Of a DNA stretch of 64,000 nt, positions 1-64,000 are shown in pieces. The stretch is from assembly GCF_024139115.2 (NCBI RefSeq), contig NC_085141.1, positions 165,498,908-165,562,907 on the forward strand, in the 5' to 3' direction. The DNA is from Armigeres subalbatus. Taxonomy: Eukaryota > Arthropoda > Insecta > Diptera > Culicidae. The notes under the pieces were generated by a model. That model ran no database searches. It was not told the DNA's origin and saw only the letters and a list, made by a program, of their open reading frames with translations. A program made the translations under genes and the position numbers. Numbering within the stretch: position 1 is the first letter of the stretch; each line of letters begins with the position of its first letter.

Positions 1-230
1 TGCATTGGGTTTAGACAGTTGCTGGGATTGCATTCAATACCCTATTGACGAAAGATGGAAAACACAATACTAGAGTATCCTCCAACTCATGGAAGGCTAC
101 TAATTGATACTTTTGCCAAGAGCTGCAGCTCTTCCTAATCATGAACAGATCGCTTCCTAATATTGATGTTAATCGTTAATTTATCGTTATCACCGATAAA
201 GTGAATTGTCAGAAAAAATATTATAAGCTC
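1..230. other. Unassigned AT-rich DNA
   Basis: I see no coding region, repeat or RNA gene here. Part of the following repeat family may begin near its right edge. Confidence 0.4.
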
Positions 231-640
231 TTTTAGTGGAATGTATTCAACCGTCTAAGACGATAAGAAAATTATTTTGAGCTTTTTAGTGGAACGTCTT
301 CACTTGTCATAAGACGAGTTAATACAATCCCATTGAATTCCACCACTTAATTGTATCTTGACAGATACGTATTTCGACCTCAAAAGTAAGGCCGTCTTCA
401 GTGTCTCGTACTTGACTCGACTTGAGTCGAGTCAAGTACGAGACACTGAAGACGGGCTTACTTTTGAGGTCGAAATACGTATCCGTCTAAGACGAGTTAA
501 GTACTCTCCATTTCAGATAGATTCGCAGATACGTATTTCGACCTCAACTGTGAGGTCGTCTTCAGTGTCTTGTACTTGACTCGACTTAGTATCTTAGTAT
601 CTGCCTAAGATAACAAAACTTAGTGGAATTAAATGGAGAG
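231..640. repeat. Palindromic dispersed-repeat cluster
   Basis: Two 56-base arms (367-422 and 425-480) are inverted copies of one another with a single mismatch. A third copy in direct orientation lies at 533-588. The unit begins ACGTATTTCGACCTCA and ends CTTGACTCGACT. Further copies occur at 7094-7140, 31207-31268 and, more diverged, 40985-41040. The adjacent leader with TTTTTAGTGGAA and CCACCACTTAATTGTA is shared with 31124-31206 and, inverted, with 45345-45430, so the unit belongs to a larger dispersed element. Short open frames across it are by-products of the repeat, not genes. Confidence 0.75.
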
Positions 641-642
641 TA

Positions 643-868
643 CCGTCGTGCGGGGCTTCTTTTGACTCCGGGGGCTACTTTGGATTTTTGATTTTTTGAA
701 AAATTTAAACGGAAAAAATACCAAATTTGAAACAGAAAGTTGTCACCCAACTATCAACAAGGCACCCGATTGGTGATAATGACAATTTTATAGTAATTTT
801 TGTTAGAATTCTTGATTTAAAATGTCCAAAGTAGCCCCTGATTTGTCAAAAGAAGCCCCACACGACGG
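643..868. mobile_element. TA-flanked MITE (Tc1/mariner-type target)
   Basis: Terminal inverted repeats begin CCGTCGTGCGGGGCTTC on the left, with CCGTCGTGTGGGGCTTC as the reverse complement on the right. Similarity continues for about 45 bases, including GGGGCTACTTTGGA. TA dinucleotides at 641-642 and 869-870 flank the element. Joining the flanks with one TA reproduces, with one mismatch in 30, the reverse complement of 484-513, so an empty target lies only ~130 bp away. There is no ORF, so it would depend on a transposase made elsewhere. Confidence 0.85.
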
Positions 869-889
869 TACTTAACTCGTCTAAGACGG

Positions 890-1010
890 TTGAAGTTAAT
901 TGTGTTCAACGTAATCGCTCGCTGCGATAAAGATGAATCAACTTCATCTTTTATCGCAGTTCGATAATTTAACTTAAGTTAACTCGATAATTTAACGATA
1001 ATGGGGTTAA
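890..1010. repeat. Short hairpin
   Basis: GCTGCGATAAAGATGAA is followed after a few bases by its near-complement CTTCATCTTTTATCGCAG. It lies beside the repeat-family leader sequence and is probably part of the same dispersed repeat. Confidence 0.5.
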
Positions 1011-1019
1011 TAGATTTCG

Positions 1020-1755
1020 CGATTAAAGCTGGTATACAATTTTGACAGATGCCGAGAATTGCAGCCTGTTGACTATAGAGTTGATTTTGATTTGATACAC
1101 AAAAAAAAATAGGCAGAGCATCGGGGTTGGACCACTTGTACTTGCGCATGTGCTTGAAAGTTTGTTGTACGAACGTCGATGGGAAGGACATGAATTGGAT
1201 CAAGAATTGTTTTGGAGGCAAGAAGCTCAGGAAGATTGACTCAATGTTGGGCGGCGCGAGGAGATTAGCAAGACGAATATCAGCTAGTGTACACAACCTC
1301 GCTGTAGACGGGAGATGGGTAGGAAGCAGGCGCCAAATAGATGTAGCTAATCTTGTATTGTAGATACTTGTCGTTTAATTAATAGAGAACTGTAGTAGCT
1401 GCTGAAAAAAGTATCAGTTAGTAGCCCTCCATTGAGTGGTATTGGGGAATCTAATATTTTTGTGGAGGTGTTCTATTAACTATCTTCGGTATTTTCATGT
1501 CTGTTCCTCTCTTACTTATTTAATAATAAGATGATATCGATTGTGCATCACAAAGAACCTTGGCTCCGTATACATGCCTGAGCCTACCAAATAAACGAAC
1601 TTGGAAAAAAAATCATGTCTGATGGGTATAAAAATGGGTGTAAGGTATAAAAATATGATATGGGTTATCAAGTTGGGTTTCGCGTTCAAAACAAATAACT
1701 TTTGTAAGAAGAAAAATTACACTTTTTGCGAACCGGAAATGAAACAGTATTTTTT
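1020..1755. other. Unassigned stretch with a short coding-like patch
   Basis: Bases 1127-1363 are richer in GC and open in more than one frame on both strands. The plus frame is lysine- and arginine-rich and ends at a stop at 1361-1363. No domain was recognised. It could be a transposase relic or a terminal host exon, and no splice acceptor stands out clearly. Nothing else is visible between 1370 and 1755. Confidence 0.25.
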
Positions 1756-1756
1756 G

Positions 1757-1865
1757 TCCCGGGTATCCCGGGATTTTCGGGATTTCAAAAATAATATCCC
1801 GGGAATCGGGAAATCCCTAATTTTCCTAAATCCCGGGATTTTTTGTCCCGGGATGTCCCGGGATG
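1757..1865. repeat. CCCGGGAT-rich repeat tract
   Basis: About a dozen copies of the palindromic core CCCGGGA, or its half-site, recur in ~110 bases, separated by T- or A-rich spacers. It abuts the 3' side of a LINE fragment. It is unlike any other sequence in the window and has high potential to fold. Confidence 0.7.
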
Positions 1866-2787
1866 GAAACTCTACCAACAGCTGATGCAACTCGTGGTTC
1901 ATTCGCCTCCTCCACGTACCGTCCACCATTTGCACCCCACCATAGATGGTACGCAGCATTTTCCTTTCGAAAACTCCAAGTGCGCGTTGGTCCTCCACGA
2001 GTATCGTCCAGGTCTCGTGTCCGTAGAGGACTACCGGTCTAATGAGCGTTTTGTAGATTGTCAGTTTAGTACGGCGGCGAACTCTATTCGGTCGGAGCGT
2101 CTTGCGGAGTCCAAAGTACGTACGATTTCCAGCCACTATGCGTCTCCGAATTTCTCTGCTGGTATCATTTTCGGCAGTCACCAGTGAGCCCAAGTACACA
2201 AATTCTTCTACCACCTCGATTTCGTGGCTCACATTGTCTTCTCTTGAACCTCTTCCTATAATTTACTTCGTCTTCGACGTGTTGATTACTAGTCCGATAC
2301 GCTTAGCTTCCCTCTTTAGTCTGATGTAGGCTTCCTCCATCTTCTCAAAGTTACGTGCCATAATATCTATGTCGTCAGCGAAGCCAAATAGCTGGACGGA
2401 CTTATTGAAAATTGTGCCATTCGTGTTAATCCCTGCTCTTCGTATTACCCCTTCCAAAGCGATGTTGAATAACAGACACGAAACACCATCACCTTGCCGT
2501 AACCCTCTGCGGGTTTCGAAGGGACTCGAGAATGCCCGTGAAACTCGGACTACGCACATCACCCGATCCATTGTCGCTTTGATCAATCGTGTCAGTTTAT
2601 CCGGAAATCCGTGTTTGTGCATTAGCTGCCGTAGCTGGTCCCGATCGATTGTATCATATGCGGCTTTAAATTCGATGAATAGGTGATGTGTGGGCACGTT
2701 GTATACGCGGCATTTCTGCAGTACTTGGCGAATAACGAACACCTGGTCCGTGGTGAAGCGTTCACCCATAAAACCCGCATGGTACTA
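1866..2787 (-). pseudogene. LINE family 1 reverse transcriptase fragment (5'- and 3'-truncated)
   Basis: This is a minus-strand fragment of an apurinic-endonuclease-type non-LTR retrotransposon. It starts at the GERFTTDQV region of the RT, includes the catalytic-site motif FGFADDIDI and the LRQGD block, and continues into the C-terminal segment with YLGSLVTAEND and the LRTIYGGVQ region. A single in-frame TAA at 2260-2262 interrupts it where related copies have Tyr (SKTKY). The copy stops after NHELHQLL at the CCCGGGA tract. The clade (RTE-like or relative) is tentative. The copy cannot encode a working enzyme. Confidence 0.9.
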
Positions 2788-2960
2788 GCTTGGTGATCTA
2801 GTGGCTATCGTTTCTGCCTATAAGCAGGAGATCATGAGTTCGATTGCAGGTTCGCCCCTTTGCTATTCTGTATGTTTTAGTTCGTTCTGTGTTTCACGTT
2901 TTATCAAAACGATTCCTACAGTTATAGCTTCCACACTAACAGTTCGGTGGCACATGTCAG
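2788..2960 (+). repeat. tRNA-derived SINE-like sequence
   Basis: A tRNA-like head reads GATCTAGTGGCTATC (D-arm/A-box-like), then a short anticodon-like stem (CTGC/GCAG) and GAGTTCGATTGC (B-box-like). The acceptor end is not closed. A similar head in minus orientation is at 60404-60478. The tail to about 2960 has no other assignment. It is a SINE relic rather than a tRNA gene. Confidence 0.45.
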
Positions 2961-2997
2961 AGGTTTGTTTGTTTATATGAGTATAAGTATCCAAGAG

Positions 2998-3161
2998 GCC
3001 CTCCATAGCCGTGCGGTAAGACGTGGCTGGGTTCGATTCCCGGTCCCGGTCTAGGCAATTTTCGGATTGGAAATTGTCTCGACTACCCTGGGCATAAAAA
3101 GTATCATCGTGTTAGCCTCATGATATACGAATGCAAAAATGGTCACCTGGCTTAGAAACCT
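2998..3161 (+). repeat. tRNA-headed SINE (Feilai-type, tentative), 3'-truncated
   Basis: It matches the near-complete copy at 60047-60330. The A-box-like TAGCCGTGCGGT is followed by a deletion of ~25 bases, then the B box GGTTCGATTCCCGG, then the body with AATTTTCGGATTGG and CATGATATACGAATGC. Similarity ends after GGCTTAGAAACCT. The family name rests on memory of Aedes SINEs. Confidence 0.8.
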
Positions 3162-3480
3162 GGGAAGGGTCAACTTCGCGCCTGCTTCCCTCTGCACGAC
3201 TGGTATCAAGAATGATGATGCCGCGTGCACTCCAAATTGACCTCTCTGCGATAGGGTCTATTCGCCAACACACAGAGAGACTTGCCGACGCGGTGCCTAC
3301 GCCTGCCCCCAGCCTTGACGAGGACCCCTTTCCGTCGTCGGGCTCGGAACCCGCCCGGTTGACCGACGCCTCGAAAGCGACGATACCATGTTGTTCTTCA
3401 CGAGGCCACTTGTTCGATAAAAGGATCGAGTTCGACCACAGGGCACCGGTATGACCCATGAAACCTTTGGACCACCTTTT
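3162..3480. other. GC-rich open region of unknown origin
   Basis: Roughly 300 bases are much richer in GC than the surroundings and open on both strands. The plus frame from 3131 runs to a stop at 3452-3454 and is rich in Pro and Ser (LADAVPTPAPSLDED). The minus frame from 3528 also stays open. A LINE ORF1 or 5' leader is plausible, because the following sequence resembles another repeat, but no domain was recognised and the real strand is undecided. Confidence 0.3.
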
Positions 3481-3640
3481 ATTTGCTCGCCGCACTGAGC
3501 AAATATCTGTTTGTGTTTGTGTGCACATAAGATGAGAAAAAACATTTAAAAAAAATTCAAACAGTACTTCCTAACAAATTTTCTCACAAGCTGCATTCGA
3601 TAGGTGGTAAAGAATTGTTTATCGTTATTGCAATTGGTAA
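3481..3640. repeat. Partial copy of the dispersed repeat seen at 55363-55835
   Basis: It shares a patterned stretch with 55490-55620: CTGAGCAAAT, TCTGT and TGTGTG runs, TGTGTGCACA, and TTTTCTCACAAGCTGCATTCGA compared with TTTTCTCGCAACAAGTTGCATTCGA. No coding capacity. Confidence 0.5.
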
Positions 3641-3846
3641 TGATCAATCAATTTTATCAAAATAGTGTACCGCACCAAACAAGTCTTTGTCTTGAATAAC
3701 TGGGCGCATGGATGGACTTGAACCAAAAACATTAACCTCATAAGTTCTATTTAACAGTATACCTATGATATGACTGATCTTTTTTTTCTAATATTCTGTA
3801 ATGGTATCCGTGTCATGGTGATTACAAGTTAACAGATCCTAACTTA

Positions 3847-5415
3847 TGTCGAATTCGTTTTTAAAAAGTTCCAACCTAGGTTGGAACCAGTTCCAACCTA
3901 AGTGCTGTCAAAGTGTTTTTTTATTCGCTCAGGTTGGAACTAGGTTCGCACTAGTTCCAACCCCAAAGCTGTCGGGTTCGCACTGTGTTGTTTCACGGTT
4001 TCGCACCGGGTTCACCAATACAACTGTACTTCAACTGTCAAAACCACGTGGGTGGGTGGGACTGGGCGGAATAAACAAGCAGAAGGGAGAAACGAAACTG
4101 TCTGTTTATTAAAATAAAATGCGCGTTGAAAATCTTTTTTCCGGGAATTTTGTGATATTTGTTATTGTAGTTTAAAATGAAATTAATCCGGTACTGTTGT
4201 CTAGATTCAGTTTAAAAAATAGTTGGGAGGTTATGTATTCATAAGTTCATTCAGGTTTTCCTCACAGATAGTGTCCTAAATTATGTCAAATAGTTTTGAG
4301 GAATACCGAATAGAATTATTTCTTATGCAGAATTTCTTTTGAAATTCTTCCAAAAACTCTTTCGTGCGTTTCAGACTCTTCTCCGGTAATTCTGCCAGAA
4401 ATTACTTCAGAAATTCTTTCTTGAGTTTTTGGCGATATCTTTCAGACATTCCTCCATTTTTTTCCAAGGGATCCTTTCGAGATGAATTCTTTTGAAAATT
4501 CTTCTAGGAATATCTTTGAATACTGTTCCAGGATTTTCTCTGGAAGTTGCTCCAGGAATTAATTTGAAAATTCCTACAATATAATTCCTTCAGGAAATCT
4601 TTCTAGAATACAGGAACTTACTCGAAGTATCCTTCAGAAATTGCTACGCAAGTTTCGTACATAAATTCCCCCGGAAGTACCTTGAGCAATTCCTCCGGGA
4701 GATTCTTGAAAATTGAAAATGCACGGGGCCCAAAATTCGGCGGAAAATTTTCCCGAGCTGTGAGACTACCTTTATCAGGAGAGGTAGCGAGGAAAAAAAA
4801 TTTAGCGTATCCCGGAGAATTTTTATTACATACTTCTGAGTGTTCTCTGAAAATAAAAACTTTTGCAGAAATAGATGAATTTACGGAAAATACGGAACTC
4901 GTGGTATAAAGTGTGCACGGGATTATTGAATATAATTAAATAGGGGAACTGTACCGATCTCCATCTCACTGAAAATATATTCATCGCAACGGGAAACAAA
5001 GAAATGCAGCACCAATTTCGTCGCCTCTTTTTGTCAATATGCGTGCTCACTGCTGAGAAAAATCACATAAATAATAAACAATCCAAATTCCTTTCCATTG
5101 CTTTGTTTTTGGTGGGATGAATATCGGAGCCATGAGATGAATTCCAGGAGCAGTTTCCCTGTTTATATCCACCCAAAAGTTATTTCCACTATCCGCAAAA
5201 ATCAGTTCACGCACTTAAACATATTTATTTATCATGATCTGATTAGTCAACGCCAACGCACTGCCAGTGCACCGGATGTCCTGGATCATATGTTTCGAAT
5301 CAAAACAAACACGATGCTACGCACACCAACATATCCAATGACAGATGGAACTGAAAATGTTTTTTTATTCAGGGTTCGGGTTGGCACTGACCCAGGTTTA
5401 AAAACGAATTCGACA
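3847..5415. mobile_element. Non-autonomous PIF/Harbinger-like element
   Basis: Perfect 19-base terminal inverted repeats, TGTCGAATTCGTTTTTAAA, bound 1569 bases and are flanked by TTA at 3844-3846 and 5416-5418, as expected for the TWA target of PIF/Harbinger transposases. Inside the left end is the palindrome GTTCCAACCTAGGTTGGAAC (3870-3889), with further GGTTGGAAC motifs. Bases 4320-4710 hold a degenerate run of AATTCCTTCAGGAAATTC-like units. No transposase was recognised. The ~110-codon open frame at 5098-5433 spans the right terminus and is not convincing. Confidence 0.7.
4320..4710. repeat. Degenerate AATTC/TTCC tandem-like tract
   Basis: Imperfect repetition of short units such as GAAATTCTTCC and TCCAGGAATT continues for nearly 400 bases. 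It lies wholly within the element bounded at 3847-5415. Confidence 0.55.
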
Positions 5416-5460
5416 TTAGTTACCAGTAGTTAGAGTAGAAGGTCATTTCAAAATTAAATC

Positions 5461-5735
5461 AACATATCTATATATATATAAATGAAATGGTCTGTGTTCG
5501 TATCCGCATAACTCGAAAACGGCTGGATGGATTTTCTTCATTCCTTCAGCAAATATATTCGTTTACATTTCCGACGGGTTTATATGGTATTTCCTTATGC
5601 GAAAATCACGAGTAAGGTTGAGTTAATCGTAAACAATTTAAATTAAGAATCGTATAGAAATTTCGCATGGGCAGTACACAACGCGAATTTCGCCTACTAT
5701 GCAGGACAACGTCTGCCGGGTCGACTAGTGTTATA
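5461..5735 (+). repeat. Dispersed repeat ending GTCGACTAGT
   Basis: It begins with a (TA)n run. A middle with GCATAACTCGAAAACGGCTGG and an end reading GACAACGTCTGCCGGGTCG-ACTAGT resemble a repeat class I recall from insect genomes. The CTAG-type 3' end is compatible with a Helitron-like unit, but no terminal hairpin was verified. The class is therefore uncertain. Confidence 0.4.
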
Positions 5736-5736
5736 T

Positions 5737-5842
5737 TAAATTTCTATAACAAAATTTGTTAGAAACTTGCTGCAGGATGTTTCCTGCAGACGAGTTTAGC
5801 ACAATTCCATTTAATTCCACCACCTTACTTTTACATATACGT
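5737..5842. repeat. Left half of a dispersed repeat split by the Mutator-like element
   Basis: ATTTAATTCCACCACCTTACTT matches the leader of the palindromic repeat family. The other half, with ACGTATTTCGACCTC, resumes at 7094. An 18-base stretch, ACTTTTACATATACGTAT, occurs on both sides, suggesting a small tandem duplication at the target. Confidence 0.6.
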
Positions 5843-5850
5843 ATACTTTT

Positions 5851-7080
5851 GGTTCTATACCAATCGCCCGAAAACCATTCGCCCGAAACCCATTCGCCCG
5901 AATGCCATTCACCCGAAAGCCATTCGCCCGAATGTACCATTCTCCCGAATGAGCCATTCGCCCGAATGAGCCAAACGCCCGAATGAGCCAATCGCCCGAA
6001 TAAGCCAGTATGAACTGATCTTATTCTTAGTTTAAAACTATCAGAAAGAACAGCATGTGAAATTAAGAAGGGAAATATTGATTGAAAGCTATTAGCTTAT
6101 GTAATTTGATTATTTTTTTTAAAGGTTCAATCGTTGATCAGCAAATCTGCTGGAAGAAATTGCGGAGAAATACCAATGCGAACTTGAGCCGGAGCATATT
6201 CTATTGGATTTCGAAATAGCAGAAATAAATGCTGTTAAAAGATTTTTCCCTGGAACCAATCTCCACAGTTGCTTTTTTCACCTAAACCGAAATTTCTTCA
6301 GAAAACTAACACACCTTAAGCTGAAGTCGATTTATTCCAAAGATTTCACTATCCAACTAGCGTATAAGAAAATTGTTGCTTTGGCATTCTTGCCGAGTCA
6401 AAAGATTCCAAATGCATTTCAAGAATTGCAAAAAACGATCCCAGAGCCTCTCTTGAATTTTTCAAACTATGTGAGTGAGTTTTACGTTAATGGTCGCCAA
6501 ACAAAAGCAAAAAACAGTCGAGGTCCTCTAGGTCCTCTATGGTCAGTTCATGGAAGAATGACGCAAAATATTCCACGGACCTCCAACCACATTGAAGGAT
6601 GGCATAACAAATGGGGTTCGCTGCTAGAACAGGGTAATCCTCCTTCTACAGTGTTGTAAAGCAATTCCAGCTAGAAGAACGAATAGCTAGCACTGATATT
6701 TTACGATCGCTTCAGTCCCAGCCGATAGCAAAGCAGCATAAAAAAACATTGAGAAAACATAAAGTTAGAAGGGCACGTTGCGTCATACAAGCCAGGTGAG
6801 TGGTTGAGCTTTTGACGGGGATCGCGCTTGTGTTAATTAGTTCCTAAGTTTCCTATCACCTAAGACTTATGTTGTAATGATTCTTTTAAATATGATAATA
6901 TATACTATAAAAATATCAAACAGATTTTTTTTTTCATTTCAAGGGCTTTCGGGCGTTTGGCCCATTCGGGCGAATGACCTATTCGGGCGAATGGCATTCG
7001 GGCGTTTGGCTCTTTCGGGCGTTTGGCATTCGGGCGAATGGGTTTCGGGCGAATGGTTTTCGGGCGATTGGTATAGAACC
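5851..7080 (+). mobile_element. Mutator-like element (MULE) with minisatellite termini
   Basis: The termini are inverted copies that begin GGTTCTATACCAATCGCCCG and stay identical for about 57 bases. They then continue as variable arrays of CATTCGCCCGAATG-type units (5861-5999 and 6943-7070). An 8-bp duplication, ATACTTTT, flanks the element at 5843-5850 and 7081-7088. A truncated MULE-family transposase lies inside. The length is 1230 bases, so this is an internally deleted copy. Array-type ends are unusual. MULE identity comes from the enclosed protein plus the duplication length. Confidence 0.8.
6150..6795 (+). pseudogene. Truncated MULE-type transposase
   Basis: The frame is open from about 6150, with the first ATG at 6204, to a stop at 6657-6659. 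The translation carries the MULE signature DFEIAEINAVKRFFPG followed by C-x2-H (LHSCFFHLNRNF), and near the end PRTSNHIEGWHNKWG. The N-terminal half of the DDE domain is missing. After position ~6640 the similarity appears to continue one base out of frame (VVKQFQLEERI...), ending at a possible splice donor, AG-GTGAGT, near 6796. The normal family protein is several hundred residues, so this copy is non-functional. Confidence 0.7.
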
Positions 7081-7139
7081 ATACTTTTACATATACGTAT
7101 TTCGACCTCGACCTCAAGGTCGCCTTCAGTGTCTCGTAC

Positions 7140-8110
7140 TTAATTTTAAGAAAATTTCAAATTTTGTTACAATTTTATCACAAACATTACATATTTAGTT
7201 AGAAATTTATAACAGAATCAAATACAAAATATATTGTTTACTGTGCAGCTGGAAATTTTAATTTCAATTGGACTATTTTTCAACATGACGGTAAGCCCGT
7301 TTTCAATAAGAAAACCTTTTCAAATTATATCAGCGATGTGCTATATCTATAGCTGGGGTATTTTGATGTTTCCATTATTGTCTACTTTTAAACAATATGG
7401 TGTTGAGTTTTTTTTTTCAATCATATTATGATACAATCTTGTTACAGTTTTTTCTTCAATCATATTATGATAAAATCTTGTTACAATATTTGAAAGATAA
7501 TGGCTAGAAAGAACAAAATTTTATCAAAATAAGTTTCAAATAATCCCAATGTTGGGTTTTGTTCAATGGGTTTATCCCTGCTGTGTTCAATGGGTGTTAA
7601 CCTGTGTTTTAGCTGTGTTCAGTTTTTGTTATGCTCTTGTAGTCGGGAAACCATTGGGTATTGACTTTAACTCAAAATAAAATAAAACATGAAAAATTTC
7701 CAGCTTTGAAACATTGTAAATAATTTATTTTGTAGTCGAATTTAATAATTATAATGACTAATAGTGTTTGTTCATTTGTTTTTGTTTGATGAGTGATTTT
7801 GAGAAAATCGCTGCCCAAAATAAGCATTCAAAATAATTCAAACTTAGGTACGAACAAGTGCAAAAATTGAAAATATGTTATGAGCGAAATACGACTTTCA
7901 ATACATCTGATTCTGGTATAACAACGGAATAATAAATTTGAAGTAAGGTGCATTCACAAAAACAGATAGATTAAAAATAGAGAAAATGTATAAGAGTACT
8001 TCAATATCGAAAAGAACGCCAAAGAGAAAAAATATACAAAGACATAGAAAAAGTACGATACAAGAACTGGGAAAAGCCGAAAATAAGGGAACCGCATCGG
8101 CTCAAAATAA
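7140..8110. other. Unassigned AT-rich DNA with a small tandem duplication
   Basis: Two adjacent ~40-base copies of TTTTTTCAATCATATTATGA plus ACAATCTTGTTACA lie at 7409-7486. I see nothing else that can be assigned. Confidence 0.4.
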
Positions 8111-8121
8111 TTGATAATTAC

Positions 8122-8375
8122 CTGAATCTTTGCTCAGCACCGGCTCTTCGGCTAACGATGATGACGATTGCGAGGATGACGATAGCGAGGATGATGATTG
8201 TGAGTATTTCGAGCCCAGCTGATGCGCCGCAGAACTACCGATGTCATGATGCCGGCAGTGAACCGACTGCACCAGGATGGAGTATATGCCCAGACTGCAC
8301 AGTATCAGATGCCGGATGTGACATGGCCCTAGCAATCGGGTTATTAGGCCTCGGATCTCCATGGCTTGGAGAAAT
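8122..8375 (-). CDS. Candidate host first coding exon with signal peptide
   Basis: On the minus strand a pyrimidine-rich acceptor, TTTCTTTCTCAATTCCAG, precedes the exon, and a donor CAG|GTAATT follows it at 8122/8121. The ATG at 8362-8360 sits in a good context (AAGCCATGG) and leaves 80 codons plus one base. The N-terminus has a basic start and a hydrophobic core, LILCSLGIYSILVQSVHC, typical of a signal peptide. A serine-rich stretch (SSSSLSSSSQSSSSL) and an acidic end follow. Codons are richer in GC than the surroundings. The rest of the gene is not visible here, and I do not recognise the protein. It is probably a secreted or membrane protein, entering an intron toward the left edge. Confidence 0.5.
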
Positions 8376-8399
8376 CTGGAATTGAGAAAGAAACGGATT

Positions 8400-10760
8400 T
8401 GGGGTGTCGTTATTGTTATTGCCGGAACGAAACAGTAGAATATTTGGATAGCTTGGTTTAATTTATTATAATTTATTTGGTAATATTCCAACCTTGTATA
8501 CACAATTGCTCTCGTCAATTGAAATCACACTGTTTGTGAACACATAAGAACATCGGGAAGGATGGGTAGTCTCGTTTCTCATGTGATTGTGATTGACAAT
8601 CACGCTGTGATTGATTGGAGATTAATGGACCTTTAGAATTAAAATGGACGGCTGAAGCCCCAATAATTTAATTCTCTATGGGCAGGGTTAAGGCAGACAT
8701 TCTTTTCGTCATAATCTCGAAAATCAATAAAAGAGACATTTTTTGCCAAACTCATCCGTACTAAATAGTGAGCTCAGGAGAAACGTTCTGCTATAATGGA
8801 GTTGTAGCAAAAAGACGTTACTTTCGTTGGTTTTAGCCCCTACGACGATGGACGGAAATAACTGCCATGTCCCTACAACATTGCAAGTCTTAGTTAGTTA
8901 CGAAGTAACAACTATGAAGCCGCACAATATCACTACATTCAGTTCTATTTAAGTAACAGAAACCTATTTATGACAAGCGTGTTGCTCCGGAATGATACAG
9001 CCACATAGAATAGACATTAAAAAACTGTTTTGGAAGTTTCAATAAAAAAGAATAATTTGCAATTCTAAACTTTGGATGAAAATTATTATTTTCAATCTAG
9101 AGAGTAGCATATCCGAGATGTTTGAACCTCTAACTATGGAAGATAATCTCAATCAGAATACTCTATCTATATCTGATATGATCACTAGGCATAAGTAACG
9201 CGTCGAGTGAGTCCATTTTGGTAAGAATTCTCTACCCATATTCAATCAGTTTGGATAAAACTTTTTTTTTCACATTAACAGGTACGTTGTGAATGGTAGT
9301 TGAGTTAATTGGAAAAGTTCCGAATGAGTTCACCTCAAGGTTTACGAGCGTTGCAATAATTGGTTTCCGGTGTGGACAAACATCATTAAATTGGCTGCTT
9401 GTGTATGGGGACTGGGTAGGTACTGTTGATTTTTACGATGCTTATATTCCCATTTGCTGCAGCTACCGAAATTTATAGGAAAAGCTACCGAAGCATAGAA
9501 AAGAAATACTATGTATGTTATGCTGTGATTGTCCAATATTCATTTCAACAAGCTTTTGAACATATTCGCATGGTTTGTGATTTTCTAATCACAGAACGAT
9601 GCAGTAATTATGTGAGGAATTTGCCTGGATATACAACCCCTATTACCCCCATACTAAGATTTTCCACACAAAAATGTGCTTTATGTAGGGAGCAAAAAAA
9701 TGGTTAAGCTGTTTTTTGCTAACCTCTTGAGTTATCATTGCATGGCCTTAATGGAACGACAAATCGAAAAATGTAAGTACTCATTGTTCGACTGAATAAT
9801 TCAATAATTAATTACACCGATGACGGCACGAAATCAATTTCAAATGATTATCTGTTGACAATACAATAAAATTCCATTCACATAACATAAGTGCCAAGAA
9901 GACACTCCTTAATTTGACAAAGCTATTACCATTGTGTCTATCGTGCCTCCACTTGTCGGATGGATGGGTTTGATCAACATCGAATTAATCGAATGATTAT
10001 CGTGTGAATGACAATCACATTTTCGAATAATGGATCATTTGAGGCGTGAAAACTTTATGAAAGTTAATTTAATGAACACCCACAACACATGAATGAACGT
10101 GATTGCTGGCCATGATAATTATATTTAGCCCATGTGTGGCTCATCCGCTTTTCATCGTGCATACATAGGCGGTAACTATCCCAATAATGTACCGTGCTGC
10201 AGGGACTACAGGAGTAAACACAGGACCTCACTCGTGTAATTCTATGGATACATGGATACATATATGAGTGATGATGCAAACATGTAGTGTACAAGAACGG
10301 TACGACATCACGGTATCCTGGTGTCAATAGGCAGTCCCGAAGGCAAAACGGAAAAGTTAAATCCCAAACTATGCTTTGAAGTCTAATCGCTACATGGTTG
10401 AACACGAGGACACATGGATAGTGTTTTTTCTAACGTGAGAAGATTTGCTACAAAAAGTGTTATTGAACGTGTAACATCTGTATCAATCAGAACAGTGGAG
10501 CATATGCTCCGATTATTTTTTGTTCTGTTGCTCTGTTATGTCTGATCTAGTTGTTAACACTTACAGTCTACATACCTAACTATTATTCGAAAAGGATATA
10601 GCAGTAATGTGAGCTGCAATATGTTATTTAAATTGTTTCTTTTGTTTTTTTTTTTTTCTATTTCCATCAATGGCAATTTGCCATAACGTGTTTACGTGAT
10701 CTTGCCAACATACACTTCAATTATTGATTGTTTTATCCTATTTTTGGTAATATTTCTCGG
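8400..10760. other. Unassigned, apparently non-repetitive DNA
   Basis: There are short open frames only (longest ~113 codons at 10064-10405, minus), with no recognised domain or codon bias. GTGATTGTGATTGACAATCAC at about 8582-8602 forms a small hairpin. It could be upstream or 5' intronic DNA of the signal-peptide gene on the minus strand. Confidence 0.35.
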
Positions 10761-10763
10761 AAG

Positions 10764-10784
10764 GGGCTCTCCATGTATCGCGTG
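10764..10784. repeat. 21-bp target-site duplication, left copy
   Basis: It is identical to 11685-11705 and begins GGGCTCTCC and ends TCGCGTG. The pair brackets the retroposon at 10785-11684. The length fits target-primed (LINE-mediated) insertion. Confidence 0.8.
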
Positions 10785-11684
10785 TGTGTGTGTGTGTGTG
10801 TGTACAAACTAACCCCCACTGTCTGGCAGTGATGTTATGGAAGAAAGCTGTCTGTTTAAACAGTCAGATTTAATCCGGGAGTTAGAAAGTGCTAGCTCTA
10901 CTGCAGCTCCAGTGACCCATTTCAGACTGCCTGGTATTTCATGACCAGTCCGAGGTCACCTTTGCTTACAATAAGCCCCGCCTGTTTATGCTACCATTAT
11001 CATTTGGATAATGGATCCATAAGCAAACTTCCGAATTCTCGAATCCAGCGCGTATTTAGTTTGTGGCATGAAATTAGAATGCAAACAAATTGAAACAATC
11101 TCACCAAATCTGTAGCATCAGCAACTAGCTGGAAATCGGCTTGGCAGCGTTGCAAGAGATGTGCCAAGGCGTGGCATTTTTTTTTCGATGTTAACGTTTC
11201 GATGTCGTCTCCAACTATGATTCAATCTTGTATGTACTCTTCACGCACAGTTTACACCGCGATCCTCAGTCAGCAACTCTTCACTCAACCCGTTCATGGT
11301 GAATTCCCTCTCTTATCCTTGTTTTGCTGCTCATTCGTTTCAAGCTAGGAAGCACTGTTGTTTGATTGCGGATGATCAGTCGGGATGATGGCTGCTTCGT
11401 TTACGTCCGGTAGAACGATAATCCGACCGAGGTCAGCCGATGAACACGTACACGTCCAATGAGATACGGTGTTCCAAGCGATGGCCACGTATCACTATTA
11501 CAGTTTATTTTTATTAAATTAATCTTGATACACCCTAGCTTGAGGTTAATTATATTCAGTTCTTGTTAGATTTTTTTCTAGTTGCGCCATCCAAATTTAA
11601 TTTAATTTAATTCGCGGGAGCTTTTGAAACGTCACAAAAAATGCAGCCATCCGCGCGCGTTGCTTGCTGCGATCCAATCATTCA
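10785..11684 (-). mobile_element. CA-tailed retroposon, copy 1
   Basis: The element lies on the minus strand. Its 3' end is a (CA)n run (read as TG on the plus strand at 10785-10802), and its 5' end reads ATCGCAGCAAGC then GCGCGCGGATGG. It has a 21-bp target duplication. The 3' half matches 49086-49783 closely, with shared blocks such as GGAGTTAGAA, CTCCAGTGACCC and AAGCCCCGCCTGTTTATG. No protein domain was recognised, so a LINE presumably mobilised it. Both copies share both ends, which argues they are complete rather than randomly truncated. Confidence 0.7.
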
Positions 11685-11705
11685 GGGCTCTCCATGTATC
11701 GCGTG

Positions 11706-12017
11706 GGCATCAAATTAGTATTACCAGACGTACTCTTTAAGTATACATCTTCTCTTCATGGGGCAAAACAATCTCGCATTTTTTCCGGAGAATTGATTTT
11801 CTATATAGGTACTGCCAATTTGATTTTTAGCGAAGACCACATTATCAAGTGGTCTTCGTTTTTAGTCATTAAAATTATTGATAAATGTTTTTTAATCCGT
11901 ATAAATAAGTTTGAGTTTTGTGTGTTACGATTAAATTGAACGAATGTATTGTTTCCTTATTTTTTATTTAACACGCGGGCACGTGCGTTGTACAACATAA
12001 GTGGATTTCATGCAAAT
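11706..12017. other. Unassigned DNA
   Basis: A plus-strand open frame to 11939 starts within the retroposon and shows no recognisable domain. I see no feature here. Confidence 0.3.
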
Positions 12018-12278
12018 CTTCTTATTGGCATTACATCCCCACACTGGGACAGAGCCCCTTCGCAGCTTAGTGTTCATTAAGTTCTTCCACAGTTATTAAC
12101 TGCAAGGTTTCTAAGCCAAGTTACCATTTTTGCATTCGTATATCATGAGGCTAACACGATGATACTTTTATGTCCAGGGAAGTCGAGACAATTTTCACTC
12201 CGAAAATTGCCTAGACCGGCACCGGGAATCGAACCCAGCCACCCTCAGCATGGTCTTGCTTTGTAGCCGCGCAACCCT
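12018..12278 (-). repeat. tRNA-headed SINE (Feilai-type), 5'-truncated
   Basis: It matches the copy at 60047-60330 in minus orientation: the CTTCTTATTGGCATTACATCC tail, the body, and the B box complement GGGAATCGAACCC. The A box is lost after GTAGCCGCGC. Confidence 0.85.
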
Positions 12279-12755
12279 TTATTATCTAAGTTTAATATCG
12301 ACATGAAACTAATACCTTATCCGGCCGCCAGAAAGTGATTTCCAGTTAGTTTTGACCATAATTGGGTGACCACGGAACGAATTACCAAAGCAACCTTGTT
12401 GAAAGTTTTTTCCACTATTTTTGGGCCAGATACTAAGAAATGTGGGAAAATTTAGAAAACTGGTAACTTCTATAAAGTTGTTCAGGTGGGAAGAGCCATC
12501 ATAATAGAGATAAGTTTAGTTTGGTATTCATCCGCTTGGCGGCGCGAGTGTATGAGGAATTATGTGTGTTTTGTCGTAAACTGTGTGATTGAGATAGATA
12601 TCATCTCAACAAAGTTTTTCGGTTGGTAAAAGTTAATGAGGAAGCAGGTTTAGCTTGAAATTCATCCGCTTGGTAGCGCTAGTGTATAAGTAATTACTTG
12701 TGAAGTGAGATATCTTGCGAACTATGGGATTTAGAAAGTTACCATCTTACCATCT

Positions 12756-12919
12756 GGACGACGGAGGTCCTTCGTAGCTTAGTAGGGAAAGCACCTGTCA
12801 TGCGAACTGGGGTCGTGGGATCAAACCCCACCGAAGGGGCGGTTACCCTCCAATACCTTTTCCGAACTAAATCTATCACATGTTGTACATATGCATAAAC
12901 AAGTTTCAGACATAGTAAT
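12756..12919 (+). repeat. tRNA-like repeat B, copy 1
   Basis: A 71-base tRNA-like head (12768-12838) has a closed acceptor stem TCCTTCG/CGAAGGG. The tail ends TTTCAGACATAGTAAT. A near-identical direct copy is at 14482-14645. Together they bracket an element body that is also seen at 28.0-28.9 kb. The anticodon and D-arm are degraded, so this is a repeat, not a gene. Confidence 0.7.
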
Positions 12920-13029
12920 TAATTTCCACTCCGGGTGGCTTAATACCCGGCATATAGGCAATTAACTTTGAATGTACTGATCTCGAGTGGCGATCTCTCT
13001 TCGCTTGTGTGGTCGTGTTGGGATCTGAC

Positions 13030-14254
13030 CAGGGCTGGCATACTCCTCAGAGTATCTTTTGCACTCCTCAAAAAGACCGCAGAGAGTGTGTTTCGCTTAT
13101 CGCTCATTCTTTCTTTTCCACAACGCAGTGAGTCCTCTTTGTGTTTCTACTCTGCAGCGAATGCATTTGTCAGACACAAAGAGTTGAGGATAAATGATGA
13201 AATAAACACACCGTGTTCCTCAATGAGTTTTGACAAAACGGTGAATCAAACAGAATGAAAATAAACATTGCCAAAGAAAGTAAAACGTAGCTGTTGATAC
13301 TATTTACGAGTAATGAGATATTTTTGTTTTTGCTGGCTTTTGGGATGTTTGTTAACAAAACTATTTAGAAGCCTTGTACTACCAACATTATTCCGCCCCA
13401 CCTGTTTTAAAATAATTTACTGTCGAGACAATTTCTGAAAACAATTTACAAATACTAAATACAATTATTATTTGAACGTCACCTTGAATGAAGTTATTTC
13501 GTTGTCTACAAGCTTCAGAATAATGTTCACGGCCGTATGAAAGTCTTCATACAATTTAATTGCAAAACGCTGTCTATTTTGCACAATTCTGTGTAAAATA
13601 GTTTTAGAAAAGATTTATGATTTACGCCAAGCTAAAAATAATCAGTTTAAATTACCCTTTCGCCTGTAGGCGAATAAGGTTGCATGAAGAAAAAGAAGAA
13701 GCCGAAAGATATTTGAAAAAAAAATCAAAATCGAAATTATGCGTTTTTTATACAATATAAGGAAAGTTCGTCCCCGTACTGCTAACCGCTTTTATCTAAA
13801 TTGCTTCTAGAATATTCGAGGAACGTTTTAAAAATTCCACCGTTTGCTCTCCCGTGCCATTCCTTTCAAACATCATCTTCTGGTTTTCTGCTTATTCTAT
13901 TTTATTCAGTCCTTATTCACCAATGTTATTCATTTTAGCATGGAGCACTAAACTTTATCAAAGCCTCGCCCTTTCTAACTGAGACGTAGTTAACTAATTT
14001 TTCAAAGCAAAATATGTTTGTGTTCCAAAAAAAATCAGCGAGCTTCATAGAAAACGATATCGTTTCCAAGAATATTGCACTAAGTGGCACAACTTTGTGT
14101 TGGCCCAACTCTCACCGGAATGATTCTCTCACTCTTCGTCTTCGTCCTCACTCACCGTGTTGGCTTTGTTACACGATGAGTATCAGCGTCACTCTCTGTG
14201 GTGTGTATTAAAATCTCCTCATTGTGCACAGTGTGTGAGGAAATGCCAGCTCTG
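13030..14254. mobile_element. Non-autonomous hAT element (8-bp TSD)
   Basis: The ends read CAGGGCTGGCATACTCCTC and, inverted, CAGAGCTGGCATTTCCTC. They are flanked by an exact 8-bp duplication, GATCTGAC, at 13022-13029 and 14255-14262. The CAG-start ends and 8-bp duplication fit the hAT superfamily. No transposase domain was recognised in its 1225 bases. The target is the body of tRNA-like repeat B, and the related copy at 28.47 kb lacks the insertion. Confidence 0.8.
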
Positions 14255-14481
14255 GATCTGACGACCAAACTGGCACAATCTCACACAACCCTACTTCATT
14301 GAGCGCCGTTGCTGATGAAGCAAGTGTGTAGGAGCCGGACAATATTAAATACTCATCCTACTTGGTTGACATTGTGTACAAAAATACATTTGAGAGAGTT
14401 AGTTTTGAAAATGTATTGCGAGAGATCGGCTGGTACCTGGTGCTGGGAATTTGGTTTCATCAGTACCCGCTAAGCTACGGT

Positions 14482-14645
14482 GGACGACGGAGGTCCTTCG
14501 TAGCTTAGTAGGGAAAGCACCTGTCATGCGAACTGGGGTCGTGGGATCAAACCCCACCGAAGGGGCGGTTACCCTCCAATACCTTTTCCGAACTAAATCT
14601 ATCACATGTTGTACATATGCATAATCAAGTTTCAGACATAGTAAT
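14482..14645 (+). repeat. tRNA-like repeat B, copy 2
   Basis: A direct repeat of 12756-12919 with very few differences. The tRNA-like head is at 14494-14564. Upstream, 14263-14481 (GCCGTTGCTGATGAAG, AAATACTCATCC) matches 28470-28700, so it forms the body of the same repeat family. Confidence 0.7.
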
Positions 14646-14730
14646 CTCTACAAAGTTTTTGAGGGGGTTATATCTAGTATGGAACCAGGCTTAATTTAGA
14701 TTTTATCCGCATGGCAGCGCTAGTGTTATA

Positions 14731-14996
14731 TTATATTTTTATTTGGCTTTCTTTATGACATTTAAACTGTTAGAGTCGTTAACGTCTTTTACTTCTTCTT
14801 CTTCTTCTTTTTCTTGTAACTCTTGTATGCCTCTACATTCCAACTGGAACTGGGTGTGCTTTTCAACTTAGTATTCTATTAGCATTTCCTCAGTTTTTAA
14901 TTGAAAGCTTTTCTATGCCCGTTATTGGATGAGTATGTATCTTGTATGGCAAGTATTTTGCTCGCAAAGAGTAACTGGAGACCCCCTCACGTCTTC
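14731..14996 (-). repeat. SINE relic inserted in the tandem array
   Basis: The array sequence is duplicated on both sides (CTAGTGT at ~14723 and ~14997). The inside has CATTCCAACTGGAACTGG, TATTCTATTAGCATTTCCTCAG and ATCTTGTATGGCAAGTA, which resemble the relic at 34130-34345. It looks like a diverged minus-strand tRNA-headed SINE with its head lost. Confidence 0.45.
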
Positions 14997-15157
14997 TAGT
15001 GTATGAGGAATTATTTTTAAGGTGAGCTATTTCGTAATCTGTGGGATTTACAAAGTTGTCTTCTTCATTAAAGTTGTTCGGTCGATAATAGCTAATAATA
15101 AATCAGGTTTTGTTTGAACCCTCTAATGCCTAAGACCGCCTTTAGACGGGGTATTTT

Positions 15158-16095
15158 GATTATTTTTTGTAATTTTCAATTGATCAATTCAATTCAATAA
15201 TTTAAACTTCAATGCATGTTTGAATGTGGTTTAAAATTAATTTTCAAAGTTCTACACGAAATATTTGTAGTTTAGTATTTTTCTACAACTAGCCTAATTC
15301 AATAGGTATCAGGTATCAGAACGTCGGGTCAGGAGGTCCGCTCAATTTGGGAGATTTGTGCCATCGCCTTCACTGGCCTTTCTCATCATTTACCTGACGG
15401 AAAAGGAAGTGAAAAAGGGAAAGGAAGAGGAAGAGAAGTTGGAAGGAGAATGATTTCTAGAGAAGGAGGATGCATTCAATAATACATACATACGAAGCAT
15501 TTTGTAAAATGCAATTAAATATACTGGATAAGTCATACAATGCGAATGCATGTGATATACCATTTATAGGAAAGCCAATTATGTAGGCTCACACGCATTA
15601 AGGTAGGGACTAAAGAGAGGTGTCACAAAACACCGAGGACGTAACAATGGACGAACGTCAAAGACGAAACCCAGAGTGCACTGTGAAAAATGCATAATGC
15701 GAATCCATATATGTGACAATTTGTTGAAAAACTAAGTAAAAACATATTCATAACCCTACTCTTATTCAACCTCACGTTGAGATTGAACAAGAGTAGCTGA
15801 AGCCGAACGTCAAAAACGAAACACACAGTACACTGTGATAAACGCACAATTTTGATTGATTTTATTTTGTAATTTTCAATTGATCAGATTTTGAAAAGTT
15901 TTTGATGTTGATCAATAATATAAATTTCAATGCATGTTTGAATGTGGTTTAAAGTCAATTTTCAAAGTTCTACAGATTTATAAAAAAAAATTAAAAATTG
16001 AATAATATTTTGTTCCTCCGTGTTTTCGCTCGTATATCTTTGAAGAGTGAAAAATTTGTAGTTAAGTATTTTTCTAAAACTAGCCTAATAAAATA
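15158..16095. repeat. Duplicated AT-rich block with intervening insertion
   Basis: TTTTGTAATTTTCAATTGATCA through CTAGCCTAAT at 15158-15300 recurs at 15853-16095 with a small internal insertion. Between them are two ~45-base direct repeats (15655 and 15805, ACGTCAAAnACGAAACnCA) and a hairpin, CTACTCTTATTCAA/TTGAACAAGAGTAG, near 15752-15793. No coding sequence. Confidence 0.5.
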
Positions 16096-16719
16096 TATAT
16101 CAAACTCATTACTCGGAAAATAAAAAAAAAACTGAAAATTTAAAAATTTCAATAAGGCAGCATTGAATATGAATTTTCAAGCTCTAAAAAATGTCGAAAA
16201 ATCAAAAAAGATTAATACCTAGATTAAAAAAAAAATGACAAAAAAAACTTTAAAAAAAATTCTTAAAAATCAAAGAGCGAAATTGATAAAACCGCGATTT
16301 AAAAAAAAATAATGCCCAAGACTGTGTTCAGGTCGATTTTAGAAAGCAAAACGTGGGATTTAGAAGGTGGCTGTCTTGTACAAAATTGTTCGTGTGGTGG
16401 AAGAAAAGATATTTTAGTTATGAGGTAAACATTGTCGCTTCGGTTCCCTTTGTTTTGCTGTCTGAAACATGTTGGGTACAGAGCTGTCAAATCGTATGGA
16501 TGTTTACTTCATTGACATTTAGCGCAGCAAAAGAAGTTCCGAACTACTTGCTAAGTTAGATATGTGACAATATGTGGGATTTAGAAAGCTGTTAACTTTA
16601 TCATCGAGTGGTAAAAGTCTATACAGAAGCAGGCTTATTTTGGCATTCAACTGCTTGGCGGTGCTAGCGCATGAGGAAACAGGCTAAATCACTACTTGGG
16701 CCTATGGACCCGTTCATTT

Positions 16720-17350
16720 TTATTATATAGAAGATATTAGAATACATTTAGAAATGTATCCTCAAACCGAATCACCTCGGTCCAAGAATTTTAGTATGGA
16801 ATAATCCTTAAGAGGAAAACTGTCTAATACGTTGACGCTATCATGTTATTTATAGTTCTCTCGGTTTTTAAAAGTGAAAACAATATTGTTTTAAAGTATT
16901 TGGAAGGAATTTGGATGAGTGAATATATTTTCTGAACCAAATAAAAATTATTATAAACAATAACATCTGGCATCACGTTGTCGTCGAACGTGCATATTTT
17001 TGTTTACGTCGCATTTTCTACCGTTATGAGAGAGAATGAGAGATTAAGATGCTGAGAGATTGAGTAAAAATCGCTTATGCCGGAAACTGAATTGAAGTAT
17101 GCCGGAAAAGCAATCGCTGTGACTGAAACACGTGTTACACCTTGTTAATTTAAACGAAATAAAAACTTTTTCAAACGATGTTTAGCAAGAATAGCTAATT
17201 TTTAAGCAGAATTGAAGCCCATTGCAGTATTATACGGCCCACAAAATTCAGGAAAAGTTGCTAAATATCAATTAAATAATGCAGGCCGGGAATGGGGTAA
17301 GAAACTTTACTTTTAGGTTAAATGTCTTGCAATCAGAGAAAATTAAGAAA
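16720..17350. other. Unassigned DNA
   Basis: AT-rich with a GAGAGAATGAGAGA-like purine patch near 17030-17065. I see no gene or repeat that I can name. Confidence 0.35.
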
Positions 17351-17628
17351 TTTTTTTACGGAACTGCTGATAACAGTTATAACAGCAGGGACTATGTCCA
17401 AGGGCTTGACGATCCCTCCCCAGGCCATCTGCGAGTTGTTGCGCCTGCCTAGGATGTGGTGGGGTTTGACAGTGGGCCTTGTTAAACCTCTATAAAAAGC
17501 TGCATGTATCCGCAAATAGGCTCCGCCAAAGCGACCATGTGCCGCTCAAAGCGCACAAGCCCAAGTCCTGGTGTTAGGTGGGACGCTAAACAGCCCTGAC
17601 ACGACGGCCCTCCGACGAGACTGGAGGT

Positions 17629-17823
17629 TTGCGCAGGCCCAATAAGCCGCCTTTAAAAACAACCATTACGAACGACATAGAAGATAAAACGACTCGATAC
17701 AATCGGCAACGACCTAGGCGACGAATAAAGGATCACGATTGGAAACTTGGAACATGGAACTGTAAGTCGCTAGGCTTCGCAGGTTGCGACAGGATAATCT
17801 ACGATGAATTACATCCCCGCAAC
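17629..17823 (+). pseudogene. LINE family 1 ORF, N-terminal part
   Basis: An arginine-rich lead is followed by KLGTWNCKSLGFAG, the first conserved block of apurinic/apyrimidinic-type endonucleases in LINEs. The frame is cut by the hAT MITE at codon ~65 and resumes at 18172. The corresponding segment of the family copy at 32.9-33.0 kb runs straight through this site. Confidence 0.8.
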
Positions 17824-18171
17824 CAGAGATACATCCTGAACAGAACATGAGCCAAGAGCGTGCCTTGGTGTTCTTAGTTTTGAACTCTGAACACTGTTCA
17901 GTGTGCACTGGGTGTGTACGCAAGCAAAACGATCATGGTAACTAATATTCCTTAGATTTGGAACTATGCAAAAACATACGAGCATGCTTGATTTCTATCC
18001 GTTAGATGCCCACGTGTTCCATTACTAGCCGAAAAATGTGTAGCATGACGTCGCTTGAATTTGTTTTCCTAGGATACAAGTTACTAAGTTAGGTCAGTGC
18101 TCTTGAACAGTGTGCTGTGTTCAGAATTTTTTGAACACGAACACGCGTTCTCGTGTTCAGATGCATCTCTA
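17824..18171. mobile_element. hAT-type MITE inside a LINE endonuclease
   Basis: The ends read CAGAGATACATCCTGAAC and, inverted, TAGAGATGCATCTGAAC. The near-duplicate target is CCCGCAAC (17816-17823) and TCCGCAAC (18172-18179), 7 of 8 identical. It has no coding sequence and contains GAACACTGTTCA-like palindromes. The same LINE position at 32875-32900 is uninterrupted, which shows the empty target. Confidence 0.75.
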
Positions 18172-18782
18172 TCCGCAACTTCGACGTTGTAGCGCTGCAG
18201 GAAATCTGCTGGACAGGACAGAAAGTGTGGAAAAGCGGGCATCGAGCGGCTACCTTCTACCAAAGCTGTGGCACCACTAACGAGCTGGGAACCGGCTTCA
18301 TAGTGCTGGGAAAGATGCACCAACGCGTGATTGGGTGGCAGCCAATCAATGCAAGGATGTGCAAGCTGAGGATAAAAGGCCGTTTCTTCAACTATAGCAT
18401 CATCAACGTGCACTGCCCACACGAAGGGAGACCCGACGACGAGAAAGAAGCGTTCCATGCACAGCTAGAGCAGACATACGATGGATGCCCACTGCGGGAC
18501 GTCAAAATCGTAATCGGTGACATGAACGCTCAGGTAGGAAGGGAGGAAATGTATAGACCGGTCATCGGACCGGATAGTCTGCATACCGTATCGAACGACA
18601 ACGGCCAGCGATGCATAAACTTTGCAGCCTCCCGCGGAATGTTAGTCCGAAGTACTTTCTTCCCCCGCAAGAATATCCACAAGGCCACATGGAAATCACC
18701 TCATCAAGTAACGGAAAACCAAATCGACCACGTTCTATTTGAAGGTAAATTCTTCTCCGACATCACGAACGTACGCACTTAC
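18172..18782 (+). pseudogene. LINE family 1 endonuclease domain
   Basis: Conserved catalytic blocks are visible in order: VALQEICW (the glutamate), then NVHCPHEGR, VIGDMNAQVGR, and ENQIDHVLF with the Asp-His pair near the end. These fit an APE-type endonuclease that nicks the target during retrotransposition. The domain ends at SDITNVRTYR, and an internal deletion then joins it to the RT domain. Confidence 0.85.
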
Positions 18783-20043
18783 CGCATTTTATGCCGCCGA
18801 CTAACATCAATTGCAAGAGAGTTCGTGGGGCAGTATCAGGCGGGATTTATGGGTGAACGCTCTACCACAGACCAGGTGCTCGCTATACGTCAGGTATTGC
18901 AGAAATGCCGTACAACGTGCCCACACATCATCTATTTATCGACTTTAAAGCCGCATATGATACAATCGATCGGGACCAGCTATGACAGCTAATGCACGAA
19001 AACGGATTTCCGGATAAACTGATACGGTTGATCAAGGCGACGATGGATCGGGTGATGTTCGTAGTTCGAGTTTCAGGGCATTCTCGAGTCCCTTCGAAAC
19101 GCGCAGAGGGTTACGGCAAAGGTGATGGTCTTTCGTGTCTGCTATTCAACATCGCATTGAAGGGGTAATACGAAGGGCAGGGATTGACACGAGTGGTACG
19201 ATTTTCACGAAGTCCGTCCAGTTATTTGGTTTCGCCGACGACATTGATATCATGGCACGTAACTTTGAGAGGATGGAGGAAGCCTACATCAGACTGAAAA
19301 GCGAAGCTAAACGGATTGGACTAGTCATCAACACGTCGAAGACGAAGTACATGATAGGAAGAGGCTCAAGAGAGGTCAATGAAAGCCACCCACCACGAGT
19401 TTCTATCGGAGATGACGAAATCGAGGTGGTTGAAGAATTCGTGTACTTAAGCTCACTGGTGACCGCCGATAACGATACCAGCAGAGAAATTCGGAGACGC
19501 ATAGTGGCTGGAAATCGTACGTACTTTGTACTCCGCAAGACGCTCTGATGGAATAGTGTTCGCCGCCGTACCAAACTGACTATCTACAAAACGCTTATTA
19601 GACCGGTAGTTCTCTACGGACACGAGACCTGGACGATGCTCGTGGAGGACCAACGCGCACTGGGAGTTTTCGAAAGGAAAGTGTTGCGTACCATCTATGG
19701 TGGGGTGCAAATGGCGGACGGTACGTGGAGGAGGCGAATGAACCACGAGTTGCATCAGCTGTTGAGAGAATTATCCATCGTTCACACCGCGAAAATCGGA
19801 AGACTGCGGTGGGCCGGGCACGTAGCCAGAATGTCGGACAGTAATCCGGAGAAAATGGTTCTCGACAACTATCCGACGAGAACTAGAAGGCGAGGTGCAC
19901 AGCGGGCAAGGTGGATCTATCAGGTGGAGGACGATTTGCGGACCCTCCGCAGTCTGCGTGGTTGGCGAAGTGCAGCCATGGACCAAGCTGAATGGAGAAG
20001 ACTTTTATGTGCAGCACAGGCCACACCGGCCTTAGTCTGGTAG
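18783..20043 (+). pseudogene. LINE family 1 reverse transcriptase and C-terminal region
   Basis: It starts at RRLTSIAREFVGQYQAG, with frameshifts and a TGA through the palm N-terminus. The frame from 19135 has the active-site motif FGFADDIDI, then YLSSLVTADND, RPVVLYGHETW, a terminal block CAGHVAR-like (RLRWAGHVARMSDSN) and RGAQRARW, ending AQATPALVW at a stop at 20041-20043. Broken as a whole. Confidence 0.9.
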
Positions 20044-20057
20044 TAAATAAATAAATC

Positions 20058-21000
20058 CTTTGAACTGTCGTGGTAATCTTCTCCCCTGCCTGCACTCTCA
20101 GTACATTTAAGTGTTCCTCGTAGTGCTGGTTTTACCTTTCGATCACCACACGTTCGTCAGTCAAGATCCTTCCATCCTTACCCCTGCACATCTCGGATCG
20201 CGGCAGGAAGCCTTTGCGGAATGCGTACAGCTTCTGTTAGAACTTGCGTGTTTCTTGAGAACGGCACAGTTCGATCTCCTGGTACTCCGCTTCTTCCGGG
20301 TGGCGTTTGAAAAAGGCGGGTCTGCTGTCTCCGTTTCCGTCTATAGTGTTCCACGTTCTGCCGGGTCCCATGCTGCAGCACAGCCGCCCACGCAGCGTCT
20401 TTACCCTCCAGAATCTGTCTACACTCTTCGTCGAACCAATCGTTTCCTCACATACCCGACGTTGGTTTTCGCTGCATCGATAGTGGCTGTATTCTAGCAG
20501 TCCTTAATAGGGCCCCATCGAGCTCATCGAGCTTTTGATGGGTAAATATGCTCAATATCTTTTTCCGATCAAAAGTTATAATCGCTTTTCTATCAAAATT
20601 AATTTTTTTTCGTAAGTTGATATCTCCGGTAAGGGCAGACCAAAAAAATATGTTAACACGGCATTTGAAAGAGCAATTCATATTCTTCATTATGTCAAAA
20701 AGAGATATGTTATTTTTTTTTATCTCAAGTTTTACCAATTTTACTGAAGTCACAACTTTGAAGAACATAACACGTCAGTATTTCGATAAATAAAAAAAAT
20801 ATTTATTTTTTTTTATATTATGGGCCACCCTATTTTTTGGTAGCACCATAATGATGGGCTTACTATTTCGAACAATTTTGTGGAACAACAGTTTTTTTTC
20901 TAAAAAATATCTTTTCGCGTAAATCTGTATCCTGGACCATAGTTGCATTGTTGATGACGGATAGTGTTGGGCGTAGTTTAGTTTAACCATCACCATCCTA
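20058..21000 (-). pseudogene. LINE family 3 fragment (endonuclease-RT linker), interrupted
   Basis: On the minus strand, 20058-20529 matches 54590-55030 (the region coding QNVERYRRKRRQQ and SADRFW), and 20935-21000 matches the part around 55130-55190. About 100 bases of LINE are missing between, replaced by an AT-rich insertion. Its edge touches the tail of the opposite-strand LINE at 20057. Confidence 0.75.
20530..20934. mobile_element. Partial TIR element within LINE family 3
   Basis: It shares with 44580-44985 the blocks TGGGCCACCCTATTTTTT, AGCACCATAATGATGG and GAACAACA-TTTTTTTTCTA. Its right end, CGCGTAAATCTGTATCCTGGACCATAG, is the inverted counterpart of 44270-44296. The left terminus is missing, so this is a truncated copy. 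Confidence 0.55.
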
Positions 21001-21115
21001 GTGATGGTCCACTGGGTGTATTGTAAATGTCCTATCTGTTGTCTAAGGTCATGTGTTAAGTATTCAATCTGTGCGACCTCTGATCGAAGACGTCGATGAC
21101 GAAGATGTCTTTTAT
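21001..21115 (+). repeat. 3' part of tRNA-headed SINE type 3
   Basis: CCACTGGGTGTATTGTAAATG, GTTGTCTAAGGT and GTGCGACCTCTGATC-AAGACG match the tail of the SINE at 23610-23830 (GTTCACTGGTTG..., GTTGTCTAGGTG, GTACGACCTCTGGTCAAAGACG). The tRNA-like head is absent. Confidence 0.5.
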
Positions 21116-21439
21116 TTTAAATAGTAAGTAGAAAAGCCGACCAATTTCCAATTGGAATGTAGAGCCATTGAAAATGAAGAACAGATCAATGACTGTCATA
21201 TAAATTAGGTATAGATACGTTAAGGTTGCCCCACACTCCGGGAAAATTTTCGATTTTTGCTACATACTTGCGGATGATTATTATAAGAACAAAAAACAAT
21301 CACGTATAATTCGGCAGGATTCATAATTTTCCGTGGCAAAATCATGTTAATCTCGTTTTCATGATGAAGCCTTAATTAATATTCATGAAATGTAAGGCTA
21401 GCTTTACAGCGATCGGGTGTCCCATACTGAAGTCCCATA

Positions 21440-21595
21440 CCATAGTGAAGATTTCGTTAGCCGTGCGGTAAAATGCCTGGTAATAAAGCTACATCATGCT
21501 GAAGATGGCTGGGTTCGATTCTTAATCCGGTCTAGAAAATTTCCTTTACCTCCAAGTTCATAACATTATCATCGAAATGGCCTCATAGTATAGGG
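21440..21595 (+). repeat. Degenerate tRNA-headed SINE (Feilai-type)
   Basis: It has TTAGCCGTGCGGTAAAATGC, CATGCTGAAGATGGCTGGGT, the B box GGTTCGATTC and CCGGTCTAGAAAATTT. The rest diverges rapidly after GCCTCATAGTATA. Confidence 0.65.
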
Positions 21596-21596
21596 T

Positions 21597-21778
21597 ATTT
21601 GTGCCATTATTAGCAACACGTTCCTATATCAATAACATTTGCATGACGGATAATTTGTCTTAAGTTGTGTCATTTTTTATTGGTATTTATTACTGACAAA
21701 AATAAGAAACAAAACAAATGGCGCTCCAGTTCTTTGTTTTCGATTGTTATTGATATGGGTACGTGTTATTATTTCAAG
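21597..21778. mobile_element. Small inverted-repeat element
   Basis: ATTATTAGCAACACGTTCCTATATCAATAACA at the left is matched by the inverted right end (AATAATAACACGTACCCATATCAATAACA). No ORF. Target duplication not resolved. Confidence 0.5.
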
Positions 21779-21779
21779 A

Positions 21780-22630
21780 AGCAGTAACCCTTCACATACA
21801 ATAATTTCAACTTGACTTGACAGTAAAAGTGCTGTTAAATGTTTTTAATTATTTGAGCGTACAAACTCATTGGGTGTTCTCTTAATTTCCGCAAATCTTT
21901 GAGTAGTCAATAGTTTGTACAGTCTTGTAGTTTTTTTTGTGCAGATTTTAGACCCACTTTCTCCCATGTGGTTTATCGTAAACACCGCTTTTTTTTCTGT
22001 TGCGAACAAATTCTTTAAAACCAATAAAACTTTTTTTTAATATAACATAACAACTTTTCCCAGATGTCAACTCAACATTTGATACATAATGGATAATCAT
22101 TGGGTCGTTTTGTTATCCTCTTCTCCTGCATTCAAGATGAAACCGCTGGCTTTTAAAATTAAACAAAGCATGGACTCTTTCGATAACTGTTGATTCAAGC
22201 ATTAATTGAATGGATAAACTAGTTCGTTTGTTTCTTCACATGGATCACTTCATATTGCAGTACTCGTCCATGTTGGCTCAAAGTATTCCGGTGGATAGCA
22301 ACTGGCTGATGATGATTCATTTTATACACTGAGATAGGTTCCCAAACTGTAACAGCTGAAGTCCAGACTCCAAATCTACTGTGTGAATAGATACTCAAGT
22401 ATAGAAACGGTAGATTTGATTGAATCAAACATGCTGCTTGTAAGCCGCAAGAGTAACAAGCAACTGCCATAATATTCAACACGAAGGATAATGTGTCCAC
22501 TTCGTGGAAGAAAGCTTTGGTTCACAATCGGTTCTAGCAAAGTTGAGGAACCCATGATCAATCCCATTGATTTGCCATTGCAAATCAGATTCCGCATGTA
22601 GTTAGTCAAAATGAACTTCCATCTCATCAG
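21780..22630. other. Unassigned DNA upstream of a candidate exon
   Basis: Overlapping minus-strand frames at 22219-22500 and 22376-22636 have no recognised domain. If the exon at 22631 is real, this is probably intron. Confidence 0.35.
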
Positions 22631-22831
22631 CAGCAAAAGGTCTGCCTCGGGCAGATTGCGCTCGCTCCAGTCCTACCGGAATGGATGCATCCACCTCTAG
22701 AAGTCGGAACCGATGATGTTGCTGCACTGCACTGCACCATCTGCAGCGAGGATGGACCTGCCCGAGTTAGCCCGGGAGAAAACTGCAGGACATTGGCTGA
22801 TACCACGATGGTGTGTGACTGTGAACACGGA
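22631..22831 (+). CDS. Candidate host exon, cysteine-rich extracellular segment
   Basis: A pyrimidine-rich acceptor, CTTCCATCTCATCAG, precedes the exon and a donor GGA|GTACGT closes it. It is 201 nt long with both junctions in phase 0. The frame is open from 22571 to a stop at 22853-22855 beyond the donor. The 67 residues include six cysteines in LHCTICSEDG, PGENCR and MVCDCEHG, suggesting a disulphide-rich extracellular module. GC content is well above the surroundings. I cannot name the family. No partner exon was identified in the window. The strand is opposite to the signal-peptide exon at 8.1 kb, so it would be a different gene. Confidence 0.45.
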
Positions 22832-23605
22832 GTACGTGTGTGTATGTACATTTGAAAATGGACTGCTTGGCATTTAAATTCAGCAGTATTGTTTGTCATT
22901 TATGCAAATGAATCCGATGATAGGTAAGATAAATTTGCACGGCCTACATCTAACATAGGCGATGATGTTTGCAACACGCTGTGCCCTTGTTTCGGTGCTG
23001 CTGTTCTCGCCGATTTCGGAGCTTGTAGTTCCATATTCTGGTTCAGCCTTGAGGTGTCAGTTGTATTGTTCACGGGATTTGGATATGCTAGCGGAAGTAC
23101 TTCACCAGAAATGTCATGGTTTATGATTTATAAACGGATGTAAACATTTTTCAGATTACTTTTCACTGATGATTATGTGCACAACGGAAAGCGGAAATTA
23201 TGTTGAGGGATTGAATGTTGCTGCAATTTGACATTATGCTTGCAATCCATTGTAGTTGAAAAAAATAAAAAGACAGGGCCTCTAATTTAGATTTTCAAGA
23301 ACTACCCAAGTAACAATTCTGGATTCATGACGCTCCTAGAGACAACGATTCATTTTTTTAGGTAGGTAGGTTATAAAACTACCGTAAATTTATCGATGTT
23401 AAAAGGGAACCCAACCTTAAGTGGATTATGTTATGCACATGGTGTAAATCTGGGTGTTGACTTTCTCGTATACTAAGTGAACGTGCACACTTATATAGTT
23501 GTTATTTTTGCTGCTCGAACAAATCAGCACAGTCATCTACATTTTGTTCTCAGCGAAATAAAAACTGATACAGTCCCTTCCCATTTTTGGCAAGACATGG
23601 ATTTG
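22832..23605. other. Unassigned DNA
   Basis: No coding frame or repeat recognised. Possibly intron following the candidate exon. Confidence 0.35.
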
Positions 23606-23607
23606 TG

Positions 23608-23832
23608 GGCTTCGTGGCCGTGCGGTTAGGGACGTCAATCGTCTAAACGCATGGGCTATGGAGCTAGTGTGGGTTCAATTGCCGCCCCGGTAAGGAGGAA
23701 ACTTTTCGTGATCGAAAAATTCTCCACCGGTTCACTGGTTGTTATGTGTCCGTCCGTTGTCTAGGTGATAAGTGTTTAGTCTGTACGACCTCTGGTCAAA
23801 GACGGTGAACCCACCTGTCTTTTTTTGTTTTT
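23608..23832 (+). repeat. tRNA-headed SINE type 3
   Basis: The head GGCTTCGTGGCCGTGCGGTTAG contains an A-box-like GGCCGTGCGGTTAGG, and GTGGGTTCAATTGCC is B-box-like. The body carries GAAACTTTTCGTGATCG and GTCCGTTGTCTAGGTG, and the end is a T-rich run. A tail-only copy is at 21001-21115. The head is unlike the Feilai-type SINE despite the shared CCGTGCGGT. Confidence 0.7.
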
Positions 23833-23898
23833 TTTTATTTTGTCCTCTTAGTTTTTTATAAATTCAAGAATCGATTATTTGTGTTTTGACGTAGGACT

Positions 23899-24012
23899 AC
23901 GTCTGTTTTTATTATATTGGGGTACACCTTACGATTACGAAAATCTGAGACCGTCGCAAAAATGTGATAGACTTGGAACGTTAATGTATCAGCTGTTTCT
24001 TCTGTTTTTTTT
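23899..24012. repeat. Dispersed repeat shared with 33706-33820
   Basis: Both carry GTCTGT-TTTT, ATATTGGGGTACAC-TTACGATT and ATGATAGACTT or GTGATAGACTTGG, followed by a CAGC-GTTTCT segment. Class unknown. Confidence 0.5.
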
Positions 24013-25720
24013 CAACTTTTGTATAAAATGGTGGACCGGAAAAAATCGATTTCATTTCTAATGACAGAGACAAAATCAAATACGTACAGAAACAAAAACC
24101 AAAGAATCATGCCATTTTCTGCAGCAAAATCGATAAAGACGCTACTTTAGAGGAAATTTCTACAGCAACCACCCACCGACGACCGTCACTCAGACCGACA
24201 TACGCCAAGTCATTATGTTTTGTACTATGAAGAAATTTCGTCTTGGGTCAAATTTATTTTGTTACTCTTTCCACAAAACGTATTTAAAATAATTAATAAC
24301 TCATAACCAAATTCAGAATCTTGTGAGAGAATTTCACAGGATGCTTTGTATTTCCAGTTCTCGGGACCACTCTCAGTGGAATCCCGATCAAAATGGCTCG
24401 CGCGTGCCGGAAACAGCTTTCTTGTTTCTTATGAAGTAAGAGTGCACATCATATTTACACCCATAACATATCACAAAGGATCGGGGCTAACGGGATTACT
24501 TTATTAAATACAAGAAAGCTGGTTTCCAAGAACAAGATTTCTCACAAAGTGGATACAGCAGCACAAAAGCTTTGGTAGCAGTTTCAACGGAAACCAATTT
24601 CATTGGTGGTGGCGTCTTTAGCGATCCCGCGCTACGGCGATGCTGAAAATTAATTCCAAATGGTGACGTCTTAGCGAAAACTCATCGAGTAGCCGTCGGA
24701 CAATAAGAGCACGAAGTGAAAAATTTTAACGCTAGTCCCGTCAAGCGTTTGGTTGCAGTTGGTTAAAGGGAATGCGCATTGGGGAAGAAAATTGTCATTA
24801 TCAGGACCAGCATTTTCTGAACAGAAAGGGTTGATTGCAAAAATTGACTGTTTCGGTTGCGTCGGCGTGGTAGTTTATTTGCTGTTAGTGATTCCATCCA
24901 TTCTAACAAATTTATTCCATCACCTCCCTTCGACGAGAGTTTGTGATTCTGCTTCCGAAGGGTAACTTTCTGTCATCGTCAAACGATAAAGTTTCATCTC
25001 GGATTAAGCTTCTTTTGTATAAAACAAAACCAAATAATCTTGCCAGAAAATTTTACTTTCCGCCGACGACAGCCAAATGAATGAAGCCGCCTTAGTGGAA
25101 AATTTCGTTTAGCTGCTTTAGTGTTTGAAATGGTGCATTATTAAAAATAATGGATGTTTCCAGTATCGTCATTGTCGTTTAGACTGATAAATTCGAAAAC
25201 TTATGCCGAATAGTTTATCTGTGTAATTCATTCTTGAACTCGTCGGTAAGGGCTGCTAATCCGATTCTGTTTTTTTTTATAAACATCTCTTTCTCTCTTT
25301 TACCATTGCTCGTTTATATTTAGCATTAACACAAAAAGTATAGTCACAAATAATGTATGGACCAAGAGACCATGCGTCTCCATATGAAAGTATTTTCAGG
25401 GGAACTTTTGCTACAACTGTTGTGAAGACAAAAACCTTATAGGAGAACTGTTCGACATTTCGGCTCCAATTTTCATCCCATCAAAACCAAAGCAATGAAA
25501 AGAAAGTTGATTTGTTTCTTTTTTTGTGTTTTTTCAGCAGTGAGCTTGCATGTTAGCAAAAAGATGCGCTGAAATTGGTGCTGTCCCTCTATATTGTGAA
25601 GCAGAAGAAATCTTTATTATTGATTATTAAACTGAATTTAACTGGTAGGTGCAATTGACCATGAACAATCCATTGGCTGCTATGGCAGCCTCTAACCATA
25701 CAGCACCTGGACGGCTTCAA
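24013..25720. other. Unassigned DNA
   Basis: Short open frames only. A short block near 25440-25590 resembles, inverted, 4960-5065 (GCACCAATTTC-GCGCATCTTTTTG, CACTGCTGA), so part of it is another dispersed repeat. Nothing else to report. Confidence 0.35.
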
Positions 25721-25721
25721 A

Positions 25722-26350
25722 TAGGCTGATGACATTGCATTATCAGCACAACGCAACAGCGCTCTGATATCCAAAAGTAAGCTCAACGACTTTGCTAAAC
25801 TCTCCCAATGCCTGGTTTAATCATCAATGGCAACAAAACCAAATTGTTAGATGTGAACGATATTACCCCTTCCAGCATCAAAGTGGCTGGTCGTTTAGTA
25901 GAGAATGTCCAAAACCTACAATATCTTGGTAGCCAAATGTCGTCAGACGGTGGCGGTACAAAGATCGAAATATGCACACGGATCAGGAAGGCAAGGGCTA
26001 CATTTGCCAACACTTACGAATCAAAATCAAACAATTTAATTCTAATGCGAAATCTTCGCTTCTATACGCTAAGGTCCCATGATGTGTATCAGTGGAGAAC
26101 ACTTAACAGCTGCATCAACAGATTCCTGCGGAACATAGTTCCAGGCTGGTGACCTTACAATTGGGTCTCAAGCATCGAGCTCCATCGTCGTTGTCATCAG
26201 AGGCCAATATCTTACGTAGGGGCAGAAACGAAATCTGTGAACAAGCATTCGCACAAGTTTTTCATCAGATCATGAGTCAAGATCAATTCAATACCAAGTT
26301 TTCAAAACGACAATACAGATTTTGTAAACAAAGACTCAAACGTTGATTTG
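25722..26350 (+). pseudogene. LINE family 2 C-terminal remnant
   Basis: Matching 39000-39560, it has ADDIALSAQ just after the RT active site, then GLIINGNKTKLLDV, LQYLGSQMSSDGG and a degraded cysteine/histidine tail. There is a stop near codon 'Q*PG' (25806-25808), and bases equivalent to 'DRRWGWVGHTL' are deleted. Non-functional. Confidence 0.8.
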
Positions 26351-26487
26351 ACGAATCTGATAGAACTCCCACGCTAATCAATACCATCAATACGTAGGAG
26401 GTGAAGGCTTCTGCTATCTGTCGATAATGTTGGTTTGCGTGGGAGTGCTTTCAGATTCGTCAAATCAACGTTTGAATCTGTGTTTAT
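26325..26487. repeat. Inverted repeat with ~60-base loop
   Basis: CTCAAACGTTGATTTGACGAATCTGA...ACTCCCACGC is followed by its inverse, GCGTGGGAGT...TCAGATTCGTCAAATCAACG. Each arm is about 50 bases. It follows directly on the LINE remnant. Class unknown. Confidence 0.65.
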
Positions 26488-26489
26488 AA

Positions 26490-28020
26490 ACGCAGGTAAG
26501 GCGTAAGTTATCTGGTTACGAATCGAGATTTTTTCATCGAGAAAAAGCCAATTTGAACCAAAAAATAAGGGCATGTATATAGCTTCAAAATTTGCAAATA
26601 AACTTTGCTGGCACCATAAAAGCCTACCATGTTGAATCCCGTACAAATTTATTTACCGGATTTCTTGACCTGTATACGTCCCACACGGTCATTTCCTGGC
26701 TCATATTTTCCACGGATAGTTGGCCGAAATATGTCCTTTTCCGCTCCAGCAATGGCTCTTGTTCTGAAGTCAAGTGCAACCTTGAGTCATGAAAGCCAGA
26801 AATGTTTGAAACGAAGTTCAATGAAATGTTGTTTTTCTACCTCAGAGTACCTTTTCCATTTGTATGGCCATTTCATTTTCGTTGCACGGATTGCGCCCGA
26901 GCAGGAAAAAAAAGCTATACAGAATAGTTGCAAAGACATATTCTACGAGAGCAAATTGAAAAATCAAATAATTTATTATAATACCTAAACTACTTACTGA
27001 TGTCCATATTGAGCATTTTGCAGCCCTAGGCTGACTTATCTCCAACTACTGAGCAATTATTATATCATTTATTTAGAAGGAATTAGCATTGATTATCTCT
27101 CGATTAGGTATCATGTCTAATTGAGGTATTGTCTAAAGAATGAAAACTGAGCAATCATCATTTATCTACACACTCATCTATGACATAACACATATTAAAT
27201 CTTTTATTTGCTAAGGTTGTGATCAGCTATACCTTCCTGCTCGGGTAGTGATGCATATGGAAATCGTGACCTCTGCTACCTTGTAGCCCATGTGGAACGG
27301 TAGGACAGAAAAATAATATTGAAATGTGATTCTAAATAGCGTGCATGGGATGAACCAGGCCGGAACGAGCCTTTGGAATCAATAACCAATTTCGGGGTGG
27401 GATCTCGTGTCAAACCGAAATGAAAGCGGATGTTACAGTTGCAAAAATTGTGTTTGACTGGCAAGCAACATGATTAGGCTATTATTTTCGGTTGGATCAA
27501 TTGGTTTTTTTTTCATTCGGCAAAACCAGGTAAGCTTCCGGAGGATTTGTAGTCAAATTCGATTACCAGAACGAATCAATTTAAACCATTATCTTAGCTA
27601 GTAACTTAACGTGCTTTATGGAACAGTGAGACACATTGACAAAGGAAAATGTTTTTATGTCGATGTCCAAATATTGATTCTGTGGAAAGTCAATATAAAT
27701 ACAATAGTATTTGAATGCAATTACTTATACATTTACCTTATTTCACACTTATCTGCCCATGATCTCATAATTAACGTAAAAACCATTCAAAATTTCAGCG
27801 AATTTGACTTACTACGCGTTGCCTACGGTAATTCAACCGCTGTAATATCGATTTGTGGCATGTTTCAAGCCTCATTCAAGTGTCTACGGGTCTATAAACT
27901 TTCAGTCAAATATTTCTGACGTTTTCATTTTCCACTATAATTTTTATAATTTGATCAAAGCATGCCTTTTATAATTAGGATAGTTTTGATCACCATGACT
28001 TTAGCGAAATTAATTTAAAA
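26490..28020. other. Unassigned DNA
   Basis: Several open frames of 60-120 codons on both strands (for example 26629-26988 plus, 27611-27919 plus) have no recognised domains or exon boundaries. I see no gene. Confidence 0.35.
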
Positions 28021-28024
28021 AAAT

Positions 28025-28441
28025 GTCAGTTCAATCAAAGGTAATTGCTTATTTCCGGGGATTAAACCACCCGACTTGGACGTTAATTTACAATGTTATG
28101 AAAACTCATATGTGAATATGTACGTTATGTGGAAGATATTGATTTGGAAAATGTATTGGAGGTAACCACTTTCCCTTCGATGGGACTCGAACCCATGACC
28201 CTACAGTACGCTAGACTGGTGCTTTAACCAACTAAGCTACGAAGGACCTCCGTCGGCCTTCGCAACCTAGCAGCTACTGAACGAGCTCGAGATTCCCAAA
28301 TTGGACGCATAGTCAATCGCAATTCATTTCTCAATCCAATACTTCCACATGTGTATTGTACACGTCCGTAAATTAACGTCCAAGTCGGGTGGTTTAATCC
28401 CCGGAAATAGGCAATTACCTTTGATTGAACTGAACTTGAGT
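28025..28441. repeat. tRNA-like repeat B, inverted copy and palindromic centre
   Basis: 28025-28092 is the inverse of 28373-28441 (GTAAATTAACGTCCAAGTCG, GGTTTAATCCCCGG). Between them lies an inverted tRNA-like unit with a 74-base head at 28173-28246 on the minus strand. A second, plus-strand unit ends at 28866. The two units therefore meet head to head near 28360-28375. Confidence 0.75.
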
Positions 28442-28866
28442 TGCGTGCTCTTGCCTACGCAATGCGGTCGGGTCTGAGCTTGACGACCGACTGGCAAATA
28501 GCTTACACAACCTCACTTGATCAGTACCGTTGCTGATGAAGAATGTGTATAGCCGCCAGACATTCTAAATACTCACGCTCCTCTAATGTGGACGTGTACA
28601 ATGCACATGTGGAAGTATTGGATTGAGAAATTAATTGCGAGTGATTTGACTATGCGTCCAATTTGGGAATCTCGAGCTCGTTCAGTAGCCGCTAGGTTGC
28701 GAAGGCCGACGGAGGTCCTTCGTAGCTTAGTTGGTTAAAGCACCAGTCTAGCGTACTGTAGGGTCATGGGTTCGAGTCCCATCGAAGGGAAAGTGGTTAC
28801 CTCCAATACATTTTCCAAATCAATATCTTCCACACAACGTACATATTCACATATGAGTTTTCATTA
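28441..28866 (+). repeat. tRNA-like repeat B, plus copy with near-perfect cloverleaf head
   Basis: 28590-28866 is the inverse of 28098-28372 over ~275 bases. The 74-base head (28716-28789) can fold as a tRNA: acceptor TCCTTCG/CGAAGGG, D stem GCTT/AAGC, anticodon stem with loop CTAGCGT (AGC in the anticodon place) and T arm ATGGG-TTCGAGT-CCCAT. The same head occurs in inverted form nearby and, more degraded, twice at 12.7-14.6 kb. It reads as a SINE-like head rather than an alanine tRNA gene. Confidence 0.7.
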
Positions 28867-29054
28867 AAAAATTGTGTTTTCATAGAAACGTCAGGAATTT
28901 TCATTGTTGATTTCTTCAATTGCTTAAGGATATTTTTCCATTGTTCAATTGAATTATTTGCTCATTTTTTTCTGTATTCTTTTGAAGCATTCATGCTTAG
29001 ATGGCTTTCTAAAGTAATCAATTTTATATGTGGAGAAGAGTAACAGAGTTGTAA

Positions 29055-29880
29055 ACTGTCCATGATCGCATATTTGTAACACTCGCATTTTTGTTCGTTT
29101 TATAAAAAAGCCTTTGAATCGTTCAGGAAGCTCAATTTACTATATGCCTTAAAATAGGGTTTACTATGTTGCTTATCTGTAATAAGGACTGTATCGAAAA
29201 TAAGTTATCCATTTTCAAAGTGTTGCTACTCAGAAACTCATGAGAGTATTGGTCTGTTTTACTCTGCATTCGACGTATTCATAGGTTAAGTTTCAAATCA
29301 GAATTTGTTTTTTTGATGAAAATTTGTTGTTTCCGATGTATCTCAAATTGAAAGTGATATGGAAATTTGAGTTTTGGACACAGTGCTTCGTAAGAAGGGC
29401 ATCGAGATGGATAATTTAACCAAGCGTTTCGCTATCCACACCCAAAGGTAAAAATTCATGGTCAACAAGCTTGGGGAACTACACGTTCGCTAACCTGTCG
29501 GAAAAAGGAAGAAAATCAAAATCAAGTGACCGGAATTTGGACCAGAAAATAATCATGTTTTAAAACGAGGCAATTTTATGCCGTTTTTCGACCAGGAAGA
29601 AAAATGCTTGAATAAATGTTGGAACATGGCAATATTTATTTAGTATTATATTTTTTCATAAAACTTAACAAACAGAATTAACATATATTGCTAGACAAAT
29701 TTTAATAAATTTTTAAAATGCATCCGATTTTTTTCGAGTAAAATAATGTGGATAACTTATTTTCGATACAGTCCTTAAGCTGGAAATTATTGAATTTGTG
29801 TGGAGGATTGAGAAACGATTTACAAATTCAAACAAAATGCAAATGTTATAAATATGCGATCATGGGCAGTAAAGAGGCTA
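29055..29880. mobile_element. Inverted-repeat element containing a mariner relic
   Basis: The left end CCATGATCGCATATTTGTAACA is matched by the inverted right end (CCATGATCGCATATTTATAACA). The exact termini and duplication could not be fixed. A Tc1/mariner relic is inserted inside. Confidence 0.55.
29185..29774 (+). mobile_element. Tc1/mariner relic (TA target)
   Basis: The terminal inverted repeats AGGACTGTATCGAAAATAAG run for about 27 bases and are flanked by TA at 29183-29184 and 29775-29776. Inside, 29385-29560 holds a frameshifted remnant resembling the N-terminal helix-turn-helix of a mariner transposase (KKGIEMDNLTKRF, then FANLSEKGRK in another frame). The catalytic domain is missing. 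Confidence 0.75.
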
Positions 29881-30400
29881 AAGGACAGCTACAGCCATAG
29901 TAACCCGGATTTTGCATAAAAGGTCTTGGTTGGAACTTTGAATATCAAATTCATTATTTTGGTTTGCTTATTCTCATGTATGAAAACAGTAGCGATGAAA
30001 AACAAGGATATCTGACACATAAAGTACTACCTTGAACAAACCATGTTGATCACAAGATTTACGGCGCCATTAGCAATCTAATACTTATGCATCTACTGTT
30101 ATGAGTATACAAACAGAATAAATGGCAAAGGCGTTGAGTTTGAAAACGATTTAGGAGATTTATTCACCAATATTTTTAGGAAATGTTCTGTTAGACCTGC
30201 ACTAGGATAGTTTCAATTATCGATGCAGATGTGGCATAAAAAATGGGTTTAATTAAGTGCTAGAATCACTCACATGTGATGGATGAGTTTCCCAAATAAA
30301 AATATGAACAGAAGTGAACCGAATTCAACTAACAATATTACTAAATTATTCTAATAAAGTGCAATCGAAACTACCGGGGTTAATGTAGTTTCGAGCACAG
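29881..30400. other. Unassigned DNA
   Basis: I see no gene, repeat or RNA that I can support. Confidence 0.35.
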
Positions 30401-30401
30401 A

Positions 30402-30839
30402 TTACAGTAGTAATTTTAGTAAACGCTCAATTCTAGGTGAAAATTGCTTAATCGAATTATTTTTAAGTCTTCCTTCAAATACAAATTGAAACGAATTGAT
30501 TATTTGTTGTTGTTGTTTATTCTTGAGTAAAGCTTGCTTTATTCTGAAAAATAAATTGTGCCTTGTAACACAATAACAACTTTCGTGTTCATTATTCAAG
30601 GCTCTGATAACTGCGTAAAATTTATCCGCAGTATAAATAGCACGAGCTATCAAAGCATTCTTAGCCACAATCCAACACGTGGCAACCGAATTTTCATAAA
30701 TAATCAGGATTCTGCCAAATCGCACCAAAGAAAAATTACTCATTTTCTCACACAAGTTTTCGTGTAGCAGATCCAATTGGTCACAGTCAGATATATTTTT
30801 ACCGTAGAGCTGGCCAAAAATAGTTGCCGATAAAGACAA
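30402..30839 (-). CDS. Unidentified 145-residue ORF
   Basis: A minus-strand frame opens with ATG at 30839 and ends at 30402. The translation is not low-complexity until a short Gln run (KNKQQQQ) and includes LHENLCEKMSNFSLVRFGR and WIVAKNALIARAIYTADK. It has no predicted signal peptide and no recognised domain. It has no neighbour of the same kind and no recognised transposon ends around it. It may be a small host gene, a gene fragment or a chance frame in AT-rich DNA. Confidence 0.3.
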   Translation of the reverse strand: MSLSATIFGQLYGKNISDCDQLDLLHENLCEKMSNFSLVRFGRILIIYENSVATCWIVAKNALIARAIYTADKFYAVIRALNNEHESCYCVTRHNLFFRIKQALLKNKQQQQIINSFQFVFEGRLKNNSIKQFSPRIERLLKLLL

Positions 30840-31099
30840 AAGTTTTCTTTACTTTTATTATCATTAATTGAGTAAAAATATCAATTTTGACCGTTGGTTT
30901 ATTGCTATTTCAGTAAAAACGTAATCTACTGGACTAGAATTGAAATAAAAAACAGAAAATCCACCTAGCGGTGATGTTGCCTTTCTCGTGTATTATAAAA
31001 CAAGAAAAGCACAAAAGAGAAGTCAAAATTGCACTTTAGGGAAATAGATTCAGTTATTTTCATCAATTCACATTTATTTGCGTTCATCTCTAATAGCAA

Positions 31100-31270
31100 A
31101 GCATCGGTCTAACAATTATTTCCTTAAGAAAATTATTTTGAACTTTTTAGTGTCATAAGATGAGTTTGTACAATCCCATTTAATTCCACCACTTAATTGT
31201 ACCATGGCAGATACGTATTTCGACCTCAACAGTAAGGTCGTCTTCAGTGTCTCGTACTTGACTCGACTTT
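31100..31270. repeat. Copy of the palindromic-cluster repeat family
   Basis: It has GAAAATTATTTTGAACTTTTTAG, CCATTTAATTCCACCACTTAATTG and ACGTATTTCGACCTCAACAG to GACTCGACTT, in the same order as at 265-423. Confidence 0.75.
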
Positions 31271-31790
31271 CCTTATTTCCTTCCTATATGACCGTAAGGA
31301 CGTGGCCTGCGCCGTTATCGATTGAAAATATTCGATCTTTCGAAACGTGTACATTAAAGTGATTCAGATTTGCTGCCCTATGCCTACATGATTTCGTTTA
31401 ATTTTTCAATGAACCTCCTAAGTATTAACCTTTGTAGAAAACCGGTATGCAACGTTGCCCATTAGGCTATAAAAATATATGAATATGTTGGCAACAATGG
31501 AAATTTAGCAAGGGAACGTTGTTGTGAAACGATTTGATGCTGGTAGGAAAGTTATGGGAAAATCCTGATCCGTGAAAAAATCCATTTAACTTTACTACAT
31601 CAATATCAATAATGAGCAGTTTTGTTTTCTCACAAAGATCGCAACAACATCTGACTCTCAACTTAAGACATATTCTATGATGTTGATTTGTCTATTATAT
31701 TCAAATAGTTTATGGGTCACCTCACGGAACGGCCTTTCACCTAAGTGGCAATTTTCAACGTAATTTCCATTATTATTTTATTTAATCAGA
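31271..31790. other. Unassigned DNA
   Basis: Short frames without recognised domains. Nothing else seen. Confidence 0.35.
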
Positions 31791-31794
31791 CTAA

Positions 31795-33030
31795 GGCCGA
31801 AGTGGCCTGTGCGGTATATAAGAGTCTTCGTTCATGGCTACACGTCGCCAACCACGAAGGGTCCGCAAACCATCTTACACCTAATCGATCAACCTTGCCC
31901 GCTGCGCACCTCGCTTTCTTGTACCCATCGGATCGTTGTCGATAACCATTTTAACCTGGTTACTATCCGACATTCTGGCAACGTGCCCGGTGTTTAGCAA
32001 TGTGATTGCGCGGTAGTTGCTACAATCCAGCTTATCGCCCTTTTGTAGATAGGACACACGACACCTTCCATCCACTCCAACGGCAAAACTTCCTCCTCCC
32101 AAATCTTGGTAATGACCCAGTGTAGCGCTCTAGCCAGTGCCTCACCACCATGTTTAAATAGCTCTCCTGGTAGTTTGGTCAACCTCAGGGGCTTCGTTGT
32201 TCTTCAGTCTGTCAATCTCCTCCTGGATTTCCTGGAGATCCGGAGCCGGTAAAATTATGTCCTGCGCGCGTTCTCCCAGGTCCATCACCATACCGCCATC
32301 TTCGTCTGCCACATCACCATTCAGGTATTCTTCGTAGAGCTGCCGCCACCTTTGGATCATCTTACGCTCGTTCGTTAGAAGGTTCCCGTTTATGTGCTTA
32401 CACATATCATGCTGTGGCACTTTACCCTTACATGAACTATTTAACTTCTCATAGAACTTTCGGGTTTTATTAGTGCAATACAGTTGCTCCGTCTCTTCAC
32501 GGTCTCGATTTTAATCTCGCCCATGCTGCATTCTTCTCTTCCACTAACTGTTGACGTCCCGCAGTGGGCATCCATCGTATGTCTGCTCCAGCTTTGCGTA
32601 GAACGCTTCTTTTTCGTCGTCGGGTCTTCCTTCGTGTGGGCAGTGCACATTGATGATGCTATAGTTGAAGAAACGACCTTTTATCCTCAGCTTGCACATC
32701 CTTTGGTTGATTGGCTGCCACCCAATCACACGTTGGCGCATCCTACCCAGCACTATAAATCCGGTTCCCAGCTCGTTGGTAGTGCCACAGCTTTGGTAGA
32801 AGGTAGCCGCTCGATGCCCGCTTTTCCACACTTTCTGTCCTGTCCAGCAAATCTCCTGCAGCGCCACGACGTCGCCACGAAGTTGCGGGGATGTCATTCA
32901 TCGTAAATCATCCTGTCGCATTCTGCGAAACCTAGCGACTTGCAGTTCCATGTTCCAAGCTTCCAATCGAGATCCTTTATTCTATGTCGCCTAGGTCTTT
33001 GCCGATTATATCGAGTCGTATTATCTCTTA
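31795..33030 (-). pseudogene. LINE family 1, RT-deleted copy
   Basis: On the minus strand the order is: N-terminal KLGTWNCKSLGF (~32960), endonuclease blocks (DVVALQEICW, LGTGFIVLG, NVHCPHEGR at 32544-32897), an internal deletion, the linker (ERKMIQRWRQLYEEYLNG, LDCSNYRAITLLN), and then a direct jump to the C-terminal GHVARMSDSN near 31960. The catalytic RT region is therefore absent. Several frameshifts separate the pieces. The endonuclease part provides the uninterrupted site used to place the hAT MITE at 17824. Confidence 0.85.
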
Positions 33031-34100
33031 TATTGCTCCATACAAACTTCAAATGGCATGTGTACATTCTATAGGTGATGAACTTATAATTTTATAAGAA
33101 ATCACTAAAATAAAGTAAATACGTGCACATCCAAACTGCATCCAAATAAGCTAAACATTTGGGAGGACTATAAAAATGACAAATACAATTTTGAGTCTAC
33201 TTTGAGAATGGATAGCCAACCAAGCCCCATTTGGTTCTCGGTACAATTCTGCAAGTTCTTGTCAATCACGGAGTAGCAGCTACGAATTGTACGGTCATAA
33301 TGCTCATGCTCATGTTGCAGCTGGTTGCAACAACAATTTAGAAGTGATGGAGACGCCTGGTCATTTAATGCATATATGGTCGGGGTTCTACCAAATCACA
33401 CCAAGCGCCAACAAAAATTTACACAATTTTCAGCTTGGGCAGTTTTTTAATTTAATTGATCGCAAATTCTGTAGGATCTCCATCAACCCCATTAGTGAGG
33501 ATATACTACAAATAATGCAAGTATAAATTGATCTGAAATGATTTCTGTTTTCCTTGTACGAACAAAATACCACAAGTCACTCAAAAAGCCGCTTGGTGCG
33601 GTTAGGCAGATCCCCGACCAATATAAGCATAAAACATAATTAAAAAAAAAATATGGCTCAAAAACGATTTGATGAACATTTCTATTTTTTCACCTAGAAC
33701 TGTCTGTCTTTTCTATATTGGGGTACACTTTACGATTGCAAAAAATCGAAAAACGACACGAAAATATGATAGACTTTGATCGTTAATATCTCAGCCGTTT
33801 CTGGATGGATTTTCAATTTTCTTGAACCATTCGATCGAAGAAGAGTCAACGCTTCATACATATGTACACTGAAGTCGTTTTTACGCGGTTATTTTACAGG
33901 AATCGCTTTTTATGCGATTTCTTTTACTTGAATTCCGGGATTCATTCAGACATAATATGGGATTTATAAAGTTGTTTTATGATGTTTCAATTTAAGCAAC
34001 CCATATCCTCCACGTAAAAACCGACTCCAGTGTATTACAATATTTATGTATGATAATATTTACTATTGAAAACTTGCTAACAGTTTAGCAATCGGTATCG
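33031..34100. other. Mostly unassigned, with one dispersed repeat
   Basis: 33706-33820 matches 23899-24012. The remainder has no supported gene. Confidence 0.35.
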
Positions 34101-34129
34101 GTGAATCAGTCAACCTCGTAAGCGCATCG

Positions 34130-34345
34130 CAAGCATCTTCTTCCATAGCACTACATCCCAAATAGAACTTGGGCTGCTTTTCAGCTAGTAATCTATTAAC
34201 ATCTCTTTAGTTATTAATTAATAAGCATTCAATTCCCGCCATTGCATTAGTACATATTATCTTGTGTGGCAAATACAATGGATTCACTATGCCCAGGGTG
34301 TCGAGAATGTATCCCACCCGAAAACATTCTAGATCGGATCGAGAA
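34130..34345 (-). repeat. Diverged SINE relic
   Basis: Blocks such as TAGTAATCTATTAACATCTC, ATCTTGTGTGGCAA and GATCGAGAATCGATC recall a minus-strand tRNA-headed SINE (GGGAATCGAACC type) and resemble 14790-14990. Heavily degraded. Confidence 0.4.
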
Positions 34346-34894
34346 TCGATCTCGCCATCTTCGGATTCTGCGCCTTTGTTCTCAAGACTAACAGGAGACC
34401 TCAAGCCAGCATTGCCGTCAAATAGATGCAACTTACAAGACTTTTAGCTGATGCAGTTCTTTTCTGCTAACATACACGTGAGTTTTCACTCGAAAGCTTG
34501 GGTGCGTTTGACGGCAGCTTCTCGCTTACATCTATTGATGCCAGTAGAGGGGCTCGGAATCTTCTTCGCTGCTGCAGTGGATGCATTCCTGGAAACTTTC
34601 TTCAGCTCGTTTTCGCTGATTCATGTGTCTGCCGGAGTAAACGCAAATCCGACGCAACTCACGTGAAGGAATAATAATTATTATCAATAAACTGTCAAAC
34701 TTATAAAAACTTCTTTGTCGCGTCTACTCTGACTTCCTCCATAGGATGGCCAACAAACGCCGTTGACAGCCCAGCTTTTACGATGGGCTTTTCTGTAATG
34801 AGCCACCGGGGCTTTAGACTGACTGAGTGGCGGGTGCTTAGTCTCTGTTCCAGTTTGCGTCGGTGATGGTTACATGGTTATCAAACGATTCTTA
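34346..34894. other. Unassigned DNA, locally GC-richer
   Basis: A plus frame at 34451-34666 (71 codons) and a competing minus frame overlap. I could not choose between them and recognised no domain. Confidence 0.3.
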
Positions 34895-34902
34895 CTCTCT
34901 AG

Positions 34903-35299
34903 CAGTGACGGGAAATGTCATATCGATGTCATGGGACTAATTTGTTAATAACTTTTTTCACAAGTAATTTACAATCGTATGTTTTATATAAACATAAAGC
35001 ACTCAAAGGATACTTAAACTTTTTCTAATAGGTCATTGCTCTAAAACTGAAAATGGCGGCGTGAGAGCCGAATTAGTGTCAAATGACATTAATGTCATGA
35101 CATTCCGTGACATTTTTTAAATTCGTTATCATGCCTCACACTGTATATTTAGAACAATGACCTGTTTGGCAAAGTTGTAGGATCCTTTAAGCATTACATG
35201 TTAATAAAAAAATCCGAGTTGTAAAGGACTTTTGAAAAAAGTTATTAGCAAATTAGTAATAGCAACCCCATGACATTTTTTTGACATTTCCCATCACTG
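34903..35299. mobile_element. hAT-type MITE (8-bp TSD)
   Basis: The ends CAGTGACGGGAAATGTCA and, inverted, CAGTGATGGGAAATGTCA extend in similarity for ~65 bases. The exact 8-bp duplication CTCTCTAG lies at 34895-34902 and 35300-35307. The element is 397 bases with no ORF. Confidence 0.85.
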
Positions 35300-35307
35300 C
35301 TCTCTAG

Positions 35308-36155
35308 CGAGTTTTTATCAATTGATAATTTGGATATGTGAACCCTTGAGACTGTTGTTCATCCTCGCTTATTTTATAATTTTATTTTCCTCATCCTGGT
35401 CTAAAAATTATTTACAAAATCAGGGTTCGTAATGCTCACTCAATCTCAGGAGCACAGGATAAACAACAAAAGCAGATTTACCCTGGGCTTGAAAAACGCT
35501 TGCTTTGGCCTCATCGCACAGAAAAGTCGAAAACCTGTACATTACATACAGCTACGTAGTTCGACGTCACCTTTGCGTACAACCCGATTGGGCTGCACCT
35601 TTGAGTTTTTATGTGTTACGTATATAGAAATGTTATTTTTTTGTAAATATGAAAAATATACCTAGTAGTTGTGGCCAAAAATTTGAAAAAATATTATAAC
35701 CGGATATTTTGACTAATTATGCATCTCAATGTTTATTATTTTCCTTTCATGATATTTTACCTAAAATTTAGAACTGATAATCTTTCTATACATGCATAAG
35801 TACTGAAAATCTATCCGTTGGTTCAAAAGTTATGGAGGGTTGACATATTTTTTCAGAAAATGTAATTTATTTGGACTACCCTATTCTGAAAATGACACCC
35901 AAAGTCCGTAATAAAACATTTCGGATCAAATTATATTCAGTACAGACCATTCTACCGATTTGGAACACAAACGGAGCACTTTTTTCAAGTCTATTTCTGG
36001 TTTCATGGAAACGCTGAATGCACGCCTTGCTTGCTTGATGGCTTCTGTGTGTTCCGCAGTAGGATGATCAAGAAAAACAATTCGTTCCGTGATTCTCCAT
36101 ATCAATTAAAAAGGATCGTATGATTCCATATTTTTATTTTTAAATAGCTCTATAA
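35308..36155. other. Unassigned DNA
   Basis: No supported gene or repeat. Confidence 0.35.
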
Positions 36156-36737
36156 ATGAACCGTTTGTTTGAGAAACAACAATTTTTTGCTCTGAGTCCT
36201 CGTCCAAAAATACGTATTGTGGCAAAAAATAGGAAACAAATATTTTGTTTAGGAATGCATGAAATAGGAATGCATTTTTTTGAGACGCACTTTGAAAAGC
36301 AATTATGGAGTACTGCTTGCAGTTTTCAAACTGGAAGTGCTCCAGGATATTAAGTTTTGCCTAAAACTATTGATCTGAATCGAAGAAATCAAAAGATCGG
36401 TGCCAATGTGTTCCAAACTAGTTTTTTGTTTTCTCGGAATTGTGTAAAATGGATATATGCAGTTTCTCAAACAAATGATTCGAATGTTGTTTTGAGAAGT
36501 GTCATGTATTTTGAAATGTCCGGCGATGCGGTAGCGAGCGTTCTGCACCTTTACATACAACACAAACGAAACCTCGCTGCATCTCTGTGAAATTTTCATT
36601 TTCAACAAGGTTTGAAATATTATCCATCGATGGAAAATTTTCAAGACCTATGTTTATGTAATTCTCAAGTCCTCTGTCCTGTGGATCTCGATGGTTATAT
36701 TAATGAAGTTGCCTCTCATTATTATGAACAATTGTAA
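36156..36737 (+). pseudogene. Possible decayed coding region
   Basis: One plus-strand frame runs 194 codons with only two internal stops (TAA 36351-36353, TGA 36588-36590). It includes IGMHFFETHFEKQLW, ANVFQTSFLFSRNC and a coding-like end, LCPVDLDGYINEVASHYYEQ. No domain is recognised. It could be a pseudogene of unknown family or chance. Confidence 0.25.
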
Positions 36738-36739
36738 GC

Positions 36740-38420
36740 AAACGTAGGTATTCAGACCCTCAGCTCCATCCACATCATCGGCGCCAGCCCCACCCCGCAT
36801 CGTCACTACTCCTCAAGCAGCCAATTATGCGGTGCGATCCTTTTCGGTTGGATTTTTCATGATTTCTGTTTATTTTTTCGAGCGGAACAAGCTCTCTATT
36901 TACCTTGCACTTGACTTGGTGGAACACTTTCGAATAAGCAATCCAAAAGCTACACCAATTTCCACCGTTGGTTGTCGTTGGTTATCGTCGTCGTCGTCGT
37001 AGTTGCCTGTTTCGGTTCGGTGGATGGGTCGTATGATTGTGCTTTGAGCATTTGTCGCGAGCTTTAGTGAATTCGGTGACCTGACCTGACTGGTGCCTAT
37101 TTGTTGAGCTCACCAGCACCAGGTTGGTGTATATAGTTCGCTGCTGCTGCCGGTGTGGAGCTAGTTTCTTTTCTTAATGACTTTTGCCACTTGAATGGCT
37201 CGAGAGTGAGTTCGCTCGAAAAGGACCGTCACGCGATAATTGGAGCTCGGAGTGCAATATCAACCAATTATTATGATAGCATTAATTCAAATGTCAGTTT
37301 TCAATAGTTTTGGGGTGTTCGTCCGGGATAGGGGCTTGGTAGAATCGTTGACATCGAGGATGATGTCTTTTCTCTACTGATTCATCGTAGAGCGCCAGAG
37401 CTGAATTTATCGATTTGCTATTTCGCTCAAGGCAACGTGCCCGGCGCGCATGAAACCTCGCTACAAGAGGAATGTTCTCTATTTACTAGAGTCAAGGATT
37501 TCTGCTTCGTAGGGTTGACTGAAGACATGCAGCACTGGGGATTAATTTGGCACATCGTCTTATGGTAGTTCAATCCATACGAGCTTTGTGGAAATACAAC
37601 AAGCATTAAACGGAACTGCATTGCGACACGGAATCACAATCACGTACCTACGTGAGGTGTTCTGTCAAGATTGGAAACTCTTTCACCGTCAATCTCGGTG
37701 GGTGTTGCTGCTTGAATGAAACAAGCATTCGGCAAGACATGACCGACTGGCACTTTTCAAATCACAAATGTTGTTTGGAAATATTAAAATGTCAAGAGTT
37801 GTCATCAGTTCAAGGGCATACGTTGGTACATTTTGAGCTGAGCTGTTAGGATTAAGGTTTATTGGTTCGAGATGGGATGCCACATAACTCCCGAGTACTT
37901 AGCAAACAAATACTTGGATCAGATGTTTCTTAGACACATGGTGTTATCGTTCTGTTTCATATTATGAACTAAATGTTTGTGCATATGTTTTACAACAAAA
38001 ACATCAAATCTGAATGATGGGAATTTAGATAATGATAGTTCTATATGATAGTTCTGTGATCTCCCTTCCCCAACGACTGGTACCCAAGGTCATGCAGGTT
38101 TGTCGAATATCGAAACGACATATATGCAATATCCGAGAATGGAAACGTAGCCTTCTTGACGTTCCGAAAAAAATTTGTGCCAATTTGGCCAGATCGTGGA
38201 AATACACCGGCGCATTGCATGGACTCTTCGACAGGAGAAGAGGCGACAGTTCCACACGCCGACTGGAGGATACAACGATGAAAAGATATTACCATGAATA
38301 ACTGGAGTATGTTGAAGATATTCCGGAATATGAAAAGGTAGAAAACCAATTATCTGTCATATGGAGTGCCTTCATCGCCACTAGCGAGTATAATCTGGCT
38401 AAACTGCGCAGTCTACCAAA
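36740..38420. other. Unassigned DNA with a short (GTC)n run
   Basis: A GTC microsatellite lies near 36985-37003. The stretch 36750-37260 is relatively GC-rich and could be regulatory or 5' untranslated sequence, but no promoter can be assigned. The frame at 38032-38301 is basic and unrecognised. Confidence 0.3.
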
Positions 38421-38421
38421 A

Positions 38422-39815
38422 TCTGAAAAACAGGTTTCAGGGGCATTCCTAAGTCCCTTAGAAACGCGTAAAGGGTTACGGCAAGGTGATGGTCATTCGT
38501 GCCTGCTATTCAACATCGCTTTGGTGGGGGTAATACGAAGGTCAAGAATTGACTAGAGTGGTAAGATTTTTACTAAGTCCGTCCAGCTATTTGGATTCGT
38601 CGACGACATAGATATTATGGCACGTAACTTTGAGAAGATGGAACCCTACACCAGACTGAAGAGTTAAACTAACCGATTTGGACTAGTCATCAACACGTCG
38701 AAGACGAAGTACATGATAGGAAGATGTTCAAATGAAGACGAAGTGTTCCACCCACCACGAGTTTGTATCGATCGGTGATGAAGAAATCGAGGTGGTCGAA
38801 GAATTCGTATACTTGGGCTCACCGTTGACTGCCGAAAATGATACCCGCAGAGAAATTCGGAGACACATCATGGCAGGAAATCGTACGTACTTTGGACTCC
38901 GCAAGAAGCTTCGATCGAATTCGAGTTCGCCGCCGTACAAAACTGACTATCTACAAAATTCATAAGACCGGTAGTCCTCTACAGAGTAAGAGTAAGCAGA
39001 GAAAGCTCAACGACCTTGCCGAACGCTCCTCTTCGGCAGGTTTAGTCATCAACGTCAACAAAACCAAATCGTTGGATGTAAACACGGTGACTCCTTCCAG
39101 TTTCACAGTAGCCGGACAACCAGTGGAGAATGTTGAAAGCTTCCAATATCTTGGTAGCCAAATGGCGTCAGACGGCGGTACCAAGATCGACATAGGCGCA
39201 CGGATCAAGAAATCAAGGGCTGCCTGTGCGAGTTTAAGAAATATCTGGAAAAACAGGCAGATAAGTGAACGCACCAAAACACGAATTTTCAACTCTAACG
39301 TGAAATCTGTGCTGTTATACGCTAGCGAAACATGGTGTGTATCAGTGGAGAACATTCAACGGCTGCAGGTGTTCATTAACAGAGGCCTGCGGTATATAAT
39401 TCGGGCCTGATGGCCTCACAACTGGATCTTAAACAACGAGCTCCATCGTCGTTGTCACCAGAGGCCGATAGCAACAGATATTCGGGATCGGAGGTGGGGC
39501 TGGGTCGGCCACACTCTACGTAGGGGCGGAAACGAACATCTGTAAACAAGCATTAGACTGGAACCCAGCGGGACATCGCAGCAGAGGCAGATCCAGAGGC
39601 TCATAGCGGCGAAGCCTCAATAAAGAAATAAAAGAAGTCGACCGAAATCTAACCTGGCAACAGGTTAAAGCGATAGCCGGGCAACGCTCAGGATGGACAT
39701 CTTTCAAGCCGGCCCTTTGCACCACCGGAGGTGTACAGGATCCATAAGTAAAGTAAAGGTAGTCCTCTATGGACACGAGACCTACGCGCACTTGGAGTTT
39801 TTGAAAGAAGAAGAA
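38422..39815 (+). pseudogene. LINE family 1 remnant split by LINE family 2
   Basis: 38422-38981 covers the RT from the LRQGD block through FGFVDDIDI (the family's FADD altered to FVDD), YLGSPLTAEND and RNSSSPPYKT. It resumes after the insertion with GTAGTCCTCTATGGACACGAG and fades near 39815. It carries frameshifts and stops. Confidence 0.8.
38982..39758 (+). mobile_element. 5'-truncated LINE family 2 insertion, 11-bp TSD
   Basis: The target GTAGTCCTCTA is duplicated at 38971-38981 and 39759-39769. The insertion codes for the region downstream of the RT active site: KLNDLAERSSSAGLVINVNK, FQYLGSQMASDGG, SVLLYASETW, a cysteine-poor tail with WGWVGHTLRRG, and a stop at ~39746. It ends in the tail TAAGTAAAGTAAAG. 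This is a classic 5'-truncated LINE insertion. It is mostly open from 38985 to 39410, then shifts frame. Clade not assigned. Confidence 0.85.
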
Positions 39816-40984
39816 GACCGTCTGTGGCGGCCAAAATACTATTTTCTAAAAAGAAAAGACCATCACCGCTAGGTAGATTAATCAGGGTTTTTTTATTGGA
39901 AGTTAAACTACCCTTCGCATTCAAAATCTTATTTTGCATAAGATTCTTGGATTTCTAATGGATCTCCAATTCTATCAATGTAAAAATATACATCTTAGTT
40001 CATAAAGTGACATTAGTATTTCCACAGCATTGTAACCATCTCATTATTGAAAGGTTACCGTCAAGAGGAGATATTTAAATGCTGAGTTCGTAATCATTGT
40101 TTCAAATATATTAATTAAAACGCCATCCGATCCTGATCCATAATACCCGGAAGAACACTATGAAAAAAAGTTACGCCAGAGAAACAAACGGAATGACGGA
40201 TGATAAACCAGATCCATTTCCATTAATTTCTGTACACTCAATTCAAATTGCAGCCACGCGCAATGATTCTATTCCAGGGATTACACCCACCAATTTTCCC
40301 AGCAAAAATCCACTTCCTATCAAAATTCGTCGAATTTCATCTGCGCTTTTGTTTCTATAGTTATGTGTACGGGTAATGAGAAATGCCCCGCTTGGGCAGC
40401 CCACAACGTGGTGCGTGGGTGGAATGCGACGGGATGACGTGCTCCATCACATCGCCAAGCAGCAGACTTGTTGGAAAAAAGAATTGGTTCTAGTTATAAA
40501 TAGAATCCTTGGGCGAGCGACTCGAATGGGCAAGGAATGAAACACACATGATGCTACTTGTGTGGGGAGTAGACTTTTATAGGGTTCAACGAGAAATAGC
40601 TTTTGTTATTGATAGAAGGAAAAACATGTTGAAAGTAACAAATTGAAGGGCCGTGACCAAAGCTCAGTGGTGCGCATAATGAAGAAGGGCCAATTACATT
40701 GGTAAATATAGTCAACACAGATCCAATTATTATTAACGATGGTAGCAGACATCGAGAAGTATAAGAACTAGACAGGTCTGAATGAAAACCATTGTCTAAA
40801 TTTATTTTATTTTCAAAGTAGGATCATTCAGTTATATTTTTTGTAAAGCCTATGGGATAACTTTTTTAATAGAAGGTTAAGCCCAAAAGTATAATACATT
40901 AATTGACTCAGCTGGATCAATTGTGATGATGTTTGTCGGTGCGTAAGTGTGTACACTTGTATGTGTGTGTGTTCGTATGTGTGC
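39816..40984. other. Unassigned DNA
   Basis: No supported gene. A short plus frame at 40160-40360 has no recognised domain. Confidence 0.35.
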
Positions 40985-41040
40985 GTATTTCGACATAAAC
41001 ATTAAGGCCGCCTCCAGCGTCTCATATTTGACTCGACTTC
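40985..41040 (+). repeat. Diverged copy of the 56-base motif
   Basis: GTATTTCGACATAAACATTA then GGCCGCCTCCAGCGTCTCAT and TTGACTCGACTT keep the order and spacing of the unit at 367-422, but the leader is not seen. Confidence 0.6.
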
Positions 41041-41594
41041 AATTGCCAGTAACGAGAAGTAAAGTTTGCTTAATCATTGAAGTCGAAATTTGTATCTGGA
41101 AGTCTAAATGAAGTAGTGGCCACTAGTGGTATATCGGGTACTTTTTTTCTAGCAACACCCTCCCTCCCTCTTTTGTTGTCAGAAAATTACGAGCAAAACT
41201 ATCTAACTCAATGTTTACAAAAGTTAAGCAAAATTGACCTAATTTTAGGAATCGCAGATCGCAAACTCGATGGTTTGGCTAGAAGATTCTGGAATGCTAC
41301 TTCATGAATCGAATATTCATCTACGAGGCAGAAGAAGGGTGGCTAGTGCCCCCATCACGGCAGGTGATGGGGTCTACTGGGTCCAATGCTGTACGTGATG
41401 TACGGTGATATGATGAGATTGATGCTTCCGCTTAAAGTCATGATAGTTGGATTATCTGATGACTTGTACTGATCCTGATATTGTACTGATCTTGTACTAA
41501 GAGTCCGTCGAAGTGGTCGAGTTGTTTGTAGTTCATTCGATCAGTTTCGCCGAGAAATGGTTGCGTTGTAAGAAGCTACAGCATCATGAAACGG

Positions 41595-42215
41595 AGATAT
41601 GATAGTCGTCAACAATTGACGATTGTCTGCCCTGGAACAGTCATGTCGACAACGCCTGCAAGCGCACGTCGACGGCACTATCGAGAATGACGGCAAACGG
41701 CTCTAGTGTGTGCTCCTGCAAGCTCAAGCTGCTAGCAAGCGTGGCGGTTTCAATACTGTTGTAGGGGAAATTGTAGCCTGGGTGTCGGTGTTAAGCGCAA
41801 TCTGCAACGACTGAAAGCTGGAGAGTACTCGTAGACTGATGTGCCTGAAAGTCATCAACACATATCGCTCCGTATCTCGCGAGCTGGCATGCGTACTCGC
41901 GGATATGATGCCCATCAAACAGGTGGTCTATGAGAACTAAGAATGCTACGCCCTCAGGGGTACCGCTAATGCCCGAAGGAATATCAAGGCAGCAACGGCA
42001 ACCAAATGGCAGAGGCACTAGGAGTGGGCAGGTGGACCCCCACCGCCTAGTCCCAAGTGTGTCGACCTGGTTTAGCAAGCCTCATGGAAAGCTAAACTTT
42101 GGTTTGACCCAGTTCCAGGTGGTCCCCCAGCTGTCCACGATGTTCAGACGTAACAGAAACGGTTGAACATATTCTTGCTGGAATACCAGATAGTGTGGGA
42201 CACCCTGGTGTCGAC
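41595..42215 (+). pseudogene. R1-like LINE C-terminal relic
   Basis: In several frames the translation resembles the region downstream of RT in R1-type LINEs: WNSHVDNACKRTSTALSRM, then LASVAVSILLYG, and later LVPSVSTWFSKPHGKLNF-LTQF with a degraded zinc-binding end. Many stops and frameshifts are present. The clade call rests on these family-like phrases. Confidence 0.6.
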
Positions 42216-42257
42216 TGAAAATGTGTAGGAAACAGGTACCAGTTAGTTATGCATAGT

Positions 42258-42328
42258 TGCTCTTCGGTATACTGCCGCTAATTGGCCCATATACAGATGT
42301 GCTCGACTTGCGGTTAGCGGCAGTATAG
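42258..42328. repeat. Short perfect hairpin
   Basis: GTATACTGCCGCTAA and, 41 bases later, TTAGCGGCAGTATAG. Possibly a very small MITE. Confidence 0.5.
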
Positions 42329-42796
42329 ATTAAGAAAAAATATTATTGATATATTGTATGTACCCCCGAGTAGCACAAGATAGATAAAATTGGTTACAGC
42401 AACTTGGTTGTGACTAAATCAAGTCACATACGAATTGCAATAACCTATGGGAAATATGTGTGCAGCGCGGCGCTACTGGCAGAGCTATTAGTCAGTAGCC
42501 TGCAGTGAAATGGAGTGAAAGGGAATTCTGATTTGTTTTGTTTCTTTGTTCGCAACATGTTGCATTCGACGACGAATCCTGTCTCATTGTTTTCTATTGA
42601 AAATGGGACAGATGGAGTTGTAGAAATAAACATATCCACGGTCATTATAGATTTTGCCACAATTTACAATTAGGTGGACCCGATTTTCTCCATTGGCCTC
42701 TCGCACGTCCTTACAAGTGTTTTTATTATTTGTTTGTCCTATCATCTACCAGAGATGTCCTACACAGTTTAACAATCAAATAAAATATATTGAGTG

Positions 42797-42990
42797 AGTG
42801 CAACTAATACCTAGATGGATATTTGATCTTTCGAAATGTCACTTCAATCTGACAAAATGGTGCACGTCAAATACACGCGGGCGAGCGTACAGCAATGTGC
42901 GCTCTCGCGCTTGGCTCCGGCGTGTATTATTTTGACAGATCGAAGTGACATTTAGAAAACTCAAATATCCATCTATTAGTTGCATTTAAT
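42797..42990. mobile_element. Small MITE
   Basis: TGCAACTAAT starts both ends, and ~50-base inverted arms follow (ATGGATATTTGA...AATGTCACTTC-ATCTG). The middle is GC-rich (GCGGGCGAGCGTAC). Target duplication not resolved. Confidence 0.65.
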
Positions 42991-43666
42991 GAATGAACTT
43001 TATTAGATTGTCAAAAGTTTTCTGAACCGTTCCACAGACGAGGGAAATAATAATATGGCAATATACAGATTATTTGAATTATTTTAATTTATATAATATC
43101 TACAATAACTATGAATTGAAAAATTTCCACAAAAAAAATCAATAAAAAGCAATCAAATAAATATGGAAATTTCTTTGGAAAAATATAAAAAAGCAATGAA
43201 ACTGAGCATTTCTTCTCCATAGATGACCATTTCTATAGAAGCGTTTATCGTTCATAGAAAATTTAATACATTCCTTTTTCCTATTTTAGTAGAGTTATTT
43301 TTATTGCTTTTGTTTTTTGGGTTGAAATACAAATATAAAAGATTATGCTTTTCTGAAAAATATAGTTCATCGCAAAAAAAAATATAATCCCATTTCTTCA
43401 ACATGTCCCACGTGCGGCATTTCCCCCTGACGTGGCGTCCACCCGGATTTGACTTTTTTTTAATAATGTAAGTAGTGGTTTCGATTTTTTGTTGTTTTGC
43501 AAATGACTTCTACACTATGTAGTTGGATCCCTAAGTATCAAAAACAATAATTAGAGTTTTAATTTAAAGGATAGTTTTGAAAAAAAAATCAGTTTTTCAA
43601 AAGATGTTGCATCACACCCGGATATAACCTATTGATTTTTTCGTGGAAACTTTCTAACTTTTTGAA
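42991..43666. other. Unassigned AT-rich DNA
   Basis: No supported feature. Confidence 0.35.
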
Positions 43667-43676
43667 TAAACACAAT

Positions 43677-43962
43677 CTTCTTCTTATTGGCATTACATCC
43701 CCACTCTGGGACAGAGCCGCCTCGCAGCTTAGTGTTCATTAAGCACTTCCACAGTTATTAACTGCGAGGTTTCTAAGCCAGTTTACCATTTTTGCATTCG
43801 TATATCACGAGGCTAACACGATGATACTTTTATGCCCAGGGAAGTCGAGACAGTTTCCAATCCGAAAATTGCCTAGACCGGCACCGGGAATCGAACCCAG
43901 CCACCCTCAGCATGGTCTTGCTTTGTAGCCGCGCGTCTTACCGCACGGCTAAGGAGGGCCCC
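43677..43962 (-). repeat. Near-complete tRNA-headed SINE (Feilai-type), 10-bp TSD
   Basis: The exact duplication TAAACACAAT lies at 43667-43676 and 43963-43972. On the minus strand the 286-base element starts GGGGCCCTCCTTAGCCGTG, has the B box GGTTCGATTCCCGG and ends in an AAGAAGAAG tail. Intact A- and B-box-like promoter sequences are present. Confidence 0.9.
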
Positions 43963-44269
43963 TAAACACAATATATTATATAAAATTTTGTAATTGTTTA
44001 TTGCTAGTATTGATTTATTTATGTAAATTTTGTATTTTTTCAATTGAATATTTTGATTTCTTGATGGAAAACTCTTCTTTAATAATTGCAATTTTGCTTT
44101 TAGAAGTCTCAATAAATTTTTGATTCGTGAAAATGTAGAAAATCAGTTTGGGGTGAAAAGCACTTCATATGATTATTGAAGCTAAAGATTTTGTTGATGT
44201 TTTGTAATACTAACACGCAATCAAAACGATCAACAAAACCATCAACGCCATTCTGAGACACTGCTCTAT

Positions 44270-44990
44270 GGTCAAGGGTACAGATTTACGCGAAAGATGC
44301 ATTTTACGCCAAAACTAAATTTAAAAAAAAAGTACTACAAAATTGTTCACTTGTTTAGAGCAATTTTACTAACCAGGATTAGGGTGTCCCTCAAAAAACA
44401 ATATTTATGATCTGCTCATTTCATTTTTTATTTCTCACGAATGTCACCTTCTGAAGACTTTTGGAACTTTTCAAAATGCGTGTTTTGCTATAATAACATC
44501 GTTTGTATCTTCTTCCGTTGTCGCGCTATATCAATTTACTTGAAAAAAACATGACTTCAGTAAAATTGGTAAAACTTGAGATAAAAAAGTAACATATCTT
44601 AATTGACAGAAAAACAGTACATTTACCCATCAAAAGTTGCATTTTTTAGTTCTAAAAGTTACCCGAAGACGACTTTTGAGGTACATCCTAATCTAATTAG
44701 GTAAAATTGCTCTAAATCAGCCAACTTAAGAGCTACAGATAAAGCTTTTTTAGCAAAATTTATTAGAATAAGCTGCGCTACAAACTTTGTAGAACATAAT
44801 ATGTCAGTATTTTGAAAAATAAAAAAAAAAACTATTTTTTTTATATAATGGGCCACCCTATTTTTTTGATAGCACCATAATGATGGCCTTACTATTTCTA
44901 ACAATTTTGTAGAACAACATTTTTTTTCTAGAAAATATAGTTTTGGCGTAAAATGCATCTTTCCGCGTAAAACATAGTGCACTGATCTTT
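44270..44990. mobile_element. TIR element, full-length copy
   Basis: Inner inverted ends ACGCG-AAAGATGCATTTTACG and CCAAAACTA are shared by 44294-44325 and the inverse of 44932-44968. The outermost bases are less certain (CACTGCTCTATG left, CAGTGCACTATG inverted right). A partial copy is at 20530-20934. No transposase. Confidence 0.6.
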
Positions 44991-45344
44991 TGCTGTTTCA
45001 ATAATTTATAGTTTGTGGTATATTATAACAAAGTCCCGCATTCTTCGATAATGTTATCGCTAAACAAAACAGCCCGTTCTGAAGAATCTCAACATTCTTC
45101 CTCTTTTCCACCGTGGATTCATAGTGCCTGGTTAGGTTACATAATTGTATAAAAAGCCCTGACGGTCAGAGTACTTATCAGGATATTTCTTTCTTTCTTT
45201 CAAATTGGCTGCAAGGTTGTGCACCGTTATTGATCTTTGTAATCATGGAGTTACGGAAGCTTACCTAATGAGAATGGTTTATCGATCTCAGTTCAGCCGT
45301 TCAGTCGATTCATCGCTCAATATCACAGTTTCTGGTCAATCACG
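44991..45344. other. Unassigned DNA
   Basis: Nothing supported. Confidence 0.35.
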
Positions 45345-45430
45345 GTGGTGGAATTCAATGGGATTGTACAAACTCGTCTTATGACAAGTGAAGACATTCC
45401 ACTAAAAAGCTCAAAATAATTTTCTTAACA
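45345..45430 (-). repeat. Inverted partial copy of the palindromic-cluster leader
   Basis: GGTGGAATTCAATGGGATTG, ACTCGTCTTATGACAAGTGA and CCACTAAAAAGCTCAAAATA are the inverse of 270-345. Confidence 0.75.
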
Positions 45431-45639
45431 GCTACTTTAAATTTCAAGGTCAAATCTGTCCGGTATTAGAAATATTAGAATCATTTTGCTTTTGATAAAA
45501 GTAGCAAAAAATATTATCATTTGAGAATACAGAATACTTTCAAGAGGCAATATGGAACCCCTTTTCCTACAGATTCTCAAGAGACACAGTGAAAACTGAT
45601 AAAACTAGTCATAATTTGGCACCAGCACGCAATCTCGAG

Positions 45640-46430
45640 TAACCAGTTGTCCATAAATTTCACCGCGTCATTGGACCCTAGGGATATCTTCTATTCATGC
45701 TCCATTATGGCTATGTTTTTGCTCTTGTTTCCTTTCATTTTTGGTGGTGATATCGGTGCTTTGCTCGGCCTGTCGATACTTGAAGGCACATTCTTGAGTC
45801 AGCCCAGAACAGGAAAAAAACATGCATTGAGTACCTTCAGCACTGCTTTTGAACCAAATTACGCAAGGCAAAGAGATGGACCAGGTGGCATAGCATTGTG
45901 TAGCCACGTTGCGATTGTCGTTAGAGGTGGTAGAATGTAGCTACAGAATCTTTCGAAAGCTACGTTCGTTTGTCTGCTACGAATTTTGCGGTGCGGTTTA
46001 TCCTAATCTCATTTCCCAGTGCGCTCGTATATATGTATCGTTCTGCACTGGCTTTAATGTTGCCCCTTCAACGCTTTTGTTGGCGGTGTCTACCGAAAGC
46101 TTTCAGCCAAATTTATACATGTATGCCTTTCAGACTCATGGAACTGTTGCGGCCGGTCCAGCCGTGCGTGCTCTTGTTTTCCAATGGTCACAGTTGGTGT
46201 GTGGATTGGATATGCCTTTACGGTGCACAACCAGAAGGATACCGGCACGCAATAACTACGGTGGCGATTACGTTGAGCATTCCATTCTCCGAATACGTAA
46301 TGAAGCTGGCACCAATCAGAGGAGGTACACTTGTGCATCCTTTGCCACAACCCCATACGTGTAGGGACCAGCCTGTGAAGCTGAACGGGATTAAAGATAT
46401 TAAACGAAGGCTTTTAATTTAAATTCACGT
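45640..46430. other. Region of overlapping long frames, identity unresolved
   Basis: Three plus frames (45647-45940, 45909-46364, 45970-46422) and a minus frame (46090-46356) overlap. A further minus interpretation is a short exon, with acceptor TTCAGCTTCACAG near 46370 and donor CACC|GTAAAG near 46220, encoding GCGKGCTSVPPLIGASF and AACRYPSGC-like residues. None matches a family that I know. Composition is near 47% GC, above the surroundings. Confidence 0.25.
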
Positions 46431-46822
46431 TTTCCAGCTAGAAGTCTTTGCCACGGGCGTAGAACCATATGCTTCCATGATTTGTACTCGATTGCTAACC
46501 AGGCGTTAACTGAGCTTTTCTATCTAATTTATGGGAAATTGGTTGTATGCATGTTCGTACCTAAGTGCCTACAATATTGGCTTGTTCTGAGTGCGATACC
46601 AACGTTACTGCTGGATGGTCAGAGATGCTAAGCGGATACATTTGCACATAACAAATAAGTCTGCTGTGAAAACAAAGATTGTTTTCTGATCTATAGAGAA
46701 AAAGTATAGAGAAAGAGGTAAATAGTTTTACAGTCGACGTACTTCCAACAACTTCTTCACCAAAAGAGAAGGCAATTCACATTTTCTTTTAAAAAATTGC
46801 GATTAGAAATTAAAAAAGCTTT
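46431..46822. other. Unassigned DNA
   Basis: Nothing supported. Confidence 0.35.
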
Positions 46823-47035
46823 GTGATGGACCTGCATCACAATACAAAAATCGAAAAAGCTTTGCACGTCTTTGTAGATATAAATCTAAATTCAACAAAG
46901 ATAATGAAGTGCATTTTTGCCACCTCTCATGGGAAGGGTCTATGTGATGCAATAGGTGGAACATTAAAAGGAATGGCTAGAAACGCTTGTGTGTTAGTTG
47001 AATATGAACGACCAACTAAAATGCAGAAGAGTTAA
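46823..47035 (+). pseudogene. Short ORF with FATSHGKG-CDAIGGTLK motif
   Basis: The 70-codon frame carries IFATSHGKGLCDAIGGTLK, a phrase I associate with a recurrent uncharacterised, probably transposon-linked invertebrate protein family (usually in the form ATSHGKG-x-D-x-GG). The frame lacks the rest of such proteins, so it is probably a fragment. Confidence 0.45.
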
Positions 47036-47299
47036 ATAACTGGTTTAAATAGAGAAGTAATGATTTTTTGACTAAAATATAGTTTTCGTTATGTTTCACA
47101 AGAAGATTATGAACAAGGAGTAACGGAGTGAAGCAATATATTTTAGCAGACAAAGATGAGTACTGGTACACAAATATTGCGAAAACTCAATAGCCTGCGT
47201 TCCATAAGCATTTTAACTTACTTATCAAAAGTATTTGGAAAAAATCTCAGAAAACATCAATGTTACTACATCAATTAGAATAACCTTTTAATTCCATTT

Positions 47300-47610
47300 T
47301 AATCAGGGGTCAGTCCTATCTTAACAACAGCACAAAAACTATAATGTTAAACATTTTGGATGATATCGGATTGATTCTAGACAGAGGTAATTCAGTTGTT
47401 TTGCTATTACTCGAACTTTTGGAGGCATTTGACAAGATTTTACATAATGCACGTTGCAATCAATTGCGAAATGATTTCAAGTTTTCGAGAGAGTTAATTT
47501 TTCTCATAAAATCATATTTACAAGATCGGATACAATCTGTGTTTAATAATTGGGGATTGAAAAATAGTTTAACATTTTTATTACCCAAAACATGTTTAGA
47601 TCGATTTTAG
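47300..47610 (+). pseudogene. LINE RT fragment (jockey/CR1-like)
   Basis: The translation from 47344 reads ILDDIGLILDRGNSVVLLLL, EAFDKILHNARCNQL and FLIKSYLQDRIQSV. This follows the fingers-to-palm region of LINE RTs, with the first catalytic Asp position present in 'LELLEAFDK' only in altered form. It stops before the YADD-type motif. Confidence 0.6.
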
Positions 47611-47699
47611 AAAGCAAAATAGCGATTTTATGTGAAAACAAAAATTTGGGTTGTAGACGGTTAAATCTCTTATTCTGCTCCATTTCATAGCATTCATTT

Positions 47700-48182
47700 T
47701 TTACATCTAAGCAGATAACACTGAATCAACAATTTGACGCCACACGGTGTGAGGCCGCATCTCTCCATCCTTGAATGCGCCCCACGCTCGCCAAATCGTT
47801 TTGCACCTGGCCTGCCCACCTCACTCGCTGTGCTCCAAGCCGTCTCGTACCTGCCAGATCGGAAGTGAACACCATCTGTGCAGGGTTGCTGTCCGGCATT
47901 CTTGCAACATGCCCTGCGCATCGCACTCTTCCGGCTTTAGCTACCTTCTGGGTACTGGGTTCGCCGTAGAGCTGGGCGAGCTCGTGGTTCATTCTTCGCC
48001 GCCACACACCGTCTTCTTGCACACCGCCAAAGATGGTCCTAAGCACCCTACCGGTCTACCGGTCTTATCAGCGTCTTGTACATGACACATTTGGTGCGGT
48101 GGTGAATCTTTGACTTTCACAGATGATGGGTCTATACTGTCGTATGCGCCTTGAAATCAATGAACAGATGGTGCGTTGGGAC
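47700..48182 (-). pseudogene. LINE family 3, 3' portion (downstream of the LTR element)
   Basis: This is the minus-strand continuation of the LINE at 54112-55362. Directly beyond the LTR duplication it reads into a THHLFIDFKA-like segment, then an internal deletion removes the catalytic RT core. The C-terminal region follows: LRTIFGGVQEDGVWRRRMNH, GRVRCAGHVARMPDSNPA, GAQRVRW. It ends near 47700 with a TGTAAAAAATGAATG-type end. Confidence 0.85.
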
Positions 48183-48302
48183 TGTAAGGATTCGCTCGTA
48201 CAATTAAAAGACGTCCTTTCAGATCCGGTGCAAAAGTCAAAGTGTTTTATTACGCATATAAAAGTCTACTACGATCGTCTACATATATTACAGCCTACTA
48301 CA
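48183..48302 (-). repeat. 3' LTR (in element orientation)
   Basis: On the minus strand it starts TGTAGTAGG and ends CTTACA. It has a TATA-like TTTTATATG and the polyadenylation-type AATAAA in GCGTAATAAAACAC. Just upstream is a purine-rich tract, AAAGGAGAGA, the expected plus-strand primer. Confidence 0.95.
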
Positions 48303-48360
48303 TCTCTCCTTTACGACATTTTAATAGTTAAACACAATTTAACAAAATTATCTGTTTACA

Positions 48361-49085
48361 TTAATTCATACGCTTGCATTTATAAAGAACATAATCTTTC
48401 AAGTATTCTGGTTTCCGATTCTTCCGACTACATCGATTCTCTCGAGTACACATTTGCTTCTGATCCGATACTTCATGTTCTTGTGGTATTGGTTTTGGGT
48501 TGGATTTTGAATTCAAAATATCGTCGATAGGGGCTGTAAATCTTTGTGATTGTTCAAATGGGTTGCTGCATATTAACAGTTTTGTGTGATTTACATGTCT
48601 GTCGGACCTTACACCGGTATCCATATTTTCCAATGTAAGGCGTGTTCCTTCTCTCTTCAAAACAACATGAGGTTGTGGATGAAAATTTGTAGTTAACTTA
48701 TTACGTTTGATGAAATTTTTTACAATTACATGATCTCCGACATCAATTTTTGAATACTTGGCATTTCTCTTATGATCCGCGTACTTCTTTCCTTTCTCCT
48801 TTCTTGAAAAATCTAGTTCTCTTACTGAATCGTTTCCTGCAGCGCTAACTATGTCTGGAAGTTTGTCTTTCAAATTTCGACCAAAAAGCAACTTGGCTGG
48901 AGTTTCGTTAGTAGTAGAATGGGGAGTGTTCCGGTATGCTAGAAGAAAATCTTGCAAGTCCGATTTCCAGTCACGGTTCATGGCAAAACTTATTTTTATT
49001 GTTTTAAGTAGTGTCCTGTTATATCGTTCTACCAGCCCATTTTGAAAAGGTGCATAAGGAATCGAATGTAAAATGATGATTCCAT
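48361..49085 (-). CDS. pol: Integrase core end and C-terminal domain
   Basis: The frame enters from the duplicated site with HSIPYAPFQNGLVERYNRTL, containing the third catalytic residue (Glu in NGLVERYN). It continues with ISFAMNRDWKSDLQDFLLAY, then the C-terminal domain (VGDHVIVKNFIKRN, YLKDYV near the end) and a stop at 48361-48363. The apparent start at 49101 lies in the retroposon and is not the true start. Confidence 0.9.
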
Positions 49086-49783
49086 TAGTGTGTATCTTCA
49101 ATCTAACCCCCGCTGTCCGGCAGTGGTATTATGGAAGAAAGCTGTCTTTAATAAAGTCAGCTTTAGCCCGGGAGTTAGAAGGTGTTAGCTCTACTGCAGC
49201 TCCAGTGACCCATTTCAGACTGCCTGGTAACTCACGTCCAGTCCGAGGTCACTTTCACTTGCAATAAGCCCCGCCTGTTTATGTTACCATTATCAATTGG
49301 ATAATAGATCCATAAACAAACTTCCGGATTGTTAAATCCAGCGCGAATTTGGTTTTGGAATCATATTAAAACAAATTGAAACAATCTCACCAAATTGATC
49401 CAATTCCGTACAAATGAACTGAGGAAGAGCAGATTACAACGAGTATCCACGAACAAACCACTACTCTTCCAGCGCTATTCCGACTTCCGAGCAACTCTTT
49501 ATTGATCCATATTTTCCTGGTATTTTCACAAATTCATACATGTTTTCACCAAATTCATCCCCGTATTCAAACTACACAAACGATTTCGCGCACTCAAATA
49601 AGAATACACTTGTGAAAAAGTCACCAAACTCGTAAATCTCAAACTTCAGATAACTTAAACTTTTTTCTTCTAGTACATATGCAAAAAATACACATCAGCC
49701 GAATCTTTTTCTTGCGGAAACGAACAAAAACCGTGACAGCAAATTTAAAAGCAACCATCCGCGCGCATGGCTTGCTGCGATCA
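49086..49783 (-). mobile_element. CA-tailed retroposon, copy 2 (within integrase)
   Basis: The 16-bp duplication AAAATGATGATTCCAT lies at 49070-49085 and 49784-49799. It is 698 bases, same orientation as the Ty3 element. The 5' end reads GATCGCAGCAAGCCATGCG, and the 3' end has a short CA-rich end (ATACACACTA). The 3' ~300 bases closely match 10800-11100. No recognised protein. Confidence 0.75.
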
Positions 49784-49914
49784 AAAATGATGATTCCATG
49801 AGTAGTACAAAATTCAGAGAATTCTTCAGATGGGAACGGTGGTCCATTGTCACACACTAACTCTTCTGGATATCCAAACCGTGCAAATATTATGCGTAAC
49901 TTATAAATAGTAGC
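49784..49914 (-). CDS. pol: Integrase core, segment before the nested insertion
   Basis: It carries FARFGYPEELVCDNGPPF (second catalytic Asp, in the DNG motif) and EEFSEFCTTHGI, then runs into the retroposon at 49783. The ATG at 49857 seen in this stretch belongs to an accidental frame that continues into the insertion. Confidence 0.85.
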
Positions 49915-50717
49915 TTTGCAGTTGTGGTAGTCATAACTTCTACTTCAGGATATCTGGAAAAATAATCGACGACTACCAACAAATGAATTCCATTAGTAAC
50001 TTCCATAAAGTCCAACGCTAATTTTACCCAGGGCTTGCTTGGCATACAAATGCGTGTTATAGGTTCCACACTTGGTTCAGATACCAGTTGACATCCTTTA
50101 CATGTTTTCACATATTGTTCGACCATGGTATCGATTCTAATCCACCAAACCTTTTCCCTGAGACGCCTTTTCATTGCTTGAATTCCCAAATGTGGTTCAT
50201 GAGCAAGTTGTAAAATTTTGATTTGTAGGCTTCTTGGGATTATAATTTTTCTATTTTTCAAAATTATTTCACCATTCGACGAAAGATCATTTACAATCAA
50301 TTTGTAGCGATTGAGAGTTTTTGGCCATCTCCTTGGTGGATATGGAATCCATTTCATCAGTTCTGTGAGTTCAATGTCTTTCTTTGTTGCGTCAATAATT
50401 TCCTGTAATGTGATAGCTATAGGCTTAATGTCATTAGATAATAATCGAATAATCCTTTCACATTCTTCATCATAACTTTCTGTACAGAGTGTCCCTTCCT
50501 GACATAATCGTGATAACGGATCTGCTATGTTGAATTTACCGGGCTTATATATCACACGGTAATCATATGACATTAATCTAAGCTTCCAACGTTCTATTCT
50601 TGCGCAAGGTTTGATTCTATCTCCAAATATTGTCACTAAAGGCTTGTGATCAGTGATCAACCAGAAGAACTTTCCATACAGGTAGAAATGGAACTTCTCT
50701 GGTGCCCAAACAACAGC
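49915..50717 (-). CDS. pol: RNase H end and integrase N-terminus and core
   Basis: LITDHKPLVTIFG and RWKLRLMSYDYRVIYKPG finish RNase H, and ADPLSRL marks the linker. The integrase zinc-binding HHCC module follows (HEPHLGIQAMKRRL..., YVKTCKGCQ). The catalytic core starts with LALDFMEV and LVVVDYFSRYPEV. A one-base loss near 49915 shifts the frame before FARFGYPEELVCDNG. Confidence 0.9.
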
Positions 50718-50721
50718 AACA

Positions 50722-51255
50722 GAAAGCTTCACGTTCTGTCTGTGCATATCTTCGTTCAATTTCAGATAATGTCTTGGAAGCATACGCGATTATTTTTACA
50801 ATACCATCTTCATTTTTCTGAAATAATACTGCACCCAATCCTACTGGACTCGCATCGGTTACAACAAAAGTTTCCATGTTTGGATCAAAGAACGACAAGG
50901 TTTCATTGTTTGCTAGGGACGCTTTAAGTTTGTCGAAAGCTTCCTGGTGAACATTTGTCCATTTGAAATTTACACTCCTTTTTACTAATGCGTTCAGAGG
51001 GCTTGCTATGGTAGACAATTTCGGTATATGTGAATTTACGAATGTGACTAGTCCTAAGAAGCTTCTAACTTCTTCCGTCGTTTTTGGTTCACGGAACTTG
51101 GTAATAGCAGCAAGTTTCTCATCCGACACTTTTACACCCTGTGCAGATAAATGGTAACCAAGAAATTCTAGTGATGTGACACATTCTACGGTTTTCGCAT
51201 CGTTCAGAACAACATTGTATTCCTTCAAGCGATTTTTGACCAGTTCGGTTCTTAG
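50722..51255 (-). CDS. pol: RT thumb and RNase H start
   Basis: The frame continues with LEFLGYHLSAQGVKV, VRSFLGLVTFVN, then the RNase H start TFVVTDASPVGLGAVLF (first catalytic Asp) and ERRYAQTEREAF (the Glu-containing helix). A 4-base insertion (50718-50721) ends the frame. The downstream frame picks up exactly at AVVWAPEKFHFYLYG. Confidence 0.9.
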
Positions 51256-51316
51256 CTAGAAGGACATAAGTAATAGTAGTTAACTTCAAATATTTAACAT
51301 ATTTGAAGAAATATAC
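51256..51316 (-). other. Candidate intron D inside the RT domain (61 nt)
   Basis: Starts GTATATTTC and ends TTATGTCCTTCTAG, a good acceptor with a pyrimidine tract. It splits the conserved RT palm-to-thumb region. Reading through puts the downstream sequence out of frame, while precise removal gives ILK followed by LRTELVKNRLKEY, the expected thumb. This is the best-supported of the four because both flanks are conserved protein. Confidence 0.85.
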
Positions 51317-51858
51317 CTTGAGAATGTCTTCATTAGGTGCATGGATTAAAATGTCATCTATGAATATTATTATCCATGGAAAACCGGCCAAAATTGTTTC
51401 GATACATTTTTGAAATAATTCCGGGGCGGCAGATAAGCCAAACATGAGCCGTTTATATCGCATTAATCCGAGCGGCGATATGAAAGTTGTAATATATCGA
51501 CAATCCTCTCGAAGCAAAAGTTGGTGAAATGCTTGTTTTATATCAAATTTGGAAAAAACATGGCTTCCTTTCAGCCGGCAAATCATTTGTTCGAATGTGG
51601 GCAATGGATGAACTTCTCGAATGATTGCCTTATTTGCTTCACGCAAATCTATAATAATTCGAACTTCTGTAGCACTTTTACGTTTGACAATCATGGGAGA
51701 TACCCATTCCGATGCTTCAAACACATGTTCAATTATGTCAAGATCTTCTAATTCTTTTAGTTTCAGTAATGTTAGCTCCTCTAGAGGAATTGGAATTCGT
51801 CGATATGATTGTCTGACTGGTGGTATAGACTTATCTATTTTTATCGAAGCACACATAT
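51317..51858 (-). CDS. pol: Reverse transcriptase, first part
   Basis: Ty3 RT blocks appear in order: PPVRQSYRRIPIPLE, EWVSPMIVK, RIIIDLREANKAI, HPLPTFEQM, FSKFDIKQAFHQL (first catalytic Asp), RYKRLMFGLSAAPE and the active site IIIFIDDILIHA with the two adjacent aspartates. The frame is fully open. It ends at the donor EDILK|, where the next candidate intron begins. Confidence 0.95.
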
Positions 51859-51922
51859 CTGGGTATTTTAATTAAACTATGCATTATACACGTCATATAA
51901 AGTTAAACAATACTAAATTTAC
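51859..51922 (-). other. Candidate intron C between protease and RT (64 nt)
   Basis: Starts GTAAATTTAG and ends TTAAAATACCCAG. Without splicing the frame stops after KGKFSIV. With it, ATC-AAA-G|AT-ATG joins in frame and the RT N-terminus follows at once. Confidence 0.75.
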
Positions 51923-52622
51923 CTTTGATGCAGGTCACCTCAGGAGTGAGCGTACGTAGGAACTTCACTATGCCTAGTTTTTCAGCTGTTTTTCCAGAGA
52001 GCAGCGAGCACCTGCCGTCCTTGATGACAAAAAACGTGCTAACACAGGATGCTCCGTCAATCGAAACTTCCATTTCTGCCTCTCCAAGCACCGTTAAAGG
52101 AGTTGTTGAACCATATGCCCGGAAAATTTTATCACTACCTTTCTTGATGGAGTACGCTCTGAAACCTAAGCGTTTCAATGTAGTCCAATCGTCCGTGCTC
52201 AATACGTCTTCGTCCGCTCCGGTGTCGATAATAAAGCGAAGAGTGACTCCACCGACATCAGCCATCACCGTTCGTTTGCCATCTAGATGGAATAATTCTC
52301 GAATCTCCACATTTTTGGTAACATCGTCGATCTCACGTACGAATTTCGGTTTCCTATCCGTATTCTGGTGTATTCCGTTGGCCACAGTTTTTACGTTGCT
52401 GAACCGGTGCTTTCGATTGTCTCTGCAACAACGTGCGAAGTGCCCAATTTTGTTGCACTTATTGCAGCGAGAGGTTTTAGCGGGACAATGCTGATCGTTT
52501 GATATATGGTTCCCAAGACATCTGGTACACTTCGTGCTTGGTTTCTTGTTTTGATTGTTGGACATTTTATTGAAGGTGTTTAATTCGGCTGAAACATTTG
52601 ATTTCCCACGGAACTCTTGAAC
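51923..52622 (-). CDS. gag-pro: gag nucleocapsid and protease
   Basis: Two CCHC-type zinc knuckles occur in order (CTRCLGNHISNDQHC and CNKCNKIGHFARCC), then a spacer and the retroviral-type aspartic protease with LRFIIDTGADEDVLS. The protease flap and end follow (EMEVSIDGASC, SLLSGKTAEKLGI). An ATG at 52565 lies inside, but the coding similarity continues upstream of it through the proposed splice. The protease would cut the polyprotein. Confidence 0.9.
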
Positions 52623-52698
52623 CTTAATAACAATAGAAATATATATTTTTTTTTTTACAAAGAATTCCCTTTTTTTATGTTTTTTTTTAAGTTAATAC
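52623..52698 (-). other. Candidate intron B in gag (76 nt)
   Basis: Starts GTATTAACTT and ends TTGTTATTAAG. It is rich in A and T, and its in-frame reading hits a stop after VLT. Removing it joins CAG|GTT in frame, so that ESVNKQ is followed by VQEFRGKSN and then the nucleocapsid. Length is not a multiple of 3. Confidence 0.7.
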
Positions 52699-53214
52699 CT
52701 GCTTGTTTACTGATTCATACGTCCTTCCGATGTTCAACATATCATCGAGGGAAGTATCAGCTTCGAGATACTTTGCTCTCAATTTATCATCAGTTGTAGC
52801 AAATATTATTTGATCCATGATCATATTCTCACTTTGGTCTCCAAAGTTACACAGCTCTGCTTGGGCCCGTAAGCGAATAAGGAATTGATCAAGCTTCTCG
52901 TTGGGGTTGAATTGGAGTTGTCTGAATTTGAATCGCTCGTACCGCAGTGACATACGAGGTGAATAGTAATTATCGAGCGCCTCTATTGTTACACGATACG
53001 GATTGTCCATCACAGTACTTTCATCCATCGACACTGTTTTGCCTATTTTCCGGACATCTGCACCTCCGAAACACATGAGGGCTTTATACATCTCATTATG
53101 GTCCTCAACTCCTTTCAATGAAAGATATGCTGTGAACTGATCCTTCCATTCTTCCCATCGAGAGCTTGTCGATCCATCACCGATCTCAACAAATGGCGAT
53201 ATGTTGAAACTCAG
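52699..53214 (-). CDS. gag: gag body (capsid region)
   Basis: The frame opens at the acceptor and stays open to the next donor. It carries the Ty3 gag core features RWEEWKDQFTAYL, CFGGADVRK, MSLRYERFKFRQLQ and LDQFLIRLRAQAELCNFGD, characteristic of the capsid of mag-type elements. It forms the particle in which reverse transcription occurs. Left alone it would end at a stop just inside the following candidate intron. Confidence 0.9.
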
Positions 53215-53290
53215 CTACGAAAATTGATTCATTAATGCATGAAACCACTTTTACATAAACAAATATGTATATTATTTTAGGAATATCGAC
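53215..53290 (-). other. Candidate intron A in gag (76 nt)
   Basis: Starts GTCGATATTCC and ends TTTTCGTAG. It contains in-frame stops. Removing it joins the short upstream ATG exon to LSFNISPF-type gag sequence in frame. A downstream start codon in gag is the alternative. Confidence 0.4.
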
Positions 53291-53312
53291 TTGTTGATTG
53301 ATTTGGACTCAT
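53291..53312 (-). CDS. Candidate first gag exon
   Basis: An ATG at 53312-53310 begins a short frame, MSPNQST, that would stop a few codons later unless spliced. Skipping 53215-53290 connects it in frame to the gag body. This is the weakest of the proposed junctions because the donor (ACAA|GTCGAT) is poor. Confidence 0.4.
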
Positions 53313-53986
53313 TTTAAATTTCAAAAATATTTCTTGGGTATCCATGACAACAGTTTTCTGTGAAAGGATATTATTTATCCCTTTTTTCCAAACTGAGATT
53401 ATTCATGATAATCTCCGTGATTCTTTCCGCGATTCCGCTGTCATCAGAATTTGCAACTCATAATGGACTGGAAGCACTGGCAGTGTTCCCTACATTTTAT
53501 ACTTTTATTTATTTTTTTTCAGTAGACTGAGTTACCTAACTCCTATACTTATTAGAATGGACTGGAGCCACTCGTAGTGCTCCCTTCATTTTCCTCAGAA
53601 ATTATACTGAATTTCTGAATCATTTCATTACATGCTTTAATGGGCTGGGATTACTCGAAGCATCCCCTACATTTCAGCATTCAATACTCAAAATTTCTGA
53701 ATTTCCAACTACGTTACGGAATTCTTTAATGATCTATTTTTTTCCTTAGAATATTGTTAATAAAGCAATAGAAGTCATTAAGTTGACAATCAATCAACTT
53801 CCGATCTCGTAAAAAATAGAGATATTTATTTTATTATCTTCGACATTTTAATAATTTTTTTTTCCTATATTGTAATTTGTTGCTTCAAGTTTACTTCTGT
53901 TTCGCTAAGGATAACTTGAAAATTTACTCCACGCTGATCCTCACGAAAAAAATTTCCCTCCCCGGTCCGTTTCGGCTCGTCGCCAC

Positions 53987-54106
53987 TGTAAGGATTCGCT
54001 CGTACAATTAAAAGACGTCCTCTCAGATCCGGTGCAAAAGTCAAAGTGATTTATTACGCATATAAAAGTCTACTACGATCATCTACATATATTACAGCCT
54101 ACTACA
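53987..54106 (-). repeat. 5' LTR (in element orientation)
   Basis: 120 bases, ~97% identical to 48183-48302. Immediately inside it (53965-53986), the minus strand reads GTGGCGACGAGCCGAAAC. This is a primer-binding-site-like sequence starting with TGG, as expected for pairing with a tRNA CCA end. The tRNA is not identified. Confidence 0.95.
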
Positions 54107-54111
54107 GGGAC

Positions 54112-55362
54112 CTGGTATTCACGGAATTTTTGAAGGATTTACCGTACAGTAAAGATCTGGTCCGTTGTCGAGCGGCCGTCAACGAAGCCGACTTGATAAC
54201 TTCCCACGAACTCATTCACTAATTGTGACAGACGACGGAAGATGATCTGGGATATCTCTTTGTAGGCGGCATTAAGGATGGCGATCGCTTGAAAGTTCTC
54301 ACACTCCAGAAAGAAAGAAAGGCGACATTCTTGTAGATGGGGCATATAACCCCTTCCTCCCACTCCTCCGGTAGCTGTTCAGTTTACCAGATTCTGACTA
54401 TCAGTTTGTGCAGGCAAGTGACTAGCTTTTCCGGGCCCATCTTGATAAGCTCTGCTTCGATACCATCTTTACCTACTTTATTGGTCTTTAGCTATTGGAT
54501 AGCTTCCTTAACTTCCTTCAAGGTGGGGGCTGGTTGGCTTCCATCGTCCGCTGAACTGACGTAGCCATTTCTTCCGCTGCCTTGACTTTCATTGCCTGTA
54601 GTCTCAGCGCCATTCAAATGTTCCTTGTAGTGCTGTTTCCATCTTTCGATCACCACACGTTCGTCCGTCAAGATGCTCCCATCATTATCCCTGCAAATTT
54701 CGGCTCGCGGCATGAATCCTTTGCGGGATGCGTTGAGCTTCTGCGTGTTCCTGGAACAGTTGTTCCTTCTTCTCGCACTCCGCTTTTTCCAGGCGGAAAA
54801 GGCGGATCTGCTGTCTTCGCTTCCGTCTATAGCGTTCCACGTTCTGCCGGGTACCTTGTTCCAGCACGACCGCCCGCGCAGGCGTCTTTTTCCTCCAAAA
54901 TCTGTCTGCACTCTTCGTCGAACCAATCGTTCCGTCAACTTCGTCCCACAATCCCGACGTTGTTCTCCGCTGGGTCGTTAATGGCTCCTTGACTGTATTC
55001 CAGCAGTCCTCAAGAGGGGCCCCATCGAGCTCATCCTCTTCCAGCGACGCTGCCTCGAGATGTTGCGCGTATGCAGTGTCGACATCAGGTTGCTTCAGTC
55101 GCTCTAGGTCGTACCGCGGCTGTCGTCGGTACCGAACATTGTTGATGACGAATAGTTTTGGGCGCAGTTTAACCATCACCAGATAGTGGTCAAAGTCGAT
55201 GTTAGCGCCACGATATGTCCTGACGTCGATAATGTCGGAGAAGTGCCGTCCATCAATCATAACGTGGTCGATTTGTGATTCTGTCTGTGGTAGTGATCTC
55301 CAGGTGTACGGTGTACCGATACGGGAGGTTGTGTTGGAAGTAGGTTATTCTTGGAGGCGGCT
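54112..55362 (-). pseudogene. LINE family 3, 5' portion (upstream of the LTR element)
   Basis: On the minus strand: the endonuclease C-terminus (ESQIDHVMIDGRHFSD), the linker with DGTIGSTKSADRFW and RQNVERYRRKRRQQIRLF, LTDERVVIERWKQHYKEHLN and the RT start (LVNEFVGSYQVGF, DGRSTTDQIFTVR). Several frameshifts lie between 54363 and 54938. It is cut at 54111 by the LTR element and continues at 48182. Confidence 0.9.
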
Positions 55363-55835
55363 TTTTTCAGTTTTTGCCTTTCTCGTACAACAAAGTTGTA
55401 CCGAAAGGCTATCATTTCACTACAAAATCGAACTTTTTAAAGAAGTCTCGGAGACCCATGATGTTATATACCAATCGACTCAGCTCGTCGAGCTGAACAA
55501 ATGTCTGTCTGTCCGTGCGTATGTATGTGTGTGTGCACACGAAAACCGAAAAACATTAGCCACTTTTTCATACAGTAATTCTTAACCGATTTTCTCGCAA
55601 CAAGTTGCATTCGACGGGAGAGAAACCCTAGATCACTTTTGAATATAATCACGGTCATTGCGTTCGAAACTTATGAAGAAAATGGTGTGTTGAACCATAT
55701 AGAGTTGGTAGTTGATTTGCCTTACAGTGTTTGCAAGTGCCATAACGTAGGCAATTATTTATTATGTGTGTCACACTAAGGCAAAACCAAAGGATTGAAT
55801 CGAGAAAGGCATCGTCACCACTAGGTGGAGGTTTT
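55363..55835. repeat. Dispersed repeat with GCCTTTCTCG ends
   Basis: The left GCCTTTCTCGTAC and right inverted counterpart (CGAGAAAGGC at 55803-55812) suggest short terminal inversion. The middle has CAGCTCGTCGAGCTGAACAA and TGTCTGTCTGTCCGTGCGTA, then a (GT)-rich part. The end has CACCACTAGGTGGAGG, similar to 30960-30990. A partial relative is at 3481-3640. Function and class unknown. Confidence 0.5.
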
Positions 55836-58120
55836 TTATCTACCATTTATTTGGGAGGCGCATAATTTGTTTTCCGTGTGAACTAATGTTTTGACCAGTG
55901 TACTATATTCTCTATATAGCCCTTTTAGTTCCCTACAATTCATTCCTATACAGATTTTTCGTACAATACGGTTTCCGAGTTACATTTTTTCAAACTAATT
56001 TGCTCGAAAACACATACGACATTTTTATATATTACTCGGGGGTCAATTTTGTTTTAAATCAGTGGAAGATGGTCACTGCTGTGTCTGCTGTGCCGAAAAT
56101 ATGTGCTAAATTTCATCCCAATTAAAGACGATCATGTTAAAAATTGGTTATTTACGTGTGATTCTGTGTGGAACCCTTCACACTTGTCCCAAATACCGTT
56201 GTCCCGATACCGTTCAAATTATCGGGGGTCCACGGAAGTAGGCTTTCTGGTTAGTTCTTATAGTTTGATCCTGGATACCGTTTATAGAGTGAAAAAATTG
56301 AAATGTTTAAAACTGATAGGCTCTCTCTTTTTATGTTGACTATCAGTTCAATCAGTTCCCGTTCGTTTCTGCCCTAGTTCTGATCGTAACACTGAAAGCA
56401 CTAGATCTACAGTAATTAACAGTGACAAAAAAAATACATTATCGGTCGGTGGTCGGTAATCAAAATTCATTCCATCGTGACGGTGACGACAGCACGATTT
56501 AACAATTTATATAGAATTGCTTTTAACTGGTGATTACCCGAGTGCAGACATTACTTCCACGTGTCCGTCGTAAACATTAATCTAGCTGTTGGTTCATTCC
56601 AGTTTCTCCTGCAAACTCTTGTGATTGACATTTGGCTGACTTTGGTTATCGCTTACTGGTTGTCCCGTGCCAGGAAGAGTAAAACGGATACGAAAATCAT
56701 AGAACGTTTACGATGACGGCGGTTGGCGGCCCTGAACACTGAATGCGGTTCGCGTGTCCCGCCGAGCTTAATCTGCGGATCCATCATAATTGCCAGGAGC
56801 AGTGGGGTGAAGCATTTAGTGGTTAATTGCCATGTGATAGGTTCAGCGGATAACTGGCAAACATGTCACCTGCGCTGTGTGTTGGCCATGCAATTTGCCG
56901 CTTAAAAAGCAGTTGCACTCTATTGTTTACATCGTTAGCACGCTTGTTTCGTCTGATTATATCGATCATTTGCGGTCTACGCGACAGGGTTTGGGCACAT
57001 AGAAAACAGTTCTCGGTGGTTGACCTAATGGGGGTTCTGTTGTTGACTGATGATTGTAGGTAGATATAGTATATGCATTCGTGGGAATAATTTCGTTTCA
57101 CGTGTACACATAAACGCAGATTGAATGATTTTTTTTTTCTGGCTAAGATATCTAACCATTCACATGCTCTAGGAAAATGGTAACGACTACTAGCCAAGTC
57201 AGATAAATATTGCCATAGGAAACCTAATTTGACTAAAGGTCAAATACAAGCCACAGGAATCGTTTTAATATGTAGAGGACATTACGGCTTTGTCAGGCTT
57301 TCTTCTATTGTAGCCAGGTATTTTTTATGACCAATTGTGTTCAAATTTGGTCAAATATTTCTTTGTATATCAAAGCAATACCGTATCCCTGGGTTGACAC
57401 CTTTGCGTGATGTGTTACAAAGTAAGATCTGCCATGCTCCCATTGTCAGCTGACTCAACACTTCCTTCCCCTCCCAAGCTACGGTAAAGATGGTCGTGGT
57501 CAGGAGTAGCAATCCTCATTCTTTTGTGATTTTTGTGTGTGTGTGTGTGTGAAATCAAGGACCACATTCACAATGATTTCTTATAGCAATCGGAATAGAG
57601 ACTTCAAAAAAAACATGAGTACACCGTAACCACAGAGAAACAGACGTAACACTAGAGAAATTACCATCGACCGTGACTTCAACGATCAATTTGAATATTG
57701 TTGATTGTGCGTTCCAAAACTAGAGGCGCTAGCGTCGTATTCCTTCGACTTTGACATTTTGGTGGCCTTCTGGTGTCAATGTTGTGCGAAACATTGTTTC
57801 GTGTAACATGCTCGCAAGATGGTGGTAGAGGAGTTGGGCGATGGATTTAAAAAAAATGTTCAAGCTGTTACGTCTGTTTGTCTGTGCACTAACAATGCTT
57901 TCTTTGTATATCAAAGCATAATTGCATCTGAGAATGTTTTATCAATCAAAACTCTTTCGAATCCGTAACTCCAAAATTCCTCCCATGTGTCAGCCAGCAT
58001 TCCTCCTATGTATCGAAAGTAGTCAGTCTTAGTATAGATCCTAATATGAGCCATTTTACGTCCAGTGTGAACCCGACAAGTAACGATTTTATTAGTTAAC
58101 TGTTGAAAATTGGCAAAAAC
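55836..58120. other. Unassigned DNA with one (GT)n microsatellite
   Basis: A GT run lies near 57533-57551. The 20-base string TTTCTTTGTATATCAAAGCA appears at ~57357 and ~57899. GC-richer patches around 56450-56900 could be regulatory or 5' transcribed DNA. The minus frame of 124 codons at 56823-57197 has no recognised domain. Confidence 0.3.
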
Positions 58121-58124
58121 AATG

Positions 58125-58330
58125 TTTTGAATCCCGCACTGGGACATTGCTGCTTCGCAACTTTGGGATTATAAAGCACATTTACTAACTGCGAGGCTAC
58201 CATTTTTGCATTTGAATATTATAACCCTACTTCGTGATTCAAGCAAATTTTTTAGATCGGATCGGGTATCGAGCCTAGTCACCTTCAACTATGACCTTGT
58301 AAACAGCTTACCGCTTAACCTTCCTAGTGC
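58125..58330 (-). repeat. Degenerate tRNA-headed SINE
   Basis: It carries CCCGCACTGGGACATTGCTG, ACTAACTGCGAGGCTACCAT, TTGCATT and the B-box complement region GGGTATCGAGCC, in the same order as 43677-43962 but with many deletions. Confidence 0.6.
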
Positions 58331-58560
58331 ATTAAAAAAAAGTTACACATTGTGCATTAGCGGGTCAAAAATGGCCCCAAAATGAAATCGCTCCCAAAAG
58401 TTCATTTTCAAACCGATTCTCAATCTTTTGGAACCAAATTGAAGGTATGGATTCCACGGATGTCATTACGGACAGATTTTTGCACTTTGGCCATTCTGGT
58501 TCCCAGGAATCGATGTTGAAGGAACATAGATTCTTAGGCCAATTTTTGGCGTGATTTCTT
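58331..58560. other. Left flank of the satellite palindrome
   Basis: No gene. GTGCATTA is repeated at ~58329 and ~58354. This may be the outer end of the inverted structure, whose counterpart would lie beyond the window. Confidence 0.35.
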
Positions 58561-59990
58561 GCCTATCGAAGGGTGATTTTGGAAATGCTCATTAATTTGC
58601 GTAGCAATAATCCTAATAGAATGTAGCCATTGTCCATTTCCATGGATCAACACAATTCCTGATTATTTCACGGTCCAGTGTCCATCCGGAAGACCCGGAA
58701 CATCCGTAGAAGTGATCAATTCATTGAACTCATCCTAGAAGAGCGCAGTTTTCACAAAGCTTTTGATTATCGTAATTTGAGTAACAAATGATTGTGGTGA
58801 CCCATTTTGGAGGAACTGGGTGGCCACCGGAGGTCCTCCGGAAGATCCGGAACATCCGTAAAAATGGTCATTTCATAAAACTTATCATAGAAGAGCGCGG
58901 TTTTTTCCAAAGCATTTCCTTATAGTACTGTGAGTAACAAATGATTGTGGTGACCTATTTTGGTGGACCTGGGTGGCCACCGGAGGTCCTCAGGAAGATC
59001 CGGAACGTCCGTAAAAATGGTCAATTCATGAAACTTATCATAAAGGAGCGCGGTTTTTTTTATAAAGCTTTTCATTATCGATCTTTGAGTAACAAATGAT
59101 TGTGGTGACCTAATTTGATGGATCTAAGTGGCCACCGGAGGTCTTCCAGAAGATCCGGAACGTCCATAAAAGTCAATTATCAAACACATCATAGAAGAAC
59201 ACGGTTTTATCCAAAGCTTTTCTTTATAGTACTTCGAGTAACAAATGATTGTGGTGACCCATTTTGGAGGAACTGGGTGGCCACCGGAGGTCCTCCGGAA
59301 GATCCGGAACATCCGTAAAAATGGTCATTTCATAAAACTTATCATAGAAGAGCGCGGTTTTTTCCAAAGCATTTCCTTATAGTACTTTGAGTAACAAATG
59401 ATTGTGGTGACCTATTTTGGTGGACTTGGGTGGCCACCGGAGGTCCTCAGGAAGATCCGGAACGTCCGTAAAAATGGTCAATTCTTGAAACTTATCATAA
59501 AGGAGCGCGGTTTTTTTTCTAAAGCTTTTTATTATCGATCTTTGAGTAACAAATGATTGTGGTGACCTAATTTGATGGATCTAAGTGGCCACCGGAGGTC
59601 TTCCAGTAGATCCGAAACGTCCGTAAAAGTCAATTATCAAACACACCATAGAAGAGCGCGTTTTTTTCCAAAGCTTTTCATTATCGAACTTTGAGTAACA
59701 ATTGTGGTGACCCATTCTGAACGACCTGTGTGGCCACCGAAGGTCCTTCAGAAGATCCGGAACGTCCGTAAAAGTGGTCAATTTATGAAACTTATCATAG
59801 AAGGGCGCGGATTTTGACCTATTTTGGTGGAACTGGGTGGCCACCGGAGGTGCTCCAGAAGATCCGGATCGTCCGTAGAAGTGGTTAATTCATGAAACTC
59901 ATGCTAGAAAATTGCGTTTTTTATTGTCGAACGCTGGCCATTTTGATAGACCTGAAACAAACGCTGAGTAACAAATGATTATGATTAATT
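58551..59990 (+). repeat. Satellite arm, plus orientation, with three-monomer higher-order units
   Basis: Tandem ~153-base monomers start ACAAATGATTGTGGTGACC at 58784, 58937, 59092, 59241, 59394, 59549 and 59698. The spacings are 153, 155, 149, 153, 155, 149. The first and fourth, second and fifth, and third and sixth monomers are nearly identical, giving two copies of a 457-base higher-order unit. Each monomer has CGGAGGTCCTCCGGAAGATC and GATCCGGAAC-TCCGTAAAA. No credible gene is present. Confidence 0.9.
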
Positions 59991-60046
59991 GCATATTATT
60001 CGGCAACTCGGTCGTACGAAAACCATTTTTTTGTTAAATATCTTGG

Positions 60047-60330
60047 GGCTCTCCTTAGCCGTGCGGTAAGACGCGCGGCTACAAAGCAAGACCATGCTGA
60101 GGGTGGCTGGGTTCGATTCCCGGTGCCGGTCTAGACAATTTTCGGATTGGAAATTGTCTCGGCTTCCCTGGTCATAAAAGTATCATCGTGCTAGCCTCAT
60201 GATATACGAATGCAAAAATGGTGACCTGGCTTAGAAACCTCGCAGTTAATAACTGTGGAAGTGCTTAATGAACACTAAGCTGCGAGGCGGCTCTGTCCCA
60301 GTGTGGGGATGTAATGCCAATAAGAAGAAG
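60047..60330 (+). repeat. Near-complete tRNA-headed SINE (Feilai-type), 7-bp TSD
   Basis: ATCTTGG is duplicated at 60040-60046 and 60331-60337. The 284-base unit carries an A-box-like TAGCCGTGCGGTAAGACG, the B box GGTTCGATTCCCGG and an AATAAGAAGAAG tail. It lies in the loop of the satellite palindrome. Confidence 0.9.
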
Positions 60331-60403
60331 ATCTTGGCTGTGCATATGCACATCACATGTTTCGAAATGGACAAATTGATATGAAATTTGCGTAAAAGAA
60401 TCC

Positions 60404-60478
60404 ACGTGTCTTGGGGGGACTCGAACCCTCATTCTCCTACTCTCTAGATAGGCGTGATAACTCCTACACAACAAGACC
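60404..60478 (-). repeat. tRNA-like SINE head
   Basis: On the minus strand GTCTTG pairs with CAAGAC. An anticodon-like stem CCTAT/GTAGG surrounds a loop with AGA, and the T arm contains GGGTTCGAGTCCCC. D-arm pairing is weak. It is more like a SINE head (compare 2788-2960) than a serine tRNA, which would have a long variable arm. Confidence 0.45.
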
Positions 60479-60479
60479 A

Positions 60480-62239
60480 CTTAAAGGTCACGTTTGCGTA
60501 AAAGCCATCAGAATCTGAGTACCAACCTCCACCGCGGTTAGCTCTTTTTTTGCAAATTGAATATCTTTCGGATGCTTGATTTGTCCAATATCCACATGTG
60601 CTTTACTGTTGTATATCCACAGTCAAGCGAGTGCAAGTTGTTTATTAAACGAAAGGATCGCACTATAGCCCCCAACAACGGGCTGGGCGGATTGTATAGA
60701 GTGCAAATCAATCACACAAATGGTTATGGTGACCCCGTGTGATAGACCTGAACGGCCACCGGAGGTCCTCCAGTATATCCGTAAAAGAGGTCAATTCATG
60801 AAACTCATCATAAAAGAGCACAGTTCCTTCCTAGCTCTTCATTGTCGTACTCTGAATAATAAAATATCCCATAAAGTGGTCAATTTTTGAACAGTCAGCG
60901 GGGTCTTCCAGAAGATTCGGAGCATCCACAAAAGTTATCAATTAAAAAAAAATCATCCCAGAAAACAGTATGTAAAAAAATCTTTCTATTATCGAACTCT
61001 GAGCAAGACACGAAGGAATGTCGTGACCCGTTCTTATTTACCAAAGTAACTATCGGAGGTCTTACGGAAGATACGGAACATCGGTTTAAGTGGTTAATTG
61101 ATGTAATACATACTAGAAGAGCCTATTTTTTCCTTGTCGTACTCTGAACATGAAATTATTGCCGTAAACTTTTCTCACGGATGTGAGTAGCAACCAAAGG
61201 CCCTCCGGAAGATCCGTATCACACGTAAAAGTGATCAATTCATAAAACCCACCTTAGAAAAACACGCCATATAAGAGATGATGAAGCACACGATTCTTCT
61301 AAACCTTTTTATTTTCCTAATTTTAGAAACAAATGATCGTAACCAATTCGCATGGATTGCCCATTGTATGTCTTCAAGTACATTCAGATCATCCGTAAAA
61401 TCGGTCAATTCATGAAACTATTGTCATAGTTTTCCTATTTTCGTATCCTGAGTCATTATGATCGTTGTAACCTATTCTCAGGAACGTGTGTAGTCACCAA
61501 TGAAGCTCCGCAAGATCAAAAAATCTGTAATTAGAGTCAATTTATAAAAATTGTGGTGACATCAATTTTTTATTTTTTTTTTGAAAGGACGATCACAATA
61601 ACCCAGAAAATATTTTCAAGTATGGTTAAATTTGCTTCCATGAATCGATTAGTCATAAATCATCGACTCATGAAAGTTTGACTTAAAATAAAAATTTACT
61701 TTGGTTGAATCTTTTGACTACTTTTGGTCAAAAATTTCTTGCAAGATGATGGATCATAAAAAACCTATCTTATAATTTTAAATTTTTATTAATAGGGAGT
61801 CTATAATGGCAGCAAAAAGGTTCAACTATGATAAAAAGAGCACCTGAAATTTTCATAAATTTTTAGGGTGACAATATCAGGTCAAAAATGTGATAAAATC
61901 GTGTCGAAAACGAGAGAAAATCGAGGGTAGACAAAATCGCGAAGTGACAAAACCGGGTCGATACTGTATTATTAGGCTAACATGATGAAACTTTTATGCC
62001 CAGGGAAGTCGAGAAAATTTCCAACTTAAAAATTTCCTTGACCGGACCAGGAATCGAACCCCGCCACCCTCAGCATGATCTTGCTTTGTAGTCGCGAATC
62101 TTACCGCACGGGAAAGGGGGCCCCCGCAGAAAGCATCACTACAACCTTCATGAGATGATCAATAAGTAGAATAACAAACACTTTCAAAAGATCGTGTTCT
62201 AGTAGGATAAGTATTAAGTGTTGACCAATCCGTAGGAAC
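60480..62239. repeat. Central region of the palindrome with decayed monomers
   Basis: Decayed relatives of the satellite monomer appear at ~60715-60870, 60890-61010, 61030-61150 and 61170-61290 in plus orientation. 61560-61970 is AT-rich without a match. No transposase-like frame was found. Confidence 0.6.
61965..62126 (-). repeat. Truncated tRNA-headed SINE (Feilai-type)
   Basis: GGCTAACATGATGAAACTTTTA, GGGAAGTCGAGA, the B-box complement GGAATCGAACCC and CTTACCGCACGG-AAAGGGGGC lie in minus orientation. The 3' body beyond the GGCTAAC block is missing. Confidence 0.75.
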
Positions 62240-64000
62240 TTTAGGAGGACATCCAGTGATCACTTAAGTCATGTATATGGATCACGAGAGGGCCTTCACT
62301 GACCATTTAAGTCCATAACTGAGGGTCACGACAAAAATGTCTTACTCAGATTGCGATAATAGATTTTTTGTAAAACCATGCTCCTATGATTCGAGATTCG
62401 TTAGTTTGCAGCTTTTAGGAATATTGTGGGCATTATTCATAAAGGAGTGACCGCTCAGGTCCATAAGAATGGGTAACGATAATTTTCTATAACTCAGAGA
62501 ATGTTAATGAAAAGCTTTGGAAAAGCCTTCTATGGTGAGTTGCATAGAATGAACATTTCTACGGATGTTCCGGATCTTAGAAAGGACCTCTGGTGGCCAC
62601 TCAAGTACATTTACACGTTCTTTTGTTACTCAGAGTAGCTTTGTAAAAATTGCACTCCTCCATGATGAGTTACCCAGGGCCTTCAAAAAGGGTCTTCATA
62701 ATCATGTATTACTCAGCGTTCGGTGATTCAGCTATTCTATGGTGAGTTTTATGAATTGATCACTTTTACGGATGTTCCGGATCTTCTGGAGGACCTCCGG
62801 TGGCCACCCAGGTCCACCAAAATAGGTCCCCACAATCATTTGTTACTCAAGGTACTATAAGGAAAAGCTTTGGAAAAAACCGCACTCTTCTATGATGTGT
62901 TTCATAAATTGACCACTTTTACGGACGTTCCGAATCTTCTGGAGGACCTTCGGTGACCACACAGGTCCATCAAAATGGGTCACCACAACCATTTGTTATT
63001 CAAAGAACGATAATGAAAAGCTTTGTGAAAAAAACGCGCACTTCTAGGATAAGTTCCATGAATTGACCATTTTTACGGATGTTCCGGATCTTCTGGAGGA
63101 ACTCCGGTGGCCACTCAGGTCCATCACAATGGGTCACCATAATCATTTGTTACTCTTAGTTCGATAATAAAAAGCTTTGGAAAAAAACCGCGCTCTTCTA
63201 TGATAAGTTTTATGAAATTGACCATTTTTACGGACGTTCCGGATCTTCTGGAGGACCTTCGGTGACCACCCAGGTGCATCAAAATGGGTCACCACAATCA
63301 TTTGTTACTCGTAGTTCGATAATGAAAAGCTTTGGAAAAAACCGCGCTCTTCTATGATAAGTTTCATGAAATGACCATTTTTACGGACGTTCCGGATCTT
63401 CCAGAGGACCTCCGGTGGCCACCCAGGTCCACCAAAATAGGTCACCACAATCATTTGTTATTCAAAGTACGATAATGAAAAGCTTTGTGAAAAAAACGCG
63501 CACTTCTAGGATAAGTTCCATGAATTGACCATTTTTACGGATGTTCCGGATCTTCTGGAGGAACTCCGGTGGCCAGTCAGGTCCATCACAATGGGTTACC
63601 ATAATCATTTGTTACTCTTAGTTCGATAATAAAAAGCTTTGGAAAAAAACCGCGCTCTTCTATGATAAGTTTCATAAATTGATTATTTTTACGGATGTTC
63701 CGGATCTTCCGGAGGACCTCCGGTGGCCACCCAGGTCCACCAAAATGGGTGACTATAATCATTTGTTACTCAGCGTTCGATAATGAAAAGCTTTGGAAAA
63801 AACCGCGCTCTTCTAGGATGAGTTCAATGAATTGACCACTTCTACGGATGTTCCGGGTCTCCCGGAGGGACACTGGACCGTGAAATAATCAGGAATTGTA
63901 TTGATCCATGGAAATGGACAATGGCTACATTCTATTGGGATTATTGCTATGCAAATTTATGAGCATTTCCAAAATCACCCTTCGAAAGGCAAGAGATCAC
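62240..64000 (-). repeat. Satellite arm, minus orientation, runs off the window
   Basis: Monomers are inverted relative to 58551-59990, with TCATTTGTTA-starting units at about 62831, 62984, 63138, 63293, 63446, 63600 and 63754 (spacing 153-155). Units three apart are nearly identical (62984 with 63446; 63138 with 63600), giving a 462-base higher-order unit. 63840-64000 is the inverse of 58551-58720 (CACGGTCCAGTGTCC, GGATCAACACAATTCCTG), so the arms are mirror images. Confidence 0.9.

Follow-up and report, generated by a model that had tools for sequence, protein, structure and literature searches.

The window, by which we mean the whole 64-kb stretch of DNA that was analysed, carries a degenerate copy of an LTR retrotransposon on its minus strand (48183-54106; all parts of the element described below lie on this strand). 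The insertion was recognized by its pair of LTRs, a primer-site-like stretch, a purine stretch before the 3' LTR, and a 5-bp target duplication (GTCCC) that flanks it at 48178-48182 and 54107-54111. The 5' LTR (53987-54106, 120 nt, TGT...ACA) differs at 3/120 positions from the 3' LTR with which it pairs (48183-48302, 120 nt). One base past the LTR lies the primer-binding-site region (TGGCGACGAG..., 53967-53985), a stretch that is the same in other families and that we take to be a tRNA-Ser match. The first exon consists of a start codon and two codons (M-S-K, 53838-53846). Exon 2 (52699-53214) holds the capsid region of gag (Pfam PNMA, E=3.4e-4, below the curated cut-off and matched in most loci read), and exon 3 (51923-52622) the nucleocapsid, recognized by eye from its Cys/His motifs, and the protease (Asp_protease_2, E=2.8e-4, below cut-off). 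The reverse transcriptase (RT) palm is encoded in exon 4 (51317-51858; RVT_1, E=7.8e-17), and the RT thumb, RNase H, and integrase in exon 5 (48361-51255; RT_RNaseH_2, RT_RNaseH, and Integrase_H2C2, with rve_3 below cut-off); in the window copy this exon is interrupted by a change of frame within RNase H and by a nested insertion (49070-49799). Two LTRs with a short target duplication and the order gag, protease, RT, RNase H, integrase, established by Pfam with gag and protease matches below the curated cut-offs, identify a Ty3-type element. The mag-lineage label is putative and was taken over from an earlier note on this DNA. Searches of gag against solved structures gave no match at E<=0.1, a scan of IMG/VR gave 9 pattern matches of which none was a relative, and megablast against a plasmid collection gave no match.

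Exon junctions were surveyed in 70 related copies from the same genome, probably that of a mosquito, and intron losses were counted in these copies. A tree of the RT exon split 39 clade copies from 31 outgroup copies with a support of 100/100. Four segments of the window copy (53215-53290, 52623-52698, 51859-51922, and 51256-51316; 76, 76, 64, and 61 nt) start with GT and end with AG, have lengths of 1 mod 3, and a GC content of 0.14-0.25. The earlier note had read all four as intron-like. The last three were right to the base, whereas the first has the correct acceptor and the wrong donor. Intron 2 (52623-52698, phase 0) lies inside gag, intron 3 (51859-51922, phase 1) between protease and RT, and intron 4 (51256-51316, phase 0) inside RT. 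Their boundaries were confirmed to the base by other copies of the window family that were without exactly those segments (L097, L098, and L094 for introns 2, 3, and 4, respectively). These GT...AG segments interrupt the coding frame at fixed positions, and together with the precise removal of introns 2, 3, and 4 in genomic copies this marks them as predicted spliceosomal introns, with variable donors among the short AT-rich ones. Intron 3 was found at one position in the 39-locus clade, with an in-phase acceptor in 35/39; in the outgroup the frame was open across this site in 27/29 evaluable loci. Many related loci read through the positions of introns 2 and 4 with zero extra bases. Among the 70 copies intron 2 was seen in the window's family only, and its site was without an extra base in sister-family loci (e.g. 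L005, L007-L010, L014, L015, L018). Intron 4 was present in 14/39 clade loci, the remaining 25 having no intron-sized extra sequence. Presence and absence at fixed positions across the 70 copies excludes a chance origin of the segments. A further GT...AG insert of 60 nt precedes the RT motif VRII in all four copies read of family F (L103, L108-L110). Its donor is weak, its length is divisible by three, and it is open in 3/4 copies; it is a candidate fifth intron only.

The exact absences come from two genomic copies. Introns 3 and 4 are missing from copy C3:112.56M (L094, L098) and intron 2 from copy C2:437.57M (L097), and other introns are still present in both (L095; L099, L100). These absences look like partly spliced RNA that was copied back, although the absence of intron 2 in C2:437.57M may be ancestral. 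Both copies have kept intron 1 and all three of its hairpins described below, 2/2 being a very small number.

In place of the 76-nt intron at the start of gag proposed in the earlier note, intron 1 measures 623 nt (53215-53837) and lies behind the mini first exon. The shorter candidate (53215-53290) was rejected: on inspection it has a weak donor (GTCGAT), and starting from the ATG 22 nt upstream would impose phase 1 where the gag frame has phase 0. The window copy has lost the donor dinucleotide of the long intron, and the donor was placed from other copies; the same mini-exon followed by a GT donor occurs in L071-L073, L106, and L107. The acceptor is conserved, at the same place in 20/21 evaluable loci (of L001-L030). 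In 17/19 5' regions from other copies a first exon of 3-7 codons ends, in phase 0, at a GTA donor that precedes the acceptor by 385-629 nt; in the remaining two (L074 and L112) unrelated sequence stands in the place of the mini-exon. Other families have their own versions of this exon (M-A-T/M-T-T, M-S-R, and M-A-W-P-M), and a mini-exon with start codon and intron 1 was found in each of the ten families with a 5' region read. Within the window family, all 8 copies read at this place contained intron 1, and in two of these (L074, L112) the donor end was missing. As no copy without intron 1 was seen among those read, its splicing is predicted from sites and phase. In intronless outgroup leaders, 4/8 of those read show gag starting at an ordinary ATG.

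Pairwise comparisons of the RT exon between 10 family representatives gave a pS of 0.73-1.02 and a pN of 0.10-0.21 over all 45 pairs. Since synonymous sites are saturated between families and the protein is conserved, the clade has replicated for a long time with its introns, and introns 1 and 3, which these families have in common, are old. The recent intron gain suggested in the earlier note thus holds for intron 2, confined to one family, and perhaps for intron 4, present in a subset, and fails for introns 1 and 3. At its core the interpretation given in the earlier note is supported, with introns in a Ty3-type element that has replicated for a long time and genomic copies that mostly derive from unspliced RNA, splicing itself being predicted. 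The DNA-based spread considered in the same place is not needed, as the partly spliced copies, like the LTRs, the target duplication, and the primer site, indicate an RNA intermediate.

Intron 1 of the window copy contains three predicted RNA hairpins (hairpin 1, 53639-53673; hairpin 2, 53556-53590; hairpin 3, 53462-53496). Repeated hairpins with compensatory base changes were found in intron 1 of the window's family and three sister families (A-D in all). Over 13 distinct hairpins 96.2% of cells were paired and 20 cells had changed on both sides, and 0/500 shuffles scored as high on these measures; versions slid along the sequence reached at most 4 cells of the latter kind. Of five covariation measures one, the count of additional pair types, did not exceed its shuffles (10 vs. 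11.0). The loops differ widely in length while both stems show covariation and an asymmetric internal loop (NAG / [AG]G[CT]C) has been retained. The full hairpin descriptor had four occurrences in the 64-kb window, both strands included, all of them within intron 1. It had no match in five introns from outer families, and the hairpin sequence is not common to the whole clade. A sequence-blind test of local hairpin energy was clear in only 5/10 families, and folding of the whole intron 1 gave z values from -4.3 to +0.2 in nine families. Predicted RNA structure between the first donor and gag is present in families A-D, and mixed or different in others. Tandem Repeats Finder reported no array, and Rfam no match at E<=1, in 53200-54125.

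We hypothesize that splicing sorts the transcripts of this element. With the start codon in a mini-exon before intron 1, unspliced RNA should yield no complete Gag, so that spliced RNA would serve as messenger and unspliced RNA as genome. The proteins are probably made from spliced RNA, while packaging and reverse transcription probably use the RNA that keeps intron 1. The hairpins, which lie downstream of the first splice donor, would tag an RNA as genome, acting as a packaging signal and/or an export element. Retroviral packaging signals likewise lie downstream of the major splice donor, where they are removed by splicing and would mark unspliced genomes; retroviral Gag-Pol is translated from unspliced RNA, whereas here it is predicted to need splicing. 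Introns 2-4 would persist since tagged RNA is mostly unspliced, and would occasionally be lost via partial splicing. A further role of intron 3 may be to adjust the Gag:Pol ratio, as in Ogre. The wider proposition, that this is an animal LTR lineage with splicing as a sorting switch, in which loss of intron 1 makes a messenger, its retention makes a genome, and old and new introns find shelter, is put forward tentatively, as quite possible.

Other explanations were weighed against the same data. Splicing may be real and the unspliced RNA copied through germline splicing suppression or inefficient splicing, with no tag and intron 1 kept by chance. Short AT-rich introns with variable donors would suit such a process, as would the mixed outcome of the hairpin energy test and the finding of only two partly spliced copies. 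The concentration of compensatory hairpins in intron 1 and the recurrence of intron 1 with a start-codon mini-exon in all ten families with a 5' region read speak against it, and we regard it as unlikely. The position of intron 3, with its in-phase acceptor in 35/39 clade loci, suggests control of protein ratios as in Ogre (PMC6317226; here and below, statements on cited papers refer to the portions covered). Retention of intron 3 would then give Gag-protease and its splicing Gag-Pol, introns 2 and 4 would be carried along at a slight cost, and intron 1 would be a leader intron that serves translation or export. Such control alone does not account for the hairpins or for an intron ahead of nearly all of gag, and as a full explanation we find it improbable; it is compatible with sorting by splicing and does not exclude it.

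The repeats of intron 1 might instead act as DNA, as an insulator or an array for protein binding, the introns being kept for unrelated reasons; intron 1 could also hold a promoter. Tandem repeats close to the 5' end of an LTR element may work as DNA elements, as in the gypsy insulator, which counts in favor of this explanation. Three Culex Mag elements also have tandem repeats in the '5' UTR' (PMC3286476). Variable loops, covarying stems, and a kept asymmetric internal loop fit an RNA better than a DNA site, and we regard action as DNA as very improbable. An origin of the segments by chance insertion or misassembly in a single dead copy has next to no probability left. The window copy is indeed broken elsewhere, and the earlier note had pointed out that this explanation would gain if the segments were absent from other copies or if unrelated insertions took their place. 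Most copies and sister families carry the segments at identical positions. The intron-less copies that the note had proposed to look for amount to a few exact absences of introns 2, 3, and 4, at the predicted sites and with intron 1 kept, and these look like retro-spliced RNA.

Sorting of transcripts by splicing is our preferred reading. It was by the loss of an engineered intron that Ty elements were classically shown to move through RNA (PMC12786077), so a lineage in which introns persist over synonymous saturation needs explanation. The lineage has built-in controls in outgroups that read through the sites, introns confined to nested subsets of the clade, and closely related copies with single introns missing to the base. 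It opens two questions to direct test, the separation of messenger and genome RNA in LTR elements and the origin of new spliceosomal introns, the latter because sister families still carry the empty site of intron 2, which was seen in no family other than the window's. If the proposal is true, intron gain and loss would be recorded naturally in this lineage, whose element goes through an RNA stage every generation.

Searches of an open-access library turned up no animal element resembling this intron-keeping LTR lineage. A survey of Mag elements in Culex describes two subgroups, of which one includes five Aedes aegypti reference elements, with primer sites for tRNA-Ser or Leu and one for Arg; it tabulates 1-3 ORFs per element, and the portions covered contain nothing on introns within elements (PMC3286476). 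Two elements with introns, EVADE and Ogre, have been cited as exceptions (PMC12786077). Packaging in BARE is restricted to non-polyadenylated RNA of the unspliced class (PMC3735527). BARE1/copia (Ty1/copia) and EVADE resemble the present element in that RNA pools are separated by splicing, but their unspliced RNA keeps an open polyprotein frame and splicing favors Gag alone, whereas here the unspliced RNA is predicted to lack a complete Gag. Penelope-like elements can keep spliceosomal introns on retrotransposition, for which an antisense template has been suggested (PMC3846280); they too are intron-keeping retroelements, but of a different class from the LTR element studied here. The genomic RNA of Cer1, a Ty3/gypsy element of C. 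elegans, has working splice sites and must exit the nucleus unspliced; in contrast to our element, its Gag and Pol come from unspliced RNA, and splicing makes the accessory protein CERV (PMC10309623). Ogre, a plant Ty3/gypsy element, has an intron between protease and RT (PMC6317226), the place of intron 3 here, a likeness from which we do not claim membership in the Ogre lineage. Ogre is a plant lineage with one described protease/RT intron, whereas the present element has up to four introns, one of them before nearly all of gag and two of them confined to parts of the clade, and some of its copies look naturally retro-spliced.

All four GT...AG segments that the earlier note had described in this element (51256-51316, 51859-51922, 52623-52698 and 53215-53290) are present as described. 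The element that carries them, an LTR retrotransposon on the - strand (48183-54106), retains both its ends: its 120-nt LTRs differ from each other at 3/120 positions, a GTCCC duplication flanks it at either side, a primer-binding-site-like stretch starts one base past the 5' LTR, and the 3' LTR is preceded by a purine stretch. Reverse transcriptase (RT), RNase H and integrase domains were clear in Pfam searches, and gag (PNMA) and protease gave matches under the curated cut-offs. The copy is broken: the frame changes within RNase H, integrase holds a nested insertion, and the intron 1 donor has been lost. The insertion, of about 700 nt (49070-49799), is bounded by a 16-bp duplication (49070-49085 and 49784-49799), the kind of trace that a non-LTR or SINE-type element leaves. 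A reverse transcriptase piece (54139-54378, - strand; Pfam RVT_1, E=1.5e-4, under cut-off) immediately precedes the 5' LTR, and past the 3' LTR an ORF (47726-48055, - strand) has the look of a LINE tail by eye, with no Pfam match; the LTR element seems to be located within or next to a LINE. Tandem-repeat arrays with a unit of about 153-155 nt occupy 58551-64000 and are inverted (58.6-61.4 kb versus 62.3-64.0 kb), with arms up to 95% complementary.

The genome searched comprises 1,335,692,571 bases in 2,076 contigs, three of them very large (318.6, 465.0 and 430.1 Mb). The search yielded at least 159 matches, and 150 of 5,605 candidates were scored, so copy numbers are lower bounds. Junctions were surveyed around the RT exon of 70 copies in this genome, 30 loci plus 40 further ones selected from the match list by near-full query coverage and representing part of such places; each exon was searched separately. 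The RT-exon tree of these 70 rows separated 39 (L001-L039, the intron-carrying clade) from 31 outgroup rows with support of 100/100.

This comparison of genomic copies, which the earlier note had proposed, placed intron 3, between protease and RT, at one position across the clade. In 35/39 clade loci (exceptions L025, L031, L032 and L037) the RT exon is preceded, at a distance of 1-3 nt, by an in-phase acceptor, counting for L024 and L026 the AG six bases farther upstream; a GT donor lies 56-102 nt upstream in 33/39; in L009, L025 and L027 the donor was seen with extra sequence within the intron. At this site the outgroup frame is open in 27 of the 29 evaluable loci (31 in total), with 24-54 extra nt in frame, and L053 and L068 have a stop. 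Intron 4, in RT, is carried by 14/39 clade loci (L001-L009, L011-L014 and L035), with the donor lost in L006 and an insertion inside it in L014. The remaining 25 have no intron-sized extra sequence there, L015 and L037 being damaged; extra sequence was found at this site in none of the 30 evaluable outgroup loci, whose frames are open in 28 (L041 and L055 shifted). Intron 4 may have had one origin followed by loss in family C, or several origins; family C groups with the intron-4 family D at 88/81 in the RT-exon tree, whose root is a drawing root only.

Intron 2, in gag, occurs only in the window's family among the loci read (L001-L004 and L006; 76, 70, 67, 77 and 70 nt). Nothing is inserted at its site in sister-family loci L005, L007-L010, L014, L015 and L018, the site reading CTCAG|GTTCAAG in L007 and L014, and outer families show in-frame linker differences only. 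Among copies of the window's family, the introns differ by indels whose lengths are not divisible by three. Within intron 2, L105 carries extra sequence. A 60-nt, in-frame GT...AG insert lies within the RT palm of four family F loci (L103, L108, L109 and L110) and is open in 3/4; it may be a further lineage-specific intron or a peptide insertion.

The extent assigned to intron 1 in the earlier note (53215-53290, 76 nt) was wrong: in other copies a tiny start-codon exon and its GT donor lie farther upstream. An AG acceptor immediately precedes conserved gag in 20/21 evaluable loci of L001-L030 (L007 is degraded, and nine are unreadable at the site), and it is degraded in L075. A tiny start-codon exon ending in a right-phase GT donor was present in 17 of 19 5' regions of other copies (15 fetched together plus L106, L107, L111 and L112); the two exceptions, L074 and L112, have unrelated sequence where it is expected. 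The encoded peptide is MSK for the window's family; sister families have MAT or MTT, family F has MSR, and the outer families have MAWPM, in one case extended by two codons. Intron 1 measures 623 nt in the window and 385-629 nt in other copies, the 385-nt intron of L111 (family F) having the donor GTAAGT. In 4/8 intronless outgroup leaders gag starts at an ordinary ATG, a few codons ahead of the corresponding motif (PPF, APF or PAF); its start is not placeable in the remaining four.

Pairwise comparison of the RT exon among representatives of ten families (45 pairs) gave pS of 0.73-1.02 and pN of 0.10-0.21; synonymous sites between families are saturated. Other exons, in pairs that could be compared, showed equal saturation with higher pN (0.10-0.51). 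Saturated pS with low pN indicates that the families diverged far under purifying selection with introns 1 and 3 kept.

Gag exon 2, used as a DNA query, recovered nine full window-family copies (98-100% identity) and two partial ones (95 and 90%), whose intron states were read from short stretches at the junctions. The earlier note had suggested looking for intron-less copies; two copies that lack some of the introns were found. In copy C3:112.56M intron 2 is present, and introns 3 and 4 are precisely missing from the sites predicted for them; C2:437.57M lacks intron 2 exactly and has introns 3 and 4. Because nearly all of the clade carries intron 3, its absence from C3:112.56M must be secondary, and the absence of intron 2 from C2:437.57M could be ancestral. 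The simplest cause of exact absence would be reverse transcription of partly spliced RNA. Overall, intron 2 was present in 8/9 full copies (L105 read at the donor end only, then other sequence), intron 3 in 7/8 full copies read, and intron 4 in 9/10 read, including C1:11.21M and C1:182.49M, found via the RT exon. Intron 1 is retained in both intron-lacking copies and in 8/8 window-family copies read there, L074 and L112 without the donor end.

Intron 1 of the window's family contains three hairpins. In each, a conserved asymmetric internal loop (NAG / [AG]G[CT]C) lies between an outer and an inner stem, and sister families B, C and D share this design. With the outer stem left out, a descriptor gave 29 matches in intron 1 of 9 copies, 27 with all three outer pairs; dinucleotide shuffles gave 0 to 0.02 per copy. 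Across 13 distinct hairpins, 7/8 pairs had changed on both sides (20 such cells), a level reached in 0/500 shuffles, and slid versions gave at most 4 such cells; further pair types were not above shuffles (10 versus 11.0). The slid control weighs most, since the hairpins compared are related to one another and had already been viewed when the descriptor was composed. The full descriptor matched four times in the 64-kb window on both strands, all in intron 1 (the three hairpins and a stretch near 53542), and gave 11 matches across 254 kb of gag-pol loci. Five introns of outer families and eight outgroup regions contained no match to the descriptor. By eye, other hairpin-like motifs recur in the outer families and in family F. 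Repeated hairpin-like units of a different sequence are present in intron 1 of L111 and of the outer loci L081 and L082, as though the form of the array persisted through turnover of its sequence. A sequence-blind energy test was clear (at most 1/25 shuffles) in 5/10 families and not clear in C, D, F and two outer families; 0 of 5 gag exons and 0 of 4 outgroup leaders reached this level. The intron 1 region matched no Rfam family.

The start codon, as read from the sequence, lies ahead of intron 1, so RNA keeping this intron should encode no complete Gag. In the model that we consider most likely, RNA losing intron 1 would serve as messenger, and if the hairpins tag RNA for packaging or export, only RNA keeping intron 1 would be copied. 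Copying of tagged, unspliced RNA would explain the usual retention of all introns, the occasional loss of introns 2-4 and the lack of observed intron 1 loss. We infer the tag role of the hairpins and the splicing of intron 1; the other steps are read from sequence.

In our search of the open-access literature we found no account of an animal Ty3-type element whose gag and pol are interrupted by introns. A survey of Culex Mag elements reports 5' tandem repeats and one to three ORFs per element, and its passages available to us do not mention introns inside elements (PMC3286476). In the parts of the sources consulted, Penelope elements are described as retaining introns (PMC3846280), Cer1 as exporting RNA with working splice sites (PMC10309623), and BARE as dividing its RNA pools through splicing, capping and polyadenylation (PMC3735527). 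Ogre is described there as having the same protease/RT intron as intron 3 (PMC6317226), and by analogy intron 3 may also tune Gag to Gag-Pol, as in Ogre.
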